From Methylomonas koyamae (GTDB lineage: Bacteria > Pseudomonadota > Gammaproteobacteria > Methylococcales > Methylomonadaceae): DNA of 64,000 bases. The first letter of the stretch is position 1. The number at the start of each line of letters is the position of its first letter. Positions 1 through 64,000 of this stretch are shown piece by piece. Under the pieces are notes generated by a model. That model was given only the letters and a program-made list of their open reading frames with translations. It ran no database searches and was not told where the DNA came from. The DNA is taken from the NCBI RefSeq assembly GCF_006483455.1, contig NZ_PPPU01000007.1, positions 1 to 64,000 on the forward strand, written 5' to 3'. The translations under genes were made by a program, and so were the position numbers.

Positions 1-32
1 CATAATTCAGGACACCCTCCACCTGGCGGCTA

Positions 33-698
33 TTGGCTTTGCTGTTTATTGTTTCTGATATTGCTTACGCATCAGAGTCTTATTTTAGGAGTTGCGACTC
101 TGTCTTAGAATCTCTCGACTTTAAGCCGTTGAAGTTGTTTTATGACTCTCGACCTAATCAAGCACGTCCAGATGATTGTTTTCGACTGAACAAAAGCGAG
201 TTCTTGGTTACTGTAACCAATGCCGTCCGTATTGATCAGGGTTTGTATTTTTATGACTCAAATGACAATTCATACGAGCTCGTGGGCGGGCATTATTGGC
301 CGGAAATTTCAATAAAACGCGAGTTTATCGGCGGGAACCAAAAACGATTCGTTTTGGTTAGCACATCGAATCTATCACGAGGTAATTGGGAATACGGCTA
401 CAGGATTCTCTATCTAGTTCCTGGAAAAAAAATAGAATCCTTTGCCGTCAAAGATCTTCTATTTGCGAAAGAAAATCCGGTTTCGGGTTTTTGTGGGCAT
501 GATAGTGATGGGGTTGAACTAAACGATATTGCAACTTCGATTAACGGCTTTGATATAGTCGATGAAGGAAGCGACAAAGTTCGAGTTCAATTCAATGTCG
601 AAGAGGAAGACTGCAAAACAGGCATACATCGAAAATATAATCGGGTATTTATGCCCCAAGCTGGCGGATTCACTGAAGTTGAGCAGATCAAGAATTGA
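33..698 (+). CDS. hypothetical exported protein
   Basis: I do not recognise this 221-residue protein. It begins with a short hydrophobic stretch ending in AYA-S, which looks like a signal peptide with a cleavage site near residue 13, so the product is probably periplasmic or secreted. That signal is short, so the true start may be a few codons upstream; an in-frame stop lies at position 3, which limits the extension to ten codons. The start is a TTG with a poor ribosome binding site. The mature part is mixed polar and aromatic with cysteines near residues 20, 49, 153 and 193 that could form disulfides. Base composition is lower in G+C than the genes that follow, and the gene stands alone. Coding status is likely because the frame is long and open, but function is unknown. 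Confidence 0.55.
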   Translation: MALLFIVSDIAYASESYFRSCDSVLESLDFKPLKLFYDSRPNQARPDDCFRLNKSEFLVTVTNAVRIDQGLYFYDSNDNSYELVGGHYWPEISIKREFIGGNQKRFVLVSTSNLSRGNWEYGYRILYLVPGKKIESFAVKDLLFAKENPVSGFCGHDSDGVELNDIATSINGFDIVDEGSDKVRVQFNVEEEDCKTGIHRKYNRVFMPQAGGFTEVEQIKN

Positions 699-927
699 CG
701 TTCAATCGCTTAATGTGCGCTGTCGCTGCGACTTTATTAACGCGGTGCGCATGGCGTTCTGATCCTACGCTTCGGAGCTTTTGTATCGGGGCATTCGAAT
801 GGGTTTTCCAGTCGACTCCTCAGTAGTGTGACATTCCTGCGGCCCCGTTTGAGTATTTGTCGATAAAAACTCTGGGCTCTGCGCAGCATCTGGATAGGAC
901 TATGTTAGGCATACAATTTTGATGCCG

Positions 928-1209
928 TCACTTTTTTACCCGTTCCCGCCTGGCTTCCATCGGATTTTTCCGTAGCGGCCGGTAGATTTCGACGCGGTCG
1001 CCGTCGGCCAGAACTTTATCCGCGGTGCAGACCGCACCGAAGATGCCGATGGTTTGCTGCGCCAGATCGATGTCTGGGAGTTGGCTGGCGATGTTCGACG
1101 CCGATATGGCCTCGACCGCAGTAGTGCCGGCCGCCAGCGTCAGCGGAATCAGGATTTGCCGTTCCGGCAGGGCGTAGGCCACTTCGACCTGAATCGGATC
1201 AGCCGCCAT
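928..1209 (-). CDS. ratB: RatB/RnfH family ubiquitin-like protein
   Basis: A 93-residue beta-grasp protein of the RnfH/RatB family, whose members accompany RatA next to smpB in many gammaproteobacteria; the biochemical role is not settled. The ATG at 1209 was chosen over a longer open frame because it starts the conserved domain (MAADPIQVEVAYAL) and lies just inside the end of ratA, overlapping it by 11 bases, which suggests translational coupling. The family pattern is visible: a first strand with PIQVEVAYA, a helix around residues 30-45, the segment IGIFGAVCTADKVL and the closing DGDRVEIYRPL, followed by a basic tail. It is the last gene of the minus-strand group transporter-ratA-ratB. Confidence 0.88.
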   Translation of the reverse strand: MAADPIQVEVAYALPERQILIPLTLAAGTTAVEAISASNIASQLPDIDLAQQTIGIFGAVCTADKVLADGDRVEIYRPLRKNPMEARRERVKK

Positions 1210-1636
1210 ACAGGGCTTTGGCGCGTTGGGTGAAGGAACCGACCATGGTGTTGCAGATTTGATTGAACACCGGGCCGAAGGCCAGGCTGGCGAAAGCGCT
1301 GGAAATTTCGAACTCGAGATCCAGCGAGATTTTGCTGGCGTCCTCGCGCAACGGCATAAAGCTCCAAAAACCTTCCAATGATTTGAACGGCCCGTCGAGC
1401 AGACTGATCTGAATCCGGCCACCGCGGTCGATTTTATTGCGGGTGGTGAACGACTTGTGAAAACCGGCTTTGGCGATGTCGATCTGGCCTTCGACGATAT
1501 CGCCCTCGCGGCGCAGCACCCGGCTGCCGGAACACCATGGCAGAAATTTGGGATAGGATTCGATGTCGTCGACCAGATCGAACATCTGCTGCGCGGAAAA
1601 TTTCACCAGCGCGCTTTTTTGTACCACCGTAATCAT
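1199..1636 (-). CDS. ratA: RatA/Coq10 family START-domain protein
   Basis: A 145-residue START/polyketide-cyclase-like protein of the Coq10/RatA family. Family members bind ubiquinone (Coq10) or, in E. coli, were reported to hinder 70S ribosome assembly (RatA); which applies here cannot be read from sequence. Recognisable features are the N-terminal VQKSALVKF strand, the motif MFDLVDDIESYPKFLPWC at about residues 18-36, the DGPFKSLEGFWSF segment and the C-terminal amphipathic helix. The ATG directly abuts the stop codon of the upstream transporter gene and the 3' end overlaps ratB, so the three are probably co-transcribed. The neighbourhood with smpB on the opposite strand is the usual one for this gene. 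Confidence 0.9.
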   Translation of the reverse strand: MITVVQKSALVKFSAQQMFDLVDDIESYPKFLPWCSGSRVLRREGDIVEGQIDIAKAGFHKSFTTRNKIDRGGRIQISLLDGPFKSLEGFWSFMPLREDASKISLDLEFEISSAFASLAFGPVFNQICNTMVGSFTQRAKALYGG

Positions 1637-2995
1637 TTACAGCACTCCGAGTACGTGCAGGAATACCAGAAAGACCGAGGCCGGCGCGACGTATTTGATC
1701 AAAAATTGCCAGACTTGAAAACCTTGTGTTGGCAATTCCAATTCCTGCTCGGTATCGGTCTGGCGCATGGTCCAGCCGGCAAACAGGGCGATGCATAGAC
1801 CGCCGATCGGCAACATCAGGTTGGCGGTCAGGTAGTCCAGCAATTCGAACAGGTTTTTATCGAACCACTTGTGGCCGGACCAGATGTTGAACGAAAACAC
1901 CACTGTCACGCCCAGAGCCCAACAGGCGCTGCCGGCCCAGACGCAGGCGCGGTGGCGTTCTATGTCTTTATTCTCTACCAGCCAGGCCACAGCCGGCTCG
2001 ATCAATGAAATCGAGGAGGTCAGTGCCGCAAAAAACAGCAAAACGAAAAACAGCACGCCGAACAGCCAGCCACCGCCCATGTGGCCGAAAGCCAGCGGCA
2101 GGGTTTGAAAAATCAATCCCGGTCCGGCTGCCGCTTCCAGGTTGTTGGCGAACACCAGCGGGAAGATTGCGATGCCGGCCAGCAACGCGACGATGGTGTC
2201 GGCACCGGCAATAAAGAACGTGGTTTTGGCGATCGAGACATGGCCGGGCAGGTAAGAGCCGTAAACCATGATCGCGCCCATACCCAGGCTCAGAGTGAAG
2301 AAGGCGTGGCCCATCGCGGTCAATACCGCATCGGCGTCGATCTTGCTGAAATCCGGGCTGAACAGAAATTCGATGCCTCTCTCGTACGCGCCGGACGACA
2401 TCGCATAAGCCACCAATATCATCAGAATCACGAACAAGGCCGGCATCAAAAATCGCACGGCTTTTTCCAAGCCGCCTTGCACGCCACGCATCACCACCTG
2501 CATCGTGATGATCATGAACAGCGTATGCCAGAACAATTGCTGGATCGGGCTGGCCATCAGGCCGTCGAACATGGCTTTGACCTCGCCGGCGTCGGTGCCG
2601 AAGAAGCCGCCAAAGAAGGCTTTGAAAATATAGGCCATGGCCCATCCGGCAATTACGCTGTAGTAAGAGAGGATCAGAAAGCCGGCGATCATGCCCAGCC
2701 AGCCCAGGTAATGCCAGCGCGGGTCGGCGCCGGCTTCCGCGCTCAGGTTTTGCATGGTGTTGATCGGGCTTTGCCGGCCGCGCCGGCCGAGCATGATCTC
2801 GGCGATCATGATCGGCACGCCGATTGCGGCAACGCAGGCCAAGTACACCATCACGAAGGCACCGCCGCCGTTTTCGCCGGTGATGTACGGAAATTTCCAG
2901 ATATTACCCAATCCCACCGCCGATCCGGTGGCGGCCAAAATAAATGCAAAGCGGGATGACCATTCGCCGTGAATGGATCGGGTTTTATCGCTCAT
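1637..2995 (-). CDS. Sodium-dependent transporter, NSS/SNF family
   Basis: A 452-residue inner-membrane protein of the neurotransmitter:sodium symporter family (LeuT fold). The N-terminal signature FAFILAATGSAVGLGNIWKF at about residues 17-36 contains the unwound first helix that binds sodium and substrate, and the G-rich ENGGGAFVMVY follows in helix 2. About eleven to twelve hydrophobic segments cover the whole length, which matches bacterial members. The likely substrate is an amino acid or similar small zwitterion, but the sequence does not say which. The gene is divergent from smpB, with about 100 bases between the two starts, and runs directly into ratA. Confidence 0.92.
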   Translation of the reverse strand: MSDKTRSIHGEWSSRFAFILAATGSAVGLGNIWKFPYITGENGGGAFVMVYLACVAAIGVPIMIAEIMLGRRGRQSPINTMQNLSAEAGADPRWHYLGWLGMIAGFLILSYYSVIAGWAMAYIFKAFFGGFFGTDAGEVKAMFDGLMASPIQQLFWHTLFMIITMQVVMRGVQGGLEKAVRFLMPALFVILMILVAYAMSSGAYERGIEFLFSPDFSKIDADAVLTAMGHAFFTLSLGMGAIMVYGSYLPGHVSIAKTTFFIAGADTIVALLAGIAIFPLVFANNLEAAAGPGLIFQTLPLAFGHMGGGWLFGVLFFVLLFFAALTSSISLIEPAVAWLVENKDIERHRACVWAGSACWALGVTVVFSFNIWSGHKWFDKNLFELLDYLTANLMLPIGGLCIALFAGWTMRQTDTEQELELPTQGFQVWQFLIKYVAPASVFLVFLHVLGVL

Positions 2996-3093
2996 GTGTT
3001 GCGCCCTGTGTTTTTTAAGTCGTTATTTAACGGGTGTGTGAGTAAAATAACAAAATTCCCGTTTTCAGTCAGTCTAAAAAATCCTAGCACCAG

Positions 3094-3579
3094 ATGGCCG
3101 CCAAAAAATCGAAAAAGGACTCCAAAGCCAACGACAACACCATTGCGGTAAATCGGCAAGCCACCCACGAGTACACGATAGACGAGCAATTCGAGGCCGG
3201 TTTGGTGTTGGAAGGGTGGGAAGTGAAGAGTCTGCGCGACGGCCGGGTGCAGTTGAAGGAAAGCTACGTCGAAATCAAACGCGGCGAAGCCTGGTTGTGC
3301 GGCGCCCACGTTTCGCCGTTGCTGTCGGCCTCGACCCACGTCAATCCGGACGCGGTGCGGCGCAAGAAGCTGCTATTGCACCGGCGCGAACTGAACAGGT
3401 TGATCGGCTCGGTGGAACGCAAAGGCTACACTCTGATCCCACTGTCCATGTATTGGATTAAAGGCCGGGCCAAACTGAAAATCGGCTTGGCTAAAGGTAA
3501 AAAACTGCACGATAAGCGTGCCGCGGCCAAGGACAAGGATTGGCAACGCGACAAGGCGCGCATCATGAAACACGGCTAA
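3094..3579 (+). CDS. smpB: SsrA-binding protein SmpB
   Basis: A 161-residue small basic protein that binds tmRNA and delivers it to stalled ribosomes for trans-translation. Conserved blocks are present in order: [49 protein letters not shown], the [22 protein letters not shown] block and the lysine-rich C-terminal tail containing KLHDKR and RDKARIMK, which reaches into the decoding centre. The N-terminus is slightly lysine-rich, typical for proteobacterial forms. No tmRNA gene (ssrA) was seen nearby. The next gene starts three bases after the stop codon. Confidence 0.97.
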
Positions 3580-3582
3580 GCC

Positions 3583-4149
3583 ATGTCTTCTCATCCCAAT
3601 TTACTCGACGCAAATAACAGCGTCCTGCTGCTGGTGGATATTCAAACCCGCCTCAGTGCGGCGATGGCGGCAGCCGAATCGCAACAGATGTCACACCACT
3701 GCGAGCGCCTGCTGCAAGCGGCGGCTTTGCTGGATGTGCCGGTCATCGTGACCGAACAGTACCCGCAAGGGCTGGGGCCGACTCAAGCCAATTTGTTGGA
3801 GCGATTGCCGGCCGCGGCGCAGGTGTTCGCCAAAACCGGGTTTTCCTGCTGCGCGGCGGAAGGCTTTGACGGCACGTTGGCGGCACTGGGACGCAAGCAG
3901 ATAGTGCTGGCCGGCCAAGAAACCCATGTGTGCGTCCTGCAGACTGCGCTTGAATTGCAGCATCGGGGTTACCAGATACATGTGCTTACCGACGCCGTCT
4001 GCTCCCGGCACGCCGAACATAAGGCCTTCGCTTTGCAGCGCATGCAGCAGCAGGGTGTGACGCTGAGCTGCCACGAATCGGTATTGTTCGAATGGTTGCG
4101 CGATGCCAAGCATGAACGGTTTAAGGCTATTTCCGGTTTATTGCGTTAA
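3583..4149 (+). CDS. Isochorismatase-family hydrolase
   Basis: A 188-residue cysteine hydrolase of the isochorismatase superfamily, closest in look to YcaC-like proteins of unknown substrate. The catalytic triad can be placed: Asp19 in LLLVDIQ, Lys84 in FAKTGFSC and Cys117 in GQETHVCVLQ. A cis-peptide region precedes the cysteine as usual. Family reactions are hydrolysis of C-N or C-O bonds in small metabolites; nothing in the sequence or in the neighbours (smpB before, apbE after) identifies the substrate. It starts three bases after smpB and is probably read from the same transcript. Confidence 0.88.
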   Translation: MSSHPNLLDANNSVLLLVDIQTRLSAAMAAAESQQMSHHCERLLQAAALLDVPVIVTEQYPQGLGPTQANLLERLPAAAQVFAKTGFSCCAAEGFDGTLAALGRKQIVLAGQETHVCVLQTALELQHRGYQIHVLTDAVCSRHAEHKAFALQRMQQQGVTLSCHESVLFEWLRDAKHERFKAISGLLR

Positions 4150-4170
4150 ATACACCATCGTGGGGGATAA

Positions 4171-5199
4171 ATGATACGGACGACATGGATCGGACCGATA
4201 CTGGGAGCGTTATTGCTGGTGGCTTGCGGCGGTGAACCGCCGGTGCCGGTGCAGAAATTCGAGGGCTTCGCCCAAGGCACCACCTACCATGTCAGCTATT
4301 GGTCGGAGCAGGTTGTCGATGGCAAGCAAGTGCAAGCCGAAGTCGACAGGACGTTGGCGGAGCTGGATAAATTGTTGTCGAACTACCGGGCCGATTCCGC
4401 AATCGAGCAATTCAATGTGTCTGCCGCGACGGTCGGCCAGACCGTGGACGCGCAAATCGTTGCCCTGGTCAAAGTAGCGCAAACGGTCAGTCAGCTCAGT
4501 TCCGGTTGTTACGATCTGACCGTCAAGCCTATATTCGAACTTTGGGGTTTTCAAAACGACGAATTGCACGTGCCGGACCAGGCCGCTATCGATGCCGCGT
4601 TGGCTAATGTCGGCATGTCTAAACTGGAAATCGTCGACGATGTGCATTTGTTGAAGAAGTTACCTAGTCTTCGCGTCGATTTGTCCTCCATCGCCCAGGG
4701 TTACAGTGTTGGCAAAGTTGCCGGAGCCATGGAACACTTGGGCATAGAAAATTATCTGGTCGAAATCGGCGGGGAACTGAAATCGAATGGCCATAAACCC
4801 GACGGCAAAGCCTGGGTCATCGCCGTCGAAAAACCCTTGCCCGGCGAAAGAATGATGCATAAGACGGTGACTTTGCCGAAGGATGCGCCGATGGCGGTGA
4901 TGACCAGCGGCACTTATCGCCACTATTTCGATCTGAAAGGCCAGCGCTACAGCCACATTCTGGATGCGCGCAACGGCAGGCCGGTGGGGCATGATTTGGT
5001 GGCGGTGACGGTTTTCCACGAAAATCCGACGGTGGCCGATGCTTGGTCGACGGCCTTGCTTTGTCTGGGTCAGGAAGAGGGTATGAAGTTGGCGGATAAC
5101 GAGAAACTGCAGGCTTTATTCATTCAGCAGCGCGGCAGCGAATTCGTCGAAAGCAAGACTCGGGCGCTGACGACCTCGACCGCAGTCACAATCAATTAA
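4171..5199 (+). CDS. apbE: FAD:protein FMN transferase ApbE, lipoprotein
   Basis: A 342-residue ApbE-type flavin transferase, which attaches FMN from FAD to a Thr or Ser of target proteins on the periplasmic side. A lipoprotein signal peptide ends in the lipobox LLLVAC with Cys19, so the enzyme is anchored in a membrane facing the periplasm. Family motifs are present: KFEGFAQGTTYHVSYW near the mature N-terminus, DLSSIAQGYSVGKVA at about residue 170, the glycine-rich VEIGGELKSNG, MTSGTYRHYF, YSHILDARNGRP and the metal-site segment VADAWSTALLCLG. The start is preceded by a strong GGGGG ribosome binding site. The usual substrates (Nqr, Rnf or FMN-binding-domain proteins) are not in the window, but a DUF2231 membrane protein follows directly and may be part of the same redox module. 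Confidence 0.94.
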   Translation: MIRTTWIGPILGALLLVACGGEPPVPVQKFEGFAQGTTYHVSYWSEQVVDGKQVQAEVDRTLAELDKLLSNYRADSAIEQFNVSAATVGQTVDAQIVALVKVAQTVSQLSSGCYDLTVKPIFELWGFQNDELHVPDQAAIDAALANVGMSKLEIVDDVHLLKKLPSLRVDLSSIAQGYSVGKVAGAMEHLGIENYLVEIGGELKSNGHKPDGKAWVIAVEKPLPGERMMHKTVTLPKDAPMAVMTSGTYRHYFDLKGQRYSHILDARNGRPVGHDLVAVTVFHENPTVADAWSTALLCLGQEEGMKLADNEKLQALFIQQRGSEFVESKTRALTTSTAVTIN

Positions 5200-5232
5200 G
5201 CCAAGGCCGGAGCGCCGAAACCAGGGGGATTC

Positions 5233-6021
5233 ATGTTGGGACTAGACAGTCAAATCCGATTTTCGATACATGGCGGTGCCGACAGCGGCGGCGTGGCCGG
5301 CGGCGTCGATAGTCTGCTGGCGTTTTTGGAGACCGCAGTCCGGCAATCGCCGGCCGAAACCTTCCACGATTTAATGCCGGGAATCGCGGCATTGCAGAAT
5401 TTGCACCCGTTATTCGTGCATTTTCCGATCGCCTTGTTGAGTCTGTTTTTTGCAGTGGATCTGGCCGGCACCCTGGCCGGTCGCGCCGAGTGGCGCCGGG
5501 TCGCCGGCTGGCTGTTGTATCTTGGCGTCGCCTTTGCCGGGATTACCGCGACCTTCGGTTTTATTGCGGCGGATACGGTCGCCCACGGCGGCGATGTCCA
5601 CGAGATCATGGAAAGCCACGAGCATTTGGCGATATCCGTATTCGGTCTGGCCGCATTTCTGGCGGTATGGCGCGGAATCGGCAAAACCCATCCGGCCGGT
5701 CCGGCCAACGCGTTTTACTTGCTGCTGGCCGGAGTGCTGGCCGGCTTGCTGATGTTTACAGCCGATTTGGGTGGCCTGATGGTTTACAAATACGGCGTCG
5801 CGGTCGAGGCGGCCGCCGATGCGAATCAGGCTGCGGCGCAGGAACATGAACATGGCACTACCGATTTCGACCAACCGGTCGATCACGACGAGCCGGTGGT
5901 GAAGCAGCAATTGGGCTTAGGCAGCGCCATCCATCAGGACGGCGCGCAGCATTCACAAGTCGATCCTGCCCCGGCAGCTGCAAGCCACCCGCACCAGCAT
6001 AACCACAAACATGCGCACTAA
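5233..6021 (+). CDS. DUF2231 membrane protein with His-rich tail
   Basis: A 262-residue inner-membrane protein with a DUF2231 domain. After a soluble N-terminal segment of about 55 residues comes the family signature NLHPLFVHFPIALL, then about four transmembrane segments up to residue 190. Histidines in LHPLFVHFP and in the loop AHGGDVHEIMESHEHLA are the sort that could ligate heme or metal, but this is inference. The last 70 residues are hydrophilic and histidine-rich, ending HPHQHNHKHAH, a plausible divalent-metal binding tail. It follows apbE by 33 bases and is closed by a hairpin terminator, so the two are likely co-transcribed. The function of the domain is not established. Confidence 0.82.
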   Translation: MLGLDSQIRFSIHGGADSGGVAGGVDSLLAFLETAVRQSPAETFHDLMPGIAALQNLHPLFVHFPIALLSLFFAVDLAGTLAGRAEWRRVAGWLLYLGVAFAGITATFGFIAADTVAHGGDVHEIMESHEHLAISVFGLAAFLAVWRGIGKTHPAGPANAFYLLLAGVLAGLLMFTADLGGLMVYKYGVAVEAAADANQAAAQEHEHGTTDFDQPVDHDEPVVKQQLGLGSAIHQDGAQHSQVDPAPAAASHPHQHNHKHAH

Positions 6022-6041
6022 GCTGTCGCTGAAGGCGCGGC

Positions 6042-6067
6042 AAAGGCTGGTTCGTCCGGCCTTTTTT
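6042..6067 (+). terminator. Rho-independent terminator after the apbE/DUF2231 genes
   Basis: An eight-pair stem AAGGCTGG/CCGGCCTT with one G-T pair and a five-base loop is followed directly by a run of T. It separates the apbE group from the trp-acc-pur block. Confidence 0.85.
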
Positions 6068-6097
6068 GTTGGGTGCGGGCATGATTTCCGGTTTAGC

Positions 6098-6108
6098 TGT
6101 GGTATCCT
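6098..6108 (+). promoter_or_regulatory. Possible extended -10 promoter for trpF
   Basis: TGTGGTATCCT lies 15 bases before the trpF start and just after the terminator. TATCCT with an upstream TG resembles an extended -10 element; no good -35 hexamer is visible. No trp leader peptide with tandem tryptophan codons was found. Confidence 0.35.
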
Positions 6109-6123
6109 ACGCCGCCATTTTTT

Positions 6124-6756
6124 ATGAGCTTGGCTATGCGTACCCGCGTTAAAATATGCGGCTTTACCAATGTCGACGATGCGGTGCAGGCCGGTCGGCT
6201 GGGTGCCGATGCGATTGGGTTGGTGTTTTACCCGCCCAGTCCGCGTCATGTCGAAATCGAACAAGCGGCGGCGATCAGCGAAGCCTTGCCGGCGTTCGTC
6301 AGCGTGGTAGCCTTGTTCGTCGATGCCGAGCCGGGCATGATTTGGGAAGTATTGGACAAAGTGCGGGTGGATTGTCTGCAATTCCACGGCGAAGAGCCGG
6401 CGGAAGCCTGTCGGATCTATCGCAAATCGTATATCAAGGCCGTCCGGATGCGGCCTGGTATTGACGTAGCGCAGTTGGAAAGCCGATATGCCGATGCCGC
6501 CGGATTGTTACTGGACGCCTACCATCCGGGCCTGCCGGGGGGAAGCGGTAGCGGTTTTGACTGGGATTTGATTCCGCAAAGACGATCGCTGCCGTTGATA
6601 TTGGCGGGTGGTTTGACAGCGGAGAACGCCGGTGCGGCGGTGATTGCGGTAAAGCCGTATGCGTTGGATGTCAGCAGCGGTGTTGAGGCCGGGAAGGGCA
6701 TCAAGGATGCGGCGAAAATGGCCGAATTCATAAGAATAACTAATCAAGCGACTTGA
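6124..6756 (+). CDS. trpF: Phosphoribosylanthranilate isomerase
   Basis: A 210-residue single-domain (beta/alpha)8 barrel that converts N-(5'-phosphoribosyl)anthranilate to CdRP in tryptophan synthesis. It shows the N-terminal [12 protein letters not shown] with the catalytic cysteine, [12 protein letters not shown], the LQFHGEEP strand, [19 protein letters not shown] with the catalytic Asp, the phosphate-binding [11 protein letters not shown] and [15 protein letters not shown]. The start used here is the ATG at 6124; a second ATG five codons on (MRTRVKI) would match the usual family start equally well. It is followed five bases later by trpB. Confidence 0.96.
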
Positions 6757-6761
6757 GAATT

Positions 6762-7982
6762 ATGACTGACACATACCCTTTGGGTGACAAGTACGATATG
6801 CCGGACGCCAGGGGGCATTTCGGTCCTTATGGCGGCATCTTTGTAGCCGAGACGCTGATGCCGGCGATTACCGAACTCAACGCAGCCTACCAGCGTTATA
6901 TCGACGATCCGGATTTCATTGCCGAACTGGACGCGGATCTGCGCGATTATGTCGGTCGGCCGTCGCCGTTGTACCACGCTCAACGTTGGAGCGATCACCT
7001 GGGCGGCGCGCAAATTTATCTGAAGCGGGAAGACCTGAACCACACCGGCGCCCATAAAGTGAATAATACCGTCGGTCAGGCCTTGCTGGCCAAACGGATG
7101 GGCAAGACCCGCATCATCGCCGAAACCGGCGCCGGCCAGCACGGCGTCGCCACCGCAACCGTCGCGGCGCGGCTGGGATTGGAATGCGTGGTTTACATGG
7201 GGGCGGTCGATGTCGCCCGCCAGGCGTTAAATGTGTACCGGATGAAACTGTTGGGCGCCACTGTGGTGCCGGTCGAATCCGGCTCCAAAACCCTGAAGGA
7301 CGCGTTGAACGAAGCACTACGCGATTGGGTGACCAATATCGACAACACCTTTTATATCATCGGTACCGTGGCCGGTCCGCATCCTTATCCGGCGATGGTG
7401 CGCGATTTCCAAGCGGTGATCGGCCGCGAAGCCCGCCAACAATGCTTGGACCAAGCCGGTAAATTGCCGGATGCGTTGGTCGCCTGCGTCGGTGGCGGTT
7501 CCAATGCCATTGGCCTGTTTTATCCGTTCATCGACGACGCCGGCGTCAAAATGTATGGTGTCGAAGCGGCCGGCGACGGTATCGCCAGCGGCCGCCATTC
7601 CGCGCCGCTGTCCGCCGGCCGCCCCGGTGTACTGCACGGCAACCGCACCTATCTGATGGCGGACGACGATGGCGAAATCATCGAAACCCATTCCATTTCC
7701 GCCGGTCTGGATTATCCCGGCGTCGGTCCGGAACATGCCTGGCTGAAAGACATCGGCCGGGCCGAGTACCCCAATATCACCGACGACGAGGCCTTGCAGG
7801 GCTTCCACGCGCTGACCAAGATGGAAGGCATCATTCCGGCGCTGGAATCCAGCCATGCTATGGCCTACACGATGAAATTGGCGCCGACGATGCGCAAAGA
7901 TCAAGTCATTGTCGTTAACCTGTCCGGCCGCGGCGACAAGGACATGCACACCATCATGCAACGCGAGGGAATCAGCCTATGA
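6762..7982 (+). CDS. trpB: Tryptophan synthase beta chain
   Basis: A 406-residue PLP enzyme that joins indole, channelled from TrpA, with serine to give tryptophan. The PLP lysine is Lys99 in [10 protein letters not shown], the substrate loop [12 protein letters not shown] follows, and the PLP phosphate site GGGSNAIG is near residue 237. The C-terminal segment [12 protein letters not shown] is typical. A longer frame could begin at a TTG at 6753, inside the trpF stop region, but the ATG at 6762 starts the family-typical N-terminus and is preferred. The stop codon overlaps the trpA start by four bases (ATGA), the usual coupling for the alpha2-beta2 complex. Confidence 0.97.
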
Positions 7983-8782
7983 GCCGTCTAGCCGCCAAAT
8001 TCGCCGAATTGAAAGCTTCCGGGCGCAAGGCTTTGATTCCGTTCATTACCGCCGGCGACCCGTATCCGGAATTCACCGTGCCGATGCTGCACGAAATGGT
8101 CAAGGCCGGTGCCGACGTGATCGAACTGGGCGTGCCGTTTTCCGATCCGATGGCCGACGGTCCGGTGATTCAACGCGCCAGCGAGCGCGCCTTGGCCCAC
8201 CATGTCGGGCTGCGCAAAGTGCTGACGATGGCGATGGAATTTCGCAAAACCGATCAAACTACGCCGCTGGTGTTGATGGGTTACCTGAACCCGATCGAAA
8301 TCATGGGCTACGAAGGTTTTGCCAATGCGGTACAGCGTGCCGACGTCGACGGGGTGTTGACGGTCGATTTACCGCCGGAAGAATCGGAGGATTGCGTCAA
8401 ATTGCTGCGCGAGCGCGGCATCGACCAGATCTTTCTGTTGGCGCCGAATACCACGCCGGATCGGATCCGCAAAATGCACGAGGTCGGCAGCGGTTACCTT
8501 TATTATGTGTCGTTGAAAGGCGTCACCGGTGCCGGTCATTTGGATACTGCCGACGTCGAAGACAAGTTGCAAATGATCAAGGCCAACACTGATTTGCCGG
8601 TCGGGGTCGGTTTCGGCGTCAAGGATGCCGATACGGCGCGGACGATTGCCGCCATTGCCGACGGCGTCGTGGTGGGCAGTGCGCTGATTAGTAAGGTTGA
8701 GGCCAATCTTGACGATCCCGAGCAGGCCAAACGTGAAATTATCGAATTGTTAAAGTCCATGCGCCAAGCGATGGACCACTGA
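7979..8782 (+). CDS. trpA: Tryptophan synthase alpha chain
   Basis: A 267-residue TIM barrel that cleaves indole-3-glycerol phosphate to indole and glyceraldehyde 3-phosphate and passes indole to TrpB. Catalytic Glu49 in [12 protein letters not shown] and Asp60 in MADGPVIQ match the E. coli numbering exactly. The phosphate-binding segments [13 protein letters not shown] and [10 protein letters not shown] are intact. The start overlaps the end of trpB by four bases, so expression is probably coupled. accD follows after 24 bases. Confidence 0.97.
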
Positions 8783-8806
8783 GCTACATAGCGGAGAACA
8801 CCCCGA

Positions 8807-9739
8807 ATGAGTTGGTTTGAGAAACTGGTTCCGTCTGCAATACGAACCGAATCGTCGCAAAAACGCACCACGGTACCGGAAGGCTTGTGGAACAAGTGTC
8901 CGCGTTGCGACGCGATACTGTTCAATGCCGAACTGGAAAAAAACTTCAGCGTGTGCCCCAAGTGCGAACACCATTTGCGGATTTCCGCACGCAAGCGGCT
9001 GAACATGTTTCTGGACGAAGACAATCGCCAGGAAATCGGTGCCGGTCTGAAACCGGCCGATCCGCTGAAATTCAAGGATAGCAAGCGGTACAAGGACCGG
9101 ATCAGTCAGGCGCAAAAACAAAGCAACGAAAACGACGCCCTGGTTGTAATGAAGGGCACTTTGAAAGGCTATCCGATTGTGGCGGCGGCCTTCGATTTCG
9201 GCTTTATGGGCGGCTCGATGGGCTCGGTAGTGGGCGAGCGTTTCGTGCGCGGCGTCAACGAAAGCCTGCGTAGCGGCGCCCCGTTCATTGTCTTCACCGC
9301 CAGCGGCGGCGCCAGGATGCAGGAGTCGTTGTTTTCCTTGTTTCAGATGACCAAAACCAGCGCAGCACTAACAAAACTGGCTGAGGCCGGCATTCCTTAT
9401 ATCTCCTTTATGACGGACCCGACAATGGGCGGGGTATCGGCCAGTTTGGCGATGTTGGGCGACATCAATGTGGCCGAGCCCGACGCGTTGATCGGATTCG
9501 CCGGGCCGCGCGTGATCGAACAGACGGTGCGGGAAAAGTTGCCGGAAGGTTTTCAGCGTAGCGAGTTTTTGCAGGAGCACGGCGCGATCGATATGATCAT
9601 TGATCGCCGGGAGATGCGCGATAAAATAGCCAGCATTCTGGCGATTTTACGCGAAGCCGCAACCGCCGTTGCGGCAACGAGCGAAACGGCCGATTCGAAT
9701 CCAGGCTCAGTCAGCGAAACCTTGCCGATAACAGACTAA
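8807..9739 (+). CDS. accD: Acetyl-CoA carboxylase carboxyltransferase beta subunit
   Basis: A 310-residue subunit of the carboxyltransferase half of acetyl-CoA carboxylase, which makes malonyl-CoA for fatty-acid synthesis with AccA. The N-terminal zinc ribbon is visible as CPRCDAILF and, fifteen residues on, CPKCEHH. The crotonase-fold part carries [36 protein letters not shown] and [16 protein letters not shown]. The C-terminus extends about 25 residues past the domain and is Ala/Ser-rich. A GCGGAG ribosome binding site precedes the ATG. The order trpBA-accD-folC recurs in proteobacteria. Confidence 0.97.
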
Positions 9740-9750
9740 AACCGGTCGAA

Positions 9751-11016
9751 ATGGCGCGTTTCGATTCACTGCAAGCTTGGCTGGCCTGGCAGGAACAATT
9801 ACATCCGCGCTCGATCGATTTAGGCTTGGCACGAGTTGCCGGCGTATACCGGCAGCTCAATCCGACCAGGCGTAAACCCTTGACCGTCACGGTCGGCGGC
9901 ACCAACGGCAAGGGCTCCTGCGTGGCATATCTGGAAGCAATCTACCGAGCCCAGGGCTATAAAGTCGGTGCCTACACATCGCCCCACATCCTGCGCTACA
10001 ACGAACGGATCCGTATAGACGGCCGTGCAGTTGACGATGCCGACATCTGCCGGGTATTTTCCCGAATCGATATGGCCCGCGGCGAAACCAGTCTGAGCTA
10101 TTTCGAATTCGGCACACTGGCGGCCTTGTGTTTGTTCGCCGAAGTCGATCTGGATGTACAGTTATTGGAAGTGGGTTTGGGCGGCAGGCTGGATGCGGTT
10201 AACATCGTCGATCCGGATGTTGCTCTGGTGACCACCATCGCCTTGGACCATGTCGATTGGTTGGGCAATACCGTCGAAGCGATAGGCCGGGAAAAAGCCG
10301 GCATTTTTCGGCAATCGGTGCCAGCCGTGATTGGCGATGCCGCGGCACCGGCTTCGTTACGGCAGGTGGCCGAGCAGATCGGTGCCGAGGTTTATCAATT
10401 GGACGAAGCCTTTGCTTACCAAAAATACGGTGAAACCTGGACTTGGCGTGCAGGCGATCGAGTCTACGCCGGTTTGCCGGCTCCGGCTTTTAAAGGTGAA
10501 CACCAATACCGGAATGCGGCGGCGGTGCTGATGGCGGTTTCGGCGTTGCAGGAGAACTTGCCGGTGGACGAGGCGGCGATCCGTGCCGGTTTGAACGCGG
10601 CCAAACTGCAGGGTCGGTTTCAGTTGATTCAGGGGGCGCCGCAGGTGTTGCTGGATGTCGGCCACAATCCGCAAGCGGTCGGTACCTTGATCGATTACCT
10701 GAGCGACTATTTTCCCGAAACCAGAATTCATGCCGTATTTGCCATGATGCGCGATAAAGACATCGGCAGCGTGTTGAAAATGATGCGGGCTAGGGTGGCC
10801 AAGTGGTATCTGGCTCCGCTCGACAATCCGCGCGCCGCCACGCCCGAATTGATCGAATCCCATTTCCGCCAGTTGCAGATGGCGAACTTCGAAAGCGGCT
10901 TCGCCGATTTTTCGGCCGCATTTGAAGCGGCGCGGGCCGCGGCCGGACCGGACGAGCTGGTTCTGGTGTTCGGCTCGTTTTTTCTGGTATCCGAATATTT
11001 GGCTAAATTTTCCTAG
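9751..11016 (+). CDS. folC: Folylpolyglutamate/dihydrofolate synthase
   Basis: A 421-residue Mur-ligase-type enzyme that adds glutamate to dihydropteroate and to folates. The ATP-binding loop GGTNGKGS is at residues 49-56, followed by YTSPHILRYNERIRI, the folate-site region, and LLEVGLGGRLDAVNIV with the metal-binding glutamate. The second domain contains LDVGHNPQA. Length and motif order match the family. It begins 11 bases after accD and is followed 11 bases later by the SPOR protein gene, fitting one operon. Confidence 0.96.
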   Translation: MARFDSLQAWLAWQEQLHPRSIDLGLARVAGVYRQLNPTRRKPLTVTVGGTNGKGSCVAYLEAIYRAQGYKVGAYTSPHILRYNERIRIDGRAVDDADICRVFSRIDMARGETSLSYFEFGTLAALCLFAEVDLDVQLLEVGLGGRLDAVNIVDPDVALVTTIALDHVDWLGNTVEAIGREKAGIFRQSVPAVIGDAAAPASLRQVAEQIGAEVYQLDEAFAYQKYGETWTWRAGDRVYAGLPAPAFKGEHQYRNAAAVLMAVSALQENLPVDEAAIRAGLNAAKLQGRFQLIQGAPQVLLDVGHNPQAVGTLIDYLSDYFPETRIHAVFAMMRDKDIGSVLKMMRARVAKWYLAPLDNPRAATPELIESHFRQLQMANFESGFADFSAAFEAARAAAGPDELVLVFGSFFLVSEYLAKFS

Positions 11017-11027
11017 AGGGGATCGTA

Positions 11028-11828
11028 ATGGATCAAGAATTGAAACAGCGATTGATTGGGGCGGCGGTAATCACTGCATTGGCCGCGATTTTCGTACCGA
11101 TGTTGTTCGACGACCCGATCGACGAAACCGGCAAAAATATCAGCGAACTGAAAATTCCCGAGCTGCCTGCCAAGACCCAGGATGTGGAAATCATGCCGCT
11201 TCCGGAAAAAACGGAAGATGTCGCTGAAGCGCCGGCTCCGGCCAGTACCGGAAAGCCCGTACCCAAGTTCGTTGAGGAAGGCGAAGCCGAGGCCGAATTC
11301 GAGGCGCCGAAACCGCAACTGAAACTAGGCGCGCGGGATACCGCGCCGATAACGCCGGCCGCGCCGCCGCCGCGGGCATTAGCGCCTGTCGAAGAAGAAC
11401 CGGCTGAGGCTGAAGATTTGCCGATAGCGCCAAAAACCACAAAACCTGTTGCCCCGGTTCAACCGTTGCCAGGGGTTGCACCGGTGCCGAAACCTTTGAA
11501 GCCTCTGGCAAAACCAGCCGAAGCGAAACCGGAACTGCAAACGCAGGCGCCGGTAGCGCCGCCAGCGATCAAGCCCGCCGCTCCGGCCGAGGAAACCAAT
11601 CGCTGGTATTTGCAGGTCGGTACCTTCAGTCAAAGAGCCAACGCCGCCAGTTTGCAAGAGAGTTTGAAGCAGCAGGGTTTTGCCGCGACGGTCAAAGAAG
11701 CCGCCGGCGATAAAGGCACGGTATTTAAAGTTCGGATCGGGCCCATCGTCGACAAAGCCAAAGCCCAGGCCGTCAAAGCCAAGTTGGCGCAGATCAACGT
11801 CAACAGCTTTGTCTCCGCCGACGAGTAA
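11028..11828 (+). CDS. dedD: SPOR-domain protein, DedD-like
   Basis: A 266-residue inner-membrane protein with a short cytoplasmic N-terminus, one membrane segment at about residues 9-27, a long Pro/Ala/Glu/Lys-rich periplasmic linker and a C-terminal SPOR domain from about residue 190 (NRWYLQVGTFSQ to the end). SPOR domains bind denuded peptidoglycan glycan strands at the division septum. In E. coli dedD sits in the same place between folC and cvpA, which supports the assignment. The linker is low-complexity and longer than the domain itself. Confidence 0.88.
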   Translation: MDQELKQRLIGAAVITALAAIFVPMLFDDPIDETGKNISELKIPELPAKTQDVEIMPLPEKTEDVAEAPAPASTGKPVPKFVEEGEAEAEFEAPKPQLKLGARDTAPITPAAPPPRALAPVEEEPAEAEDLPIAPKTTKPVAPVQPLPGVAPVPKPLKPLAKPAEAKPELQTQAPVAPPAIKPAAPAEETNRWYLQVGTFSQRANAASLQESLKQQGFAATVKEAAGDKGTVFKVRIGPIVDKAKAQAVKAKLAQINVNSFVSADE

Positions 11829-11860
11829 ATTTTGCGTACGGATCGATAGATCTCTGAACG

Positions 11861-12379
11861 ATGCCGGACTTGGTTGCTTGGGACAAGCTGCTGTGGGTTG
11901 ATTACACCATTATCGCCATCATATCGATGTCGGCGGTGATGGGTTTGGTGCGCGGTTTTATCAAGGAAGCTTTCGCGTTGGTGCTGTGGATTGCGGCGGT
12001 GTGGGTGGCGACCCATTACAGCCGTGAGCTTGCGGTGTTGCTGCAAACCACAATCACCTATCCGTCGGCCCGCATCGCCGCGAGTTTCGGCTTGCTGTTT
12101 TTCGCGACTTTAATATTGGGCAGCCTGATCAGTTTTCTGTTGAGCCAATTGATCGAAAAAACCGGCTTGAGCGGCAGCGACCGCCTGCTCGGCATGTTGT
12201 TCGGCATTGCCCGCGGGGCCGTGCTGGTTTCCATTCTGGTGATTCTGGCCGGGGTCACACCATTGCCGGAAGATCCGTGGTGGAAACAATCCGTTCTCAT
12301 TCCTCCGTTTCAAGCCTTGGCGGTCTGGTTGAAAACCCAGATGCCGGCGGGCTTGGCGGATTACATTCATTATCGATAA
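11861..12379 (+). CDS. cvpA: CvpA family membrane protein
   Basis: A 172-residue inner-membrane protein with about four hydrophobic segments, named after its need for colicin V production in E. coli; its actual role is unclear. The pattern WVDYTIIAIISMSAVMGLVRG near the N-terminus and DRLLGMLFGIARGAVLV near residue 110 are characteristic. It lies directly before purF, as in E. coli, and is probably transcribed with it. Confidence 0.92.
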   Translation: MPDLVAWDKLLWVDYTIIAIISMSAVMGLVRGFIKEAFALVLWIAAVWVATHYSRELAVLLQTTITYPSARIAASFGLLFFATLILGSLISFLLSQLIEKTGLSGSDRLLGMLFGIARGAVLVSILVILAGVTPLPEDPWWKQSVLIPPFQALAVWLKTQMPAGLADYIHYR

Positions 12380-12391
12380 TCCGGATCAGCT

Positions 12392-13900
12392 ATGTGTGGT
12401 ATTGCCGCTATTGTTTCCAATCAAAGTGTTAACCAGGACCTGTACGATGCGCTGACGGTGTTGCAGCACCGCGGCCAGGATGCTGCCGGTATAGTCACCT
12501 GCGAAGGCGGCCGTTTGCATCTGCGCAAAGACAACGGTTTGGCCAGAGACGTGTTTTCAACCGAACAAATGATGAAGTTGAAAGGCAACATGGGCATTGC
12601 GCACGTGCGTTATCCGACCGCCGGTTGCACCAGTTCGGCCGAGGCGCAACCGTTTTACGTCAATTCGCCGTTCGGCCTGACCTTGGCCCACAACGGCAAT
12701 CTGACCAATACCGAAGAACTGAAGCGCCAAGTGTTCGTCGACGACCAGCGCCATATCAATACCGATTCCGATTCGGAAGTGTTACTGAATGTGTTCGCTC
12801 ACGAATTGCAGCAGTTCGGCAAATTGCGCTTGACGGTAGAGGATGTGTTTCAAGCCGTTAGCGCCGTGCATAAACGTTGCCGCGGCGCTTATGCGGTGGT
12901 GGTGATGATTGCCGGCTTCGGCGTATTGGGTTTTCGCGATCCGCACGGCATCAGACCGATCGTGTTCGGCGAACGCAAAACCGAGGATGGCGTCGATTAC
13001 ATGATTGCCTCGGAGAGCGTCGCACTGGATGTATTGGATTTTCGTTTGATCCGCGATTTGGCACCGGGCGAAGCCGTGTTCATCGAGGCTTCCGGCACAT
13101 TGCATACCCGCCAGTGTGCCGAGGTCACTGATCATTGCCCGTGTATCTTCGAATATGTCTATTTCGCTCGGCCGGATTCGATCATCGACAACATTTCGGT
13201 TTATAAGGCAAGGATGCGGATGGGCAAAAAATTGGCGTTAAAAATTCTGCGCGAATGGCCGGACCACGATATCGACGTGGTGATTCCGATTCCGGACACC
13301 AGTCGTACCGCCGCTTCGCAAATCGCCCATGACTTGGGTGTGAAGTTTCGCGAAGGCTTTATGAAAAATCGTTACATCGGCCGCACCTTCATCATGCCCG
13401 GCCAGAAGCTGCGCAAAAAGTCGGTAAAACAAAAGCTGAACGCGATTTCGTTGGAATTCGACGGTAAAAACGTGTTGTTGGTGGACGACTCCATTGTGCG
13501 CGGCACCACCTCGGAGCAGATTATTCAGATGGCGCGCGACGCCGGTGCCAAAAAGGTGTATTTTGCCTCCGCGGCGCCGCCGGTGCGTTATCCGAACGTC
13601 TACGGCATCGATATGCCGGCCGCGCATGAGTTGATTGCCCACGACCGAAGTGAAGCCGAGGTGTGCAAAGCACTGGGTGCCGATAAACTGATTTACCAGG
13701 ATCTCGACGATTTGATCGAAGCGGTAGGTCGCGGTAATCCTAAGATCAAACATTTCGATACCTCTTGCTTCAGCCACGATTATGTCACTGGCGACATAGA
13801 CGACGCCTACTTGGCGAGAATCGAAGCCTTGCGCAACGACCACGCCCAGGAGCAACGCAACAGCAGCAGTTTTATCATCGAAATGCAGGTGGCGAAATAA
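12392..13900 (+). CDS. purF: Amidophosphoribosyltransferase
   Basis: A 502-residue enzyme for the first committed step of purine synthesis, using glutamine and PRPP to form phosphoribosylamine. Cys2 after the initiator methionine is the glutaminase nucleophile (MCGIAAIV). The Ntn-hydrolase glutaminase domain runs to about residue 230 with [19 protein letters not shown] and LAHNGNLTN. The phosphoribosyltransferase domain carries the PRPP motif [14 protein letters not shown] near residue 365 and [17 protein letters not shown]. The metZ start follows after one base, a common proteobacterial pairing. Confidence 0.97.
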
Positions 13901-13901
13901 T

Positions 13902-15092
13902 ATGAGTCAACCGGATTGGCAGGATTTTGCCGCAGAAACCCAAGCCATACGCGCCGGCCAGCATCGGACTCACGAGGCTGAGCACAGCATGCCGATTTTT
14001 GCGACCTCCAGCTATGTGTTCGGCTCGGCCGAGGAAGCGTCGCTCAAATTCACCGGCCAGTTGCCCGGCAACATTTATTCGCGCTTTACCAACCCGACAG
14101 TCGCGGCCTTCCAGGAGCGTCTGGCGCTAATGGAAAAAGGCGAGCGCTGTCTGGCGTTTGCGTCAGGAATGGCGGCGATCATGGCGGTAGGGATGGCTTT
14201 ATTGAAGGCCGGCGACCATGTGGTGTGTTCGCGTAGCGTATTCGGTAACACGGTCCTGGCTTTTCAAAATTATTTCGGCAAATTCGGAGTCGAGACCGAT
14301 TTCGTCAGTTTGACCGATCCTGCCGCTTGGGAAGCGGCCATCAAGCCCAATACCCGGTTTCTGTTTCTGGAAACGCCGTCGAATCCGCTGATCGAAATTG
14401 CCGATATCCGGGCTTTGGCCGATATCGCCCATCGACACGGTTGTCTGTTGGTGGTGGACAACGTGTTTTGCACGCCGATTTTGCAGCAGCCGCTGGCGTT
14501 GGGCGCAGATATCGTGGTGCATTCGACGACCAAGTATATTGACGGTCAGGGACGCTGCGTTGGCGGCGCGGTGGTCGCCAACAACGAGATCATCGAAAAG
14601 CAGGTCTACCCCTATCTGCGTACCGGCGGCGCAACGCTGAGTCCGTTCAACGCCTGGGTGTTTTTGGGCGGTTTGGAAACGCTGGCGATTCGGATGAAAG
14701 CGCATTGCGACAGCGCCTTTGCCCTGGCCCAATGGCTGGAACAGCAGGACGCCGTCGCCAAGGTGCATTATCCGGGGTTGGCGTCTCACGCCCAGCACGA
14801 ACTGGCCAAGCGTCAGCAAAGCCATTTCGGCGCGGTAGTCAGTTTCGAACTAAAGGGCGGCAAGGCAGAAGCCTGGCGTTTGATTGATGCGACGCGGATG
14901 CTGTCGATAACGGCTAATCTGGGCGACGTCAAAACCACAATTACGCATCCGGCTACGACCACTCACGGCCGGCTATCGCCGGAGGCCCGCGCCGAAGCGG
15001 GGATTAAGGACAGTCTGGTGCGGATCTCGGTCGGTCTGGAAAATCTCGACGACATCAAGGCCGATTTGGCGGTCGGTTTGGGTTTGGTCTGA
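13902..15092 (+). CDS. metZ: O-succinylhomoserine sulfhydrylase
   Basis: A 396-residue PLP enzyme of the Cys/Met metabolism family that forms homocysteine directly from activated homoserine and sulfide. The PLP lysine is Lys211 in HSTTKYIDGQGR; the segments NIYSRFTNPTV, LAFASGMAA and FLETPSNPL are typical. Placement after purF is the usual one for metZ in proteobacteria and favours this over MetB or MetY. The start is one base after the purF stop, so translation is likely coupled. It closes the plus-strand biosynthetic block. Confidence 0.93.
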   Translation: MSQPDWQDFAAETQAIRAGQHRTHEAEHSMPIFATSSYVFGSAEEASLKFTGQLPGNIYSRFTNPTVAAFQERLALMEKGERCLAFASGMAAIMAVGMALLKAGDHVVCSRSVFGNTVLAFQNYFGKFGVETDFVSLTDPAAWEAAIKPNTRFLFLETPSNPLIEIADIRALADIAHRHGCLLVVDNVFCTPILQQPLALGADIVVHSTTKYIDGQGRCVGGAVVANNEIIEKQVYPYLRTGGATLSPFNAWVFLGGLETLAIRMKAHCDSAFALAQWLEQQDAVAKVHYPGLASHAQHELAKRQQSHFGAVVSFELKGGKAEAWRLIDATRMLSITANLGDVKTTITHPATTTHGRLSPEARAEAGIKDSLVRISVGLENLDDIKADLAVGLGLV

Positions 15093-15167
15093 AACACGGG
15101 GCCGGGCGGGCGAACGTTGAGCCAAAAATAAGCTATCTTTGTCGGACATTCCTTAGAGATTTCGAGC

Positions 15168-15746
15168 ATGTTTCAGGATAGAAAAGAATACCGAAAAAAC
15201 TTTAATGCCGAAGGTAGGCTGTACGTGGGCGGCGAGACGCTGCAGATCAATTGCTACGATGTTTCGCTGAACGGCGCGATGCTTGAGGTTGCGCCTGGCG
15301 ATTTGTTGACGACTATTCGGGATTTCGAAGTTCTGTTGGAACAAAGCCGGCGCGCGGAAATTTTTGTCGCCGAGTTGCAGTTGGCCGGTGAGGTTGACAT
15401 TGTCTGGGTCAAGCGCGATCGCAACCGCATAATGATGGGTCTGGAGTTTCGCGACGTAGTACACAACGCCCAAAAACTGTGGCGCAAGCGCCGCGGATAC
15501 CGCAAGGCCGAACATTTTAAGGCGGAGTTATTCGTCGACAAGGAACGTTTTTTGGTGGAAGGGCTAGACCGCTCGGTGGAAGGCATGTGTCTGAAACTGG
15601 CCGGCAATTCGCCAGCCATCAAAATCAACGCTCCGGTCAAAGTGCAGTGTCCAGAGTTGGGCTTGAGCGCGTTGGGCAAAATCGTCTGGTACGACAGTAA
15701 CGAAATCAGCACCCGCATCGGTCTGCAGTTAGTCACTATCCGCTAA
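15168..15746 (+). CDS. Protein with two PilZ-like domains
   Basis: A 192-residue soluble protein that appears to be two PilZ halves in tandem. The first carries RKEYRKNF at residues 5-12 and DVSLNGAML near residue 32, which together give the RxxxR and DxSxxG c-di-GMP-binding pattern. The second has RRGYRKAEHF near residue 110 and LDRSVEGMCLKL near residue 137, a slightly altered version of the same pattern. PilZ domains act as c-di-GMP receptors. The gene stands alone between metZ and a convergent glutaredoxin gene, so the output is unknown. Confidence 0.85.
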   Translation: MFQDRKEYRKNFNAEGRLYVGGETLQINCYDVSLNGAMLEVAPGDLLTTIRDFEVLLEQSRRAEIFVAELQLAGEVDIVWVKRDRNRIMMGLEFRDVVHNAQKLWRKRRGYRKAEHFKAELFVDKERFLVEGLDRSVEGMCLKLAGNSPAIKINAPVKVQCPELGLSALGKIVWYDSNEISTRIGLQLVTIR

Positions 15747-15778
15747 AATGCCCGGCCCGAACAGGGCTCGCTTTAGTT

Positions 15779-16033
15779 TCAATCCCGCAGTAGCGGATCC
15801 AGCTCCTGATTTTTGTCCAGCGCTTGCAAGTCGTCAAATCCGCCGATGTGGCGATTGCCGATGAATATCTGCGGCACCGTGCGGCGTTGGGTTTTCTCGA
15901 TCATCTGTTCTCTCAAGCCCGGCTCGGCATCGACGTTAATTTCGGTGTAACCGGCTCCTTTACGCTCCAGCAAGCGTTTCGCCATCGTGCAATAAGGACA
16001 AATTTTGGTGGTGTAGATGATGATTTCCGGCAT
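15779..16033 (-). CDS. grxC: Glutaredoxin 3
   Basis: An 84-residue dithiol glutaredoxin that reduces protein disulfides or glutathionylated proteins with glutathione. The active site is CPYC at residues 12-15, followed by the cis-proline loop RTVPQIFIG and the glutathione-binding IGGFDDL. Length and sequence match GrxC. It lies downstream of a class II aldolase-like gene on the same strand, 35 bases apart, and converges with the PilZ gene. Confidence 0.95.
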   Translation of the reverse strand: MPEIIIYTTKICPYCTMAKRLLERKGAGYTEINVDAEPGLREQMIEKTQRRTVPQIFIGNRHIGGFDDLQALDKNQELDPLLRD

Positions 16034-16068
16034 GATAAAAATTAATAAATGCTAATAAAGCTGGCATT

Positions 16069-16722
16069 CTAGCGGCCCGACTGGTTTTGCTCAAGCGCTA
16101 AGGCCATGGCCAGCCGAGCAATCAATAACTCTGCTGCTTGCTGCAGGGAGGCGCCGTAGGCGACGACGCCGTCCAGGTGCCCGAGCATGGCAAATATGCC
16201 GTGGTCGACGCTCCCAGAATTCCGCAATAGGGTTGCCACGGCGTCGGCCATCTCCGGGGTACCGTAGGGTACCTGCGCGGCGGTATGCGCCAGCTGCAAA
16301 TTTGCGGTATTGTGCCAAATTTCCGGGCAATGCACGTGGATGACGGCCTGCACCCGCGGCAACAGCTGGTAGATCACCGCGTGAGTCAAAGCTTCCGAAG
16401 AGGGTTGGGCCGGGCCTAAAGACTGCAGCCGATTCTGCTGTGGCGACGCCGCCATGACCCAGGCGTAATGTTCCGGGCCGAGCTGGGGCAGATCGCCGGT
16501 CTGGGTGGCGGATACCAAAAAGCCGTTCTCGCCGGGAACCCGACGGCTACTGATGTTGCCGAAACCGAGGCCATCGTATTTGCCGGCGATGCGACCTATC
16601 AAACCGAGGCGATACATAATGTCGCGCCAAGCATTGATCGCGGGCAGATCGCTGTCTGCGGGCAGTGCTTGGTATTGGTGGTCGAGACGGTATTTGATCA
16701 CGCCTTCGCGATCGTTAAGCAT
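16069..16722 (-). CDS. Class II aldolase/adducin-family protein
   Basis: A 217-residue protein of the class II aldolase/adducin fold, which includes zinc-dependent fuculose-phosphate-type aldolases and the dehydratase MtnB. The region GLGFGNISSR near residue 52 and the metal-binding HVHCPE near residue 128 are clear. A further histidine occurs in MLGHLDGVVAYG, in the position of the third metal ligand. The substrate cannot be named; no methionine-salvage or deoxysugar genes are adjacent. It is divergent from the large mechanosensitive channel gene with only 46 bases between the starts. Confidence 0.78.
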   Translation of the reverse strand: MLNDREGVIKYRLDHQYQALPADSDLPAINAWRDIMYRLGLIGRIAGKYDGLGFGNISSRRVPGENGFLVSATQTGDLPQLGPEHYAWVMAASPQQNRLQSLGPAQPSSEALTHAVIYQLLPRVQAVIHVHCPEIWHNTANLQLAHTAAQVPYGTPEMADAVATLLRNSGSVDHGIFAMLGHLDGVVAYGASLQQAAELLIARLAMALALEQNQSGR

Positions 16723-16768
16723 AGGAACTCCAGCCGGCTATTTTGTTTTACGCTGATTACACTAACTC

Positions 16769-19700
16769 ATGAACTTCAATTTTTTGCTGCATAGCCTGTT
16801 TTTTTTATTGATGTTGTTGGCGGGCGATGCCTTTTCGGCCGCAGCTGCGCCGGCTACGGCCATCAAAGCCGTGACCCGGGCCGATATTCAGCAGCGGGTG
16901 CAATCGATCAAGGACAAGCAAAATCTGGCCGAAGAGATCAAGAACCGGATTTTGGCCGCCTACCGCGAAAGCGACGACAATTTGAGCGAGGCCGAAGCTC
17001 AGGATGCCCAAGCCGATTCCTTCAAGCAGGCGTTGAGTTTGTATCCGGTCGTTGCCAAACAAATCGCCGGCCAGATTGCCGAAGCGGAAAACAACTTAAA
17101 AAATCGCAAAGCGGAAAAGTTGGCGCTATTTCCGACCGACGAACTGGAGCAGCGCTTAATTATCGAAAAGACCCGTCTCAGCGATCTGGATGCCGAAATC
17201 AGCCGGATCGAAGCGCAAATCGGCGAACTAAATAGCCGGCCGCAACTGATTCGGGAAAAAATTGCCGAAATCAAAAACAAGCAGGCATCCAGTTTACAGG
17301 AGCAACAAAGTTTGGTCGCGCGCGCCGCCGACAGTCTCTACGAGCGCGAAGCCCGCCAAATCCAACTGGATACCCGGATTCGCCTGTTGAACAGCAGTTT
17401 GAAAACGCTGGAGCTGGAAAACATCAGCAGCCCGCTCCGGTTGCAGGTCGAAAAGGACCGGATGCATCTGGCGTCGTTGCAACGGGAGTTGGAAGCTCTG
17501 ACCATTGCCGATCTGGATAATTTTTTATTGGATCGGCGCCAGCAGCAAATTGACAAGGAGCAGGCCGAATTGGCGCAGGCGGAGAGAGAAGCCGAAAGCA
17601 AGCATCCGCTGATTAGAGCTGCAACCAAGCAGAACATGCAATACAACCGCAAGCTGCAGGACATCAATAAAAACATGGAGCAGTACCTGCTGCAAAAAAC
17701 CGAGATCGATACCCGCGGCAAACAACTGGAAAAAGACTTTCAAAGCGCCGAGCAAAAAATCAATCTCGCCGGTTTGAGTCCGGCCTTGGGCAACCTGCTG
17801 CGGGAACAGCGTCGTAACGTGCCGCAGCGAAAGCAGTTTGCCCATTTGAACGACGATATCCAGGCGCAAATTGCGCTGGCGAGTTTGGAAATGTTCAAAC
17901 TGGATGAGGCGAAGAAAGCGTTGGCCGATGTCAACCAAGTGTTACTGGATCAAATCGGCCAGTTGCCGGCGGAGACGGACGACGCGGAGAAATTGCGGAT
18001 TCGTACCGAATTGCGCATGTTGTTGAACGACCGCAAAGATTTGGTGATGCGGCTGGCCGCCAGTTATAACGACTACGGCCGCTTACTCGGCGACGTCGAT
18101 TTCAGTTTGCAACAAATGCTGGGCGTGGCCGACAAATTCAGTGCCTATCTCGACCAGCGCTTGCTGTGGGTGCCCAGCGCGCCGGTGATCGACAAGCATT
18201 ATTTGAAGGATATTATCTCGTCGTTGACCTGGTTTCTGAATCCGGGCAATTGGCTGCGGGTGGCCGCCGATTTTGCCGAGAGCATCGCGAATTATCCGAT
18301 GTTAGCGCTGGTCGGTTTGGGGATAGTGGTCCTGCATTGGCGTTTTCGCTTGAATCTTAAACTCAAGCTGGGGCGCTTGCTGGTCAAAAATCCGATAGGC
18401 CATAGTTTCGGCGAGATTCTATCCGGCATGGGATATTTGATGCTGCTGTCTTTATACGGCGGGTTATTAATGGCCTGGATCGGTGGCGTATTGTTATTGA
18501 ACGCCCGCGCCGATTTTTTCAGCCACGCCTTCGCCGAGGGGATGGTCGTTACAGCCGTATCGTTGTTTGTCGTACAGTTTTTCTTTCGCCTGTTCAAACC
18601 CGGCGGTATCGCCGAAACCCTTTTCCATTGGCCGGAGCATGCCACCAGTCTGCTTTACGGCCAAATGAAATGGGCCCGGTTTTTGTTGCTGCCAGCCATA
18701 TTCATTATGTCGATGACCGGGAGCGACTTGTTTTCCGAACACAGCTATGCCTTGGGGCGTAGCGCGCTGATTGCGATGATGCTGACCTTTAGCTACGTCT
18801 TTCACCGTTTGACGCAGCCGCAAACCGGGCTGGGTCGCTATTTTTACCAACACTCGGAGGGTTGGGTCAGTCGGTTGCGTTACGTCTGGTATGCGATTGC
18901 GGTACTGACGCCGCTGGCGATTATCGGCTTCGCGGTGGCTGGCTATTTCCAAAGTGCGTTGGAGTTGGAACAAAAGCTGATCGACAGTCTGCGATTGGTG
19001 TTTTTCGTCTCATTGTTCCAGGCTTTGGTGTTACGTTGGTTGCGAAATACCGAGCGGCGTCTGGCGCTGCAAAATGCCCGCCAAAAGCGCAAACAGACCG
19101 AACAGGCGGCAGCCGCGACCGGCACCGAGCCGGCGATTCCGTTGGAAGATGAATTGTTGGACATCTCCAAAATCAACCAGCAGGGCCATAAATTTTTGAC
19201 CACGATAACCGGCGTGTTGCTCGTGGTTGGTGCTTGGCTGATCTGGAGCGATATCCTGCCGGCATTTTCGGTGTTCGACCAAATCGTGTTGTGGCAGCAC
19301 GCCCAAATCGTCGACGGCAAGGAGGCTCTGCAGCCGATCACGTTGATCAATCTCCTGCTGTGTTTGCTGTATATCGGACTGGCGTTTTTGTTCGTCGGCA
19401 ATTTTCCAACCTTGGTCGACTTGGCTACAGCCGGTAAATTCGCCATGACCGCCGGCGGCCGCTACGCCCTGATTCAGTTGGTGCGTTACAGTTTGGTTTC
19501 GATTGCCTTTTTGGCTGTCGCCAACGAGCTTGGCGGCAGCTGGTCGCAGGTGCAATGGTTGGTAGCGGCGCTCAGCGTGGGTTTGGGTTTCGGTTTGCAG
19601 GAGATCTTCGCCAATATGGTGTCGGGCATTATCCTGTTGTTCGAACGGCCAATTCGGGTCGGTGATACCGTTACCGTGGGCGACGTTACCGGCCGGGTCA

Positions 19701-20149
19701 GCCGGATTCAAATGCGGGCCACCCACATCGTCGATTGGGACCGCAAGGAGTTGGTGGTGCCGAATAAGACCTTCATTACCGACCAGCTGATCAACTGGAC
19801 CTTGTCCGATACCGTAACCCGGGTAGTGGTACCGGTCAGCGTGTCCTACGGCTCCGATATCGAGTTGGTGGAACAGATCCTGAGCGAAGCGGTAAAAAAC
19901 ACCGAACAAGTTCTGGCCGATCCGGAACCGGTGATCAGTTTCGTCGGTTTCGGCGAAAGCGCATTGGAATTCAAAGTCAATGTGTTCGTGCGCGAGCTGA
20001 GCGACCGCGCGGTCGCTACCCACAAATTGCATATTCAGATCTACGAAGCGTTACAGGCCCACCATATCGAAATCCCGTATCCGCAACGCGACGTGCATAT
20101 CCGGTCGGTCGCGAAAGGCGTGTTGAACGAGGGCGGTGCCAGTTATTAG
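16769..20149 (+). CDS. mscK: Mechanosensitive channel, MscK/KefA type
   Basis: A 1126-residue large member of the MscS superfamily, very close in length to E. coli MscK. It opens under membrane tension to release solutes on hypo-osmotic shock. A signal peptide ending near AFSA is followed by a long periplasmic part, residues about 30-480, rich in Glu, Gln, Lys and Leu and predicted coiled-coil. About ten membrane segments follow. The MscS core starts near residue 925 with the pore helix WLVAALSVGLGFGLQEIFANM, then the beta domain GDTVTVGDVTGRVSRIQMRATHI and VVPNKTFITDQLINWTLSD. Between two of the membrane helices lies a charged cytoplasmic insert around residues 770-800. It stands alone. Confidence 0.93.
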   Translation: MNFNFLLHSLFFLLMLLAGDAFSAAAAPATAIKAVTRADIQQRVQSIKDKQNLAEEIKNRILAAYRESDDNLSEAEAQDAQADSFKQALSLYPVVAKQIAGQIAEAENNLKNRKAEKLALFPTDELEQRLIIEKTRLSDLDAEISRIEAQIGELNSRPQLIREKIAEIKNKQASSLQEQQSLVARAADSLYEREARQIQLDTRIRLLNSSLKTLELENISSPLRLQVEKDRMHLASLQRELEALTIADLDNFLLDRRQQQIDKEQAELAQAEREAESKHPLIRAATKQNMQYNRKLQDINKNMEQYLLQKTEIDTRGKQLEKDFQSAEQKINLAGLSPALGNLLREQRRNVPQRKQFAHLNDDIQAQIALASLEMFKLDEAKKALADVNQVLLDQIGQLPAETDDAEKLRIRTELRMLLNDRKDLVMRLAASYNDYGRLLGDVDFSLQQMLGVADKFSAYLDQRLLWVPSAPVIDKHYLKDIISSLTWFLNPGNWLRVAADFAESIANYPMLALVGLGIVVLHWRFRLNLKLKLGRLLVKNPIGHSFGEILSGMGYLMLLSLYGGLLMAWIGGVLLLNARADFFSHAFAEGMVVTAVSLFVVQFFFRLFKPGGIAETLFHWPEHATSLLYGQMKWARFLLLPAIFIMSMTGSDLFSEHSYALGRSALIAMMLTFSYVFHRLTQPQTGLGRYFYQHSEGWVSRLRYVWYAIAVLTPLAIIGFAVAGYFQSALELEQKLIDSLRLVFFVSLFQALVLRWLRNTERRLALQNARQKRKQTEQAAAATGTEPAIPLEDELLDISKINQQGHKFLTTITGVLLVVGAWLIWSDILPAFSVFDQIVLWQHAQIVDGKEALQPITLINLLLCLLYIGLAFLFVGNFPTLVDLATAGKFAMTAGGRYALIQLVRYSLVSIAFLAVANELGGSWSQVQWLVAALSVGLGFGLQEIFANMVSGIILLFERPIRVGDTVTVGDVTGRVSRIQMRATHIVDWDRKELVVPNKTFITDQLINWTLSDTVTRVVVPVSVSYGSDIELVEQILSEAVKNTEQVLADPEPVISFVGFGESALEFKVNVFVRELSDRAVATHKLHIQIYEALQAHHIEIPYPQRDVHIRSVAKGVLNEGGASY

Positions 20150-20215
20150 CCGATTTCAATATCACTGGGTTCTGTAATAAAATGCACCCCTTTAAACCCA
20201 GTTTCGATTTTTAAC

Positions 20216-20674
20216 ATGCGTTGTCCGTTTTGCGCTGCACAAGACACGCGGGTGATCGACACCCGTCTGGCCGACGACGGCGACCAAGTCAAGCGTCGGC
20301 GGGAGTGCGTCGCCTGCAAAGAGCGCTTTACCACGTTCGAAGTGGTCGAATTGACCCTGCCGCGGATTATCAAACGTAGCGGCGCCCGGCAAAGTTTCGA
20401 CGAACAAAAACTGCGGGCCGGCATGCAACGGGCGCTGGAAAAACGGCCGGTGCAGGTCGATGCCGTCGAAGCCGCGTTGAGCCGGATCAAAAAGGCGCTG
20501 ACGGCTAAGGGTGAGCGGGAAATCCCGGCGCGCGAGCTGGGCGAGATGGTGATGAACGAACTGAAAGCGCTTGATCACGTGGCTTTCGTGCGTTTCGCCT
20601 CGGTTTACCGCAGTTTCCAGGATGTGTCCGATTTCACCGCAGTGATCGAAAATCTGCAGAAGCATGACGCCTAG
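20216..20674 (+). CDS. nrdR: Transcriptional repressor NrdR
   Basis: A 152-residue repressor of ribonucleotide reductase genes. The N-terminal zinc ribbon has CPFC at residues 3-6 and CVAC at 31-34, and the ATP-cone domain follows from about residue 49 ([18 protein letters not shown]), sensing dATP/ATP. Family-typical [16 protein letters not shown] is intact. The start is the ATG reading MRCPFC. The gene overlaps ribD by 11 bases, the standard arrangement nrdR-ribD. No NrdR box was identified in the window. Confidence 0.97.
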
Positions 20675-21761
20675 CCAAGACGCCGCCTTTATGGCGCGGG
20701 CTTTGAAACTGGCGCAAAACGGCCTTTACACGACCGATCCCAATCCCCACGTCGGTTGCGTCTTGGTCAAACATGGCGAAATCATTGCCGAGGGTTGGAC
20801 CCAGCGCGCCGGTTACGCTCATGCCGAAGTCGACGCGTTGAGTCGGGCCGGTGACGCCCGCGGCGCCACGGCCTACGTCACGCTGGAACCTTGCAGTCAT
20901 CAAGGCAAGACCGGGCCCTGCACCGAGGCATTGATTGCAGCAGGTGTGACACGGGTGGTCGCCGCGATGCAAGATCCGAATCCGCTGGTATCGGGCCGTG
21001 GCTTGCAGCAGCTTGCCGCGGCCGGGGTCGAAGCGGTTTGCGGTGTGTTGCAAAGCGAAGCGGAAAATTTGAACCGCGGCTTTTTCAAACGGATGAGCCA
21101 AGGTTTGCCGTGGATTCGCAGCAAATTGGCCATGAGTCTGGACGGGCGCACGGCGATGGCTGGCGGAGAAAGCCAGTGGATCACCTCGCCGCTGTCTCGG
21201 CAGGATGTCCAACGTTGGCGAGCCGCCAGCAGTGCCGTTTTGACCGGAATCGACACGGTGTTGGCAGACGATCCTTCATTGAGCGCGCGAGTCGATTTCG
21301 ATGTGGTCCAGCCGGTGAAAGTGGTATTGGACAGTCATTTGCGCATGCCGCTCGCTGCGCGGATGTTGCAGGATTCTGCGGAAGTCTGGATCGTCACTTC
21401 CAGCAGCGATTCGGTAAAACGACAGCGTCTGCTGGATGCCGGCTACAAGGTGTTTCAGGTCGATGCGACAGCCGGGCGAACCGATTTGCACCAGGTGTGC
21501 AGATTGCTGGCAGAGCGGCAGATCAACACGGTCTGGATCGAGGCCGGCGCGACCTTGAACGGCGCTTTACTGAATAGCGGCCTGGTCGATGAGTGGTTGA
21601 TTTATATGGCGCCATGCGTTTTGGGCGACAGCGGACGCGGCCTGTTCCGGATGCCGGAGTTGCAGCGCCTGCAAGATAAGAAAAAACTTACTTTGGCGGA
21701 AGTGCGGCAAGTAGGCCCGGATTTACGGTTGCTGTACCGCCCGCAAACAATTTCCGATTAG
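20664..21761 (+). CDS. ribD: Bifunctional riboflavin deaminase/reductase
   Basis: A 365-residue two-domain enzyme of riboflavin synthesis. The N-terminal deaminase domain has the zinc site HAEVDAL near residue 50 and [12 protein letters not shown] near residue 75. The C-terminal reductase domain starts around residue 146 with [15 protein letters not shown] and includes [13 protein letters not shown] and [13 protein letters not shown]. Together they convert the GTP cyclohydrolase product to the reduced ribitylamino-pyrimidine. It overlaps nrdR and is followed after 11 bases by a small exported-protein gene rather than directly by ribE. Confidence 0.96.
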
Positions 21762-21772
21762 GGCTAGGCGTT

Positions 21773-22027
21773 ATGAGGACTGTCATCATTTTTACGTTGT
21801 CATTATCGTTGTTGCCGGGCTGGGCGGGCGCCGAGGACGACGAATCGAAAAGCTCGAAAACCGTTAAAATCGAAGGCGGCAAATACGTCGGTGAAGAGCG
21901 CGATATCGAAATTTACGATTATCATAGCGGCGTCTACCAATCGGTAACCGTTTACCGTAAACCGCACAAAACCGAAAAAACTCAGGACTCCGCTGCGCAG
22001 CCGGCGGAACAGCCGCAAAAACGTTGA
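21773..22027 (+). CDS. Small exported protein, unknown function
   Basis: I do not recognise this 84-residue protein. It has a clear signal peptide (MRTVIIF, hydrophobic core, cleavage after WAGA) and a short, highly charged mature part of about 64 residues with repeated Lys, Glu and Tyr, including the motif ERDIEIYDYHSGVYQSVTVY. The C-terminus is Gln/Pro/Ala-rich and probably disordered. It is embedded in the riboflavin operon between ribD and ribE, 11 bases after ribD and about 35 before the ribE ATG, so it is almost certainly co-transcribed. Nothing suggests a riboflavin role directly. Confidence 0.7.
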   Translation: MRTVIIFTLSLSLLPGWAGAEDDESKSSKTVKIEGGKYVGEERDIEIYDYHSGVYQSVTVYRKPHKTEKTQDSAAQPAEQPQKR

Positions 22028-22062
22028 CGGTCCAACATAACCCGAATCATCGAGCGAATATC

Positions 22063-22719
22063 ATGTTTACCGGAATTGTTTTAGCCGTCGGCCAAATCGC
22101 GGCCGTTCAACCCAGGGGCGGAGATTGCCGCTTGAGTATCGAAACCGGCAAACTGTCGCTGCGAGACTGCGCGCTCGGCGACAGCATTGCCGTCAACGGT
22201 GTCTGCCTGACCGCGGTCGAATTGGCCGAGCATCGCTTCAGTGCCGACGTATCTAACGAGACCTTGTCGCGCACGACCTTAAGCCAGGCCAAACCGGGTA
22301 TGCCGGTCAATCTGGAGTTGGCGCTGACTCCAAGCAGCCGGTTGGGCGGGCATATCGTCAGTGGCCATGTCGACGGTATCGGCCAAATTCTGGAAAAACG
22401 CGCGGACGGCCGTTCCTGGCGCTTCAAGTTTAAAGCGCCGGACCCACTGGCCAAATACATCGCCGAAAAAGGTTCGATTTGCATCGACGGCATCAGCCTG
22501 ACGGTCAACAGCGTCGACGGCGCCACCTTTGCCGTAAATATCGTGCCGCACACTTTGCAGGAAACCACGCTCGGCCAGGCCGAAGTCGGCGACCGGGTCA
22601 ATCTGGAAGTCGATCTGTTGGCCCGCTATCTGGAACGCCTGATGCAAGGCGATGCTGCGGCCCGCGGCCGGGGGACCATTACCGAGGCGCTACTTTACGA
22701 CGCAGGCTTTATCCAATGA
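22063..22719 (+). CDS. ribE: Riboflavin synthase alpha chain
   Basis: A 218-residue riboflavin synthase that dismutates two lumazine molecules to riboflavin. The two internally repeated lumazine-binding barrels are visible: [11 protein letters not shown] with [15 protein letters not shown] in the first, and [14 protein letters not shown] with [13 protein letters not shown] in the second. The frame is open upstream to a TTG at 22024, but the conserved start MFTGIV sets the ATG at 22063. The stop overlaps the next start by four bases. Confidence 0.96.
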
Positions 22720-23828
22720 ACAGCATAGAAGAAATCATCGGCGATCTGCGCCAAGGCAAGATGGTCATCATCATGGACGATGAAGACCGCGAGAACGAAG
22801 GCGATTTGTTGATGGCGGCCGAATTCGTCCGCCCGGAAGACATCAATTTCATGGCCAAGTACGGCCGCGGCCTGATTTGTTTGACCTTGACCCGCGAACG
22901 TTGCCAGCAACTGCGGCTGCCGCTGATGGTCAACGACAACCGCACCCCCTATACCACCAATTTCACCGTGTCGATCGAAGCGGCCGAGGGCGTTACCACC
23001 GGCATTTCTGCGGCGGACCGGGCGTTGACGGTGCAAGCCGCCGTTGCCAAACAGGCTCAGCCCAGCGATTTGGTCCAGCCGGGCCATATTTTTCCGCTGA
23101 TGGCTCAGGCCGGCGGCGTGCTGAACCGGGCCGGGCATACCGAAGCCGGTTGCGATCTGGCTCGCTTGGCCGGTGTCGAGCCGGCCGCGGTAATCGTCGA
23201 AATTCTGAACGACGACGGCTCTATGGCCCGCCGTCCCGACTTGGAGGCGTTTGCCGAACGCCATAATCTGAAAATCGGCACGATTGCCGATTTGATCCAT
23301 TACCGGATCAAGCACGAGAACACGTTGGAACGCATCAGCGAATGCGCCTATCCGACCGAGTTCGGCGATTTTCGGTTATATGCCTACCAGGATTGTAACG
23401 ACGACAACGTCCATCTGGCTTTGGTCATGGGCGATGTGGCCGGCGACGAGCCGGTTTTGGTGCGAGTGCATGCGCGTAACGTGATCGACGATTTGCTGTT
23501 CTCCAAACGCAGCGATTGCAGTCTGCCGGTGCGGGAGGCGTTGAAAAATATCGCCGAGGCCGGCCGCGGTGTGCTGGTGCTGATCCGGCAGAAAGAAAAC
23601 AACAAGGATCTGGTCGAATTGATCCATAGCTACCAAATGCAGGACCACGGCGTCAAACACAGTCGCGATCTCAGCGCCGACGCCGATTGGCGCACCACCG
23701 GCGCCGGCTCGCGGATTTTGTCCGATCTGGGTGTGCGCCGGCTCAAGGTGATGGGCGCGCAAAAAAAATACATCGGCTTGTCCGGTTTCGATCTGGAAGT
23801 GGTCGAACATATCGATGCCGGCAATTGA
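22716..23828 (+). CDS. ribB: DHBP synthase with degenerate GTP cyclohydrolase II domain
   Basis: A 370-residue RibBA-type fusion. The N-terminal 200 residues are 3,4-dihydroxy-2-butanone 4-phosphate synthase, with [11 protein letters not shown] near residue 21, TNFTVSIEA and the [12 protein letters not shown] motif near residue 142. The C-terminal half is related to GTP cyclohydrolase II ([36 protein letters not shown]), but the zinc-binding cysteines normally found as a C...RCDC set after VRVH are absent; the matching segment reads [10 protein letters not shown] with a single cysteine. Similar inactive fusions (RibBX) are known in proteobacteria. So the gene surely makes the four-carbon unit, and a separate active ribA is probably elsewhere. 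The start overlaps ribE by four bases. Confidence 0.93.
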
Positions 23829-23866
23829 CCGCAACAACCTCAATCTCTCACTCATCAGGTAAATAC

Positions 23867-24355
23867 ATGGCAACAGTCACTACCGTAGAAGGCAATTTCT
23901 CCGCGCAAGGCGGCAAGTTTTGTCTCGTCTCTTCGCGCTTCAACAGCTTTATCGTCGAACAATTGGAAGGCGGCGCGATCGATGCATTGGTCCGCCACGG
24001 TGCCGACCGCAACGATATTACGCTGGTCAAGGCGCCGGGCGCCTTCGAATTGCCGATGGTGGTGCAACGCATCGCCGCCAGTAAAAAGTACGATGCGATC
24101 ATCGCCTTGGGCGCTGTGATTCGCGGCGGCACGCCGCACTTCGAATACGTGGCCGGCGAATGCGTCAAAGGCATTGCTCAAGTCGCATTGCAACACGATA
24201 TTCCGGTTGCATTCGGTGTGTTGACGGTCGACAGCATCGAGCAGGCGATCGAACGTGCCGGCACCAAGGCCGGCAACAAAGGCGCCGAGGCCGCTCTGTC
24301 CGCGATCGAAATGGTCAGCCTGTTCAAGGCCCTGAACGCCAACCAGGGCAATTAA
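23867..24355 (+). CDS. ribH: 6,7-dimethyl-8-ribityllumazine synthase
   Basis: A 162-residue lumazine synthase that condenses the RibD pathway product with the butanone phosphate from RibB. Characteristic segments are [26 protein letters not shown], the phosphate-binding [17 protein letters not shown] and [15 protein letters not shown]. The frame is open further upstream inside ribB, but the ATG at 23867 begins the family-typical N-terminus and has suitable spacing. Its stop codon TAA shares one base with the nusB ATG. Confidence 0.96.
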
Positions 24356-24801
24356 TGAGCCAGGCAAAAACCAACGCCAGAAAATGTGCGGTGCAGGCCT
24401 TGTACCAATGGCAGATGTCGGGCGACAGTCTGACCCGGATCGAGACTTATTTTCTGGAAGAAGAACATTTGAAAGGCGCCCAGAAAACTTATTTCAGCGA
24501 ACTGTTCCACGGCGTGCCGAAACAACTGGACGTGATCGACGCCGCGTTGGCCGAATTCGTCGACCGGCCAGTGGAGAAAATCGATCCGGTGGAGCGGGCG
24601 ATTCTGCGCATCGGTGCCTATGAATTGATCAACCGTCTGGAAACCCCGTACAAGGTCATCATCAACGAGGGCGTCAATCTGGCCAAGGATTTCGGCGCCG
24701 ACGGCAGCCACAAATACGTCAACGGTATTCTGGATAAAGTGGCACAGAAGCAGCGGGCAATGGAAATCGCCGCCAAACAACGCCATAAAACCGGCGACTG
24801 A
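24355..24801 (+). CDS. nusB: Transcription antitermination factor NusB
   Basis: A 148-residue all-helical RNA-binding protein that, with NusE (S10), binds boxA RNA and supports antitermination in rRNA operons. Typical segments are ARKCAVQALYQWQMSG, ILRIGAYELINRLETPYKVIINEGVNLAK and KYVNGILDKVAQ. The start at 24355 overlaps the ribH stop by one base, replacing a longer frame that opens inside ribH. It in turn overlaps thiL by one base. The ribH-nusB-thiL order is conserved in gammaproteobacteria. Confidence 0.96.
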   Translation: MSQAKTNARKCAVQALYQWQMSGDSLTRIETYFLEEEHLKGAQKTYFSELFHGVPKQLDVIDAALAEFVDRPVEKIDPVERAILRIGAYELINRLETPYKVIINEGVNLAKDFGADGSHKYVNGILDKVAQKQRAMEIAAKQRHKTGD

Positions 24802-25736
24802 TGGCGCTGGGCGAATTCGACCTGATCCGGCGCTTCTTTGCCGGATCGGCGCTGCAACATCCGTTCAATCAACTCGGCATCGGCGACGATTGCGCCTTGC
24901 TGAATCTGCCGGACACCTACCAGATCGCCGTGACCGCCGACACCATGGTCGAAAAAGTGCATTTTTTTGCCGATGTCGATCCGAATGCCTTGGGGCACAA
25001 AGTCTTGGCGGTAAACCTCAGCGATTTGGCGGCGATGGGCGCGGAGCCGTTCGCGGTGACGCTGGCGTTGACCTTGCCGCAAGTCGACGAATCCTGGTTG
25101 CAAGCTTTTGCCGATGGTTTTCTGGCCCTGGCTCGGCAATGTCGGGTGGATCTGGTCGGTGGCGACACCACCTCCGGACCGCTGAGCTTGACGGTACAGG
25201 CCATGGGTGCAGTGCCGCTCGGCCAGGCCTTGTTGCGTTCCGGCGCCAGGCCCGGCGACTTGATTTTCGTCAGCGGCCCCATCGGCGATGCCGGCTTGGG
25301 ACTCAAGATCAAACAAGGTTTGCCGGTCTTCGATAACGAACAACCTTTGCAAAGGTTCGACCGGCCGCTACCGCGAATCGAGACCGGTCTGGCGTTGCGC
25401 GGCGTCGCCAGCGCCTGCATCGATATTTCCGACGGCTTGGCTGCCGACCTGGGCCATATTCTGCAGCAAAGCGGCGTCGGTGCGGTGCTCGATTGGGACA
25501 AACTGCCGTTGTCGACTGCGGTGGGCGAGTATATCGCAACCAGTTCGGATTGGACGTTGCCCTTGAGCGCTGGTGACGACTATGAACTGTGCTTCACGGT
25601 GCCGGCGCCATTGGCGGCAAAGGTACCGGCCGGTTGCCACTGCGTCGGCGTCGTCGAGGTCGAGTCCGGTTTACGCATCCGCCGGGCAGGGCGTATCGAA
25701 AACATTCCAGCCAGGGGTTATCAACACTTTGCTTAG
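24801..25736 (+). CDS. thiL: Thiamine-monophosphate kinase
   Basis: A 311-residue PurM-like ATP-dependent kinase that makes thiamine diphosphate from thiamine monophosphate. N-terminal GEFDLIRRFF, the metal/ATP site GIGDDCALL, TADTMVEKVHF, the AVNLSDLAAMGAEP block and VGGDTTSGPLSLTV are all present, as are DISDGLAADLGHI and SAGDDYELCFT in the second domain. It begins in a TGATG overlap with nusB and its end overlaps the probable pgpA start. Confidence 0.96.
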   Translation: MALGEFDLIRRFFAGSALQHPFNQLGIGDDCALLNLPDTYQIAVTADTMVEKVHFFADVDPNALGHKVLAVNLSDLAAMGAEPFAVTLALTLPQVDESWLQAFADGFLALARQCRVDLVGGDTTSGPLSLTVQAMGAVPLGQALLRSGARPGDLIFVSGPIGDAGLGLKIKQGLPVFDNEQPLQRFDRPLPRIETGLALRGVASACIDISDGLAADLGHILQQSGVGAVLDWDKLPLSTAVGEYIATSSDWTLPLSAGDDYELCFTVPAPLAAKVPAGCHCVGVVEVESGLRIRRAGRIENIPARGYQHFA

Positions 25737-26217
25737 AGAATATTACGGTAACAGCCGGTTAAGCCCCCGGCAAATCCTCAGCGACCCGGTGTTGTTTTTG
25801 GCGTTCGGTTTCGGCTCCGGCCTTTCCAAGTTCATGCCGGGCACGTTCGGTACTGCCGCCGCGATTCCGCTGTATCTGTTATTGGTCCAAACCGGCAGCG
25901 TCGTTTATAGCTTGGCGACGCTGGTAGCAATCGTCGCTGGAGTGGCGATTTGCCGCCGCGCCGCGGACAAACTGCAAGTACATGATTTCGGCGGCATCGT
26001 CTGGGACGAAATCGCCGGTTTCTTGGTGACCATGCTCGGTGTTGCTTTATCCTGGCAGAGTTTGTTGGCCGGATTCGTCCTGTTCAGGCTGTTGGATATC
26101 CTGAAACCTTGGCCGATCAAATGGTTCGATCGAAACGTCGACGGCGGTCTCGGTATCATGCTTGACGATATCGCCGCCGGCGCGATTGCCTGTCTGATTT
26201 TACATTACTGGTTTTAG
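25729..26217 (+). CDS. pgpA: Phosphatidylglycerophosphatase A
   Basis: A 162-residue inner-membrane phosphatase that converts phosphatidylglycerophosphate to phosphatidylglycerol. The family pattern FGFGSGLSKFMPGTFGTAAAIPL, DFGGIVWDEIAGFLV and FRLLDILKPWPI with the acidic active-site residues is clear, with about four membrane segments. There is no ATG near the expected N-terminus. The TTG at 25729 is preferred: it gives a length close to E. coli PgpA, overlaps thiL by eight bases and has AGGGG upstream at 25713. The frame is open far into thiL, which is a shadow. It ends the riboflavin/thiamine operon. Confidence 0.9.
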   Translation: MLREYYGNSRLSPRQILSDPVLFLAFGFGSGLSKFMPGTFGTAAAIPLYLLLVQTGSVVYSLATLVAIVAGVAICRRAADKLQVHDFGGIVWDEIAGFLVTMLGVALSWQSLLAGFVLFRLLDILKPWPIKWFDRNVDGGLGIMLDDIAAGAIACLILHYWF

Positions 26218-26410
26218 TGCGTTTTCTGGCTGCCGCCCGCTGCAATAGCCGCACGCGCTAACTACCCTCCCTGCGGACGGTTGACCCTTAGCCCTTGCCA
26301 ATCTAGAATCCAAAATCGCGGCCAGTCATAAGAGCGAGCCGCGGCTACCATCGGCTGCGCGAGCGAGCTATCGAACGCATGGTCAACAACAAAAATAACG
26401 AGGGGAAATT

Positions 26411-27226
26411 ATGAATTCGAAGTTAGTATTTGCGGCGACTGTCGCCGCCCTGTTGAATACGGGTAACGCATTCGCAGATTGGGATTTTGGCGGCAAAGGT
26501 ATTGGCGCAGCTTGTAAAGGCTTGCCCAGCCACGCTGCGTTAAAAGCTGCATTGAATCAGGCCGTCAGCACCGAAAGCAGCGGTTTGAATCTGCATATGT
26601 GGGCCACTATCGTCAACCGAGACGGTGTAGTTTGTGCCGTGGCTTATTCCGGTGGCAACCGAGCCGCGCAATGGCCTGCCAGTCGGGTGATTTCGGCCCA
26701 AAAAGCCAATACCGCCAATTCCTTGAGCCTGGATTCTACCTCGGCTTCGGCCGGCTCGGGCAGACAGTTGGGGCTGGCGTTGTCCACCGCAAATTTATAC
26801 TCTGCGGTGCAGCCTGGTGGTAGTCTGTTTGGACTACAGGAAAGTAATCCGGTGAATGCGGAAGTGGCTTATGGCGGTAACTCAGGCCTTTACGGCACGC
26901 CGGTCGACCCGATGGTCGGCAGAAAAATCGGCGGTGTCAATGTGTTTGGCGGCGGTCTTGGTTTATATGCGACCGGACAAGCCTTGATTGGCGGTATCGG
27001 TTTGAGCGGCGACACATCGTGTGCCGACCACAATATCGCTTGGCGAGTCAGAAATAATTTAGGTTTGGATCACCTTCAGGGCGTAAACGGCGTCAGCGGC
27101 GATGGGCAGCGCCCGGATAATATCGTTTACGACATCGGGGCCGACGGTAAGAGCGCCGGTGGCTTTGGTCATCCGACTTGTATAAACGTCTCTAACCCTT
27201 CGGAATTGCCGGCAGTCATTCCATAG
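26411..27226 (+). CDS. Exported GlcG/HbpS-family protein
   Basis: A 271-residue protein with a signal peptide cleaved near NAFA-DW, followed by a GlcG/HbpS (DUF336-type) domain. The core is recognisable from HAALKAALNQAV through MWATIVNRDGVVCAVAYSGG to WPASRVISAQKANTANSLS, and a glycine-rich second half with GGVNVFGGGLGLY. Exported HbpS proteins bind heme and protect against oxidative stress in actinobacteria; many proteobacterial homologues have no assigned role. Cysteines near residue 35, in VVCAV, in TSCADHN and in HPTCINVS could form disulfides. The gene has its own GAGGGG ribosome binding site and a hairpin after it, so it is probably monocistronic. Confidence 0.8.
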   Translation: MNSKLVFAATVAALLNTGNAFADWDFGGKGIGAACKGLPSHAALKAALNQAVSTESSGLNLHMWATIVNRDGVVCAVAYSGGNRAAQWPASRVISAQKANTANSLSLDSTSASAGSGRQLGLALSTANLYSAVQPGGSLFGLQESNPVNAEVAYGGNSGLYGTPVDPMVGRKIGGVNVFGGGLGLYATGQALIGGIGLSGDTSCADHNIAWRVRNNLGLDHLQGVNGVSGDGQRPDNIVYDIGADGKSAGGFGHPTCINVSNPSELPAVIP

Positions 27227-27283
27227 GGGGGATCCCAGCCAGAAATGGTTACGGGCCTATAGCGGTCAATCGCATGGGCCGTG

Positions 27284-27309
27284 AAGGTGCCGTGGAAAGC
27301 GGCACCTTT
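27284..27309. terminator. Hairpin between the GlcG-like gene and the glycan island
   Basis: A perfect nine-pair inverted repeat AAGGTGCCG/CGGCACCTT with a seven-base loop lies between two genes that converge here. A short T run follows on the plus strand, so it fits best as terminator of the GlcG-like gene; it may also stop the minus-strand operon. Confidence 0.7.
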
Positions 27310-27461
27310 CTTACATCCCGGAAATGGTTTCGGTATTGGTTTGGTCTGGTTTTTTTTGCTCAATATACATTCCGGCAATCCGGTTCATTTTGCTATTGAA
27401 GTAAAAACCAGCCGATTGTGGTCGCGAAAGCTGGGCGACCAAAATCCAGGGTATAAATGTT

Positions 27462-28430
27462 TTAGTGATTGGCCTGTTTTCTAAACGCGCCAATAAAATT
27501 TAAATAAATACCGGACGGTAACCAAGCGGGAATAATATATTTCAGATCAGTAGGTTTAAACTGGCCGGATATAAAAGCTTTTCTAAATAATATTTGGGCT
27601 CCGCCCAATTCGCCGGCCCAGTATAATTCATACGCTTGATATAAAATCTGCTCATAAATCAATTTATTGCAGTTCTGCTTCCCAATGGATTTTTCGATGC
27701 GTGGAAAGTCTTTTAAAAAGGCTTTTTGTACGCCAAGATGATTCAATATTGCGCGCAAGCGATTACGGGTAATCTGTTCGCCTTGTTTATGGTGATAGTA
27801 AGAAAGAACTTCCGGAACCCGGACAATTTTGCCGAATAACGCGATTCTCAACCACATGTCAAAATCCTCTGCGGTAAACCAGGCATCGTTAAAACCTTTG
27901 ACGCGGTCTATCTCTTGTTTGCGGGCAATGACGGCGTGGATCGGCCAAGGGCAGCTTTTTAACAGAATACTCGCCTTATCAGACGTTTCGTAGTCCGGCG
28001 GAATATAGGGCTTGCAGCGGTCAGCTGCTAAGCCGATATTCTGCCAGCCGCAATAGGCAAGTTTGCAATCTGGATTTTGTTCTAGGCAGCCGAGAAGTTT
28101 TTCTAAAAACTCCGGGTGCCAAGTGTCATCGGAGTCTAGAAAAGCAATAAATTGGCCAGAGGCCGCTTGAATTCCGACGTTACGACTTTGCGCCGGGCCG
28201 GAGTTGGATTTGAATATCGACTTAATATTGGGATAAGTAGCTTCCAATTCGTTGATGACTTGTCTGGAGTTATCTGTTGAGCCGTCGTCAACGATAATTA
28301 ACTCGAAATTCTTAAAAGTTTGGTTGTAAACGGAAGCAACGGAGTTTTTGATCGTGAGAGCCGAGTTGAAACATGGCATTACTATGGAGACAAAAGTATC
28401 CCCTGTTTTTGAGTTGTTATTTACTGCCAC
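27462..28430 (-). CDS. Family 2 glycosyltransferase
   Basis: A 322-residue GT-A glycosyltransferase. The nucleotide-sugar domain begins SIVMPCFNSALTIKNSVASV, continues with LIIVDDGSTDNS and the DxD-type FIAFLDSDDTWHPEF near residue 98. The probable catalytic acid sits in WFTAEDFDMWLRIAL. The C-terminal third is helical and not assigned. The acceptor and donor cannot be read. It is the last gene of the minus-strand polysaccharide operon and AT-richer than the core genome. Confidence 0.88.
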   Translation of the reverse strand: MAVNNNSKTGDTFVSIVMPCFNSALTIKNSVASVYNQTFKNFELIIVDDGSTDNSRQVINELEATYPNIKSIFKSNSGPAQSRNVGIQAASGQFIAFLDSDDTWHPEFLEKLLGCLEQNPDCKLAYCGWQNIGLAADRCKPYIPPDYETSDKASILLKSCPWPIHAVIARKQEIDRVKGFNDAWFTAEDFDMWLRIALFGKIVRVPEVLSYYHHKQGEQITRNRLRAILNHLGVQKAFLKDFPRIEKSIGKQNCNKLIYEQILYQAYELYWAGELGGAQILFRKAFISGQFKPTDLKYIIPAWLPSGIYLNFIGAFRKQANH

Positions 28431-28460
28431 GGCGTTTAACTCGGCAACTCTATAACTTGA

Positions 28461-29549
28461 CTAGTTTTCGTAATCGGTGAGTTCTTCTTTGACAATATTC
28501 AGATAACTCAGGCCATGTAGTTGATCTGGCTCCAGATAATTGCCTTCAGCCCATTCATTCCAGGCTTTGACAAAAACAATGCGTTTTTCGGGGGGATTTT
28601 TGGCAATTAATCCAAACGCTTGGCGTAATAGCTTCCTGAATAGCTCGGGTGTCGATCCATGCAGTACTAAGCCGTTTTCGTTGGATCGCGGAGTGTTATC
28701 CCAGTTTGGTAATACGGTCGGATAGTCCGGAAAGCTTGGTGCCGATTTGCGAATCAGGTTATCCATCACCTCCGCATAGTCGTATACGGTCAGCGAGGAT
28801 TTTTTTCCCGCAATAAACCGCAAGATTTTACGCATGATATATCGGGTGGGTAAATGACCATCTTTTGGCGGCAAAGGCTGCCACGTCGAAGCATCGAGCC
28901 CGACGCTGGTCGGGTCCCAGTCCTGGCGCATTCGATAATTCACTCCAACCAGATACAGACCAGCCAATCCGGCGGCGGCGGCTAATTCTCGCCAGTACGC
29001 AATTACGTTTTGCAGATCGGGCACGTCCATCGGACTAAAAATCAAAAACAGCGGTCTGCCTTCGACCGTGATGTAACGTGGGTCTTTGAAGGCATTAAGT
29101 AACCATTCAAAGTGCTGCTTATGGTCTTCCATGCCTGGGTAGGTCTGCTCGATTAAAGTTCGATCAGCGGTGCCTTGCCAGATGTTGTTCCAACTATGAT
29201 TTGCCCAACACAAGCAAAATGGGAAATCGGGTTCGCCGCTGGCGAGGATCTCGTTGACCGGCCGCTCAAGGATACGTCGGCCGTCGCCGAACCAGTAGTG
29301 GTAGTAGCAAAACCCCTCAATTCCGTATTCTTTGGCAAGTTCGGCTTGAGCGTGGCGCGCTTCGGGTAAACGTAGGTCGTAGAATCCGAGGTCGGCCGGC
29401 ACATGGGGTTGGTAATGGCCGGGGTATAGCGGCTTGGCTTTAGCGACGTTGGTCCATTCTGTGAACCCTTTGCCCCACCACTCGTCGTTTTCCGGGGTAG
29501 GATGAAATTGAGGTAAATGAAAAGCGATAAGGCGTGGACTGGTCTTCAT
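28461..29549 (-). CDS. WbsX-family (GH99-like) glycan protein
   Basis: A 362-residue protein of the WbsX family, which is related in fold to glycoside hydrolase family 99 and occurs in O-antigen and capsule loci. Typical features are RLIAFHLPQFHPTPENDEWW at the N-terminus, GFTEWTNVAKAKPLY, the YGIEGFCYYHYWFGDG block, WANHSWNNIW, the GRPLFLIF segment and the C-terminal FVKAWNEWAEGNYLEPD with the likely catalytic acid. In surface-polysaccharide loci these proteins are annotated both as glycosyltransferases and as hydrolases; the true activity is uncertain. There is no signal peptide, so it acts in the cytoplasm. Confidence 0.85.
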   Translation of the reverse strand: MKTSPRLIAFHLPQFHPTPENDEWWGKGFTEWTNVAKAKPLYPGHYQPHVPADLGFYDLRLPEARHAQAELAKEYGIEGFCYYHYWFGDGRRILERPVNEILASGEPDFPFCLCWANHSWNNIWQGTADRTLIEQTYPGMEDHKQHFEWLLNAFKDPRYITVEGRPLFLIFSPMDVPDLQNVIAYWRELAAAAGLAGLYLVGVNYRMRQDWDPTSVGLDASTWQPLPPKDGHLPTRYIMRKILRFIAGKKSSLTVYDYAEVMDNLIRKSAPSFPDYPTVLPNWDNTPRSNENGLVLHGSTPELFRKLLRQAFGLIAKNPPEKRIVFVKAWNEWAEGNYLEPDQLHGLSYLNIVKEELTDYEN

Positions 29550-29555
29550 AAAATG

Positions 29556-30605
29556 TTAAACAGAGTTGAATTTTGCAAGTATGGCTCGCCAGGCTGACAC
29601 GATTTCTTGTTCTTCAAGCGCCAATGAATAAGTCTCGCGAATAAAATCAGCCGCCAGCCGACCTTTCTGCGCCATGGTTTCGGGGGCCTGCCGGTAGGTT
29701 TGTATGACGTGTTCGACAGTTTTCGCAAAGCCTACTATATCGCCTTGCTCGATAGGATAAGAAAATTCAGGGTTGAAAAACTCCCGGCCGCCGCCGCCGT
29801 GGAAGCCGATCACGACACAACCCGATGCCATAGCCTCTGCTGCAGGTAAGCCGAAGCCTTCGGGATAACCGAAACTCAAAAAGACGGCCGAGTCGCGATA
29901 AATTCTTGCAACTTCTGCTTGAGGCAAGTTAATGAAAGGGACGATCTCGAAGTCTTCAAGCGCGCCGCGAAACTTCAGAATGTTAATCACTTGCATCGCA
30001 TCTTGCTGATTTTTGATGCGGGAAAAACACAATTGCTTTTTCTTTTTCTCTTGATAATAAAAGGTATTAGGATCGATAGAGAGTCTAAACCGGTAGAGCG
30101 ATAGTTCCGGAAAAGCATGGCGTAAATAATCTTCGCCGTCCTTCGAATTCACCAGCGTGGCAAGCGTATCGGGGTCGTGATATGGGCTTATCAGGCGATC
30201 TTTGTTCAACGAGTAACCGTTAAAGGTCAGATAACAGTTCTGGTTTAGTACGACTTTTTTTATGCCTTTGCCGTACGCCCACGCCAAATCCGGTCCGTAC
30301 AATTCCGGTATAGCAATAATGTCGTCTGAGCCGATCGTGCGACTTTTGCCGCCTTTGATGTGCAACTCAACGACCTGATCCGGCTGGAAACGGCGTTTTA
30401 CCTTGCCGTGAAGACGATCGATGATCGAGCCCCGCCAATACACAATTGGCGTTTTATTTTCGAACCACGATACTCGAAATCCGGGATTGTTATGCACGAC
30501 ATAGGCCGGGATGCCGTTACGGTTCAATACGTCGACATGCTGATATATGACTCTTACCCCCCCTACGGGAGTGTTATGTTCCGGACAAAGATAATAGATA
30601 GTCAC
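29556..30605 (-). CDS. Family 4-type glycosyltransferase
   Basis: A 349-residue GT-B glycosyltransferase starting with a GTG. The N-terminal domain is diverged (TIYYLCPEHNTPVGGVRVIYQH), while the C-terminal domain holds the retaining-GT motif YPEGFGLPAAEAMASGCVVIGF near residue 247, with the donor-binding glutamates. The GGGGREFF loop follows. The donor sugar is unknown. It sits between two other transferase genes in the polysaccharide operon. Confidence 0.82.
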   Translation of the reverse strand: MTIYYLCPEHNTPVGGVRVIYQHVDVLNRNGIPAYVVHNNPGFRVSWFENKTPIVYWRGSIIDRLHGKVKRRFQPDQVVELHIKGGKSRTIGSDDIIAIPELYGPDLAWAYGKGIKKVVLNQNCYLTFNGYSLNKDRLISPYHDPDTLATLVNSKDGEDYLRHAFPELSLYRFRLSIDPNTFYYQEKKKKQLCFSRIKNQQDAMQVINILKFRGALEDFEIVPFINLPQAEVARIYRDSAVFLSFGYPEGFGLPAAEAMASGCVVIGFHGGGGREFFNPEFSYPIEQGDIVGFAKTVEHVIQTYRQAPETMAQKGRLAADFIRETYSLALEEQEIVSAWRAILAKFNSV

Positions 30606-30671
30606 GAAGTTAGCTCAATTTCGAGTGTTAGCGTGAGCAAAACCAGCGGCTCGCTCTGGCTGTTAAGATGG

Positions 30672-32009
30672 TTATGCCGATCCATTTGAGTGGGTTTGCT
30701 TGAAACGCCACATTACATGTTTGTCCAACATGTCGATGCATCGTCTTTTAAAACCAGGGAGTCCGAAATAGTTAAATTGCATTTCGGCGTTTTTTAATGC
30801 CTTGGTATCGCTAAGCTTGCTGTGTTGCCGCCGTGATAAAAACGATTTTTCTTCCAGAATTAACGCCAAATCGTTCATAAATTCGATTTGCTCCGACGCG
30901 GCGTGATAGGCTCGAGCATCAGCCGTCGCTTGGCGGCCGATTTTTTCGCGAAGTCCCGGATCGGCGGCTAATTTTTTCATCCAGTCGGCGGCCTCATCGA
31001 TATGGGGTTCTGCCCATACTGCGCGTTTGCCGAGCCGGTCAGGGCCATTGGCGGCCATGCCGGTATAAGGCACCAAATCAAATCCTACCAGACATGAATT
31101 CGTGTGCCGCATGAACGACATGTTACCCGACCAGGCGGTTGCTATCACAGGCTTGCCTAACGCCATACATTCTAATGGTCCGAGTCCCAGTCCTTCCGCA
31201 CGGTGCATAGAGACAAATACGTCACAGCTGGCATACAGGCTTAACACATCCGGGTAGCTCAGCGACTTGGGGATAAAATGAACACGGGGATTACCAGCAC
31301 ATCGTGATTTTAGTTCCTCTACCAATCGCATGGGGTTGCAACCCGGCGTAGTGACTTCCGCGTTATTTAATTTCACGACTAAATGCGGCGCGTACGAAGC
31401 TTCGGAGTTGCCGGGAAACGCCTGCAGGAAAGCATCGACAGCACCAAATGGGTTCTTGCGGGCCGGGTCATGATGCGGATCGAAACTTGATACAAACAGA
31501 AGCTTATCGTGAGGCAGTTCAAATTTAGCGCGGTCTGCGTAAATTCCGTCAGGCAGGAAAAGCGGGTGTATGCAGTCGAGCGTAAATACATCCGATAAAT
31601 TAGTATCAAATACATGTTTAACAAAGTGCGATCCGGCCAGTACCACATCAAATAAACGTAGCGCTTCGCGGAAACGTTTAGGTAACACGGTTTCTTCACA
31701 CCAGATCAATCCTACATTGAGACGATTGGCGGCAAACAAGCCTTTCGGGGGATGCAGAAACAGGTTTGGCAATTGTCCCATCGATAGAAAGAACAAATTG
31801 ATCGAGTAGGGCAGTTGTATCGGGTCGTCAACTGTAAGATCCTGGTACTCATGCACCCGGGCATTGGGAGCGCGCTTGTAATCTATATCAAAAATCGATA
31901 CTGGAATTTGCCGATTTAAAAATAGTTTTACAAAATGCCTGGCAGTTATTCCCAAGCTTACGTTACTGCTGACGTAGCCGATAACGTTGATGCCAAAATT
32001 ACCGTTCAT
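30672..32009 (-). CDS. Family 4-type glycosyltransferase
   Basis: A 445-residue GT-B glycosyltransferase. The N-terminal half binds the acceptor (GINVIGYVSSNVSLGITARH) and the C-terminal half has the signature HRAEGLGLGPLECMALGKPV near residue 274. After the catalytic domain there is a basic, helical tail ending in HVMWRFKQT, which resembles the tail of the next transferase. It follows that gene by only five bases, so the pair is probably translated together. Confidence 0.85.
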   Translation of the reverse strand: MNGNFGINVIGYVSSNVSLGITARHFVKLFLNRQIPVSIFDIDYKRAPNARVHEYQDLTVDDPIQLPYSINLFFLSMGQLPNLFLHPPKGLFAANRLNVGLIWCEETVLPKRFREALRLFDVVLAGSHFVKHVFDTNLSDVFTLDCIHPLFLPDGIYADRAKFELPHDKLLFVSSFDPHHDPARKNPFGAVDAFLQAFPGNSEASYAPHLVVKLNNAEVTTPGCNPMRLVEELKSRCAGNPRVHFIPKSLSYPDVLSLYASCDVFVSMHRAEGLGLGPLECMALGKPVIATAWSGNMSFMRHTNSCLVGFDLVPYTGMAANGPDRLGKRAVWAEPHIDEAADWMKKLAADPGLREKIGRQATADARAYHAASEQIEFMNDLALILEEKSFLSRRQHSKLSDTKALKNAEMQFNYFGLPGFKRRCIDMLDKHVMWRFKQTHSNGSA

Positions 32010-32014
32010 CTGAG

Positions 32015-33223
32015 TTAATTTGTTTTATTGAATCGCCATAGCACATAACGATTGAGAGTGTGATAAAACCAGCTACGAAGAATGCGGCTTTTGAGTTTTA
32101 ACCATGGTACCTGGGTTTGATCGATCTGGCTGAATACCTGATTAATTTTGACTTTCACCACCGCTTCTGAAAAATTATTTTCCAGAAAATTTCTGCCGGA
32201 TAAGCCGATTTCGCTATGCCGCCCCGGATCGTTGAGTAAACTTAATACGTGATCGGCAAACTCTCTGGGTGTATCGCCAATCAATATTTCCTTGCCTGGA
32301 GTAAGCCCGAAGCCTTCCAGCCCAATCGAGGTCGTGACGACTGGGAGGCCGAAGGACAGCGCTTCGCCAATTTTGCCCTTTACACCGCTCCCGTAACGCA
32401 AAGGTGCTACCGAGATATAGGACTCTGTCAAATAAGGGTGCATGGACGGCACGTGGCCCAAAATCTCGATGGGCCCGCCGTGAAGATTTTTCACCGTCTC
32501 CGGGTAGCCTTCGCCGATTACTTTAAAACGAACCTGAGGGGCTTGTTCTAATATTAGCGGCAAGACCTCGTTGGCAAAATATAACACTGCGTCACTATTA
32601 GGCTCATACTGGCCCCAGCCTACAAACATCAATACGTTTTTATCTCGCGCCGCAGTAGGAATATATTCACCCATAGGATGAATATTTGGAATGATAGCGA
32701 GTTTATTGGCGGGGAGTTCTGGTGCTAATAACTGACGCTCCTGTTCAGAAACGACAATAATGAAATCAGCTTTCCTATAGGTGGCAATTTCTTCCCGCTT
32801 AACTTTATTGGCGAAATCTATATCGCTCTGTTGTTTAGTCAATCGGGCACGTGACATATATCGGCCGAACTGAACGTCTACAGAGTCTATAATCAATTTC
32901 GCTGTCGGCGCCCAATCTCTTACTGCTTGAATATTTTTCGGGGTCGCCAGTACATAGAGAACGAATACCACCGAATCGTAATTTTCAGCCTGTAAGGCCG
33001 GCACCAATCCGTTATCGCAAATACCGACACCTTGAGACACCAAAGTTTGTCGATAAAGCGACACCGCGGACTCTCCTAATTCGTTGACCATGTAGGGGAC
33101 ATCCAACGGGCAAAGCGATACTTGGTGAGACTCCGTCAGTATTTGAATCAAGCGAGAAAACCTGAGTTCGTATGAGGAACGGTCGAATGCTGGGTAGGAG
33201 TCTGAGACGATCAGTATTTTCAT
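32015..33223 (-). CDS. Glycosyltransferase, GT-B fold
   Basis: A 402-residue GT-B glycosyltransferase. It starts MKILIVSDSYPAFDRSSYELRF, has a central IIDSVDVQFGRYMSR region and IIPNIHP at the domain junction, and a C-terminal donor site reading VAPLRYGSGVKGKIGEALSFGLPVV near residue 290, a pattern seen in GT4 proteins with a GSG(V/I)K(N/G)K motif. The tail LNRYVLWRFNKTN is similar to that of the next gene in the operon. The substrate is unknown. Confidence 0.86.
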   Translation of the reverse strand: MKILIVSDSYPAFDRSSYELRFSRLIQILTESHQVSLCPLDVPYMVNELGESAVSLYRQTLVSQGVGICDNGLVPALQAENYDSVVFVLYVLATPKNIQAVRDWAPTAKLIIDSVDVQFGRYMSRARLTKQQSDIDFANKVKREEIATYRKADFIIVVSEQERQLLAPELPANKLAIIPNIHPMGEYIPTAARDKNVLMFVGWGQYEPNSDAVLYFANEVLPLILEQAPQVRFKVIGEGYPETVKNLHGGPIEILGHVPSMHPYLTESYISVAPLRYGSGVKGKIGEALSFGLPVVTTSIGLEGFGLTPGKEILIGDTPREFADHVLSLLNDPGRHSEIGLSGRNFLENNFSEAVVKVKINQVFSQIDQTQVPWLKLKSRILRSWFYHTLNRYVLWRFNKTN

Positions 33224-33280
33224 GCGTTAAATGACTCGGTAAAGACTATATTTGTTGAGATATCGATCCGGCAACTAAAC

Positions 33281-34156
33281 TTAATGTTTTACCCATGGCG
33301 GTATGAATTCGCTCCAGTATTGATCCTCGTTCTTTGCCAATCGCTTGATAATCGGTCTGAGAAATCTAATAACAGGATTCTGGATAATTGCCTGGTAATT
33401 TTTCTCGTACCAGCAGTATTTATTGATTATATCTGTTAGTTGTTTTTCGACATGCTTTTTACCACCATGTTGAATGATAACCATCGCACAATCTAAAAGC
33501 ATAAGTTTCTCAAAAGCTGTTGTTTTGGCATTAGGATGACTTAAAGCTTCAGAAAGAAGGCTGTCAGTGCTGATAAATTTAATTCCATTTTCCGCCATTC
33601 GCAACCATAAATCCAGATCCATCGCGATGTGGATAGATTCATCAATCGGACCAACCTGCTCCCAAGCCGCGCGAGAAAATGCACTAGACGGTTGCAAAAA
33701 ATTGCCGCCATTCATCCAGCTATATAGGCTATTCAGATCGATTGTTGGATTTGGTTCAATGTAATAAATTTCGTTGCCAGACAAATCAACAATTCTTCCT
33801 GAGCCAACGACCATTCCAATTTCCGGATTGTTCTGGAATGTCTTAGAGAAATATTCAAGAGTGCCAGGCAGGTACCAATCATCCGAATTTAGCCAAGTAA
33901 GTATGTCGCCGGTGGCTTTTGCCATGCCTTTGTTTATAGCATGGCTTTGACCTCTATCAGGCTCGCTAACCCAATACGCTAAATAGTGCTCGTATTTTTT
34001 TATGACCTCAATTGTGTTATCGGTACTTCCACCATCAATTATTATAAACTCCAGATTGTGATAATCTTGTGATATTACAGATTGTATAGTTTTCTCAATA
34101 AATTTACCTTGGTTAAAGGTGGGAGTTACTATCGTTATTCTTGGTGATTTATTCAT
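33281..34156 (-). CDS. Family 2 glycosyltransferase
   Basis: A 291-residue GT-A glycosyltransferase of the WcaA type: ITIVTPTFNQGKFIEKTIQSV at the start, FIIIDGGSTDNTIEVI, EPDRGQSHAINKGMAKATGDI and the DxD-like TWLNSDDWYLPG near residue 88. The MDLDLWLRMAE segment near residue 185 carries the probable catalytic acid. The whole gene is strongly AT-rich relative to core genes. It is followed, in transcription order, by three further transferase genes. Confidence 0.9.
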   Translation of the reverse strand: MNKSPRITIVTPTFNQGKFIEKTIQSVISQDYHNLEFIIIDGGSTDNTIEVIKKYEHYLAYWVSEPDRGQSHAINKGMAKATGDILTWLNSDDWYLPGTLEYFSKTFQNNPEIGMVVGSGRIVDLSGNEIYYIEPNPTIDLNSLYSWMNGGNFLQPSSAFSRAAWEQVGPIDESIHIAMDLDLWLRMAENGIKFISTDSLLSEALSHPNAKTTAFEKLMLLDCAMVIIQHGGKKHVEKQLTDIINKYCWYEKNYQAIIQNPVIRFLRPIIKRLAKNEDQYWSEFIPPWVKH

Positions 34157-34163
34157 TTTTTTA

Positions 34164-34826
34164 CTATTGAACCTTTGAAGCCTCTAAGTTAAGGCTAATT
34201 AGGTATTCTTTGTTATTAAACGATAGCTTCTTTGATGCCCAGTCTTCAAAATTATGAAATTGACTTTCATGCGGATTCCATTCCGTTATGTCTCCAAAAT
34301 TATGTGAAAATAATAGGTTACTTAAATATTTTTTGTTGTAGACTTCATGGTGAAAATTTTCTGGGTAATCTTGTCCGCCCATAAGAGAGGGCGATATGTA
34401 TTCTATTTGGTGATTTGTATCGTTATAAATGGCAATGATGTGATCCAAATCCGGTACGGATATTCTTAATTTTCCTTTGGGTTTTAATATGCGATGCATT
34501 TCTTTGAGGACTAATGATATATTTTTCCTAGGGACGTGCTCCAATACGTGGCACATGTAGATGAGATCGACAGTATTATCCGGAATCATCCATAGGCGGA
34601 AAATATTGCGAGTCACTATATGGACATGACGATATTTTCTAGCATCAATATTGATAAAGTCTGGGGCGTTTATCTCGCCGCAGCCAATGTGTAAAAGTAA
34701 TTCTCCGTCTTGCGTTCTCGGGTATTTCTTTTCTCTTGCAAGCCAGAGTGATTGTCGAGCGAAGTTGGCAATATTGTGAAATTTTGATCCAATTATATTT
34801 TTAAGTCTTTCGATTCGCCAATGCAT
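34164..34826 (-). CDS. Class I SAM-dependent methyltransferase
   Basis: A 220-residue methyltransferase with the SAM-binding motif I LLLHIGCGEINAPDFINID near residue 44, the post-motif region DLIYMCHVLEHVP near residue 87 and the LKPKGKLRISVPDLD block. Its place directly after wzt suggests that it modifies the exported glycan, perhaps capping the non-reducing end that Wzt reads, but sugar methylation in mid-chain is just as possible. It lies five bases after the wzt stop. The base composition is among the lowest in G+C of the window. Confidence 0.82.
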   Translation of the reverse strand: MHWRIERLKNIIGSKFHNIANFARQSLWLAREKKYPRTQDGELLLHIGCGEINAPDFINIDARKYRHVHIVTRNIFRLWMIPDNTVDLIYMCHVLEHVPRKNISLVLKEMHRILKPKGKLRISVPDLDHIIAIYNDTNHQIEYISPSLMGGQDYPENFHHEVYNKKYLSNLLFSHNFGDITEWNPHESQFHNFEDWASKKLSFNNKEYLISLNLEASKVQ

Positions 34827-34831
34827 TTTAT

Positions 34832-36073
34832 TTATTGTCCATTGTTGTCAAGAAATTTCCATTTTCCGTTTAAACTGATAAAACCTTCCGTCATGCTTTG
34901 AGTTCTTTCGATATTTGAGCTTTTAACTTGGAAGTTAATTACGCCTTCTTCATAGAAGATATTACGCGCTATTTTTCCGGCCTCAATGCCGATACGAATT
35001 GAAAAAACACCGGGCAATAGAGGAAAGGATGGTATTTCAATGGCCAATATATATTGACCTGGATACAGTATTTTGTTTTTAAATTGAGACTCGGTGATTT
35101 CTGTGGCAAGATAAAGAAAGTCTGTGGTATGAATTCCAAACCCGAAGTTTGGGTTTTCAAGTGTTTTGTTGACTTTAAAATTCAAACGAAATGTTATATT
35201 TTCATTGGTATAGATGCTTTCAATTTTTTCACCGCGATCGTTAATTATTTCAACGGCATTTAGTTCGATATCCCCAGAAAGCTCTTTTCGAGCTCTGCTT
35301 GATGAATGGTGGCTTTGCTCTTTTATTTTCTCGTCGTTTTGCGCATAAAAAAGGCCACATATTTCCGCCGGGTTTCCATCCGCGACAATTTTACCGTGAT
35401 CCATGAGGAGCACTCGCTTGCATATGCGTTCGATTTGTCGAATGTTGTGGCTGACAAGTAAAACTGTTTTTCCTTGATGAATTATCATGTCTTCCATCTT
35501 ATTGAAGCATTTCCGTTGAAACGCTAAGTCGCCGACTGCTAAAACTTCATCGATAATTAGAATATCCGCATCCAGACTGGTGGCGATGGAAAATCCCAGC
35601 TTTACGGTCATGCCGGAGCTGTATCGTTTTACAGGGGTGTCAATAAATTTTTCCAATTCGGAAAAATTAATGATTTCGTCCAATTTTTGTTGAATGACTT
35701 TTTTCGGAATACCCAAAATAGAACCATTCAGGAAAATATTTTCCCTGCCGGTTAATTCTGGATTTACGCCTGCGCCCACTTCGATAAGCGGGGCGATACT
35801 ACCTCTTACCACAACATTGCCCTTTGTAGGCTTGCTAATATTGGCGAGGTGTTTGAGTAGAGTGCTTTTTCCGGCGCCGTTGTGTCCGATAATGCCAACG
35901 ACTTCACCTTCATCAATAGCAAAGTTCACATTGTCGAGGGCTTTAAACCGCTCGCGACTAATTGTAGGCTGAAAACTTAGGCGTCGTATTGCGTTGACGG
36001 CAGTTTCTTTCAAACTGGTAAGGTGTCCGAGTTGATATTCTTTGGTCAGATGATTGACTTCTATAATGGCCAT
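34832..36073 (-). CDS. wzt: Polysaccharide ABC transporter ATPase with C-terminal glycan-binding-type domain
   Basis: A 413-residue ATPase of the Wzt/TagH type that powers export of a complete polysaccharide across the inner membrane together with the permease encoded next to it. Walker A is GHNGAGKST at residues 63-71, the signature YSSGM at 151-155 and Walker B ILIIDE at 171-176. From about residue 255 on a second domain, beta-rich and unlike an ATPase, is present; in Wzt proteins with this layout it binds the modified end of the O-polysaccharide before export. This suggests that a defined chain terminus is read here. Confidence 0.92.
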   Translation of the reverse strand: MAIIEVNHLTKEYQLGHLTSLKETAVNAIRRLSFQPTISRERFKALDNVNFAIDEGEVVGIIGHNGAGKSTLLKHLANISKPTKGNVVVRGSIAPLIEVGAGVNPELTGRENIFLNGSILGIPKKVIQQKLDEIINFSELEKFIDTPVKRYSSGMTVKLGFSIATSLDADILIIDEVLAVGDLAFQRKCFNKMEDMIIHQGKTVLLVSHNIRQIERICKRVLLMDHGKIVADGNPAEICGLFYAQNDEKIKEQSHHSSSRARKELSGDIELNAVEIINDRGEKIESIYTNENITFRLNFKVNKTLENPNFGFGIHTTDFLYLATEITESQFKNKILYPGQYILAIEIPSFPLLPGVFSIRIGIEAGKIARNIFYEEGVINFQVKSSNIERTQSMTEGFISLNGKWKFLDNNGQ

Positions 36074-36117
36074 ATAGTGGAATTTGAGTATTTCGATTCT
36101 AGTAAGTTATCGACCTA

Positions 36118-36936
36118 TTAGATAACGTCTGCAAACCAATTTTCAGCCCGCTTAAAAAACCAATAGCTAAAAGGAAGCACAGACAAAGTTAATATCAAAC
36201 CTGGGTAAAGTGCTTGAAAATCCGGGTCAGATGCTCCAATTAGTGTGCGCTGAAAACTATCGATTATTCCAACTAATGGATTTATAGTGTAAAGGGTATA
36301 CAACTTCTCCGACCACTCTCCGGCTGCCTGCTCTATAAGTAGTTTCTTTTTAACCAGGCTTAAGGGATAAATCACCGGTGAGCCGTACATCAATAACGAT
36401 AGGCCGATTGGTATGGCTTGCGCGATATCGCGGTAGTAGACATTCATCGCTGCGCCGAAAAAACTGATCGTCAAAGCCACTACCATGGTATACAGCACAA
36501 AAACCGGCAGCCAGAAAGCATATATAGTAGGCAAAATTTTGTAATAGATCATCATTCCGGCCAGTATTACAAAACTAACAACTAGTTCTACTAGTTTGGT
36601 CACCATTGCTGTCAACGGAAAAATTTCCCTTGGGAAATATATTTTTTTAATTAAGGCTGCGTTCGAGGTGACGCTGTTTACACCTTCGGAAACGGATTCC
36701 TGAAAAAAGACCCAAGGTATTAATGCCGCAAAGGTAATTAAAGGGTAAGGTAATCCACCTGTCTCAATACCTACGAAACCCTTGACTAGCGTGAATACCA
36801 ACATCAGCATAACTGGTTTTAGTACCGCCCATAAAATGCCAAGGTAAGCCTGTTTGTAGCGAATAACTATATTTTTGTAAGTTAGAGCGGCTATTAGCTC
36901 TCTATAGTTATAAAGGTTTTTGATTATTCTGAACAT
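36118..36936 (-). CDS. wzm: Polysaccharide ABC transporter permease
   Basis: A 272-residue ABC-2 type permease with six membrane segments, the partner of the adjacent ATPase. The N-terminal amphipathic region LYNYRELIAALTYKNIVIRYKQAYLGILW is the family signature, followed by FAALIPWVFFQES and the central YYRDIAQAIPIGLSLLMYGSPVIYP. Such permeases export O-antigen, capsule or teichoic-acid-type polymers attached to a lipid carrier. It precedes wzt by 44 bases in transcription order. Confidence 0.93.
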   Translation of the reverse strand: MFRIIKNLYNYRELIAALTYKNIVIRYKQAYLGILWAVLKPVMLMLVFTLVKGFVGIETGGLPYPLITFAALIPWVFFQESVSEGVNSVTSNAALIKKIYFPREIFPLTAMVTKLVELVVSFVILAGMMIYYKILPTIYAFWLPVFVLYTMVVALTISFFGAAMNVYYRDIAQAIPIGLSLLMYGSPVIYPLSLVKKKLLIEQAAGEWSEKLYTLYTINPLVGIIDSFQRTLIGASDPDFQALYPGLILTLSVLPFSYWFFKRAENWFADVI

Positions 36937-36963
36937 CTCGAATGGTATGCGCTATAAGGTATA

Positions 36964-37575
36964 TTAATCAGCTTTTTGGGTTTTTTTCAGTTTAGAAAGA
37001 CGTTTCAATAGAGGCTTAGAATCCGGTTTCTTTTCTAAGCCTTGTTCCAGTATATTGATCGCTTCGTTAGGTCTGTTCAATTTGATATATATATCGCCTA
37101 GCGCTGCATAAGGCATCCAGGTTTTCGGGCTACGCTCGATACTTTTGTGATAGTTGTCGATAGCCGCTTTGTAGTCCTCCAATCCTTCGTATGCTTTGCC
37201 GATGTCGTAGTACATTTTAGGGATCAATACAAAATCCGACACCATACCGTGCTTAAACGGAAAAACCATTTCGTTGATGGCCTGTTTCAGATAACTGACT
37301 CTTTCCGCACGGTTGTTGGTTTTCCAGGCCAGGTTATAGGTAAATAATCCTGCACAATAATGGTGAATACCGCCGTTGCCTGCCAGCCTTTTTTCCCACA
37401 TCAAGGCTCTTGGCGTGCCTTGTGCACCTTCCTGATGCATTTCTTTGCAGAAAATAGGCAGCCCCATATAGTCTAGATCTGTTTGAGGAAATTCTGCTTT
37501 AGCAATGATCGGTAAAAGTCCGATACACAGCATAAATGTTTTTAATGATTTTTTGGCAAACTTTATAATTCTCAT
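36964..37575 (-). CDS. Exported tetratricopeptide-repeat protein
   Basis: A 203-residue protein with a signal peptide (basic start, hydrophobic core LKTFMLCIGLLPIIAKA) and, in its C-terminal half from about residue 115, at least two TPR units, with YYDIGKAYEGLEDYKAAIDNYHKSIERSP followed by YAALGDIYIKLNRPNEAINILEQGLEKKP. It is therefore probably periplasmic and a protein-binding scaffold. Its place between a glycosyltransferase and the export permease suggests a role in assembly or export of the polysaccharide, but this is inference. The N-terminal 110 residues are not recognised. Confidence 0.75.
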   Translation of the reverse strand: MRIIKFAKKSLKTFMLCIGLLPIIAKAEFPQTDLDYMGLPIFCKEMHQEGAQGTPRALMWEKRLAGNGGIHHYCAGLFTYNLAWKTNNRAERVSYLKQAINEMVFPFKHGMVSDFVLIPKMYYDIGKAYEGLEDYKAAIDNYHKSIERSPKTWMPYAALGDIYIKLNRPNEAINILEQGLEKKPDSKPLLKRLSKLKKTQKAD

Positions 37576-37606
37576 TATGTATAAGCTTTATAAGTTGTAA
37601 AAATAA

Positions 37607-38836
37607 CTACTGTTTTAGTAATTTAAAGTAAATTGACTCTATACTTGTTGTATGAGTTTTTATAGAGAATAATTTAATGGCCTTTTCTTGCGCGTTTTCC
37701 CCAAGCCGTTCGGCTAAGTCAGGTTTTTGGTAAAGTTCAAGTACGGCATTACGAAAGCTTTCGGAGTCACCGGCGCTAAATAACAACCCCGTTTCTCCGT
37801 TGTCCAGCATTTCCGCGCCGCCACCGTGGTTCGGGCCGATTAAAGGTCTGCCCATTGCCATGGACTCGATAACTACTGTGCCTAACGGTTCAGGCGCTGT
37901 CGATGCCGACACGACCACATTTAAACCGTTGTATACGCTTTCCATCTGCCCGATATGGCCGGTGAAAATAACAAAATTTTTTAAGTTTTCGTTATTGACT
38001 CTATTTTTCAACATTTCTTCATAATTAGAGCATTCTTCCGGCGTGCCGCCAATAATTACCATTTTTAAATTTGGAATTTTATCAGATAGCTCTTTGGCAG
38101 CATCCAAAAATAACTCCTGGCCTTTCCAGGGGATCAGTAATCCTACCAGTCCCACTACAAAATCATTGGTGTGTATATCAAATTGTTTACGGAATGTGTT
38201 GCCGTCAGCCTTCAAATCGAGTTTTTGTAATTCTATCCCATCATAAACTACGGTTATTTTTTCCCGGGCAACCATTAGTTCAGAAGTCATTCTGTCAGCG
38301 ACCCAATTAGAAACAGATACAAAGTGGTCCGGAATTTTGTAAAGGTAGCCCGCCAATTTGGAATAGCTAGGGTTTTCGCGCACATGGCAAACACACGGTT
38401 TATGCAAAATTTTAGCGGCCAGTAAAGCGGCGCGGTTGCAAACTGGGTCATTGTTGGCGTGAATCAAGTCTGCTTCAAATTTCCAGGCAATCCAGAGAAG
38501 TTGCAAAAAAAACGGCATAAAATTGAGCAAATCATCAGCGCGAGCGATGATTTGCGTGGCGATAAATCTTAAATATCGGTTGCTTGCAAACACTGGTTTG
38601 CGTTTTACTAAAGCACGCCATGCGGTAATGTCGAAATGGCGGTCTTTTATATGTTTCCAAACAGCCTCGCTTGCTATTTCTTGGTATTGAGCAGTTGCGC
38701 GTCCAGTAACAACGATCGGATAGAATTGGCTACGATCAAGACATCTCACTAAATGGCGAAGACAAATTACGGCACCACCATAGCCAATGCCATTTTCAAC
38801 GAATAATATGCGTTTCGGTTTGACTGCACCGTTCAT
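37607..38836 (-). CDS. Family 4 glycosyltransferase
   Basis: A 409-residue GT-B glycosyltransferase with the full GT4 layout: KRILFVENGIGYGGAVICL at the N-terminus, DLIHANNDPVCNRAAL, HFVSVSNWVADR, the hinge VVGLVGLLIPWKGQELFLDA and the donor site APEPLGTVVIESMAMGRPLIG near residue 325. Sequence gives no clue to donor or acceptor. It is the third gene of the minus-strand operon. Confidence 0.9.
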   Translation of the reverse strand: MNGAVKPKRILFVENGIGYGGAVICLRHLVRCLDRSQFYPIVVTGRATAQYQEIASEAVWKHIKDRHFDITAWRALVKRKPVFASNRYLRFIATQIIARADDLLNFMPFFLQLLWIAWKFEADLIHANNDPVCNRAALLAAKILHKPCVCHVRENPSYSKLAGYLYKIPDHFVSVSNWVADRMTSELMVAREKITVVYDGIELQKLDLKADGNTFRKQFDIHTNDFVVGLVGLLIPWKGQELFLDAAKELSDKIPNLKMVIIGGTPEECSNYEEMLKNRVNNENLKNFVIFTGHIGQMESVYNGLNVVVSASTAPEPLGTVVIESMAMGRPLIGPNHGGGAEMLDNGETGLLFSAGDSESFRNAVLELYQKPDLAERLGENAQEKAIKLFSIKTHTTSIESIYFKLLKQ

Positions 38837-38884
38837 TTAACCGGAATGTCCTATGGCTGTTATAATTAAAATGTAATTTAAGGG

Positions 38885-39832
38885 TTAATTTAGTACTTGT
38901 TTTAAACTACGTAATTTTATTATCAAGTCTTTGGGTAGGTTACTTAACGTTAAATACTTCAGAGAGCGGAGCGTGAATTTTTGTTTCATACTTATTAAAA
39001 AATTCACTCGGGCTTGGTCGTGTTCGAAGTTGATAAAAGACCAATACCCTAGCGACCAGTACGCGTTAGCTACCATTAAATTAGCGTCTATTCCCTGAGC
39101 GCTCAATTGCGGCCCAGCAAATTCGCGGATCGAGTTCATGACTTTGATTAGGTCTGCCAACATAGGCCGGTTTGCTTGGGTAGCATTGTTGCCGTGTTGG
39201 CGGCGTAGCATCAGTACTTCGGGCACACAGCTGATAGCATGAACGGCAGCAATTTTTGCCCACATCTCCAAGTCTTCGCCAAAACGAATTTCTTGATTGA
39301 ATCGCCCGGATGAGATGATAGTTTCACGGTCAATCAGGACGGTACCTGTCGGAATGAAATTTTTTTCGACAAGTTTGGCCAATGCGTTTGGTATTGGGCA
39401 ACCCGCCAAGTGATGAAAATAATCAAACAGTTGGTGCTTGGCTAGTACCGATTTGACCGTAATGTTGTCGTCAATATCGATCTCAGCCATATCGCCGGCT
39501 ACTAGTTTCAATTCTGGATTTGCGATCAGAATCTGTTTTTGCAGCGCAATTTTGTTGGGGACCCATTGATCGTCGGCGTCCAAAAATGCGATCCAGTCTC
39601 CACTTGCCAGTTCAATGCCTTTGTTCCTGGCGGCGGATGGACCCTGGTTTTTTTGTTTGTAGTAGATAATGTTTCCGGGCAACGCTCTCACGATTGCTTC
39701 AGTTTCGTCGGTCGAACCGTCGTCGACAATAACGATTTCCGCTACGGGTTCGGTCTGGGCCTGAATACTGGCGACGGCGGCACTGATGAACTTGGCGCTG
39801 TTGTATGCCGGGATGACTGCGCTGATTTTCAT
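38885..39832 (-). CDS. Family 2 glycosyltransferase
   Basis: A 315-residue GT-A glycosyltransferase: ISAVIPAYNSAKFISAAVASI, IVIVDDGSTDETE, KNQGPSAARNKGIELA and WIAFLDADDQW near residue 92 make up the nucleotide-sugar site, and GEDLEMWAKIAA near residue 196 carries the probable catalytic acid. The overall plan is the same as that of the last gene of the operon, and the two may be paralogues. Substrate unknown. Confidence 0.9.
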   Translation of the reverse strand: MKISAVIPAYNSAKFISAAVASIQAQTEPVAEIVIVDDGSTDETEAIVRALPGNIIYYKQKNQGPSAARNKGIELASGDWIAFLDADDQWVPNKIALQKQILIANPELKLVAGDMAEIDIDDNITVKSVLAKHQLFDYFHHLAGCPIPNALAKLVEKNFIPTGTVLIDRETIISSGRFNQEIRFGEDLEMWAKIAAVHAISCVPEVLMLRRQHGNNATQANRPMLADLIKVMNSIREFAGPQLSAQGIDANLMVANAYWSLGYWSFINFEHDQARVNFLISMKQKFTLRSLKYLTLSNLPKDLIIKLRSLKQVLN

Positions 39833-39850
39833 TAGTTTTCTTGGTTACCC

Positions 39851-41092
39851 TTATTTGAGTCCAGTTTTACAGATTACCCAAGCAGGAAGGCTTAGTCCCG
39901 TGACGTATCCGATCAAGGCCAATTTTCGATGACGATAGTATAGACGATATAAGAATGCGCCCAATTTTCGGTGACCGCTCGCCATCTTCAGGCCGGGCCA
40001 CCGCTTGCCGTTAAAACGGTTGGTAATTTCAGGCGAAGGATCGACTAGCGATTCCCCGAGTTCGGCCGAGGACAGAAAGCGGACTCGCGGAAGCATCCCG
40101 GTAATAACCGACATCAGCTGATCCAGCCCGGCAATCGCATCCTTGCATTCTGTTTCGGAACGAGTGAAGTTGTAACGATGAGTCGAGATACTGATCGGCG
40201 CTGCTTGCCGATAAGCGATTTCAGCCTCAGCCACAGCGCTCGCTAAGGTGTTTTTACCGTCAACCGGTTCGTACATGACGTTGCGGACCAGATAAAATTG
40301 GCCGAAACGGGTTTTGTTCCCGACCCGGATAATCGGCGGATCCTGTCGATATCGGCCGGATTGGTCGCGGCCGGTGCAACGGTAGCCTGCGGTTTGAATT
40401 GCAATGATATTGCGATCGCGCCACTGTTGTTCGATAAGGTCGTTCCATAGATAGCAGGGCGCGACAGTAGTCACGCTGGGTGCACCGAACATACGCTGGA
40501 AGCTGGCGGTGGCAAGTTCTATGATGTTTTGCGCCTCGGCCGAGTCGACCGATGACGTCGGTAATGCGCTGCCGTCCACGTAATGGCCTTGTAGCGGCGA
40601 ATCCAGTGATTCCCAGTCCCACCAGTCGGAGGTGGATTTGGCCGCGGTTAAGCGCGGGTCGTTTTGCTGGCATAATCTGGCAAAACCGGCTCCGTTCAGG
40701 TGTTCCAGACCGTGTAATTGCGGAGTCAATAGATCCCGAGCGATGCCATCTTTCAGTGCTTGGTAGATTGCCGGAAAATCGGCATCCAGCATTTTTCGGT
40801 GATATTCACCGTCAACGGCTATTTTTTCTATGTCGGGAACCGCCAACACCATGTCGGCAGTCAGGACAGGATTGCGTCCTACCGCGTCTTTATGCTGATC
40901 CAGCATATTTAGCAATTGGTTGAGCCGGTCGGCATGAAACTCGCCGCCTGGCCCCCAATCGTCGCTCTCAATCAATACCGGCGTGTCGGCGAAATAGGCT
41001 TCGTTCCAGGTTGCAACAAACAGATCCTTTTTCCAAACCCATAAGCAGGCGATGCAGACCGACCAGAAACCTAAAATAAACAGAATTGCCAT
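39851..41092 (-). CDS. Membrane-anchored deacetylase-like protein
   Basis: A 413-residue protein with an N-terminal membrane anchor (residues 1-18) and a weaker hydrophobic stretch near the C-terminus. The central part resembles the NodB/polysaccharide-deacetylase barrel: VLIESDDWGPGGEFH carries a DD pair like the metal and base aspartates, LTPQLHGLEHLNG supplies an HxxxH metal pair and PISISTHRYNF a late histidine. Arrangement and spacing fit a carbohydrate esterase acting in the periplasm, but the match is remote and made by eye, so another activity such as a hydrolase is possible. It is the first gene of the polysaccharide operon and divergent from the exosortase. Confidence 0.55.
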   Translation of the reverse strand: MAILFILGFWSVCIACLWVWKKDLFVATWNEAYFADTPVLIESDDWGPGGEFHADRLNQLLNMLDQHKDAVGRNPVLTADMVLAVPDIEKIAVDGEYHRKMLDADFPAIYQALKDGIARDLLTPQLHGLEHLNGAGFARLCQQNDPRLTAAKSTSDWWDWESLDSPLQGHYVDGSALPTSSVDSAEAQNIIELATASFQRMFGAPSVTTVAPCYLWNDLIEQQWRDRNIIAIQTAGYRCTGRDQSGRYRQDPPIIRVGNKTRFGQFYLVRNVMYEPVDGKNTLASAVAEAEIAYRQAAPISISTHRYNFTRSETECKDAIAGLDQLMSVITGMLPRVRFLSSAELGESLVDPSPEITNRFNGKRWPGLKMASGHRKLGAFLYRLYYRHRKLALIGYVTGLSLPAWVICKTGLK

Positions 41093-41306
41093 ATTTTCAA
41101 TCGATAATTAAAGTGCCGCGGTAGCTAACGGGCTACACTTTCATCCTAGCAGAGATTCATGGTCTCGCGGAACCGTGATAGCCTCGGGAAGGATTCCGGA
41201 TGCATTGTGCGGCCAATTTTAGTGTTATGAATCGTCTATTTGTTCAGTACGGGGTGATGATGCGCAAAAACAGTGGTTTAGATCGGGTAAAAGCGGAGAA
41301 TTTTTT

Positions 41307-42821
41307 ATGACCGATACGTCAGGTTTACCGCAACATTGGCGTAGACCGTTGGCAGGAGTGCTGGTGGTTACGCTGGTTACGCTGGGAGTGTTCGCGGATA
41401 CATGGGCATCTATCGTTGCAATTTGGTCGCGTTCAGAGACCTTTACCCATGGCTATTTAGTAGCGCCGACGAGTTTATGGCTGATCTGGCTGCGGCGGCG
41501 GCAATACCGCGATTTGCGGGCGGAATTCAGTTGGTTTGGCCTGATTTTGTCCATCGCGGGTGGCTTTATGTGGTTGGTGGCAGACTTGGTCCACGTCTTG
41601 GTAGTACAGCAATGGGCGGTGGTTGGAATCCTGATCAGCAGTCTGTGGGCGGTGTTGGGAACCGGCGTGATATCGAGTATGCTTTTTCCCATTCTGTTCT
41701 TGTTTCTGATGGTACCTTTCGGCGAAGCCTTTATTCCGCCGCTGATGGACTACACCGCGACCTTTGTCGTCACGTTACTGCGTTTGACCGGGATTAGCGT
41801 TTACCGGGAAGGCTTATTCTTTACGCTAACCTCCGGGAATTGGTCTGTGGTTGAGGGCTGTAGCGGTTTACGCTATCTGATATCGTCTTTTACTCTGGGA
41901 ACCGTTTACGCCTATCTGAATTACACCAGTTATAAAAAACGCGCAGTGTTTATCGCGGTTTCTTTTCTGGCACCTATCATCGCAAACGGATTCCGCGCTT
42001 ATATGATCGTCATGATCGGCCATTTAAGCAGCATGAAACTCGCGACCGGCGTGGATCACATCGTTTATGGCTGGGTATTTTTCGGAATCGTCATGTTCGC
42101 GCTGTTTTACATTGGTTCGTTTTGGCACGACCCCCCAAACAGCTCCGAAATCAGCGTGAAAGAAGAAGGGGCGTTCGATGCCGAAGTGGCTTCAGAGCCC
42201 CGTTATCAGTGGTTCGGTTTCGCGGCAATCTTGGTGTGTCTGATAATTTGGCCGCCGATTTCTCATGGTCTGTCCGGCTTGCAAAATAGCAATGTAGTGG
42301 TGCCGGAGAGGTTCAGTCATCCCGCGCTTGATACTTGGCTACCGGCTGATCCGCCGGATTGGGGGTGGGAGCCGAACTTCAAAGGTGTGGTCGCCGAATC
42401 CAGAACATTTTTAAAAGACGAGCAAGCCGTCGTCGGCCTCTATTTCGCTAACTTCGGCGACGAAAGCCAAGGCGGCGAATTGGTAAACTCGCAGAACTAT
42501 TTGGTCCCGCAAAAACATAAGATTTGGCGGATGCTGCGCGACAATGACTATCCGGTCGATTGGGGCTCCGGCTACTCAATCGTTGTCGAGGAAGCGGTCT
42601 TGAACAGTAGCCAGCGCGAATTATTGGTATGGCGCTGGTATCGCATCGGCGATAAAAATACCGACAATGCCTATTTGGCAAAGTGGTGGCAACTGCTCAA
42701 GCGCTTAACCGGCGATTCGGCGCCGGAATTGCTGGTTGTGGTTTACACAGAACTAGCTAATCAAGAATTGGATACGGCGCGGGATAAGTTAAAACAAATA
42801 GCCGTGGCGTGCTGCAGCTGA
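41307..42821 (+). CDS. xrtA: Exosortase A with C-terminal EpsI domain
   Basis: A 504-residue polytopic membrane protein. Residues 1-275 form the exosortase core with about eight membrane helices; the catalytic residues are Cys185 in VEGCSGLRY, Arg230 in NGFRAY and His251 in DHIVYGW, all intact. The HGYLVAP motif near residue 48 is typical. From about residue 300 an EpsI-type domain follows ([17 protein letters not shown] to the end), so this is an EpsH/EpsI fusion. Exosortases process proteins with a C-terminal PEP-CTERM anchor; no such protein is encoded in the window. GCGGAG eight bases before the ATG supports the start. Confidence 0.93.
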
Positions 42822-42867
42822 TTAGGGCGAACGGGATCGACACAGTCGACCCGCGTCAGTACTCCGC

Positions 42868-42898
42868 TTGACGCTGCAGGCCGCGCGGATGTTAGACT
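42868..42898 (+). promoter_or_regulatory. Possible promoter for algA
   Basis: TTGACG at 42868 and an extended -10 TGTTAGACT ending at 42898 lie in the gap before algA; the 19-base spacer is longer than ideal. The same TGTTAGACT string precedes the M20 amidohydrolase gene. Confidence 0.4.
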
Positions 42899-42936
42899 AG
42901 CAACACCCTTATTTAAAACTTTGTGAAGGAAAACTT

Positions 42937-44337
42937 ATGATACCGGTAATTTTGTCAGGCGGTTCTGGAACCCGGCTTTGGCCATTGTCGCGCGGCCAAT
43001 ATCCCAAACAATTTTTGCCTTTGGTTTCCGGTGCAACCATGATCCAGGAAACCATGCTCAGGCTGGACGGGTTGGCCGGTTTGCAGCCGCCGATCGCGGT
43101 GTGTAACGAAGATCACCGCTTCATGATGGCGGAGCAAATGCGGGAGATCGGTATCAAGCCGGCGGCGATTATATTGGAGCCGGTAGGCAAGAATACCGCG
43201 CCGGCGGTAGCAATGGCGGCGTTGAGTGCCGGTTCCGAGGACGACATCTTGCTGATCTTGCCGGCGGATCACGTCGTGGCCGACCGGCAGTCGTTCCATC
43301 GTGCGGTGGTGCAGGCTGAGCAACTGGCGAAGCAGGACTTGTTGGTCACCTTCGGTATTGTCGCCAGCGAACCCGAGACCGGTTACGGTTATATCAAGCG
43401 CGGTGAGGTGCGTTACGGCGAGGCCTATAAAGTCGATGCATTTGTCGAGAAGCCGGATTTGCAGACCGCGCAACGCTATCTGGAAAGTGGCGAGTATTTT
43501 TGGAACAGCGGCATGTTCGCGTTCAAAGCCGGTTGTTTCTTGCGCGAACTGGAAAAATTCAATCCGCAAATGTTGACAGTCTGCCGGGAAGCATTGAAAG
43601 CGGCCAAACCGGACCTGGACTTTGTGCGGTTGGATAAGGAAATATTTGCGACATGCCCTTCCGATTCGATCGACTACGCGGTGATGGAAAAAACCGACAA
43701 AGCCGCGGTGATTCCGTTGGACGCGGGCTGGAACGACGTCGGTTCCTGGTCGGCACTATGGGATGTCACCGCCAAGGACGAAACCGGCAATGCCATCAAA
43801 GGCGACGTCTTGACTGTCGATACCCGTAATTCCTACATCCATTCCGGCAACAAATTGGTGGCAGTGATCGGCGTCGATAATCTGATCGTGGTCGAAACCG
43901 ACGACGCAGTGATGATTGCCGCCAAAGACCGGGTGCAAGACGTCAAGGATGTCGTCGACCAACTGAAAAAAGCCAAACGCAGTGAAGCCAACGTGCACCG
44001 CAAGGTTTATCGGCCTTGGGGTCACTACGACCTGGTCGACAGCGGCGACCGGCACCAAACCAAACGCATCGTGGTCAAGCCCGGTGCAAAATTGTCGGTG
44101 CAGAAACATCACCATCGCGCCGAGCATTGGGTGGTGGTGAAAGGGACCGCCTGGGTCGAGAAAAATGGCGAAAAAGTTCTGGTGTCGGAAAACGAATCGA
44201 TTTACATCCCGCTCGGCGTGATTCACAGTTTGGAGAATCCGGGCGTGATTCCGCTGGAAATGGTCGAAGTCCAATCCGGCAGCTATCTGGGCGAAGACGA
44301 TATTGTGCGCTACGAAGATCAGTACGGGCGGATCTAG
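42937..44337 (+). CDS. algA: Mannose-1-phosphate guanylyltransferase/mannose-6-phosphate isomerase
   Basis: A 466-residue bifunctional type II phosphomannose isomerase/GDP-mannose pyrophosphorylase. The pyrophosphorylase signature LSGGSGTRLWPLSR is at residues 6-19, FVEKP near residue 169, and the NSGMFAF segment follows. The C-terminal cupin domain with KHHHRAEHWVVVKGTAWVEK near residue 388 is the isomerase. It makes mannose 1-phosphate and then GDP-mannose, the precursor for mannose-, rhamnose- or fucose-type sugars of the neighbouring polysaccharide. GAAGGA before the ATG is a good ribosome binding site. Confidence 0.95.
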   Translation: MIPVILSGGSGTRLWPLSRGQYPKQFLPLVSGATMIQETMLRLDGLAGLQPPIAVCNEDHRFMMAEQMREIGIKPAAIILEPVGKNTAPAVAMAALSAGSEDDILLILPADHVVADRQSFHRAVVQAEQLAKQDLLVTFGIVASEPETGYGYIKRGEVRYGEAYKVDAFVEKPDLQTAQRYLESGEYFWNSGMFAFKAGCFLRELEKFNPQMLTVCREALKAAKPDLDFVRLDKEIFATCPSDSIDYAVMEKTDKAAVIPLDAGWNDVGSWSALWDVTAKDETGNAIKGDVLTVDTRNSYIHSGNKLVAVIGVDNLIVVETDDAVMIAAKDRVQDVKDVVDQLKKAKRSEANVHRKVYRPWGHYDLVDSGDRHQTKRIVVKPGAKLSVQKHHHRAEHWVVVKGTAWVEKNGEKVLVSENESIYIPLGVIHSLENPGVIPLEMVEVQSGSYLGEDDIVRYEDQYGRI

Positions 44338-44340
44338 CGC

Positions 44341-44428
44341 CATTCGGTAATAGTCACGCTAAACTTCCGATCAACGCCGCGCCGGCTTGGCGCGGCGACC
44401 TGCCTAACATCCGATAACATTCGGTAAT
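44341..44428. repeat. Short direct repeats around a strong hairpin
   Basis: CATTCGGTAAT occurs at 44341-44351 and again at 44418-44428. Between them, at 44375-44397, is a perfect nine-pair palindrome CGCCGCGCC/GGCGCGGCG with a five-base loop and no T run. It lies between algA and the corA-like gene and could stop or slow transcription, or be a remnant of a small repeat. Confidence 0.6.
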
Positions 44429-44447
44429 CGTTTCCCCGGAGTTGCCC

Positions 44448-45725
44448 TTGTCTCTGCAAACGGTCAACGACCTTTTGAAAAAACACAAGCTCGTCGAGGG
44501 CATGTTGCATAACCAGCCGATGCCGCGGCGCAAGTTGATCACTGCGCTGGTGCAAAAGCAGCACATGGTCGAATTGCGCAGCCTGTTGGCGCGGCTCACG
44601 GCACTCGAAATCGGCCAGATCTTGCACGCCTTGGAATTGGAGGATGCCCGCCTGGTCTGGGAGCAGGTGGAGGATAACCGGCAGGATGACGTGTTGTGGG
44701 AGCTTTCCGATACCTTACGCGAACAATTGGTCGGCGACCGAGAGCCGCATTGCGGCGTCGGCCAAATGAGCGCATTCGAACTGGTCGAGGGCCGGTTATC
44801 CAAAGTGGCCATCACCTGTCGCCACGATTTGTACGAAATCAAACCGATCTGGATCGACTTATTGGCGCCGACCAAGGCCCAGCGCCAACTGATCGGCCAG
44901 CATTTCGGCTTGGAATTGCCCGATCCGCTGGATTTGACCGATCTTGAGGCTAGCGCCCGGTTCTATGTCGAAGACCAGCATGAAATCCATATCCATTCGG
45001 ATTTTCTGTTGGACAGGGAGGGGAAGTCGCGCAGCGTGCCGGTAGCCTTCGTTTTGTCGGGCGACATGCTGTTCTCGGTACGCAACGAGGAGTTGCCGGT
45101 GTTTCGGCTCCAGCGCTTAAGGGCGAGAACTCAGCCCGGTTTTGTCACGGATTCCAAGGATATGCTGCTGGATTTGTACGGTGCCGAGGCTGAATATTCG
45201 GCCGACGCGCTGGAAAATATTTACGAGCAACTGGAGAGCGTCAGTAAAAAAGTATTAAGCCAGGATATCAGCGACGAAGAAGCTGCCGAGATATTGACCG
45301 ATATTGCCGAAGAAGAGGATTTGAATGGCCGTATCCGCCGCAATATGCTGGATACCCAACGCGCCGTGTCGTTTTTGATCCGGCGTAAATTGTTGAATCC
45401 GACCCAGTTGGAAGATGCACAGCAAATCTTGCGCGATATCGAGTCCTTGAATAGCCATACGGCATTTTTGTTCGACAAAATCAATTTCTTGATGGACGCA
45501 ACCGTCGGTTTTATTAATATCAACCAAAACAAGGTTATTAAAATCTTTTCGGTCGCTTCGGTGGCAATGTTGCCGCCTACCTTGATCGCCAGCATTTACG
45601 GTATGAATTTCGAGTATATGCCCGAATTGAAATGGATGTTGGGTTACCCGTTTGCGTTGGGGTTGATGACTGTTTCTGTGCTATTGCCTTACGTATATTT
45701 CAAACGCAAAGGCTGGCTTAGATAA
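44448..45725 (+). CDS. corA: CorA-family Mg2+/Co2+ transporter with MgtE_N-like N-terminus
   Basis: A 425-residue protein that joins two transporter themes. Residues 1-95 are helical repeats of the type found in the MgtE N-domain (LRSLLARLTALEIGQILHALELEDA, then LVWEQVEDNRQDDVLWELSD). The rest is CorA: a cytoplasmic alpha/beta domain (AFELVEGRLSK, the IHIHSDF segment, then VPVAFVLSGDMLFSVRNEELPVF), a long helix, and two C-terminal membrane helices with the pore motif YGMNF near residue 384. CorA forms pentamers that import magnesium or other divalent ions. No ATG is available; a TTG at 44448 has CGGAG six bases upstream and is preferred over the TTG at 44442. A hairpin terminator follows. Confidence 0.86.
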   Translation: MSLQTVNDLLKKHKLVEGMLHNQPMPRRKLITALVQKQHMVELRSLLARLTALEIGQILHALELEDARLVWEQVEDNRQDDVLWELSDTLREQLVGDREPHCGVGQMSAFELVEGRLSKVAITCRHDLYEIKPIWIDLLAPTKAQRQLIGQHFGLELPDPLDLTDLEASARFYVEDQHEIHIHSDFLLDREGKSRSVPVAFVLSGDMLFSVRNEELPVFRLQRLRARTQPGFVTDSKDMLLDLYGAEAEYSADALENIYEQLESVSKKVLSQDISDEEAAEILTDIAEEEDLNGRIRRNMLDTQRAVSFLIRRKLLNPTQLEDAQQILRDIESLNSHTAFLFDKINFLMDATVGFININQNKVIKIFSVASVAMLPPTLIASIYGMNFEYMPELKWMLGYPFALGLMTVSVLLPYVYFKRKGWLR

Positions 45726-45882
45726 AAAATCACGGAGTGCGTCACAGTTTGTTGGCTCAAAACCACAAACTGCGACAATATGTCACATTTAAAATCGACA
45801 ATTCGCCAACTATCATTAACCTAACTTTTTCGGTTTGGTTTGACAGCTAAAAGTTGCGTTATATTTCTTCCTATTGCTCTGA

Positions 45883-45914
45883 GGCGATTATCCACTGGTA
45901 ATCGCCTTTTTTTT
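45883..45914 (+). terminator. Rho-independent terminator after corA
   Basis: Stem GGCGATTA/TAATCGCC with an eight-base loop, followed by a run of eight T on the plus strand. It separates corA from the convergent corB-like gene. Confidence 0.9.
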
Positions 45915-45925
45915 GCCCGAAGAAA

Positions 45926-47176
45926 TTAACTGACCGGTTTGAATTTTACCGACTTGATTGCATTATCGTCGCGCTTGACGATCTCAATGACGTGGCCGTG
46001 GAGCTTAATGCTGGTGCCGGGCTCGGGGATGGTTTCCATATATTCGATAATTAAGCCGTTGAGGGTTTTTGGACCTTCGGTCGGCAAATCCCATTGAGTG
46101 ACGCGGTTTAGCTCACGGATGCTAACACCGGCATCGACCAAGTAACTACCGTCTTTTTGCGCTTTAATATCCGGTTCTTCTATCGCCAACTCGCCGACGA
46201 TCTCCTGCAACAGATCGTCGAGCGTAACCAGTCCCAATACGTCCCCATATTCGTCGACTACCAAGCCGATCCGCAATTTTTCCGCCTTGAAAATCTGCAT
46301 TTGCTTATGAATCGACGTGCTGGCCGGAATAAAAAACGGCTTGGCCAAACTGTTGACAATGCTTTGCTTGTCTAAATCGGCGTGGCTAATGCGGGATAGG
46401 GCGGTGCGAATATGCAAAAATCCGATCACCCGGTCGATATTCTTTTTGTAAACCGGCAGACGGGTATGTGGACTGGCTTGGAGCTGGCGAATGATATCTT
46501 CGATCGATTCTTCCAAATCGATACCGACGATCTCGTTACGGTGGGTCATGATATCGGTCACGCTGGCGGATTCCAGATCCAGAATACTCATCAGCATATT
46601 GCGGTAGCGGGCCGGCAGTTGGTGGTTGGCTTGAGACACTAGGCTTTTCAACTCGTCCTTATTCAAAGGCTCGGCAACTTCGCCCAATTTTTTACGTTTG
46701 ATCCCGAAAATGCGTAACAGGCCGCTCGATATCAAATTGATGGTCCATACCACCGGGTAAAACAGTTTCAATAACGGGGGATAAATCCATGCCGAAACGA
46801 ATGCCAGCAATTCCGGCTTTAGTGTGCCCAGAGTTTTCGGGGTAACCTCGGAGAATACTAAAATGGCGACGGTCAATAGTCCCATCGCGGCAGGAATGGC
46901 CTGATTACCGCCGATCCGGATTGCAATCACCGTCGTCAGCGCAGCAGCCAGAATATTGACGAAATTGTTACCGATTAAAATCAGGCCAAGCACGCGTTCC
47001 GGCCGTTTTAGCAGGCGATGGGTTTTAACGGCGCTTTTATGTTTTTTTTTGACGAGATGCTGCAACCGATAGCGGTTAAGCGTCATCAACGCTGTTTCAG
47101 AGCCCGAGAAAAATGCGGATATCAACAATAATACCGCCAGTATACCGAATAGTATACTTAGGGAAATTTCGTTCAA
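45926..47176 (-). CDS. corB: CorB/CNNM-family (DUF21-CBS) transporter
   Basis: A 416-residue membrane protein of the CorB/CorC (HlyC/CorC, CNNM) family, linked to magnesium and cobalt export. The DUF21 membrane domain opens with SAFFSGSETALMTLNRYRLQ and continues with ILIGNNFVNILAAALTTV and VFSEVTPKTLGTLKPE. Two CBS domains follow from about residue 205 (IMTHRNEIVGIDLEESIEDI and RIGLVVDEYGDVLGLVTLDDLL), then the C-terminal CorC_HlyC domain with DGSYLVDAGVSIRELNR. The acidic ends near the membrane helices fit the family. It is convergent with corA. Confidence 0.93.
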   Translation of the reverse strand: MNEISLSILFGILAVLLLISAFFSGSETALMTLNRYRLQHLVKKKHKSAVKTHRLLKRPERVLGLILIGNNFVNILAAALTTVIAIRIGGNQAIPAAMGLLTVAILVFSEVTPKTLGTLKPELLAFVSAWIYPPLLKLFYPVVWTINLISSGLLRIFGIKRKKLGEVAEPLNKDELKSLVSQANHQLPARYRNMLMSILDLESASVTDIMTHRNEIVGIDLEESIEDIIRQLQASPHTRLPVYKKNIDRVIGFLHIRTALSRISHADLDKQSIVNSLAKPFFIPASTSIHKQMQIFKAEKLRIGLVVDEYGDVLGLVTLDDLLQEIVGELAIEEPDIKAQKDGSYLVDAGVSIRELNRVTQWDLPTEGPKTLNGLIIEYMETIPEPGTSIKLHGHVIEIVKRDDNAIKSVKFKPVS

Positions 47177-47208
47177 AACAAACGTACTCTGGGTTGTGTA
47201 ACAAGAGC

Positions 47209-47238
47209 TTAGTTTCTATGCTGGGCAAAATTTGTCAA
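47209..47238 (-). promoter_or_regulatory. Possible promoter for the corB-like gene
   Basis: A perfect TTGACA on the minus strand at 47238-47233 lies about 57 bases upstream of the corB start. The -10 at proper spacing is weak (AACTAA or GAAACT), so this rests mainly on the -35. Confidence 0.3.
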
Positions 47239-47329
47239 GCTGAAAACCGCGTGCCGATCCGAAGCATTTGCCGGAGATTGAACTAAACTACATCAACTAG
47301 ACGGCGCAATCGGCTGAAATCCGGCGATT

Positions 47330-47358
47330 TTGACAATCCCGGACTTCGATGCTTAACT
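47330..47358 (+). promoter_or_regulatory. Possible sigma-70 promoter for the fleQ-like gene
   Basis: TTGACA at 47330-47335 is followed, after exactly 17 bases, by TTAACT at 47353-47358. The -35 is perfect and the -10 matches three of six positions. It lies 55 bases before the start codon. Confidence 0.4.
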
Positions 47359-47412
47359 TGAAATTCGATTGTTCCCTCCCTTCGTATCCAAGTAGTTTCA
47401 GAGAACACACGC

Positions 47413-48825
47413 ATGGCATTGCCGGAAATTTTGCTGGTTGACGATAACCTTAATCGCGCACAACAAGTCGAAACGGTGCTCCGGTTTTTGGAATACCGGG
47501 TGATTACGGTCAGCGGCAATCAGTACGAATCGGTATTGGCCGGGCAAGATGCTTTCGGCGCGGTGTTTGTCGGTAGTGGCGATCGCCAAGCCAGCCTGAT
47601 TAAAGCGATAGCCGACGCGACGGGGGATACGCCGATCATTCTGCTAGCGGAGCCCGGTAACGGGCAGCAGTTGCTGAGTACTATTCAACAATTGGTCAGT
47701 AAAGTCGTGGAATGGCCGACGGTCTATCCGACACTCATCGACATATTGGACGAATTGCCCAAACCAGAATCGACTGCGCACAAGCCGCAAACCAATAAAG
47801 GCTTGGCCGGAATCAGTAAAGCAGTACAGAAAACCCGCGAACTGATCGATCAAGTCGCCAAATCCGATGCGACCGTACTCATTCTCGGCGAGTCGGGGAC
47901 CGGTAAGGAAGTTGTCGCCCAAGCCCTGCATCGGGCATCCGCCCGCAGGGACAAGCCGTTTGTGCCAGTCAATTGCGGAGCGATTCCGGGCGAACTGTTG
48001 GAAAGCGAACTGTTTGGCCATGAAAAAGGGGCGTTTACCGGAGCCTTGACATCGCGCCAGGGCCGATTCGAGATGGCCGAGGGCGGTACCTTATTTCTCG
48101 ACGAGATCGGCGACATGCCGATGCCGATGCAGGTCAAGCTTTTGCGCGTATTGCAGGAACGGACCTTCGAACGGGTCGGCAGCAATAAAACCATCCGCTG
48201 TGACGTCCGTATCGTCGCCGCCACCCACCGCCATCTGGAACAGGAGATTATCGAAAAACGTTTTCGGGAGGATTTGTTCTACCGGCTGAACGTATTTCCG
48301 ATTGAAGTGCCGGCGTTGCGGGAGCGGGCTGAAGACATCCCGTATCTGATCAACGATTTGATTGCCCGCATGGAAGCGGCGAACCGTGGCAGCGTCAGCT
48401 TAACGCCGCGGGCGGTTGCCGTCCTGATGCAACACAGTTGGCCGGGCAACGTGCGCGAGTTGTCGAATTTGATCGAACGCTTGGCGATCATCAGCCCGGA
48501 TTCACCCGTGGATGCCGGCGACTTACCGGAAAAATTCCAAGCGTACGAAGTGCCCGACACGGTTCAATTGCAGCTGCCGGAACCTGATATCCATGTGGTC
48601 CGTCCAGCCGCACGCGAAGCGCTGGCCAAGCCGATACAGGGCGCGGCCGCGGTGCAATTGCCGGAGCAAGGCATCGATTTAAAAGAATACTTGACCGACT
48701 TGGAAAACGAACTGATCCGCCAAGCCTTGGAAGAGTGCAATGGCGTGGTCGCCCATGCCGCCAAATTGCTGAACATGCGCAGGACCACGTTAGTGGAAAA
48801 ACTGCGCAAAGTGGATGCCGCCTAA
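47413..48825 (+). CDS. fleQ: FleQ-like sigma-54-dependent activator
   Basis: A 470-residue enhancer-binding protein laid out like FleQ/FlrA, the master regulator of flagellar and biofilm genes that also binds c-di-GMP. The N-terminal 120 residues are receiver-like (EILLVDDN) but the usual phospho-accepting Asp is missing: the position near residue 52 reads VFVGSG. The AAA+ domain has Walker A GESGTGKE at 159-166, the sigma-54 contact GAFTGA at 206-211 and [17 protein letters not shown]. The C-terminal helix-turn-helix ([22 protein letters not shown]) is nearly diagnostic for FleQ. No flagellar genes lie in the window, and a GGDEF/EAL protein is about 12 kb away. Confidence 0.9.
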
Positions 48826-48841
48826 GCGGCGGCGGTTTTTT
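48817..48841 (+). terminator. Rho-independent terminator overlapping the fleQ stop codon
   Basis: Stem GCCGCC/GGCGGC with the loop TAAGC contains the fleQ stop codon, then GG and a run of T. The stem is therefore partly coding, which is unusual but seen in compact genomes. Confidence 0.7.
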
Positions 48842-48886
48842 GTCCGGCCGCCAGATTTGTGCGGTAGCAATCCAACCCCGGCCAAG

Positions 48887-48895
48887 TGTTAGACT
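48887..48895 (+). promoter_or_regulatory. Possible extended -10 promoter for the M20 gene
   Basis: TGTTAGACT ends 32 bases before the start codon. It has the TGn extension plus a four-of-six -10 hexamer; no good -35 is visible. The same string occurs before algA. Confidence 0.35.
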
Positions 48896-48927
48896 AAGGC
48901 TTTGCCACTGCAGCAGCCTTCATAACC

Positions 48928-50169
48928 ATGCCAGAATCGAATAACTCGACCCATCCAAGTAACGGAAACGGCCGATATGGCGGTGCCGTTGCCGAAATCT
49001 TCGACTATGCCGGCGAAATCAGCGTTTGGCGGCAGCGTATCCATGCTCATCCTGAACTTTGCTTTCAGGAGTTTGGCACTGCCGATTTCGTCGCAGAAAA
49101 ATTAACGGAATGGGGGATACCCATCCACCGCGGCTTGGGTAAAACCGGTGTAGTCGGCATCGTCAAGTCCGGTCTTTCGGAAAATGCGATAGGCCTGCGA
49201 GCCGATATGGACGCATTGCCGATCCAGGAACAAAACCGCTTCGCCCATGCCTCGGTTTATCCCGGCAAAATGCACGCCTGCGGCCACGACGGCCATACCG
49301 CAATGCTGCTGGCCGCCGCACGCTATTTGGCCAAGCAGCGCAACTTCGACGGCACCGTGTATCTGATTTTTCAACCGGCAGAGGAGGGCGGCGGTGGCGG
49401 CGACGCCATGATCCGCGACGGCTTGTTCGAGCGTTTCCCGATGCAGGCCGTGTTCGGCATGCACAATTGGCCGGGTTTGCCGGCCGGCAGTTTTGCCGTC
49501 AGCCCGGGGCCGGTGATGGCCTCATTAAATACCTTCCGGATCACGATAAATGGCAAAGGTTGCCACGCCGCGCTGCCGCATTTGGGTCTGGACCCGACAC
49601 CGGTTGCCGCGCAAATTATTTTAGCGCTGCAAACTATTCTGACGCGTAACACCAATCCGTTGGCGGCGGGGCTGATTTCGGTGACTATGATGCACATCGG
49701 CGAAGCTACCAACGTGATTGCCGAACGTTGTGAACTGGCCGGTACGGTGCGGACGTTTTCCGCCGAACTGCTGGATATGATAGAAGCGCGCATGGCCGAA
49801 ATCGTCCACCATACCTGTTTGGCGCACGGCATGACCGGCGATTTCGAATTAACCCGCAGCTATCCGCCAACGGTAAATCATGCAGAGCAAGTCGTAATTT
49901 CCCGGCAAGTCATGGCTGGCATCGTTGGCGAAGAACAGGTTTTCGAACAACAGCCCACCATGGGGGCCGAGGACTTTGCCTTCATGCTGCAACGCGTACC
50001 CGGCAGTTACTGCTTCATCGGCAACGGCGACGGCGGTCACCGGTTAGCGGACCACGGCGCCGGTCCGTGTACGTTGCACAATCCCAGTTACGATTTTAAC
50101 GACGCCATTTTGGCGTTGGGCGCCAGTTACTGGGTCAGATTGGCCGAAACCTGCTTGGCGTTCGCCTGA
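48928..50169 (+). CDS. M20-family amidohydrolase
   Basis: A 413-residue metallopeptidase-fold amidohydrolase of the hippurate hydrolase/IAA-amino-acid hydrolase group (M20D). Metal and catalytic motifs are visible: GLRADMDALPIQE, KMHACGHDGHTAMLL with the ligand cysteine and histidines, FQPAEEGGGGGDAMI and FGMHNWPGLPAGSF. The dimerisation domain is at about residues 200-320 and AEDFAFML near residue 351 supplies the last ligand. Such enzymes remove acyl groups from amino acids; the substrate here is unknown. The gene is monocistronic and preceded by an extended -10 sequence. Confidence 0.92.
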   Translation: MPESNNSTHPSNGNGRYGGAVAEIFDYAGEISVWRQRIHAHPELCFQEFGTADFVAEKLTEWGIPIHRGLGKTGVVGIVKSGLSENAIGLRADMDALPIQEQNRFAHASVYPGKMHACGHDGHTAMLLAAARYLAKQRNFDGTVYLIFQPAEEGGGGGDAMIRDGLFERFPMQAVFGMHNWPGLPAGSFAVSPGPVMASLNTFRITINGKGCHAALPHLGLDPTPVAAQIILALQTILTRNTNPLAAGLISVTMMHIGEATNVIAERCELAGTVRTFSAELLDMIEARMAEIVHHTCLAHGMTGDFELTRSYPPTVNHAEQVVISRQVMAGIVGEEQVFEQQPTMGAEDFAFMLQRVPGSYCFIGNGDGGHRLADHGAGPCTLHNPSYDFNDAILALGASYWVRLAETCLAFA

Positions 50170-50176
50170 CAGTTGG

Positions 50177-50213
50177 CTGCCACAGTGTGTAAGCTGTCTG
50201 ACAATTGTGGCAG
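50177..50213. repeat. Inverted repeat after the M20 gene
   Basis: CTGCCACA and TGTGGCAG form a perfect eight-base inverted repeat separated by 21 bases, just after the stop codon. There is no T run, so it is a weak terminator at best. Confidence 0.5.
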
Positions 50214-50345
50214 GAGTCTCGAAGAACTGCGGTCTCTTCGGCGCGTCAGACCGGCTGCAAATGGTTGAAAGCCAATAAAACTTGAGCGTTTGGCCCAGCC
50301 TATGCTGCAGCGTTGGTGAGTTCCATCAACCCAACGGTGAGCGCC

Positions 50346-50555
50346 ATGCAAGCATTGAACGAAATGACCGAACTTGGCTATGCCCGGACCATGTTCATTG
50401 AAAACCTCAGCCACCAATTTATTGCCGCCACCGGCTGCGGCGTCTACGCCTACTTGGATCCGGTCGATGTCAGCGGTTTGTTCAACAATTATGTCAACGA
50501 CAATCTGCCGATAGAAGCCTTCATCAGGCAATGCGTGAAAGACGTACTGAAGTAA
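50346..50555 (+). CDS. Small protein of unknown function
   Basis: I do not recognise this 69-residue protein. It starts MQALNEMTELG, has no signal peptide or membrane helix and seems compact and soluble, with a mix of hydrophobic and acidic residues and the segment NFIENL-like helix before QFIAATGCGVYAYLDP. The ATG at 50346 is preferred to a TTG at 50313 because GGTGAG lies five bases before it. The gene is free-standing between the M20 gene and the end of the convergent mgtC-like gene. It could be a small regulatory or structural protein; coding status is probable, not certain. Confidence 0.5.
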   Translation: MQALNEMTELGYARTMFIENLSHQFIAATGCGVYAYLDPVDVSGLFNNYVNDNLPIEAFIRQCVKDVLK

Positions 50556-50594
50556 AAATCGCAGCGTGGTGTTGGCCGCAGCTGCTCTAGCAAA

Positions 50595-51341
50595 TCAGTT
50601 GCGGGCAAAAGACAACTGGTAACCGGCCAGAAACACCTGTTGCTCCAGCGTCTCGCTGATTGCGGGAATCGATACCTTTCGGTTGTCGGTGGCAATCAGC
50701 ACCAAATGCCATTCTTCACCGTGCAGGTCTTTGCTCATCGAAATCGACCCTTCCGCCAGCCGGTAACCCATGGTCTGGGCCAACTGTTCCAAATCGGTTT
50801 GCCGCGGGCGGTGGCCGGGTTTGAAACGTAGCAAAACCGCAATGGCGTGCTTGGAGGGGAGTACGGTTTCGATCCAGCCACCCCAGATCATCGTCGCCGA
50901 CGCGATCAAGGCCAGTAGGATCGCTGCCAGATAAAAGCCGGCGCCGCATAGGATGCCGATCGCCGATGAGGCCCAAATCGACGCTGCGGTGGTCAGCCCG
51001 CTGATATTCAGGCCTTCCTTCATGATGACGCCGGCGCCGAGAAAGCCGATACCGGTGACGATGCCTTGAATCACCCGAGTCGGATCGGCCGTCGCCGTCA
51101 GCGGCAATAAGCCGCCGAACCAGAATTGCGGGTAACCGACGATGACGGTAACCGCCGCCGAGGCCATACAGACCAAGCCGTAGGTGCGCATGCCGGCAGC
51201 GCGGCCGTGGTAGGAGCGTTCGTAACCGACCACCATGCCCAACAACAGCGCGCCGACGATGTTCATCAGTATCACTGCGCTGGCCTCGAGCTGGGCGGCA
51301 GACCAAAACGAGATCAAGCGGTCGGCAGAGATCGGATTCAT
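50595..51341 (-). CDS. mgtC: MgtC-like membrane protein
   Basis: A 248-residue inner-membrane protein of the MgtC/SapB family. The membrane part (residues about 20-150) contains the hallmark VVGYERSYHGRAAGMRTYGLV and GIVTGIGFLGAGVIMKEGLNI blocks. A C-terminal ACT-like domain of about 75 residues (LEQLAQTMGYRLAEGSISMS to the end) follows. MgtC proteins support growth in low magnesium or inside hosts by acting on the ATP synthase; the role in an environmental bacterium is unclear. It begins 26 bases after the gspD stop and on the same strand, so it may be read through from the secretion operon. Confidence 0.9.
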   Translation of the reverse strand: MNPISADRLISFWSAAQLEASAVILMNIVGALLLGMVVGYERSYHGRAAGMRTYGLVCMASAAVTVIVGYPQFWFGGLLPLTATADPTRVIQGIVTGIGFLGAGVIMKEGLNISGLTTAASIWASSAIGILCGAGFYLAAILLALIASATMIWGGWIETVLPSKHAIAVLLRFKPGHRPRQTDLEQLAQTMGYRLAEGSISMSKDLHGEEWHLVLIATDNRKVSIPAISETLEQQVFLAGYQLSFARN

Positions 51342-51367
51342 AAAGCGATTGCCGCTATGCGGTAGCG

Positions 51368-53656
51368 TTATTGCTCACTGGGCTCGACTTTCTCGACCTC
51401 AGCTTCGAAAGGTTTTTCGAAATAAATGCCTGACAACTTGCGTTTGAATTCTTGCGTAATATCTTGTGCGTCCTGGCGGCTTTTCATGACTCTAGGAGTA
51501 AGCAGTACCACCAGTTCTGTTTTGTCGTTATTTCTTAACGTGCCTCCGAATAGTGGGCCAATCAACGGTAGCTCGTGAAAAAAAGGGACTCCATCACGTG
51601 AATAGTTGTTTTTATCTTTGATAAGCCCGCCTAGAACAATTGTTTCACCGCTCTGAATTGCAACGCTACTTTCAATTTCTCTTTTCTGAATAGTTGGAGA
51701 ATCGATGTTTTTGCTCGTGGTTGTTTCCGTGGCTTCATTAACACTTTGTAAAATATCCATTAGTACTAATCCGCTGGAATTAACCCTTGGCCTCACTGAA
51801 AGGTTGACTCCAGTATCGATCATCTGAATTGAGCTGGTCTGAATCGGGGTGCTATTGGCTCCGCCAGCTGTTAAATTGGTGGAAACTGAAGAGCGAATCG
51901 GTACCGAATCCCCGACTTTTATTGATGCTTCCTGATTGTTCAACACCATCAATGAAGGGGAAGAAATAACATTAATGTTTCCTTTTGTGGCGCTAGCGCT
52001 CAGTACCGCGTTAATATCTTTAGAATTGCTTGAAAAGGCATAAGAAAAACCTCCCGTGGCTACTCCCTCAGCTGCATCTTTTGCTAATTGTGTTAGATTC
52101 AGCCCGTTGTCGGCTCCTCCAGTTATTACATTGGTTCCACCGTTATCGTGACTGAAATACCATTGGAGGCCGTACTTCAGGTGATCGTTGAGAGTTACCT
52201 CCACAATTGTCGCATCAATCATCACCTGCAACGGCAACACGTCCAGTTGCTTCAACACACGCTGAATCACGGCATATTCCTGCGCCGTAGCGACGATAAT
52301 CAACGCGTTATTGCCTTCGTCGGCCAGGATTTTGACGTTGGGCATATCGTTATTGTTGCCGCCGCCACTGCCGCTGCCGCCGCTCAAACTGCCGCCGAGT
52401 GCGCCGGAGCTGCGGTTGGCGGAACGGTCGGTGCGGTCGCTCAAGGTTCGTTCGCTGGCGGAATCCTGTTGCCGGTTAGTGCCGGTGCTGCCGCCCATGC
52501 TGCTGGTGCTGGACGAGGTACCGCTGGAGCTTTTGTTGGTCGCCGACAGGGATTTGCGGCCCGAAGCGATCGAGGCTTTGCTGCTGCGTTGCACGCCGCT
52601 ACCGAAAATGCCGCTCAAGGTGTCGGCCAGATCGCCGGCGCTGACGTGCTGGCAACGGTAGACGTTGACGCCGCCGGCCGCAGCCGGATTGATCCGGTCC
52701 AGCCGCAACACCCAGTTTTCAATGTCTTTCAGGTAATTGGCTTGATGAGTGATAGCCAATACCGCGTTCAGGCGTTCGATTTCGATGAAACGGAAGAAAC
52801 TGGCTTCTTCGTCCTTGGCTTTTTTGTTGTTAAAAATCTGTTCCAGTTCTTCGATAATCTTGCCGGCGCTGACATTGGCCGGGGTGAATAATGCAAAGGA
52901 GCGGCCTTTCATGATATCGATATCGAAAGTATTGACCACTTCCATGGCACGGGCGACTTCGTTACCGGAACCGGCCACCAATAAAATATTGCGGCTCGGG
53001 TCGACATGCAGAACCGACTTTTCCGGCATCAGCGGCTTCAGGATCTCGGACAGCTCGGTCGCGGCCACGTTTTTCACCGGGATGATGCGTACCTGATAGC
53101 CGTTCGGCATCTTGGCGCTGGTCAGCGAGTTGATCGAACTGCTGTACAAGGCCTCGTTGGCCGGTTTGATCAGATACATTCCGCCTTGCTCGGTCAACGC
53201 GGCGTTATTCAAACCCAGCAGCATGTCCAGAGTCGGCAGCAGCTCGTCCTTGGTCAGCGGCTTCGAGGTTTGCAGAGTGACCTTGCCGGTGACTTGCGGG
53301 CTGATCGTGTAATTGCGGCCCATGATGTCGCTCAGGATCACCTTGGCGACTTCGCCGAGGTCGGCATCGTCGAAATTCAGGCTGTATTCGCCTTTGGTGC
53401 CGGATTTGGCGGCGGTACTGGGCGTATTGTGGGCGGTAATGCTGGCTTCACCGTTCGGGAACAATTCGACTTTGGTGGTCCGGTTCTCGGCCGATTTATC
53501 CGCATTCGCCAGTTCCGGAATGGGCTGGTCGTCGCCGATCCGCTGGTTGTCGGCAATCGGCAATTTTTGGTGCAACTGCGGGCCGATATACTCGCAGCCG
53601 GCCATGGACAGCGCCAACACCAACATCGGGGGAACGCCAATTTTGTTAGTTGTCAT
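51368..53656 (-). CDS. gspD: Type II secretion secretin GspD
   Basis: A 762-residue outer-membrane secretin. The ATG at 53656 is preferred to two upstream ATGs because it starts a lipoprotein signal (MTTNKIG then LALSMAGC) and overlaps gspC by 11 bases. The N0-N3 domains follow: SLNFDDADLGEVAKVI, the ISPQVTGKVTLQT segment, GYQVRIIPVKNVAATELSEIL and IERLNAVLAITHQANYL. A long Ser/Gly-rich insert, near residues 365-445, precedes NVKILADEGNNALIIVATAQEY. The secretin domain contains VMIDATIVEVTLNDHLKYG and the conserved VPLLGxxF-like ELPLIGPLFGG near the end. The 3' third of the gene is clearly AT-richer. Confidence 0.93.
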   Translation of the reverse strand: MTTNKIGVPPMLVLALSMAGCEYIGPQLHQKLPIADNQRIGDDQPIPELANADKSAENRTTKVELFPNGEASITAHNTPSTAAKSGTKGEYSLNFDDADLGEVAKVILSDIMGRNYTISPQVTGKVTLQTSKPLTKDELLPTLDMLLGLNNAALTEQGGMYLIKPANEALYSSSINSLTSAKMPNGYQVRIIPVKNVAATELSEILKPLMPEKSVLHVDPSRNILLVAGSGNEVARAMEVVNTFDIDIMKGRSFALFTPANVSAGKIIEELEQIFNNKKAKDEEASFFRFIEIERLNAVLAITHQANYLKDIENWVLRLDRINPAAAGGVNVYRCQHVSAGDLADTLSGIFGSGVQRSSKASIASGRKSLSATNKSSSGTSSSTSSMGGSTGTNRQQDSASERTLSDRTDRSANRSSGALGGSLSGGSGSGGGNNNDMPNVKILADEGNNALIIVATAQEYAVIQRVLKQLDVLPLQVMIDATIVEVTLNDHLKYGLQWYFSHDNGGTNVITGGADNGLNLTQLAKDAAEGVATGGFSYAFSSNSKDINAVLSASATKGNINVISSPSLMVLNNQEASIKVGDSVPIRSSVSTNLTAGGANSTPIQTSSIQMIDTGVNLSVRPRVNSSGLVLMDILQSVNEATETTTSKNIDSPTIQKREIESSVAIQSGETIVLGGLIKDKNNYSRDGVPFFHELPLIGPLFGGTLRNNDKTELVVLLTPRVMKSRQDAQDITQEFKRKLSGIYFEKPFEAEVEKVEPSEQ

Positions 53657-54257
53657 TGAGTGTCTCGGGTATTTCATTGGGTGCTTGTTCAATCGGTCTG
53701 GCATTGACGTTGGCCGGCGCCGGGGGCCGGGGCGCGGGTTTACCGGGCGGCGGTTTGATTTGTGCTCGCGGTTTGCGCAACATGACCGGCTTGTCCTGGC
53801 CGGCTTGTTGCAGGATGACCCGGTCGGCCAGAATCTGTTTCAATTGCCAGCCGGATATACTTTGTTCTTCGCCGATCTTCAGGAATTTCCGCGCTTCGTT
53901 ACGCTTGCTGAACAGCGCGGTCGGTTTGCCGCCCTTATCGTAAATACCGATCAGCGACCAGTCGTCGATCTGGCTGGTGTCGCTGTTCTGCATGGGGTCG
54001 TTGGCTTTGGTTTCGACCAGCGGCCGGCGCCCCTCGATAAAAATCGGCCGCTCGACGATATCGTTGTAACTGTCGATAGGGCGCGGGGCATCAGCGATAG
54101 CGGGTAGTTGTTCGGCCTCGAATCCGATTTGGTCTCGGGCCGCCAGCTGGCCGTCGAGTTCCTGCGCCGCATAACGGCTGACAAGCCACTCGCCGCCGAG
54201 GCCGGTGCCGAGTGCGGCGCAAGTCAGCAATTGCAAGCGTAACAACTTACGATTCAT
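53646..54257 (-). CDS. gspC: Type II secretion protein GspC-like
   Basis: A 203-residue inner-membrane protein with a short cytoplasmic start, one membrane segment (residues 9-27) and a periplasmic homology region (RPIFIEGRRPL, WSLIGIYDKGGKPTALF, WQLKQILADRVILQQ) that docks to the secretin. The C-terminal 40 residues are Pro/Lys/Ala-rich and there is no PDZ domain, which is shorter than Pseudomonas or Vibrio GspC. It overlaps gspM by four bases and gspD by 11. Confidence 0.85.
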   Translation of the reverse strand: MNRKLLRLQLLTCAALGTGLGGEWLVSRYAAQELDGQLAARDQIGFEAEQLPAIADAPRPIDSYNDIVERPIFIEGRRPLVETKANDPMQNSDTSQIDDWSLIGIYDKGGKPTALFSKRNEARKFLKIGEEQSISGWQLKQILADRVILQQAGQDKPVMLRKPRAQIKPPPGKPAPRPPAPANVNARPIEQAPNEIPETLNDN

Positions 54258-54832
54258 GACGCCTTGGCCCGCATAAAGCTGACGACTTGAAAGCTGACAT
54301 TCAATTGCGAGCTCGGCTCCAGCTTGTTATTGCTGCGGTTGCGCGCGCCGCGTACCGGCGAAATGTCCAGCTGGTCGACCAATAACAGCGGGACGTTGGT
54401 TTCCAACGCGTATAACACGGCGCGTAAGGCCTCCATGCTGCAGCTCATGCGGACTTTGACCAGGATCCGCATGAAACCGTCTTCAGTTTTGCCAGGTAAT
54501 CCCTGAGTGCTGGTCAATTGGCCGCCGGCGTCGGTTACGGCAGTTTTGATGATGTTTTGCAATTCCGCCGATGCCAGCGATTCGGTATCGCTATCGCTCA
54601 AATAGCCTTGCTGTTGAAACTGTTGATGCAGAAAATCCAGGTTTTGAGCCACGCTGTCGCGGCGGGCAGCAATGGTTTGCTGGCGTTGCAGGCGGAATAA
54701 CAAGGTTTCCTTCTGCTCCCGGTAATCCAGCCAGGTGTTGAACAGCGGCAACAGGGCGGCCAACACCACAACCAGCACCACTGCAGCCAACAGGCCCAAC
54801 GCCAGCCAACGCTGATAGCGGGCTTCATTCAT
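54254..54832 (-). CDS. gspM: Type II secretion protein GspM-like
   Basis: A 192-residue protein with a single membrane helix (residues 10-32, WLALGLLAAVVLVVVLAALL) followed by a coiled-coil stretch and a ferredoxin-like periplasmic domain, with FMRILVKVRMSCSMEALRAVLYALE near residue 120. Such proteins pair with GspL in the inner-membrane platform. The start is the ATG at 54832, overlapping gspL by eight bases; a longer frame upstream is a shadow of gspL. Confidence 0.85.
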   Translation of the reverse strand: MNEARYQRWLALGLLAAVVLVVVLAALLPLFNTWLDYREQKETLLFRLQRQQTIAARRDSVAQNLDFLHQQFQQQGYLSDSDTESLASAELQNIIKTAVTDAGGQLTSTQGLPGKTEDGFMRILVKVRMSCSMEALRAVLYALETNVPLLLVDQLDISPVRGARNRSNNKLEPSSQLNVSFQVVSFMRAKAS

Positions 54833-55988
54833 GCTGTGGCTCCTCGGAGTTGTCGCCCTCCGCGGCGGCGGGCGTTTCCGCGTCTGCTGCCGTGTCTTCC
54901 GGCTTCGGCACGGCGACATCCATGCTGATTTGAAACCGTTCGCGGCCGGTTGCCTTGTCTTGCGTCAACGGCGAGACAAAACTGACGTTACTGAAGTAGG
55001 GCGAGGCTTCCAGTACCCCGATCAGCGACGATGCGGCCGGCGACTGGCCTTGTATTTGTAAACGTTTTTCGGCGTATTGGTAGTGGGTTAACCACGTATC
55101 GTCTTTTAACAAGACGCTGAGTTCGTTTAAAACCGCAACGAGCGATGGCGAATCGGATTTAATGCCGATCAGACGTTGGGTCTGCTCGCGGAGCGCGTCT
55201 ATTTCGCTTTGCTGGGCTTCGATCAGAGTGGTTTCTTTCTCCAATGTCTTCAGTTGGCGTTTCAAGGTATCGACGGCTTCGCCTTCCTGCCAGACCGGCC
55301 AAGCCAAGGCGGCGACCAGCAACAGGAGTAACAAGGCATTCAGGCTCCAATGTACCGTGCGCACCCAGTTATTTGGCCGGGGCCGGTATTGTTCCGGCAA
55401 CAAGGTGTAACGCGGGACGTTAGCGGGATAAACCGTCGCCGCCGGACTGAAATCGACTGCGGCCGGTTGTACGCCAAGCGCCTGCAGCCGGGCCAGGCAA
55501 TCGTCCAGCAGCGGTTTCGGTGTTAACACCAACAACACTTCGATTTGGCCGAATTCGGTTTTGCCTAGCACGTTGGCGGCAAAATAAACCTGCTCGGTGC
55601 TGAACGGGGTGTAGCGGTCCAGTTCGAAGCCGACGACTTGTTGCAGATTTTCTTGGGCGGCGGCAGGCAGAAACAATCGTTTTTGCAAGGCTTGGCCCGG
55701 GTTTAACCGCAGCAGGCACTCGGCCTTGTCCAGTTCGGGATTCAGATTTTTCAGGTTCCGGTACGCGTCCGCGGCATTGGAATCGAGTTGCCAGATTACG
55801 GTGTTTTCGCTTGCAGTTTCCCGATGAAAATCGATTCGGAAATTGCTGTGGTCGGGGCTGAAGATGGCGACGCCGCTGCGGTCGCTGAGCAGCCGTTTCA
55901 GGCCGGTCGGCAGCAGAGCAGCCAGCTCTCCGCTCCACCATTGCCAAAACCGCTTCAGATCGACGTCGTTAGTTGTTAGTAAGCTCAT
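54825..55988 (-). CDS. gspL: Type II secretion protein GspL-like
   Basis: A 387-residue inner-membrane protein. The cytoplasmic N-terminal part, to about residue 200, has an actin-like (PilM/GspL) fold with FELDRYTPFSTEQVYFAA and LGVQPAAVDF; it normally binds the GspE ATPase. One membrane helix lies near residue 220 (SLNALLLLLLVAALAWPVW), followed by a coiled-coil and a PilN-like periplasmic domain, then an acidic Ala/Glu-rich tail. It overlaps gspK by 20 bases and gspM by eight. Confidence 0.87.
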   Translation of the reverse strand: MSLLTTNDVDLKRFWQWWSGELAALLPTGLKRLLSDRSGVAIFSPDHSNFRIDFHRETASENTVIWQLDSNAADAYRNLKNLNPELDKAECLLRLNPGQALQKRLFLPAAAQENLQQVVGFELDRYTPFSTEQVYFAANVLGKTEFGQIEVLLVLTPKPLLDDCLARLQALGVQPAAVDFSPAATVYPANVPRYTLLPEQYRPRPNNWVRTVHWSLNALLLLLLVAALAWPVWQEGEAVDTLKRQLKTLEKETTLIEAQQSEIDALREQTQRLIGIKSDSPSLVAVLNELSVLLKDDTWLTHYQYAEKRLQIQGQSPAASSLIGVLEASPYFSNVSFVSPLTQDKATGRERFQISMDVAVPKPEDTAADAETPAAAEGDNSEEPQHE

Positions 55989-56937
55989 CTTGCACAGTGA
56001 TTAACTGGGGTTCCTTTTCCGGGTCGAATAACGACGATTCTTGTCGACCCTGCTGCCAATCCAGGATGCGGTAGGGCGCTTGTCCGATATCTTGGTTTTC
56101 AAACTTCACCACGGCCGTAATCGACGCGGTTGACTGGTCCGCCAGCAGTGTTTCGCAGCTAATGGTAAAGGTTTGTTCCTGATCCGCCAAGCCGGCCTCG
56201 GTTTGATTGCCGTCCGGCGCGTTATCGCCGGTTTGTTTGGCCAGACGTCGCTCCAAGTATACATCATGAATATTTTGTGTCTTCAGCCGGGCATCGATGA
56301 TGCGCAGCAACTCGGGCGGCGCCAGGCTTTTGTTCGGCTCGGGCTGACCGGAATAGACCGTGATCCAGGGCCGGATCCGTTCGAATATGGCTTCGTCCAT
56401 GCCCAGTACCATTTGCAACTCTTCCAGCGATTGAAAGGGGGCATTGCCCGGAGGGTATGATCTGCCCGCCTGGCGGTAGTGTTTCTTTTCGGCGCCGTTC
56501 GGCCGCGGTTCGTCGTCGGCGTCGCGCCAATCGATGATCGCATCCATCAGTTGTTGCCGCCGGTTATCATCTTCGACGGCATAGGACAGTACCGCCAGCA
56601 GTAATTCTTCGCCGGCTGCATTGATATCGACCTTGCCCGATTCGGCCAAAACCCGAATTCGCAGTTCGCTATCGGCGCCAGCCAACCGGTAAATCGCGCC
56701 GTCGACCCGCCAGCGTTGTTCCGGATCGGGTTGACGCAGGCCCTGTGCGGCCAAATTCAAACCGGATTCCGCCAGCGCCGAGGCGCGGGCGTTGCCGACC
56801 ATAGCCGAACTAACGCCGCTTTCCCGCCGCATGGTCAGCGTAAAACTGCCCGCCATCACGCTGAGCAGCGTCAAAATCCAAATGACGATCACCAGCGCCA
56901 TTCCGGTTTGGCGTGGCCGGGACGGATTACTCGGCAT
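55969..56937 (-). CDS. gspK: Type II secretion minor pseudopilin GspK
   Basis: A 322-residue large minor pseudopilin that caps the tip of the pseudopilus with GspI and GspJ. The prepilin-like N-terminus is RQTGMALVIVIWILTLLSVMA; as usual for GspK it lacks the Glu at position 5 of the mature form. The SAM-like helical region DINAAGEELLLAVLSY and the later FQSLEELQMVLGMDEAIFERI and PWITVYSG segments are typical. It overlaps gspJ by 11 bases. Confidence 0.92.
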   Translation of the reverse strand: MPSNPSRPRQTGMALVIVIWILTLLSVMAGSFTLTMRRESGVSSAMVGNARASALAESGLNLAAQGLRQPDPEQRWRVDGAIYRLAGADSELRIRVLAESGKVDINAAGEELLLAVLSYAVEDDNRRQQLMDAIIDWRDADDEPRPNGAEKKHYRQAGRSYPPGNAPFQSLEELQMVLGMDEAIFERIRPWITVYSGQPEPNKSLAPPELLRIIDARLKTQNIHDVYLERRLAKQTGDNAPDGNQTEAGLADQEQTFTISCETLLADQSTASITAVVKFENQDIGQAPYRILDWQQGRQESSLFDPEKEPQLITVQDELTNN

Positions 56938-57622
56938 CGGGGGGCAGCGAGGTTTGCTGGCCGATGTTATCGCCGGCCGGGGCGGCGGCGTCGATCCGCA
57001 GCGGAAAGATCATATCCGGCCAAAAGCTGTCGTCATTGAGCGCAATATGGATTTTGACCAGGCTCGGTAAACTTTCGGCGTCCAGCCAGTCGTCCTGCCA
57101 GACCGGAGCGTCGCCAGCGTTCGGACTCTTGGCGCCGAAGTAACTGATGCGGAAGCTGCGGACGTCCTCCAGCAACACCACCGGCTCCGGCTCGGCATCC
57201 ACTTGCCGCCGGTAGGGAGTCAAGGTGACGTTCAATGTAGACGTCCGATCGCGGGCCGGTTCGATGCTGAAGATTTGCAGACCTTTACGCGCCGAAGCGG
57301 CCGGCAGCGCGGCAACGAAGCGCAAGCTTTGCGGCAGGCCCTGAAAACTAAGTTTGGGCAGTTCCGGCTCGGGGGTGGCTTGAAGGTCGTCGCGCTCGGC
57401 AGCGACGAACTCAGGCAACGGCCGGGCCGCACTCAAATGGTGTTTGAAAAATTGGTAGACCACGGCTTTACGGTTGACTTGGTCGATTTTGGTTTCGCCG
57501 CTATGCCAACTCTGCGCCGCAATCCGCAAACTGGCGAACAGCAAGGTCACCATCACGCCGAGCAGCGTGATCGCGATCAGCATTTCGATCAAGGTAAAGC
57601 CGTTAGATTGGCGGGGAAACAC
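56927..57622 (-). CDS. gspJ: Type II secretion minor pseudopilin GspJ
   Basis: A 231-residue minor pseudopilin. The cleavage motif NGFTLIEMLIAITLLGVMVTLL is at residues 7-28, preceded by a six-residue leader, and includes the Glu5 needed for assembly. The region RIAAQSWHSGETK matches the GspJ helix. Extra sequence beyond the core is rich in Pro and Asp. Start at 57622 shares one base with the gspI stop. Confidence 0.9.
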   Translation of the reverse strand: MFPRQSNGFTLIEMLIAITLLGVMVTLLFASLRIAAQSWHSGETKIDQVNRKAVVYQFFKHHLSAARPLPEFVAAERDDLQATPEPELPKLSFQGLPQSLRFVAALPAASARKGLQIFSIEPARDRTSTLNVTLTPYRRQVDAEPEPVVLLEDVRSFRISYFGAKSPNAGDAPVWQDDWLDAESLPSLVKIHIALNDDSFWPDMIFPLRIDAAAPAGDNIGQQTSLPPDAE

Positions 57623-58035
57623 TATCCCTGGCCTTGCTGCAGTTTTAATGTTGTCAATTCCACGCTACGGCGCTGGTCGCCGTCCCCCCAACTGACACCA
57701 ACCTGCACCGAATAAAGTTGTGCGGCGGTTTCGCTGTTCGGATCGGGCTCGCGCAGACTGCGCCTGGCCGGCTGATTCGAGGCCGGCGCCACTCGGACCA
57801 GCCAGTCGTATTTGTCGCCTTCGCTGCCCTCGCTGTCCCCGACCGTGAGCGGGGTTTCCACGCCGGTCCGCGCCATCAACGATTCGGCGATCTGCACGGC
57901 TATAGTGTATTCCTCGGATATGACGGCATTGTTAACGCCGGCGCCGAATACCCGCAGCAATACGCTCAATGCAATCGCCATGATCGAAAACGCCACCAGG
58001 ATTTCCAGCAGCGAAAAGCCTTTATGCTGCCGCAT
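57622..58035 (-). CDS. gspI: Type II secretion minor pseudopilin GspI
   Basis: A 137-residue minor pseudopilin that starts the tip complex. Short leader MRQHKG, then FSLLEILVAFSIMAIALSVLLRV with Glu5, and the family pattern AVQIAESLMARTGVETPLTVGD. It overlaps gspH by 14 bases and gspJ by one. Confidence 0.9.
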   Translation of the reverse strand: MRQHKGFSLLEILVAFSIMAIALSVLLRVFGAGVNNAVISEEYTIAVQIAESLMARTGVETPLTVGDSEGSEGDKYDWLVRVAPASNQPARRSLREPDPNSETAAQLYSVQVGVSWGDGDQRRSVELTTLKLQQGQG

Positions 58036-58513
58036 CCGATATCCTGACTTCGCCGGTGATCCAGTTGACGTCGATCCGGCGTAATTGATTACCCCATTCC
58101 AGCGTGATGCGGCCGCCGGTCGACGAACCGTCGCCGAAAAAGCGGATGCTGCCGATTTGGTCGGCGCCGAATTCCTCTTCGGCGACGACCAGCGACACGT
58201 CGACCTCTTCGGCGAAGGTATAGACTTTGTCGCGGTTGCTGATTTGATAGCTGTTGTTGCGCAAGTCGATGGCGACGCTGGTTTGGCGTTGCGTGGCCAG
58301 CGCCTGGCCCTGGGCGTAGCGTAAAGCGCTGGCCAGATCTCTGGCCAGCGCTTGCAGTTGGGTGCTTTTATTGCCGGAGCCGATGCTGCCGCCCAGCGCC
58401 GCGAAGCCGAGCACGGCGACCAGCAACACCACCACCAGTTCGATCAGCGTGAATCCGGCGCATGACCGCGGCGGACGCCGGAGTGCGTTGGCCGAAGCGG
58501 GCAGGGCAGCCAT
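58022..58513 (-). CDS. gspH: Type II secretion minor pseudopilin GspH
   Basis: A 163-residue pseudopilin. The leader of 19 residues is long for the family; the cleavage motif is AGFTLIELVVVLLVAVLGFAAL with Glu5. Core segments ARDLASALRYAQGQALATQRQ and VAIDLRNNSYQI are typical of GspH/FimT-like proteins. The ATG directly abuts the gspG stop. Confidence 0.89.
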   Translation of the reverse strand: MAALPASANALRRPPRSCAGFTLIELVVVLLVAVLGFAALGGSIGSGNKSTQLQALARDLASALRYAQGQALATQRQTSVAIDLRNNSYQISNRDKVYTFAEEVDVSLVVAEEEFGADQIGSIRFFGDGSSTGGRITLEWGNQLRRIDVNWITGEVRISDAAA

Positions 58514-58939
58514 TTATTCCCAGCTGTTGATGTCCTGGTCTTCGCCTTCGCCGCCTTCCTTCTCGTCGGCGCCCAGGCTGAACAAGTCGAATTTGCCGTG
58601 CTGGCCGGGGAAAACGTAGTGGTATTCCTGGTTCCACGGATCCAGCGGAATTTTGTCTTTACGCAGGTAAGGACCGTTCCAACGTTTGGCCTCGGCCGGT
58701 TTTTCCACCAGTGCCGTCAGGCCTTGCTGGGTGGTCGGATAACGGCCCTCATCGAGTTTGTACATGTCCAGCGCCGCGGCGAGGTCCTCGATTTGGACCT
58801 TGGCCGCCTTGGTCTTGGATGCACCCATATGTTTCATGACTTGCGGGCCGACGATGCCGGCCAGCATCGCGATAATGCCCAACACCACAAGCAGTTCCAA
58901 CAAAGTAAAACCGCGGTGGCGGTGCAAGGTTAATTTCAT
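58514..58939 (-). CDS. gspG: Type II secretion major pseudopilin GspG
   Basis: A 141-residue major pseudopilin that polymerises into the pseudopilus. The cleavage motif is RGFTLLELLVVLGIIAMLAGIVG after an eight-residue leader. The family block ALDMYKLDEGRYPTTQQGLTALV and the C-terminal calcium-site region WNGPYL, DPWNQEYHYVFPG and SLGADEKEGGEGE are all present. Confidence 0.96.
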   Translation of the reverse strand: MKLTLHRHRGFTLLELLVVLGIIAMLAGIVGPQVMKHMGASKTKAAKVQIEDLAAALDMYKLDEGRYPTTQQGLTALVEKPAEAKRWNGPYLRKDKIPLDPWNQEYHYVFPGQHGKFDLFSLGADEKEGGEGEDQDINSWE

Positions 58940-58961
58940 GTTGTCGACTCCATTTTTATTT

Positions 58962-60179
58962 TTAAAATGCCAGATCGTTTACGCTCAGGATCGCCAGCAG
59001 TATCGAAACGATGATGCCGCCTATCATCAACCCCAGCGAAATAATCAAGGCCGGCTCCAGCAGCGCCAGCATCCGTTGTATCGTGGTTTTTAACTGTTTA
59101 TCGTAAATTAGGGCAACCCGCATCAGCATTTCCTCCAGCCGGCCGGTTTCCTCCCCCATTTTAATCATTTGCACCGCCAGTTTGGGAAACAGGTTTTGCT
59201 GGGCCAAGGCTTCGGACATGGTCCGCCCCTGCTTCAATTGCGCCTCGGCCTGTTCCAGCAGGTCGGCCAGCACCGTATTGCCGACCGTTTCCCGGACGAT
59301 GCCAAGCGATTTCAAAATCGATACGCCATTGCCCAACAAGGTGCCGAAGGTCCGGCTGAAATTGGCGACTTCCATGGTCAACACAATTTCGCCGAACAGC
59401 GGCATTTTTAGAAAACGGCCGTCCCAGGCCTTTTTGCCGGCCGGATCGGCCAGTTGGCTTTTCAGGGTTTGCACCGCGATCACGATCGCCAGCAGCATCA
59501 CCCACCAATACCGCTGCAGAAATTCGGCCAATCCGACCACGATTTGGGTCGGCACCGGCAACGCCTGGCCGGCGCTGTCGAACATTTCCTTGAATTGCGG
59601 CACCACGAAAGTCAGCATCACGAACAGCGAGGCCAGCGACATCACCAACAGGATTGCCGGATAAATCAGCGCGGTGCTGACCGTGTCTTTCAGTTCCTGC
59701 GACCGCTCCAGATATTCGGCCAGCCGCTGCAGTACGCCGCCCAGATTGCCGCCCAACTCGCCGGCCCGGATCATGTTCAAATAAAATCGGGAAAATACCC
59801 CGCTCTGACTTTCCAGGGCATCGGCCAGGGCTTTGCCGGCTTTGACTTTTTCCAGCACCTCGCCGACCAGTTTGTTCAGTTTCGGATTTTCCTCGGTCAG
59901 CTGCATCAAGATCGTCAACGAGCGATCCAACGGCAAGCCCGACTCCAGCAAGGTTGCCAGTTCGCCGGTCAGCATACCGATTTCCTTTTGCGACAGTCTG
60001 ACCGCAGCGGATTTGAGTTTGAAACCGAGAAAAGTCTTGTCTTTTGCCGGCTCGATACGGATGGGCACCAAGCCCTGTTTTTGCAGTTCCAACAGCAACG
60101 CTCTTTCGTCGGCAGCGTCGCGCACGCCTTCTTCGGTGACGCCCAGATTGTTGACAACTTTGTAAGAAAATAAGGCCAT
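58962..60179 (-). CDS. gspF: Type II secretion inner-membrane protein GspF
   Basis: A 405-residue platform protein with two related GspF/PilC domains and three membrane helices. Typical parts are QKEIGMLTGELATLLESGLPLDRSL near residue 75, RAGELGGNLGGVLQRLAEYLE, the central membrane segment, ANFSRTFGTLLGNGVSILKSL near residue 275, and MIKMGEETGRLEEMLMRVALIYD near the end. It is the first gene of the minus-strand gsp operon; gspE, normally just upstream, is absent. Confidence 0.95.
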   Translation of the reverse strand: MALFSYKVVNNLGVTEEGVRDAADERALLLELQKQGLVPIRIEPAKDKTFLGFKLKSAAVRLSQKEIGMLTGELATLLESGLPLDRSLTILMQLTEENPKLNKLVGEVLEKVKAGKALADALESQSGVFSRFYLNMIRAGELGGNLGGVLQRLAEYLERSQELKDTVSTALIYPAILLVMSLASLFVMLTFVVPQFKEMFDSAGQALPVPTQIVVGLAEFLQRYWWVMLLAIVIAVQTLKSQLADPAGKKAWDGRFLKMPLFGEIVLTMEVANFSRTFGTLLGNGVSILKSLGIVRETVGNTVLADLLEQAEAQLKQGRTMSEALAQQNLFPKLAVQMIKMGEETGRLEEMLMRVALIYDKQLKTTIQRMLALLEPALIISLGLMIGGIIVSILLAILSVNDLAF

Positions 60180-60483
60180 GGCCGGGTACTCGCGAAACGA
60201 GGGTAGTCTTGGTAAGCCGATGTCGGCCGCTCATTTTGGCCTAATTGCCGGCCAATTACAAAAACCGCCGGCTGATACTCGGTTCAAGCGGGTAAATGAG
60301 AGTTGGGTTGGTCGGGGGCGAGCCGCTTGGAAGCGGCGTTTGCCAAAATCCCCAAGCAAAACGGATTTACGGTTAAAATTCAGCTCAGCTAGGGCATATT
60401 GCCGATGGCTTTAGTTTTCTCAGTCTGTTAATCGTCGCACCACCGCCAATTAAATTTTCGCCGTAGTTGATCCGGGACCCAAG
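60180..60483. other. 304-base intergenic region between gspF and the GGDEF/EAL gene
   Basis: This is the only gene-free stretch of about 300 bases in the window, and it must hold the promoters for two divergent transcription units. It is locally AT-rich at its right half (for instance around 60360-60440), but I could not assign a convincing -35/-10 pair to either side. I see no repeats, RNA genes or small ORF with a ribosome binding site. Confidence 0.6.
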
Positions 60484-63400
60484 ATGACCGAAGCCATCAG
60501 CAAAGAACCGCAAGCCATTGGGCATTTGCTGGTATCGGTTATGGGCTTGTTGCTGATTCAACTTGCCAGCCTGACGCTTCCGGTCGCCGAGTTGGCCCGG
60601 CAAATTCAGCCGCATTCGTTGTCGACCCATAACCTGATGGAAGGCGTTTCCATCGTAATTTCCGCGTCGGTGTTCGCGGTGGGCTGGAGTGTCTACCAAA
60701 AAGAAAATTCGGGCGGATTCGTGGTGATGGCGTGCTGTTTTCTCGGCGTCGCCTTGCTGGATTTTTTGCATACCCTGTCTTTCAAAGGCATGCCGGCGTT
60801 CGTCAGCGAGAGCGGAGCGGAAAAAGCCATTGCATTTTGGCTGATGGCCAGAGGCCTTGCCGCAGTGGGGTTAATTGCCTGCGCGGTACCGTGCAAACGT
60901 TTATTGTCCCCGGCCTTTCGCTGGTCCGTGCTGGTTTGCGTGATCGGCCTGTGCGGCGTCGGTGCTTGGCTGGTATTTTTCCATCAGGCCCGGTTGCCGG
61001 CCACCTTCGACGAAACTTCCGGCCTGACGCCGTTCAAGAAAAATAGCGAGTACCTGTTGGCAGCCCTGTACGGCTTGATCGCAGTGGTATTCGTGTATCA
61101 GGCCCGTTGGCGCCGTAACTGCGATGCCGCCGGTTTGGCCGCCGCCGCCGCGGTCATGGCGATGAGCGAGTTGTTCGTCACGTTTTATACCAGTGTCGCC
61201 GATTTGTACATTCTGCTCGGCCACGTCTACAAAGTCTTTGCCTATGCCTTTATCTACCGTTCGATATTCGTATCGAGCGTGCAACGGCCTTATCAACGTC
61301 TGTTCGCGGCTCACCAAGCCTTGTCGGCCAGCGAGACCAAGTTTCACGCCATTATCGACGAATCGCCGGTGGCTTACGTGGTTTACGATACCCAGGGGCG
61401 TATCGATTATTTGAATCCGGCCTTCGTCAAAATTTTCGGTTACGACCGCAGCGATATTCCGAGTTTGGCCGAGTGGTGGTGGTTGGCGCATCCCGATGCC
61501 GAGTACCGCCAGCAAGTGATCGGCCGCTGGCACGAATACCGCCGGCTTTACGACGAATCCGGCGAATTGTCGCCGCCGCAGGAGTTGGCGGTCCGCGCCA
61601 AAAACGGCAGCCTGCACACGGTATTGGTCAATAACGTGGTGCTGGACAACACGCCGGCCGCCACCAATTTTCTGATGTTGCACGACGTGTCCGACCGGGT
61701 GGAGGCGATGCGGCGGCTGGCGGAGTCGGTCGATATGCTGCAAACCGTGATCGATACCATTCCCAGCCGGGTATTTTGGAAAGACCTGGATTCGCGTTAC
61801 TTGGGCGCCAATATCGCTTTCAGCCGCGACGCGGGCTTGGCCGGGCCGGAACAATTAATCGGCAAATTGGATAGCGAGTTGGCTTGGCGCGACTTCGGCG
61901 ACAAATACCGGGCCGACGACCTGCAGGTCATCCGGAGCAATGCGCCGAAACTGGATTACGAGGAAGCTCAAATCGATCCGCACGGCAATACCGTCTGGTT
62001 GAAGACCTCGAAAGTCCCGCTACGCGACGCCCAGCGCCGGCCGATTGGGGTGCTGGGCGTTTACGACGACATCACGGCGCGCAAATTGGCCGAACAGGAA
62101 ATGCAGCTCGCTTCGCTGGTCTACCTGAACAGTAGCGAAGCGATGCTGGTGACCGACGGCAGTGGGCTCATCATTACCGTGAATCCGGCCTTTACCAAGG
62201 TAACCGGTTACGCCGCCGACGAAGTCATCGGTCGGTCGTTCACCGGCCTGAGCCCGGAACAGCACGATCAGGCATTTTTCAAAACCGTGTTGCGGGTGAC
62301 CAATACCCAAGGCCATTGGGCCGGAGAGATCGGCGGCCGCCGCAAAAACGGGGACGATTGCGTCCATTGGGTAACAGTCAATTCCATTTATAACGAAACC
62401 GGCGGCGTGCATCGGCGGGTCGCTTTGATTACCGATATTACCGAGCGCAAAAAATCCGAGCAATTGATCTGGCGCCAGGCCAATTTCGATCCGCTGACCA
62501 GTCTGCCCAACCGCAATATGTTTTTGGACCGTCTGGACCGGGAAATCAAAAAAGCTTTACGCCACAGCCAAAAAGTCGCGCTGATGTTTTTGGATCTTGA
62601 CCGGTTCAAGGATGTCAACGACAGCCTGGGCCATTTCATGGGCGATGTATTGTTGAAAGAAGCCGCGCACCGCCTGAGCGAAAGCGTGCGCGATTCCGAC
62701 AGCATTGCCCGGCTCGGCGGCGACGAGTTCACAATCATTCTGGGCGAATTGGAACACACCGAAAGCGTCGACCGGATTGCCGACAGCATTTTGCAGCGAT
62801 TGGCCCAGCCTTTCTCGTTGGGGAATGAGATCGCCTATATCTCCGCCAGCATCGGCATCGCCGTGTTTCCCGACGACGGTAATGACTCGGAAGCGCTGTT
62901 GAAGAACGCCGACCAAGCCATGTATGCCGCCAAAAACCAGGGCCGCGACCGTTACCAATATTTCACCGCGCAAATGCAACTGCAATCGCAAAAGCGTCTG
63001 CGTCTGGCAAACGATCTGCATGCGGCGTTGGCAAAAAACCAGTTGTTGTTGCATTACCAGCCCATAGTCGACTTCGGCTCGGGTCGGTTGGCAAAAGCCG
63101 AAGCACTGCTGCGCTGGCAACATCCGGATCTGGGGATGGTCAGTCCGGCCGAATTTATTCCGATTGCCGAGGACACCGGCAGTATCGTCGAAATCGGCGA
63201 TTGGGTATTCGCCGACGCGGTGCGCCAGCTCAAACAATGGCGCGAGTTGTACCAACCGCAGTTTCAAATCAGCGTCAATAAATCCCCGGTACAGTTTCGA
63301 AAGCAGGCCTTAGAGAGCCAGGCCTGGGTGGCAGTGTTGCAGGAATTAGGTTTGCCGGGCGACAGCGTAGTTGTGGAAATTACCGAGGGTGCGTTGTTGG

Positions 63401-63786
63401 AAGCCAGCGACGCCAGTCGCGAACAATTGTTAGTATTCCGCGATGCCGGGATTCAGGTGGCGCTGGACGACTTTGGTACCGGGTATTCGTCGCTGGCTTA
63501 CCTAAAAAAGTTCGATATCGACTACATCAAAATCGACCAGACCTTCGTGCGCAACATGGTAGCGGAATCCAGCGATATGGCCTTGTGCGAAGCGATCGTG
63601 GTAATGGCGCACAAGTTGGGGATCAAAGTGGTCGCCGAAGGTATCGAGACCGCAGAGCAATACCAGTTGTTGCGACGGATAGGCTGCGATTACGGCCAGG
63701 GCTATTTAATTTCGAAGCCGGTGCCGGCCGAGCAGTTCGAGCGCTTGTTCGCAACCGGGATTATGGTGGCTGACGCGGCCGGATAA
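60484..63786 (+). CDS. MASE3-PAS-GGDEF-EAL c-di-GMP enzyme
   Basis: An 1100-residue membrane-bound signalling protein. Residues about 15-265 form a MASE3 sensor with several membrane helices (CCFLGVALLDFLHTLSFKGM, HVYKVFAYAFIYRSIFVSSV). Three PAS domains follow at roughly 285-405, 415-540 and 545-660. The GGDEF domain has an intact GGDEF near residue 745 with the product-inhibition site RDSD five residues before it. The EAL domain keeps EALLRWQH near 872, SVNKSPVQF, VEITEGALL, DDFGTGYSS near 994, YIKIDQTFV and VAEGIET. Both activities look intact, so it may make or degrade c-di-GMP depending on signals. It is divergent from the gsp operon and starts with an ATG. Confidence 0.93.
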   Translation: MTEAISKEPQAIGHLLVSVMGLLLIQLASLTLPVAELARQIQPHSLSTHNLMEGVSIVISASVFAVGWSVYQKENSGGFVVMACCFLGVALLDFLHTLSFKGMPAFVSESGAEKAIAFWLMARGLAAVGLIACAVPCKRLLSPAFRWSVLVCVIGLCGVGAWLVFFHQARLPATFDETSGLTPFKKNSEYLLAALYGLIAVVFVYQARWRRNCDAAGLAAAAAVMAMSELFVTFYTSVADLYILLGHVYKVFAYAFIYRSIFVSSVQRPYQRLFAAHQALSASETKFHAIIDESPVAYVVYDTQGRIDYLNPAFVKIFGYDRSDIPSLAEWWWLAHPDAEYRQQVIGRWHEYRRLYDESGELSPPQELAVRAKNGSLHTVLVNNVVLDNTPAATNFLMLHDVSDRVEAMRRLAESVDMLQTVIDTIPSRVFWKDLDSRYLGANIAFSRDAGLAGPEQLIGKLDSELAWRDFGDKYRADDLQVIRSNAPKLDYEEAQIDPHGNTVWLKTSKVPLRDAQRRPIGVLGVYDDITARKLAEQEMQLASLVYLNSSEAMLVTDGSGLIITVNPAFTKVTGYAADEVIGRSFTGLSPEQHDQAFFKTVLRVTNTQGHWAGEIGGRRKNGDDCVHWVTVNSIYNETGGVHRRVALITDITERKKSEQLIWRQANFDPLTSLPNRNMFLDRLDREIKKALRHSQKVALMFLDLDRFKDVNDSLGHFMGDVLLKEAAHRLSESVRDSDSIARLGGDEFTIILGELEHTESVDRIADSILQRLAQPFSLGNEIAYISASIGIAVFPDDGNDSEALLKNADQAMYAAKNQGRDRYQYFTAQMQLQSQKRLRLANDLHAALAKNQLLLHYQPIVDFGSGRLAKAEALLRWQHPDLGMVSPAEFIPIAEDTGSIVEIGDWVFADAVRQLKQWRELYQPQFQISVNKSPVQFRKQALESQAWVAVLQELGLPGDSVVVEITEGALLEASDASREQLLVFRDAGIQVALDDFGTGYSSLAYLKKFDIDYIKIDQTFVRNMVAESSDMALCEAIVVMAHKLGIKVVAEGIETAEQYQLLRRIGCDYGQGYLISKPVPAEQFERLFATGIMVADAAG

Positions 63787-63839
63787 AACCGCTAACCGGA
63801 ACGGATACGCGGCGCCCATCGCAGTCAAGTCCGCCCGCC

Positions 63840-63848
63840 TGTTAGAAT
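63840..63848 (+). promoter_or_regulatory. Possible extended -10 before the AEC gene
   Basis: TGTTAGAAT ends six bases before the ATG at 63855, so transcription from it would begin at or near the start codon. A leaderless message or a spurious match is possible. Confidence 0.3.
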
Positions 63849-63854
63849 GTCGCG

Positions 63855-64000
63855 ATGAATACGACATTGATACAGATGACCGTGCTGATGCTGTGCGGTG
63901 CCGGCTGGCGAATGACGACGCCGAACCGGCTGTCCGCCGAGCAGACCCGGTTGGTATTGACCAGCGTGGTCTACTATTTTTTCTTGCCGGCGATGGTGCT
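63855..64000 (+). CDS. AEC-family transporter (5' part only)
   Basis: The first 48 codons of a gene that runs off the window. The translation starts MNTTLIQMTVLMLCGAGWRM and continues with LSAEQTRLVLTSVVYYFFLP, which matches the N-terminal two helices of auxin-efflux-carrier-type permeases. Such proteins move small organic anions such as malonate, though the substrate here is unknown. No clear ribosome binding site precedes the ATG. The remaining part cannot be described. Confidence 0.7.
   Translation, partial: MNTTLIQMTVLMLCGAGWRMTTPNRLSAEQTRLVLTSVVYYFFLPAMV

Follow-up and report, generated by a model that had tools for sequence, protein, structure and literature searches.

Homologous replacement of the secretin module in the type II secretion gene gspD of Methylomonas koyamae and other Methylomonas lineages

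The 3' part of gspD, which encodes the secretin module of the type II secretion system (T2SS), has been replaced by a homologous sequence in the Methylomonas koyamae strain studied here and in others, and the same module was exchanged independently in other lineages of the genus. We consider it highly probable that homologous recombination, acting repeatedly across lineages, is responsible; the donor and the selection retaining the imported sequences are what we infer from this pattern. A preliminary description of the window (the whole analysed stretch of 64,000 nucleotides) proposed that the outer-membrane part of this gene had been exchanged by recombination and that its periplasmic domains remained native. 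This proposal is borne out by near-identical flanks, a block with 70-76% identity to a strain of the same species (G061), and conflicting trees of the two parts.

The gene occupies positions 51368..53704 of the minus strand and encodes a protein of 778 amino acids, which matches the TIGR02517 equivalog over its full length (525 bits; cut-off 351) and contains the Pfam domains Secretin, Secretin_N (in two stretches) and GspD N0. The solved chains nearest to it by sequence match are T2SS secretins (best E 8e-51). In the equivalog match, the N0 and Secretin domains and the best solved relatives it resembles the T2SS secretins GspD/EpsD/XcpD(Q), and it differs from them in a Ser/Gly-rich insert of 82 residues in N3 (aa 371-452; 52349..52594, minus strand) and in the recently imported secretin module. 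The insert lies, as was described previously, upstream of the composition break, about 125 bases away and inside the best Secretin_N match (aa 347-492); it is outside the replaced block in the window strain, and falls within the block differing between G005 and G034. A protein pattern scan returned 8 loci: seven belong to Methylomonas, and the eighth, a distant one (26%), comes from a Bdellovibrionales MAG.

The gene sits among other gsp genes. On its 5' side and on the same strand there are GspC-, M-, PilM/GspL-, K-, J- and I-like genes, only GspM passing the cut-off of a T2SS model. They comprise a GspC-like gene (53646..54257; weak GspC matches below the cut-off, identity to G061 of 0.98-1.00), gspM of the XpsM type (54254..54919; NF040576, above the cut-off), a PilM-like gene (54825..55988; weak PilM-family matches below the cut-off), which from its position is presumably gspL, a gene for a gspK-like minor pseudopilin (55969..56937; NF037980, below the cut-off), and those for gspJ- and gspI-like minor pseudopilins (56927..58035; matches below the cut-off). 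None of these genes was swapped, identity to G061 being 97-100% for the GspC-like and pseudopilin genes.

The strongest evidence for the replacement is the profile of identity and not the composition. G061, represented by one contig, carries the same species designation as the window genome (G000), which is a draft assembly in 89 contigs. Their alignment over 18.6 kb has 97.2% identity, and steps of 250 bases give 0.96-1.00 everywhere except at gspD, where three consecutive steps fall to 0.72-0.76, the flanking ones give 0.90 and 0.94, and past the gene the identity is again 0.98-0.99. When single differences are followed, the block extends from 52223 (aa 494) to 51377 (aa 776), with 70-76% identity inside and about 98% outside; 32 bases within it (51462-51493) are identical to G061. 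The best two-breakpoint segment (aa 493-775) has a mismatch frequency of 0.261 inside and 0.017 outside. The difference list, the segment identities and this fit together delimit the replaced block (51377..52223, minus strand, aa 494-776), which runs from the start of the secretin domain, near which the break had been placed before, to the end of the gene, the second edge being the 3' end of gspD at 51377. The remaining part, with the N-terminus and the N0-N3 domains (52226..53704, minus strand, aa 1-493), is native according to the trees and to 97% DNA identity to G061 over aa 30-490. In the latter region amino-acid identity is 0.993, DNA identity 0.971, and 0.09 of fourfold sites differ; the corresponding values are 0.764, 0.704 and 0.75 for aa 495-600, and 0.847, 0.757 and 0.68 for aa 601-770. 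Relative to a background median of 0.987, the secretin mean is 0.736, and none of the 99 background windows between -7 kb and +9 kb of the gene start is that low. The gene therefore shows the abrupt internal change of identity, against a near-identical relative, that is characteristic of mosaic genes. In such genes, for example those of penicillin-binding proteins and neisserial porins, diverged DNA blocks are spliced into the native sequence; these are other proteins, under other selection.

The composition break by which the block had been noticed is real, and the counts reported for two 60-base lines (23 G+C in 51661-51720 and 43 in 52621-52680) are exact. In windows of 300 bases, the G+C content is 0.42-0.44 over 51400-52149 and 0.50-0.64 elsewhere in gspD, with an edge value of 0.47 (52000-52299). 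The switch in composition thus stands, but its position at 52140-52200 does not, as the edge relative to G061 is at 52223 (aa 494). G or C occupies the third position in 369 of 493 codons in aa 1-493 versus 119 of 285 in aa 494-778 (odds ratio 4.2, Fisher p 7e-20). The G+C content at the first and second codon positions is nearly constant (0.47 for aa 30-370, 0.45 for aa 496-755); since GC3 drops and these positions hardly move, the break is one of synonymous sites, and amino-acid composition is ruled out as the cause of the AT-rich end. A smaller GC3 drop is found in relatives, from 0.75 to 0.51/0.54 in G061, from 0.74 to 0.47/0.57 in G012 and from 0.77 to 0.54/0.59 in G002. Because the nearest relatives share this milder drop, composition alone is weak evidence and could reflect an old feature of the gene. 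The alternative raised earlier, an old AT-rich end common to relatives, is therefore correct as to the milder drop, but the sequence itself was replaced in the window strain. No Rfam element was found at the break, there being no match in the window at gathering scores.

Separate phylogenies of the two parts, suggested in the preliminary description as a check, gave different trees. In approximately unbiased (AU) tests on 24 of the 30 Methylomonas gspD genes, the alignment of the N part rejected the secretin tree (p 2e-70), and the secretin alignment rejected the N tree (p 9e-7). The grouping of G031 and G011 as sisters on the secretin part was rejected (AU 6e-5, SH 0.043), and that of G000 and G061 was rejected by AU (0.016) and KH (0.021) and not by SH (0.55). 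Sister positions on this part were not rejected for G005 and G034 (AU 0.50) or for G028 and G006 (AU 0.38). Therefore, the case for the latter two pairs and for G000/G061 is mainly that of the identity profile.

The sister species G012 and G002 reveal the direction of the exchange. At the DNA level the block of G061 shares 82-90% identity with theirs, close to the value of about 0.90 for the N part, and that of the window strain shares 70-77% with all three. The window strain is thus the recipient, since its block is the outlier and that of G061 stays close to G012/G002. Its branch in the secretin trees, adjoining the G061/G012/G002 clade, has a length of 0.39-0.47, against 0.013-0.014 in the N trees; this long branch next to that clade indicates that the donor was probably an unsampled, diverged relative with lower GC3. 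Searches for the donor gave a best DNA match of the block of 75% among 101 other gspD genes and of 74% within the genus (36 other genomes, 32 of them matching), and a best other protein match of 83% amino-acid identity in 311 genomes belonging to the order. A paralogue in the same genome was rejected as the source of a gene conversion, the remaining Secretin-family matches there being PilQ (31% identical) and a hit of 27.6 bits. Neither a virus nor a plasmid was retained as the source: one scan of viral contigs confirmed no relative, and every plasmid match was below 60% identity.

Fourteen Methylomonas pairs were profiled from -7 kb to +9 kb of the gspD start, as far as the sequence reached. 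In G005/G034 the background median is 0.987 and the secretin mean 0.650, with one of 99 background windows lower; the respective values are 0.950 and 0.732 (2 of 61) for G028/G006, 0.977 and 0.838 (1 of 99) for G031/G011, and 0.787 and 0.657 (1 of 52) for G008/G016. Identity over the secretin part is slightly lower in G012/G002 (0.893 to 0.823; 10 of 95) and hardly so in G061/G012 (0.840 to 0.820; 35 of 97). There is no dip in G035/G025 (0.983, 0.988), G035/G023 (0.947, 0.931), G006/G024 (0.902, 0.893) and G014/G008 (0.863, 0.868). In G004/G033, G061/G002 and G016/G026 identity is clearly higher in the secretin part than in the background, which may be due to exchange or to plain constraint. 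The edges of the blocks vary: in G005/G034 the block extends from aa 357, and so includes the Ser/Gly-rich insert, to beyond the stop codon, in G031/G011 it covers aa 463-644, and in G028/G006 it starts at aa 485 and is followed by a return to 0.92-0.98, a second dip behind the gene and another at -5.4 kb. The single strongest divergent segment among 13 pairs was secretin-domain sequence in five, the insert in a sixth (G014/G008), and elsewhere in seven.

A separate question is whether such events occur beyond the genus. The gspD regions of 80 further genomes of the order were collected, of which 71 gave the gene and nine were dropped (no reading frame by the motif used), and 24 non-overlapping pairs, each genome being used once, had N parts of at least 85% DNA identity. 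Divergence at fourfold sites was greater in the secretin part in 19 of them (mean 0.41 vs 0.23, Wilcoxon p 4.5e-5), and the excess was found at other limits of N identity as well (80%, 29 of 36 pairs, p 6e-7; 90%, 13 of 17, p 7e-4; 95%, 4 of 6, p 0.08). An excess of at least 0.2 was present in nine pairs, five of them Methylomonas, and in none of the 24 when the two halves of the N part were compared as an internal control; 15 pairs lacked an excess of this size and five lacked any. The secretin part was the lower one in 86-92% of sampled pairs with N identity of at least 0.6. At long range (N identity 0.35-0.50) the mean amino-acid identity is 0.485 for the secretin part and 0.464 for the N part, and a generally fast-evolving secretin domain was rejected, as it is not faster than the N part at this distance. 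Exchange thus probably takes place in other Methylococcales, where fourfold-site divergence is what indicates it.

PilQ, the type IV pilus secretin, served as a control (TIGR02515, 489 bits; cut-off 284). It was matched in 26 of 28 genomes; 24 loci were used (the motif missed 10), and seven of the 11 planned Methylomonas pairs were compared. No dip is seen in the DNA identity of its secretin part in G000/G061 (0.996), G011/G031 (0.993) or G028/G006 (0.984); in G005/G034 the identity drops from 0.975 to 0.914, and the other three pairs stay within 0.015 of the N part. Since PilQ is flat in three of the four clearest Methylomonas pairs, the swap there concerns GspD specifically. In E. coli, the N part of the K-12-type gspD matched 3,120 of 5,426 genomes, 3,117 of the 3,120 records being at least 95% identical; for the secretin part there were 3,115 matches, all of them likewise at 95% or above. 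There is no sign of swapping of this gene in these searches, which are blind below about 85% identity and in which the N and secretin records are unpaired; the near-equal counts leave room for few swaps. The T2SS of E. coli K-12 is annotated as cryptic.

Divergent blocks as such are not rare in the species. On the contig carrying the window (162.7 kb), 1,444 of 1,625 windows, each of 300 bases, could be aligned with G061 (median identity 0.983), and values below 0.80 occur at five places: in gspD (seven windows), in thiL/pgpA (25.6-26.0 kb), in Wzt beside an unaligned methyltransferase gene (34.8-35.3 kb), and at the two edges of an unaligned stretch at about 132-133 kb. What stands out is the recurrence at one domain, and not a divergent block in itself.

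Within the domain the changes are unevenly distributed. As the predicted structure of aa 435-770 is of low confidence (mean pLDDT 60.7), the positions of loops were taken from alignment and published descriptions. The apical region, directly after the QW motif (aa 518-566, limits approximate; 52007..52153, minus strand), shows the lowest conservation within the replaced block relative to G061, with an amino-acid identity of 0.65; that of a second variable loop (aa 604-622; 51839..51895, minus strand) is 0.89. Over 13 pairs, which partly share genomes and were picked as differing, so that the counts describe them and are not a test, identity is 0.38-0.81 in the apical region, 0.66-0.98 in the rest of the secretin domain and 0.89-1.00 in the N part. 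In 12 of them the apical region is less conserved than the remaining domain, and in G143/G137 the two values are equal at two decimals (0.81). Identity of the second loop ranges from 0.05 to 1.00, and in seven of the 13 it is below that of the apical region. This loop is probably located at the central gate; in that case some of the change would face the channel, favouring adaptation to substrates as much as an outside agent. The apical region of secretins has been described as highly variable in length and composition, with an optional top gate located there, above the membrane, that accompanies apical regions of at least 80 residues (PMC10550240). Here it has about 50 residues (from QW to the AVL stretch, the right limit being approximate), i.e., fewer than in the top-gated (Vibrio-type) secretins.

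The draft state of the 89-contig G000 assembly might point to an artefact of assembly or contamination, but this is very improbable, as the frame is open throughout gspD and a like pattern is present in G031 (5 contigs) compared with one-contig G011, and in G005 (2 contigs). Rapid evolution of the secretin end in place, with no import, could be invoked on the grounds that this domain varies among species. For G000/G061 it is refuted by the fourfold divergence of 0.68-0.75 next to 0.09 in the adjacent part, within one species and with abrupt edges, and the lack of any acceleration at long range also speaks against it, so that we find it scarcely credible. If import is accepted, the region might still be a hot spot in which the DNA sequence or the mode of uptake causes frequent recombination with no selection on the protein. 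Recombination is indeed common, since the 145 kb compared contain other strongly divergent places, and further ones lie close to gspD in G028/G006. Nevertheless, the edges in the window strain follow the domain, the change is concentrated in two loops, and there are no other dips between -6 kb and +8 kb of the gene start in G000/G061 and G005/G034, which makes such a neutral origin unlikely.

The excess of successful swaps would be best explained by diversifying selection on the pore. One form of it would be an adaptation of the gates to an altered repertoire of secreted proteins, with which the high variability of the second loop, probably at the central gate, agrees. The near-identity of the GspC-like and pseudopilin genes to those of G061 argues against this, as does the finding that the top gate did not determine system specificity (PMC10550240), and we regard it as rather doubtful. 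The most likely selecting agents, in our tentative opinion, are phages or bacteriocins that use the secretin as a receptor: a tail fibre would bind the exposed apical ring, and an imported allele would allow escape with secretion kept. There are precedents, as V. cholerae phage VP2 adsorbs via EpsD and its fibre gp20 pulls down a construct of EpsD residues 340-675 (PMC8101328), and infection by Ralstonia phage phiAP1 requires a working T2SS, the phage still adsorbing to two T2SS-defective mutants (PMC9765573). The lower conservation of the apical region in 12 of 13 pairs, the flat profile of the related secretin PilQ in three of the four clearest pairs, and the strong divergence between G000 and G061 in the Wzt/methyltransferase O-antigen region, another surface trait, fit with receptor escape. 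It is less readily reconciled with the second loop, which is presumably inside the channel and varies more than the apical region in seven of 13 pairs, or with the strongly divergent block at thiL/pgpA, which are not surface genes. No phage binding Methylomonas GspD was evident in a literature search by titles and abstract openings.

The replacement could proceed as follows. A diverged lineage with lower GC3 would supply a homologous segment, presumably taken up by transformation, and the exchange, anchored in conserved stretches on both sides, would replace the 3' part of gspD with its secretin domain and C-terminal tail. The window genome has a ComEC-family gene, as do 10 of 14 control genomes. 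The imported allele would then be retained by selection. N0-N3, which dock to the inner-membrane machine, stay native, and therefore the pore might change its outer face and gates and the machine keep its fit. We propose, with considerable reserve, that the outer-membrane module of the Methylococcales T2SS secretin is a shuffled, hypervariable surface trait driven by phages, the docking domains and largely PilQ being fixed; a similar reserve applies to the part of this proposal in which whole secretin domains, or only their first part, would be exchanged between strains.

Hot spots of recombination in L. pneumophila include genes for outer-membrane proteins, fadL-like and TolC-like among others, and for them escape from protozoan predation was proposed and the role of FadL as an E. 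coli phage receptor noted (PMC5507463). The likeness consists in repeated homologous import involving exposed outer-membrane proteins; the unit here differs, being one domain of the pore of a secretion machine, and neither 'secretin' nor 'type II' occurs in the main text of that paper. The use of EpsD by VP2 is similar in that a phage fibre can attach to the C-terminal part of a T2SS secretin, but it concerns a different bacterium, V. cholerae, and the available part of that report contains no mention of allele diversity (PMC8101328). Transfer of top-gated secretins between two clades was ruled out by comparison of gene and genome G+C, in an analysis that, as presented, concerns clades and not modules within a genus (PMC10550240). 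Among the matches listed in a search of the open literature, by titles and abstract openings, there was no report of domain shuffling in T2SS secretins, PMC8594841 in its available part merely naming a gspD mutant among strains; the literature on competence in Methylomonas, searched in the same manner, held nothing evidently on point. Recombination hot spots in outer-membrane proteins are known; shuffling of the T2SS secretin module seems to be new.

T2SS secretins are usually regarded as conserved parts of a machine. Here the secretin domain is apparently an exchangeable module, and its replacement within one species, with the surrounding machine unchanged, points to selection on the pore. 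As a consequence, trees built from whole gspD genes mix two histories. Independent swaps of the same half of the gene in several close relatives suggest that something outside the cell, perhaps phages, selects new versions, which opens the question of secretin alleles as determinants of phage susceptibility in methanotrophs.

The N3 periplasmic domain of GspD, the type II secretion system secretin, holds a Ser/Gly-rich insert of approximately 82 residues (window positions 52349-52594), the length of which differs between relatives, ranging from 60 to 103 codons in Methylomonas. When the gspD loci of two other Methylomonas genomes, G004 and G033, both of which are AT-rich, were compared with each other, the secretin part was found to be more alike (0.85) than its surroundings (0.73). 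A distant second GspD-like frame, of 38% identity, was found near 147-149 kb of the second contig of another genome of this genus, G005; this contig is probably plasmid NZ_CP123898.1 of Methylomonas sp. UP202.

Strong divergence from the same-species genome G061, with identity as low as 0.76, was also observed at 25500-26200, in a block spanning pgpA and the 3' end of thiL. This block looks like an imported segment within housekeeping genes. Outside the window, two stretches of the same 162.7-kb contig (83959-89490 and 131930-133475) are without an aligned counterpart in the G061 region compared.

A further block diverging from G061 lies at 33900-35500, with the stretch 34145-34851 remaining unaligned. 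The block takes in the beginning of a gene encoding a glycosyltransferase, a gene for a methyltransferase and the 3' portion of one coding for a Wzt-type ABC exporter. Thus, the within-species difference extends to the export and modification end of the O-antigen region.
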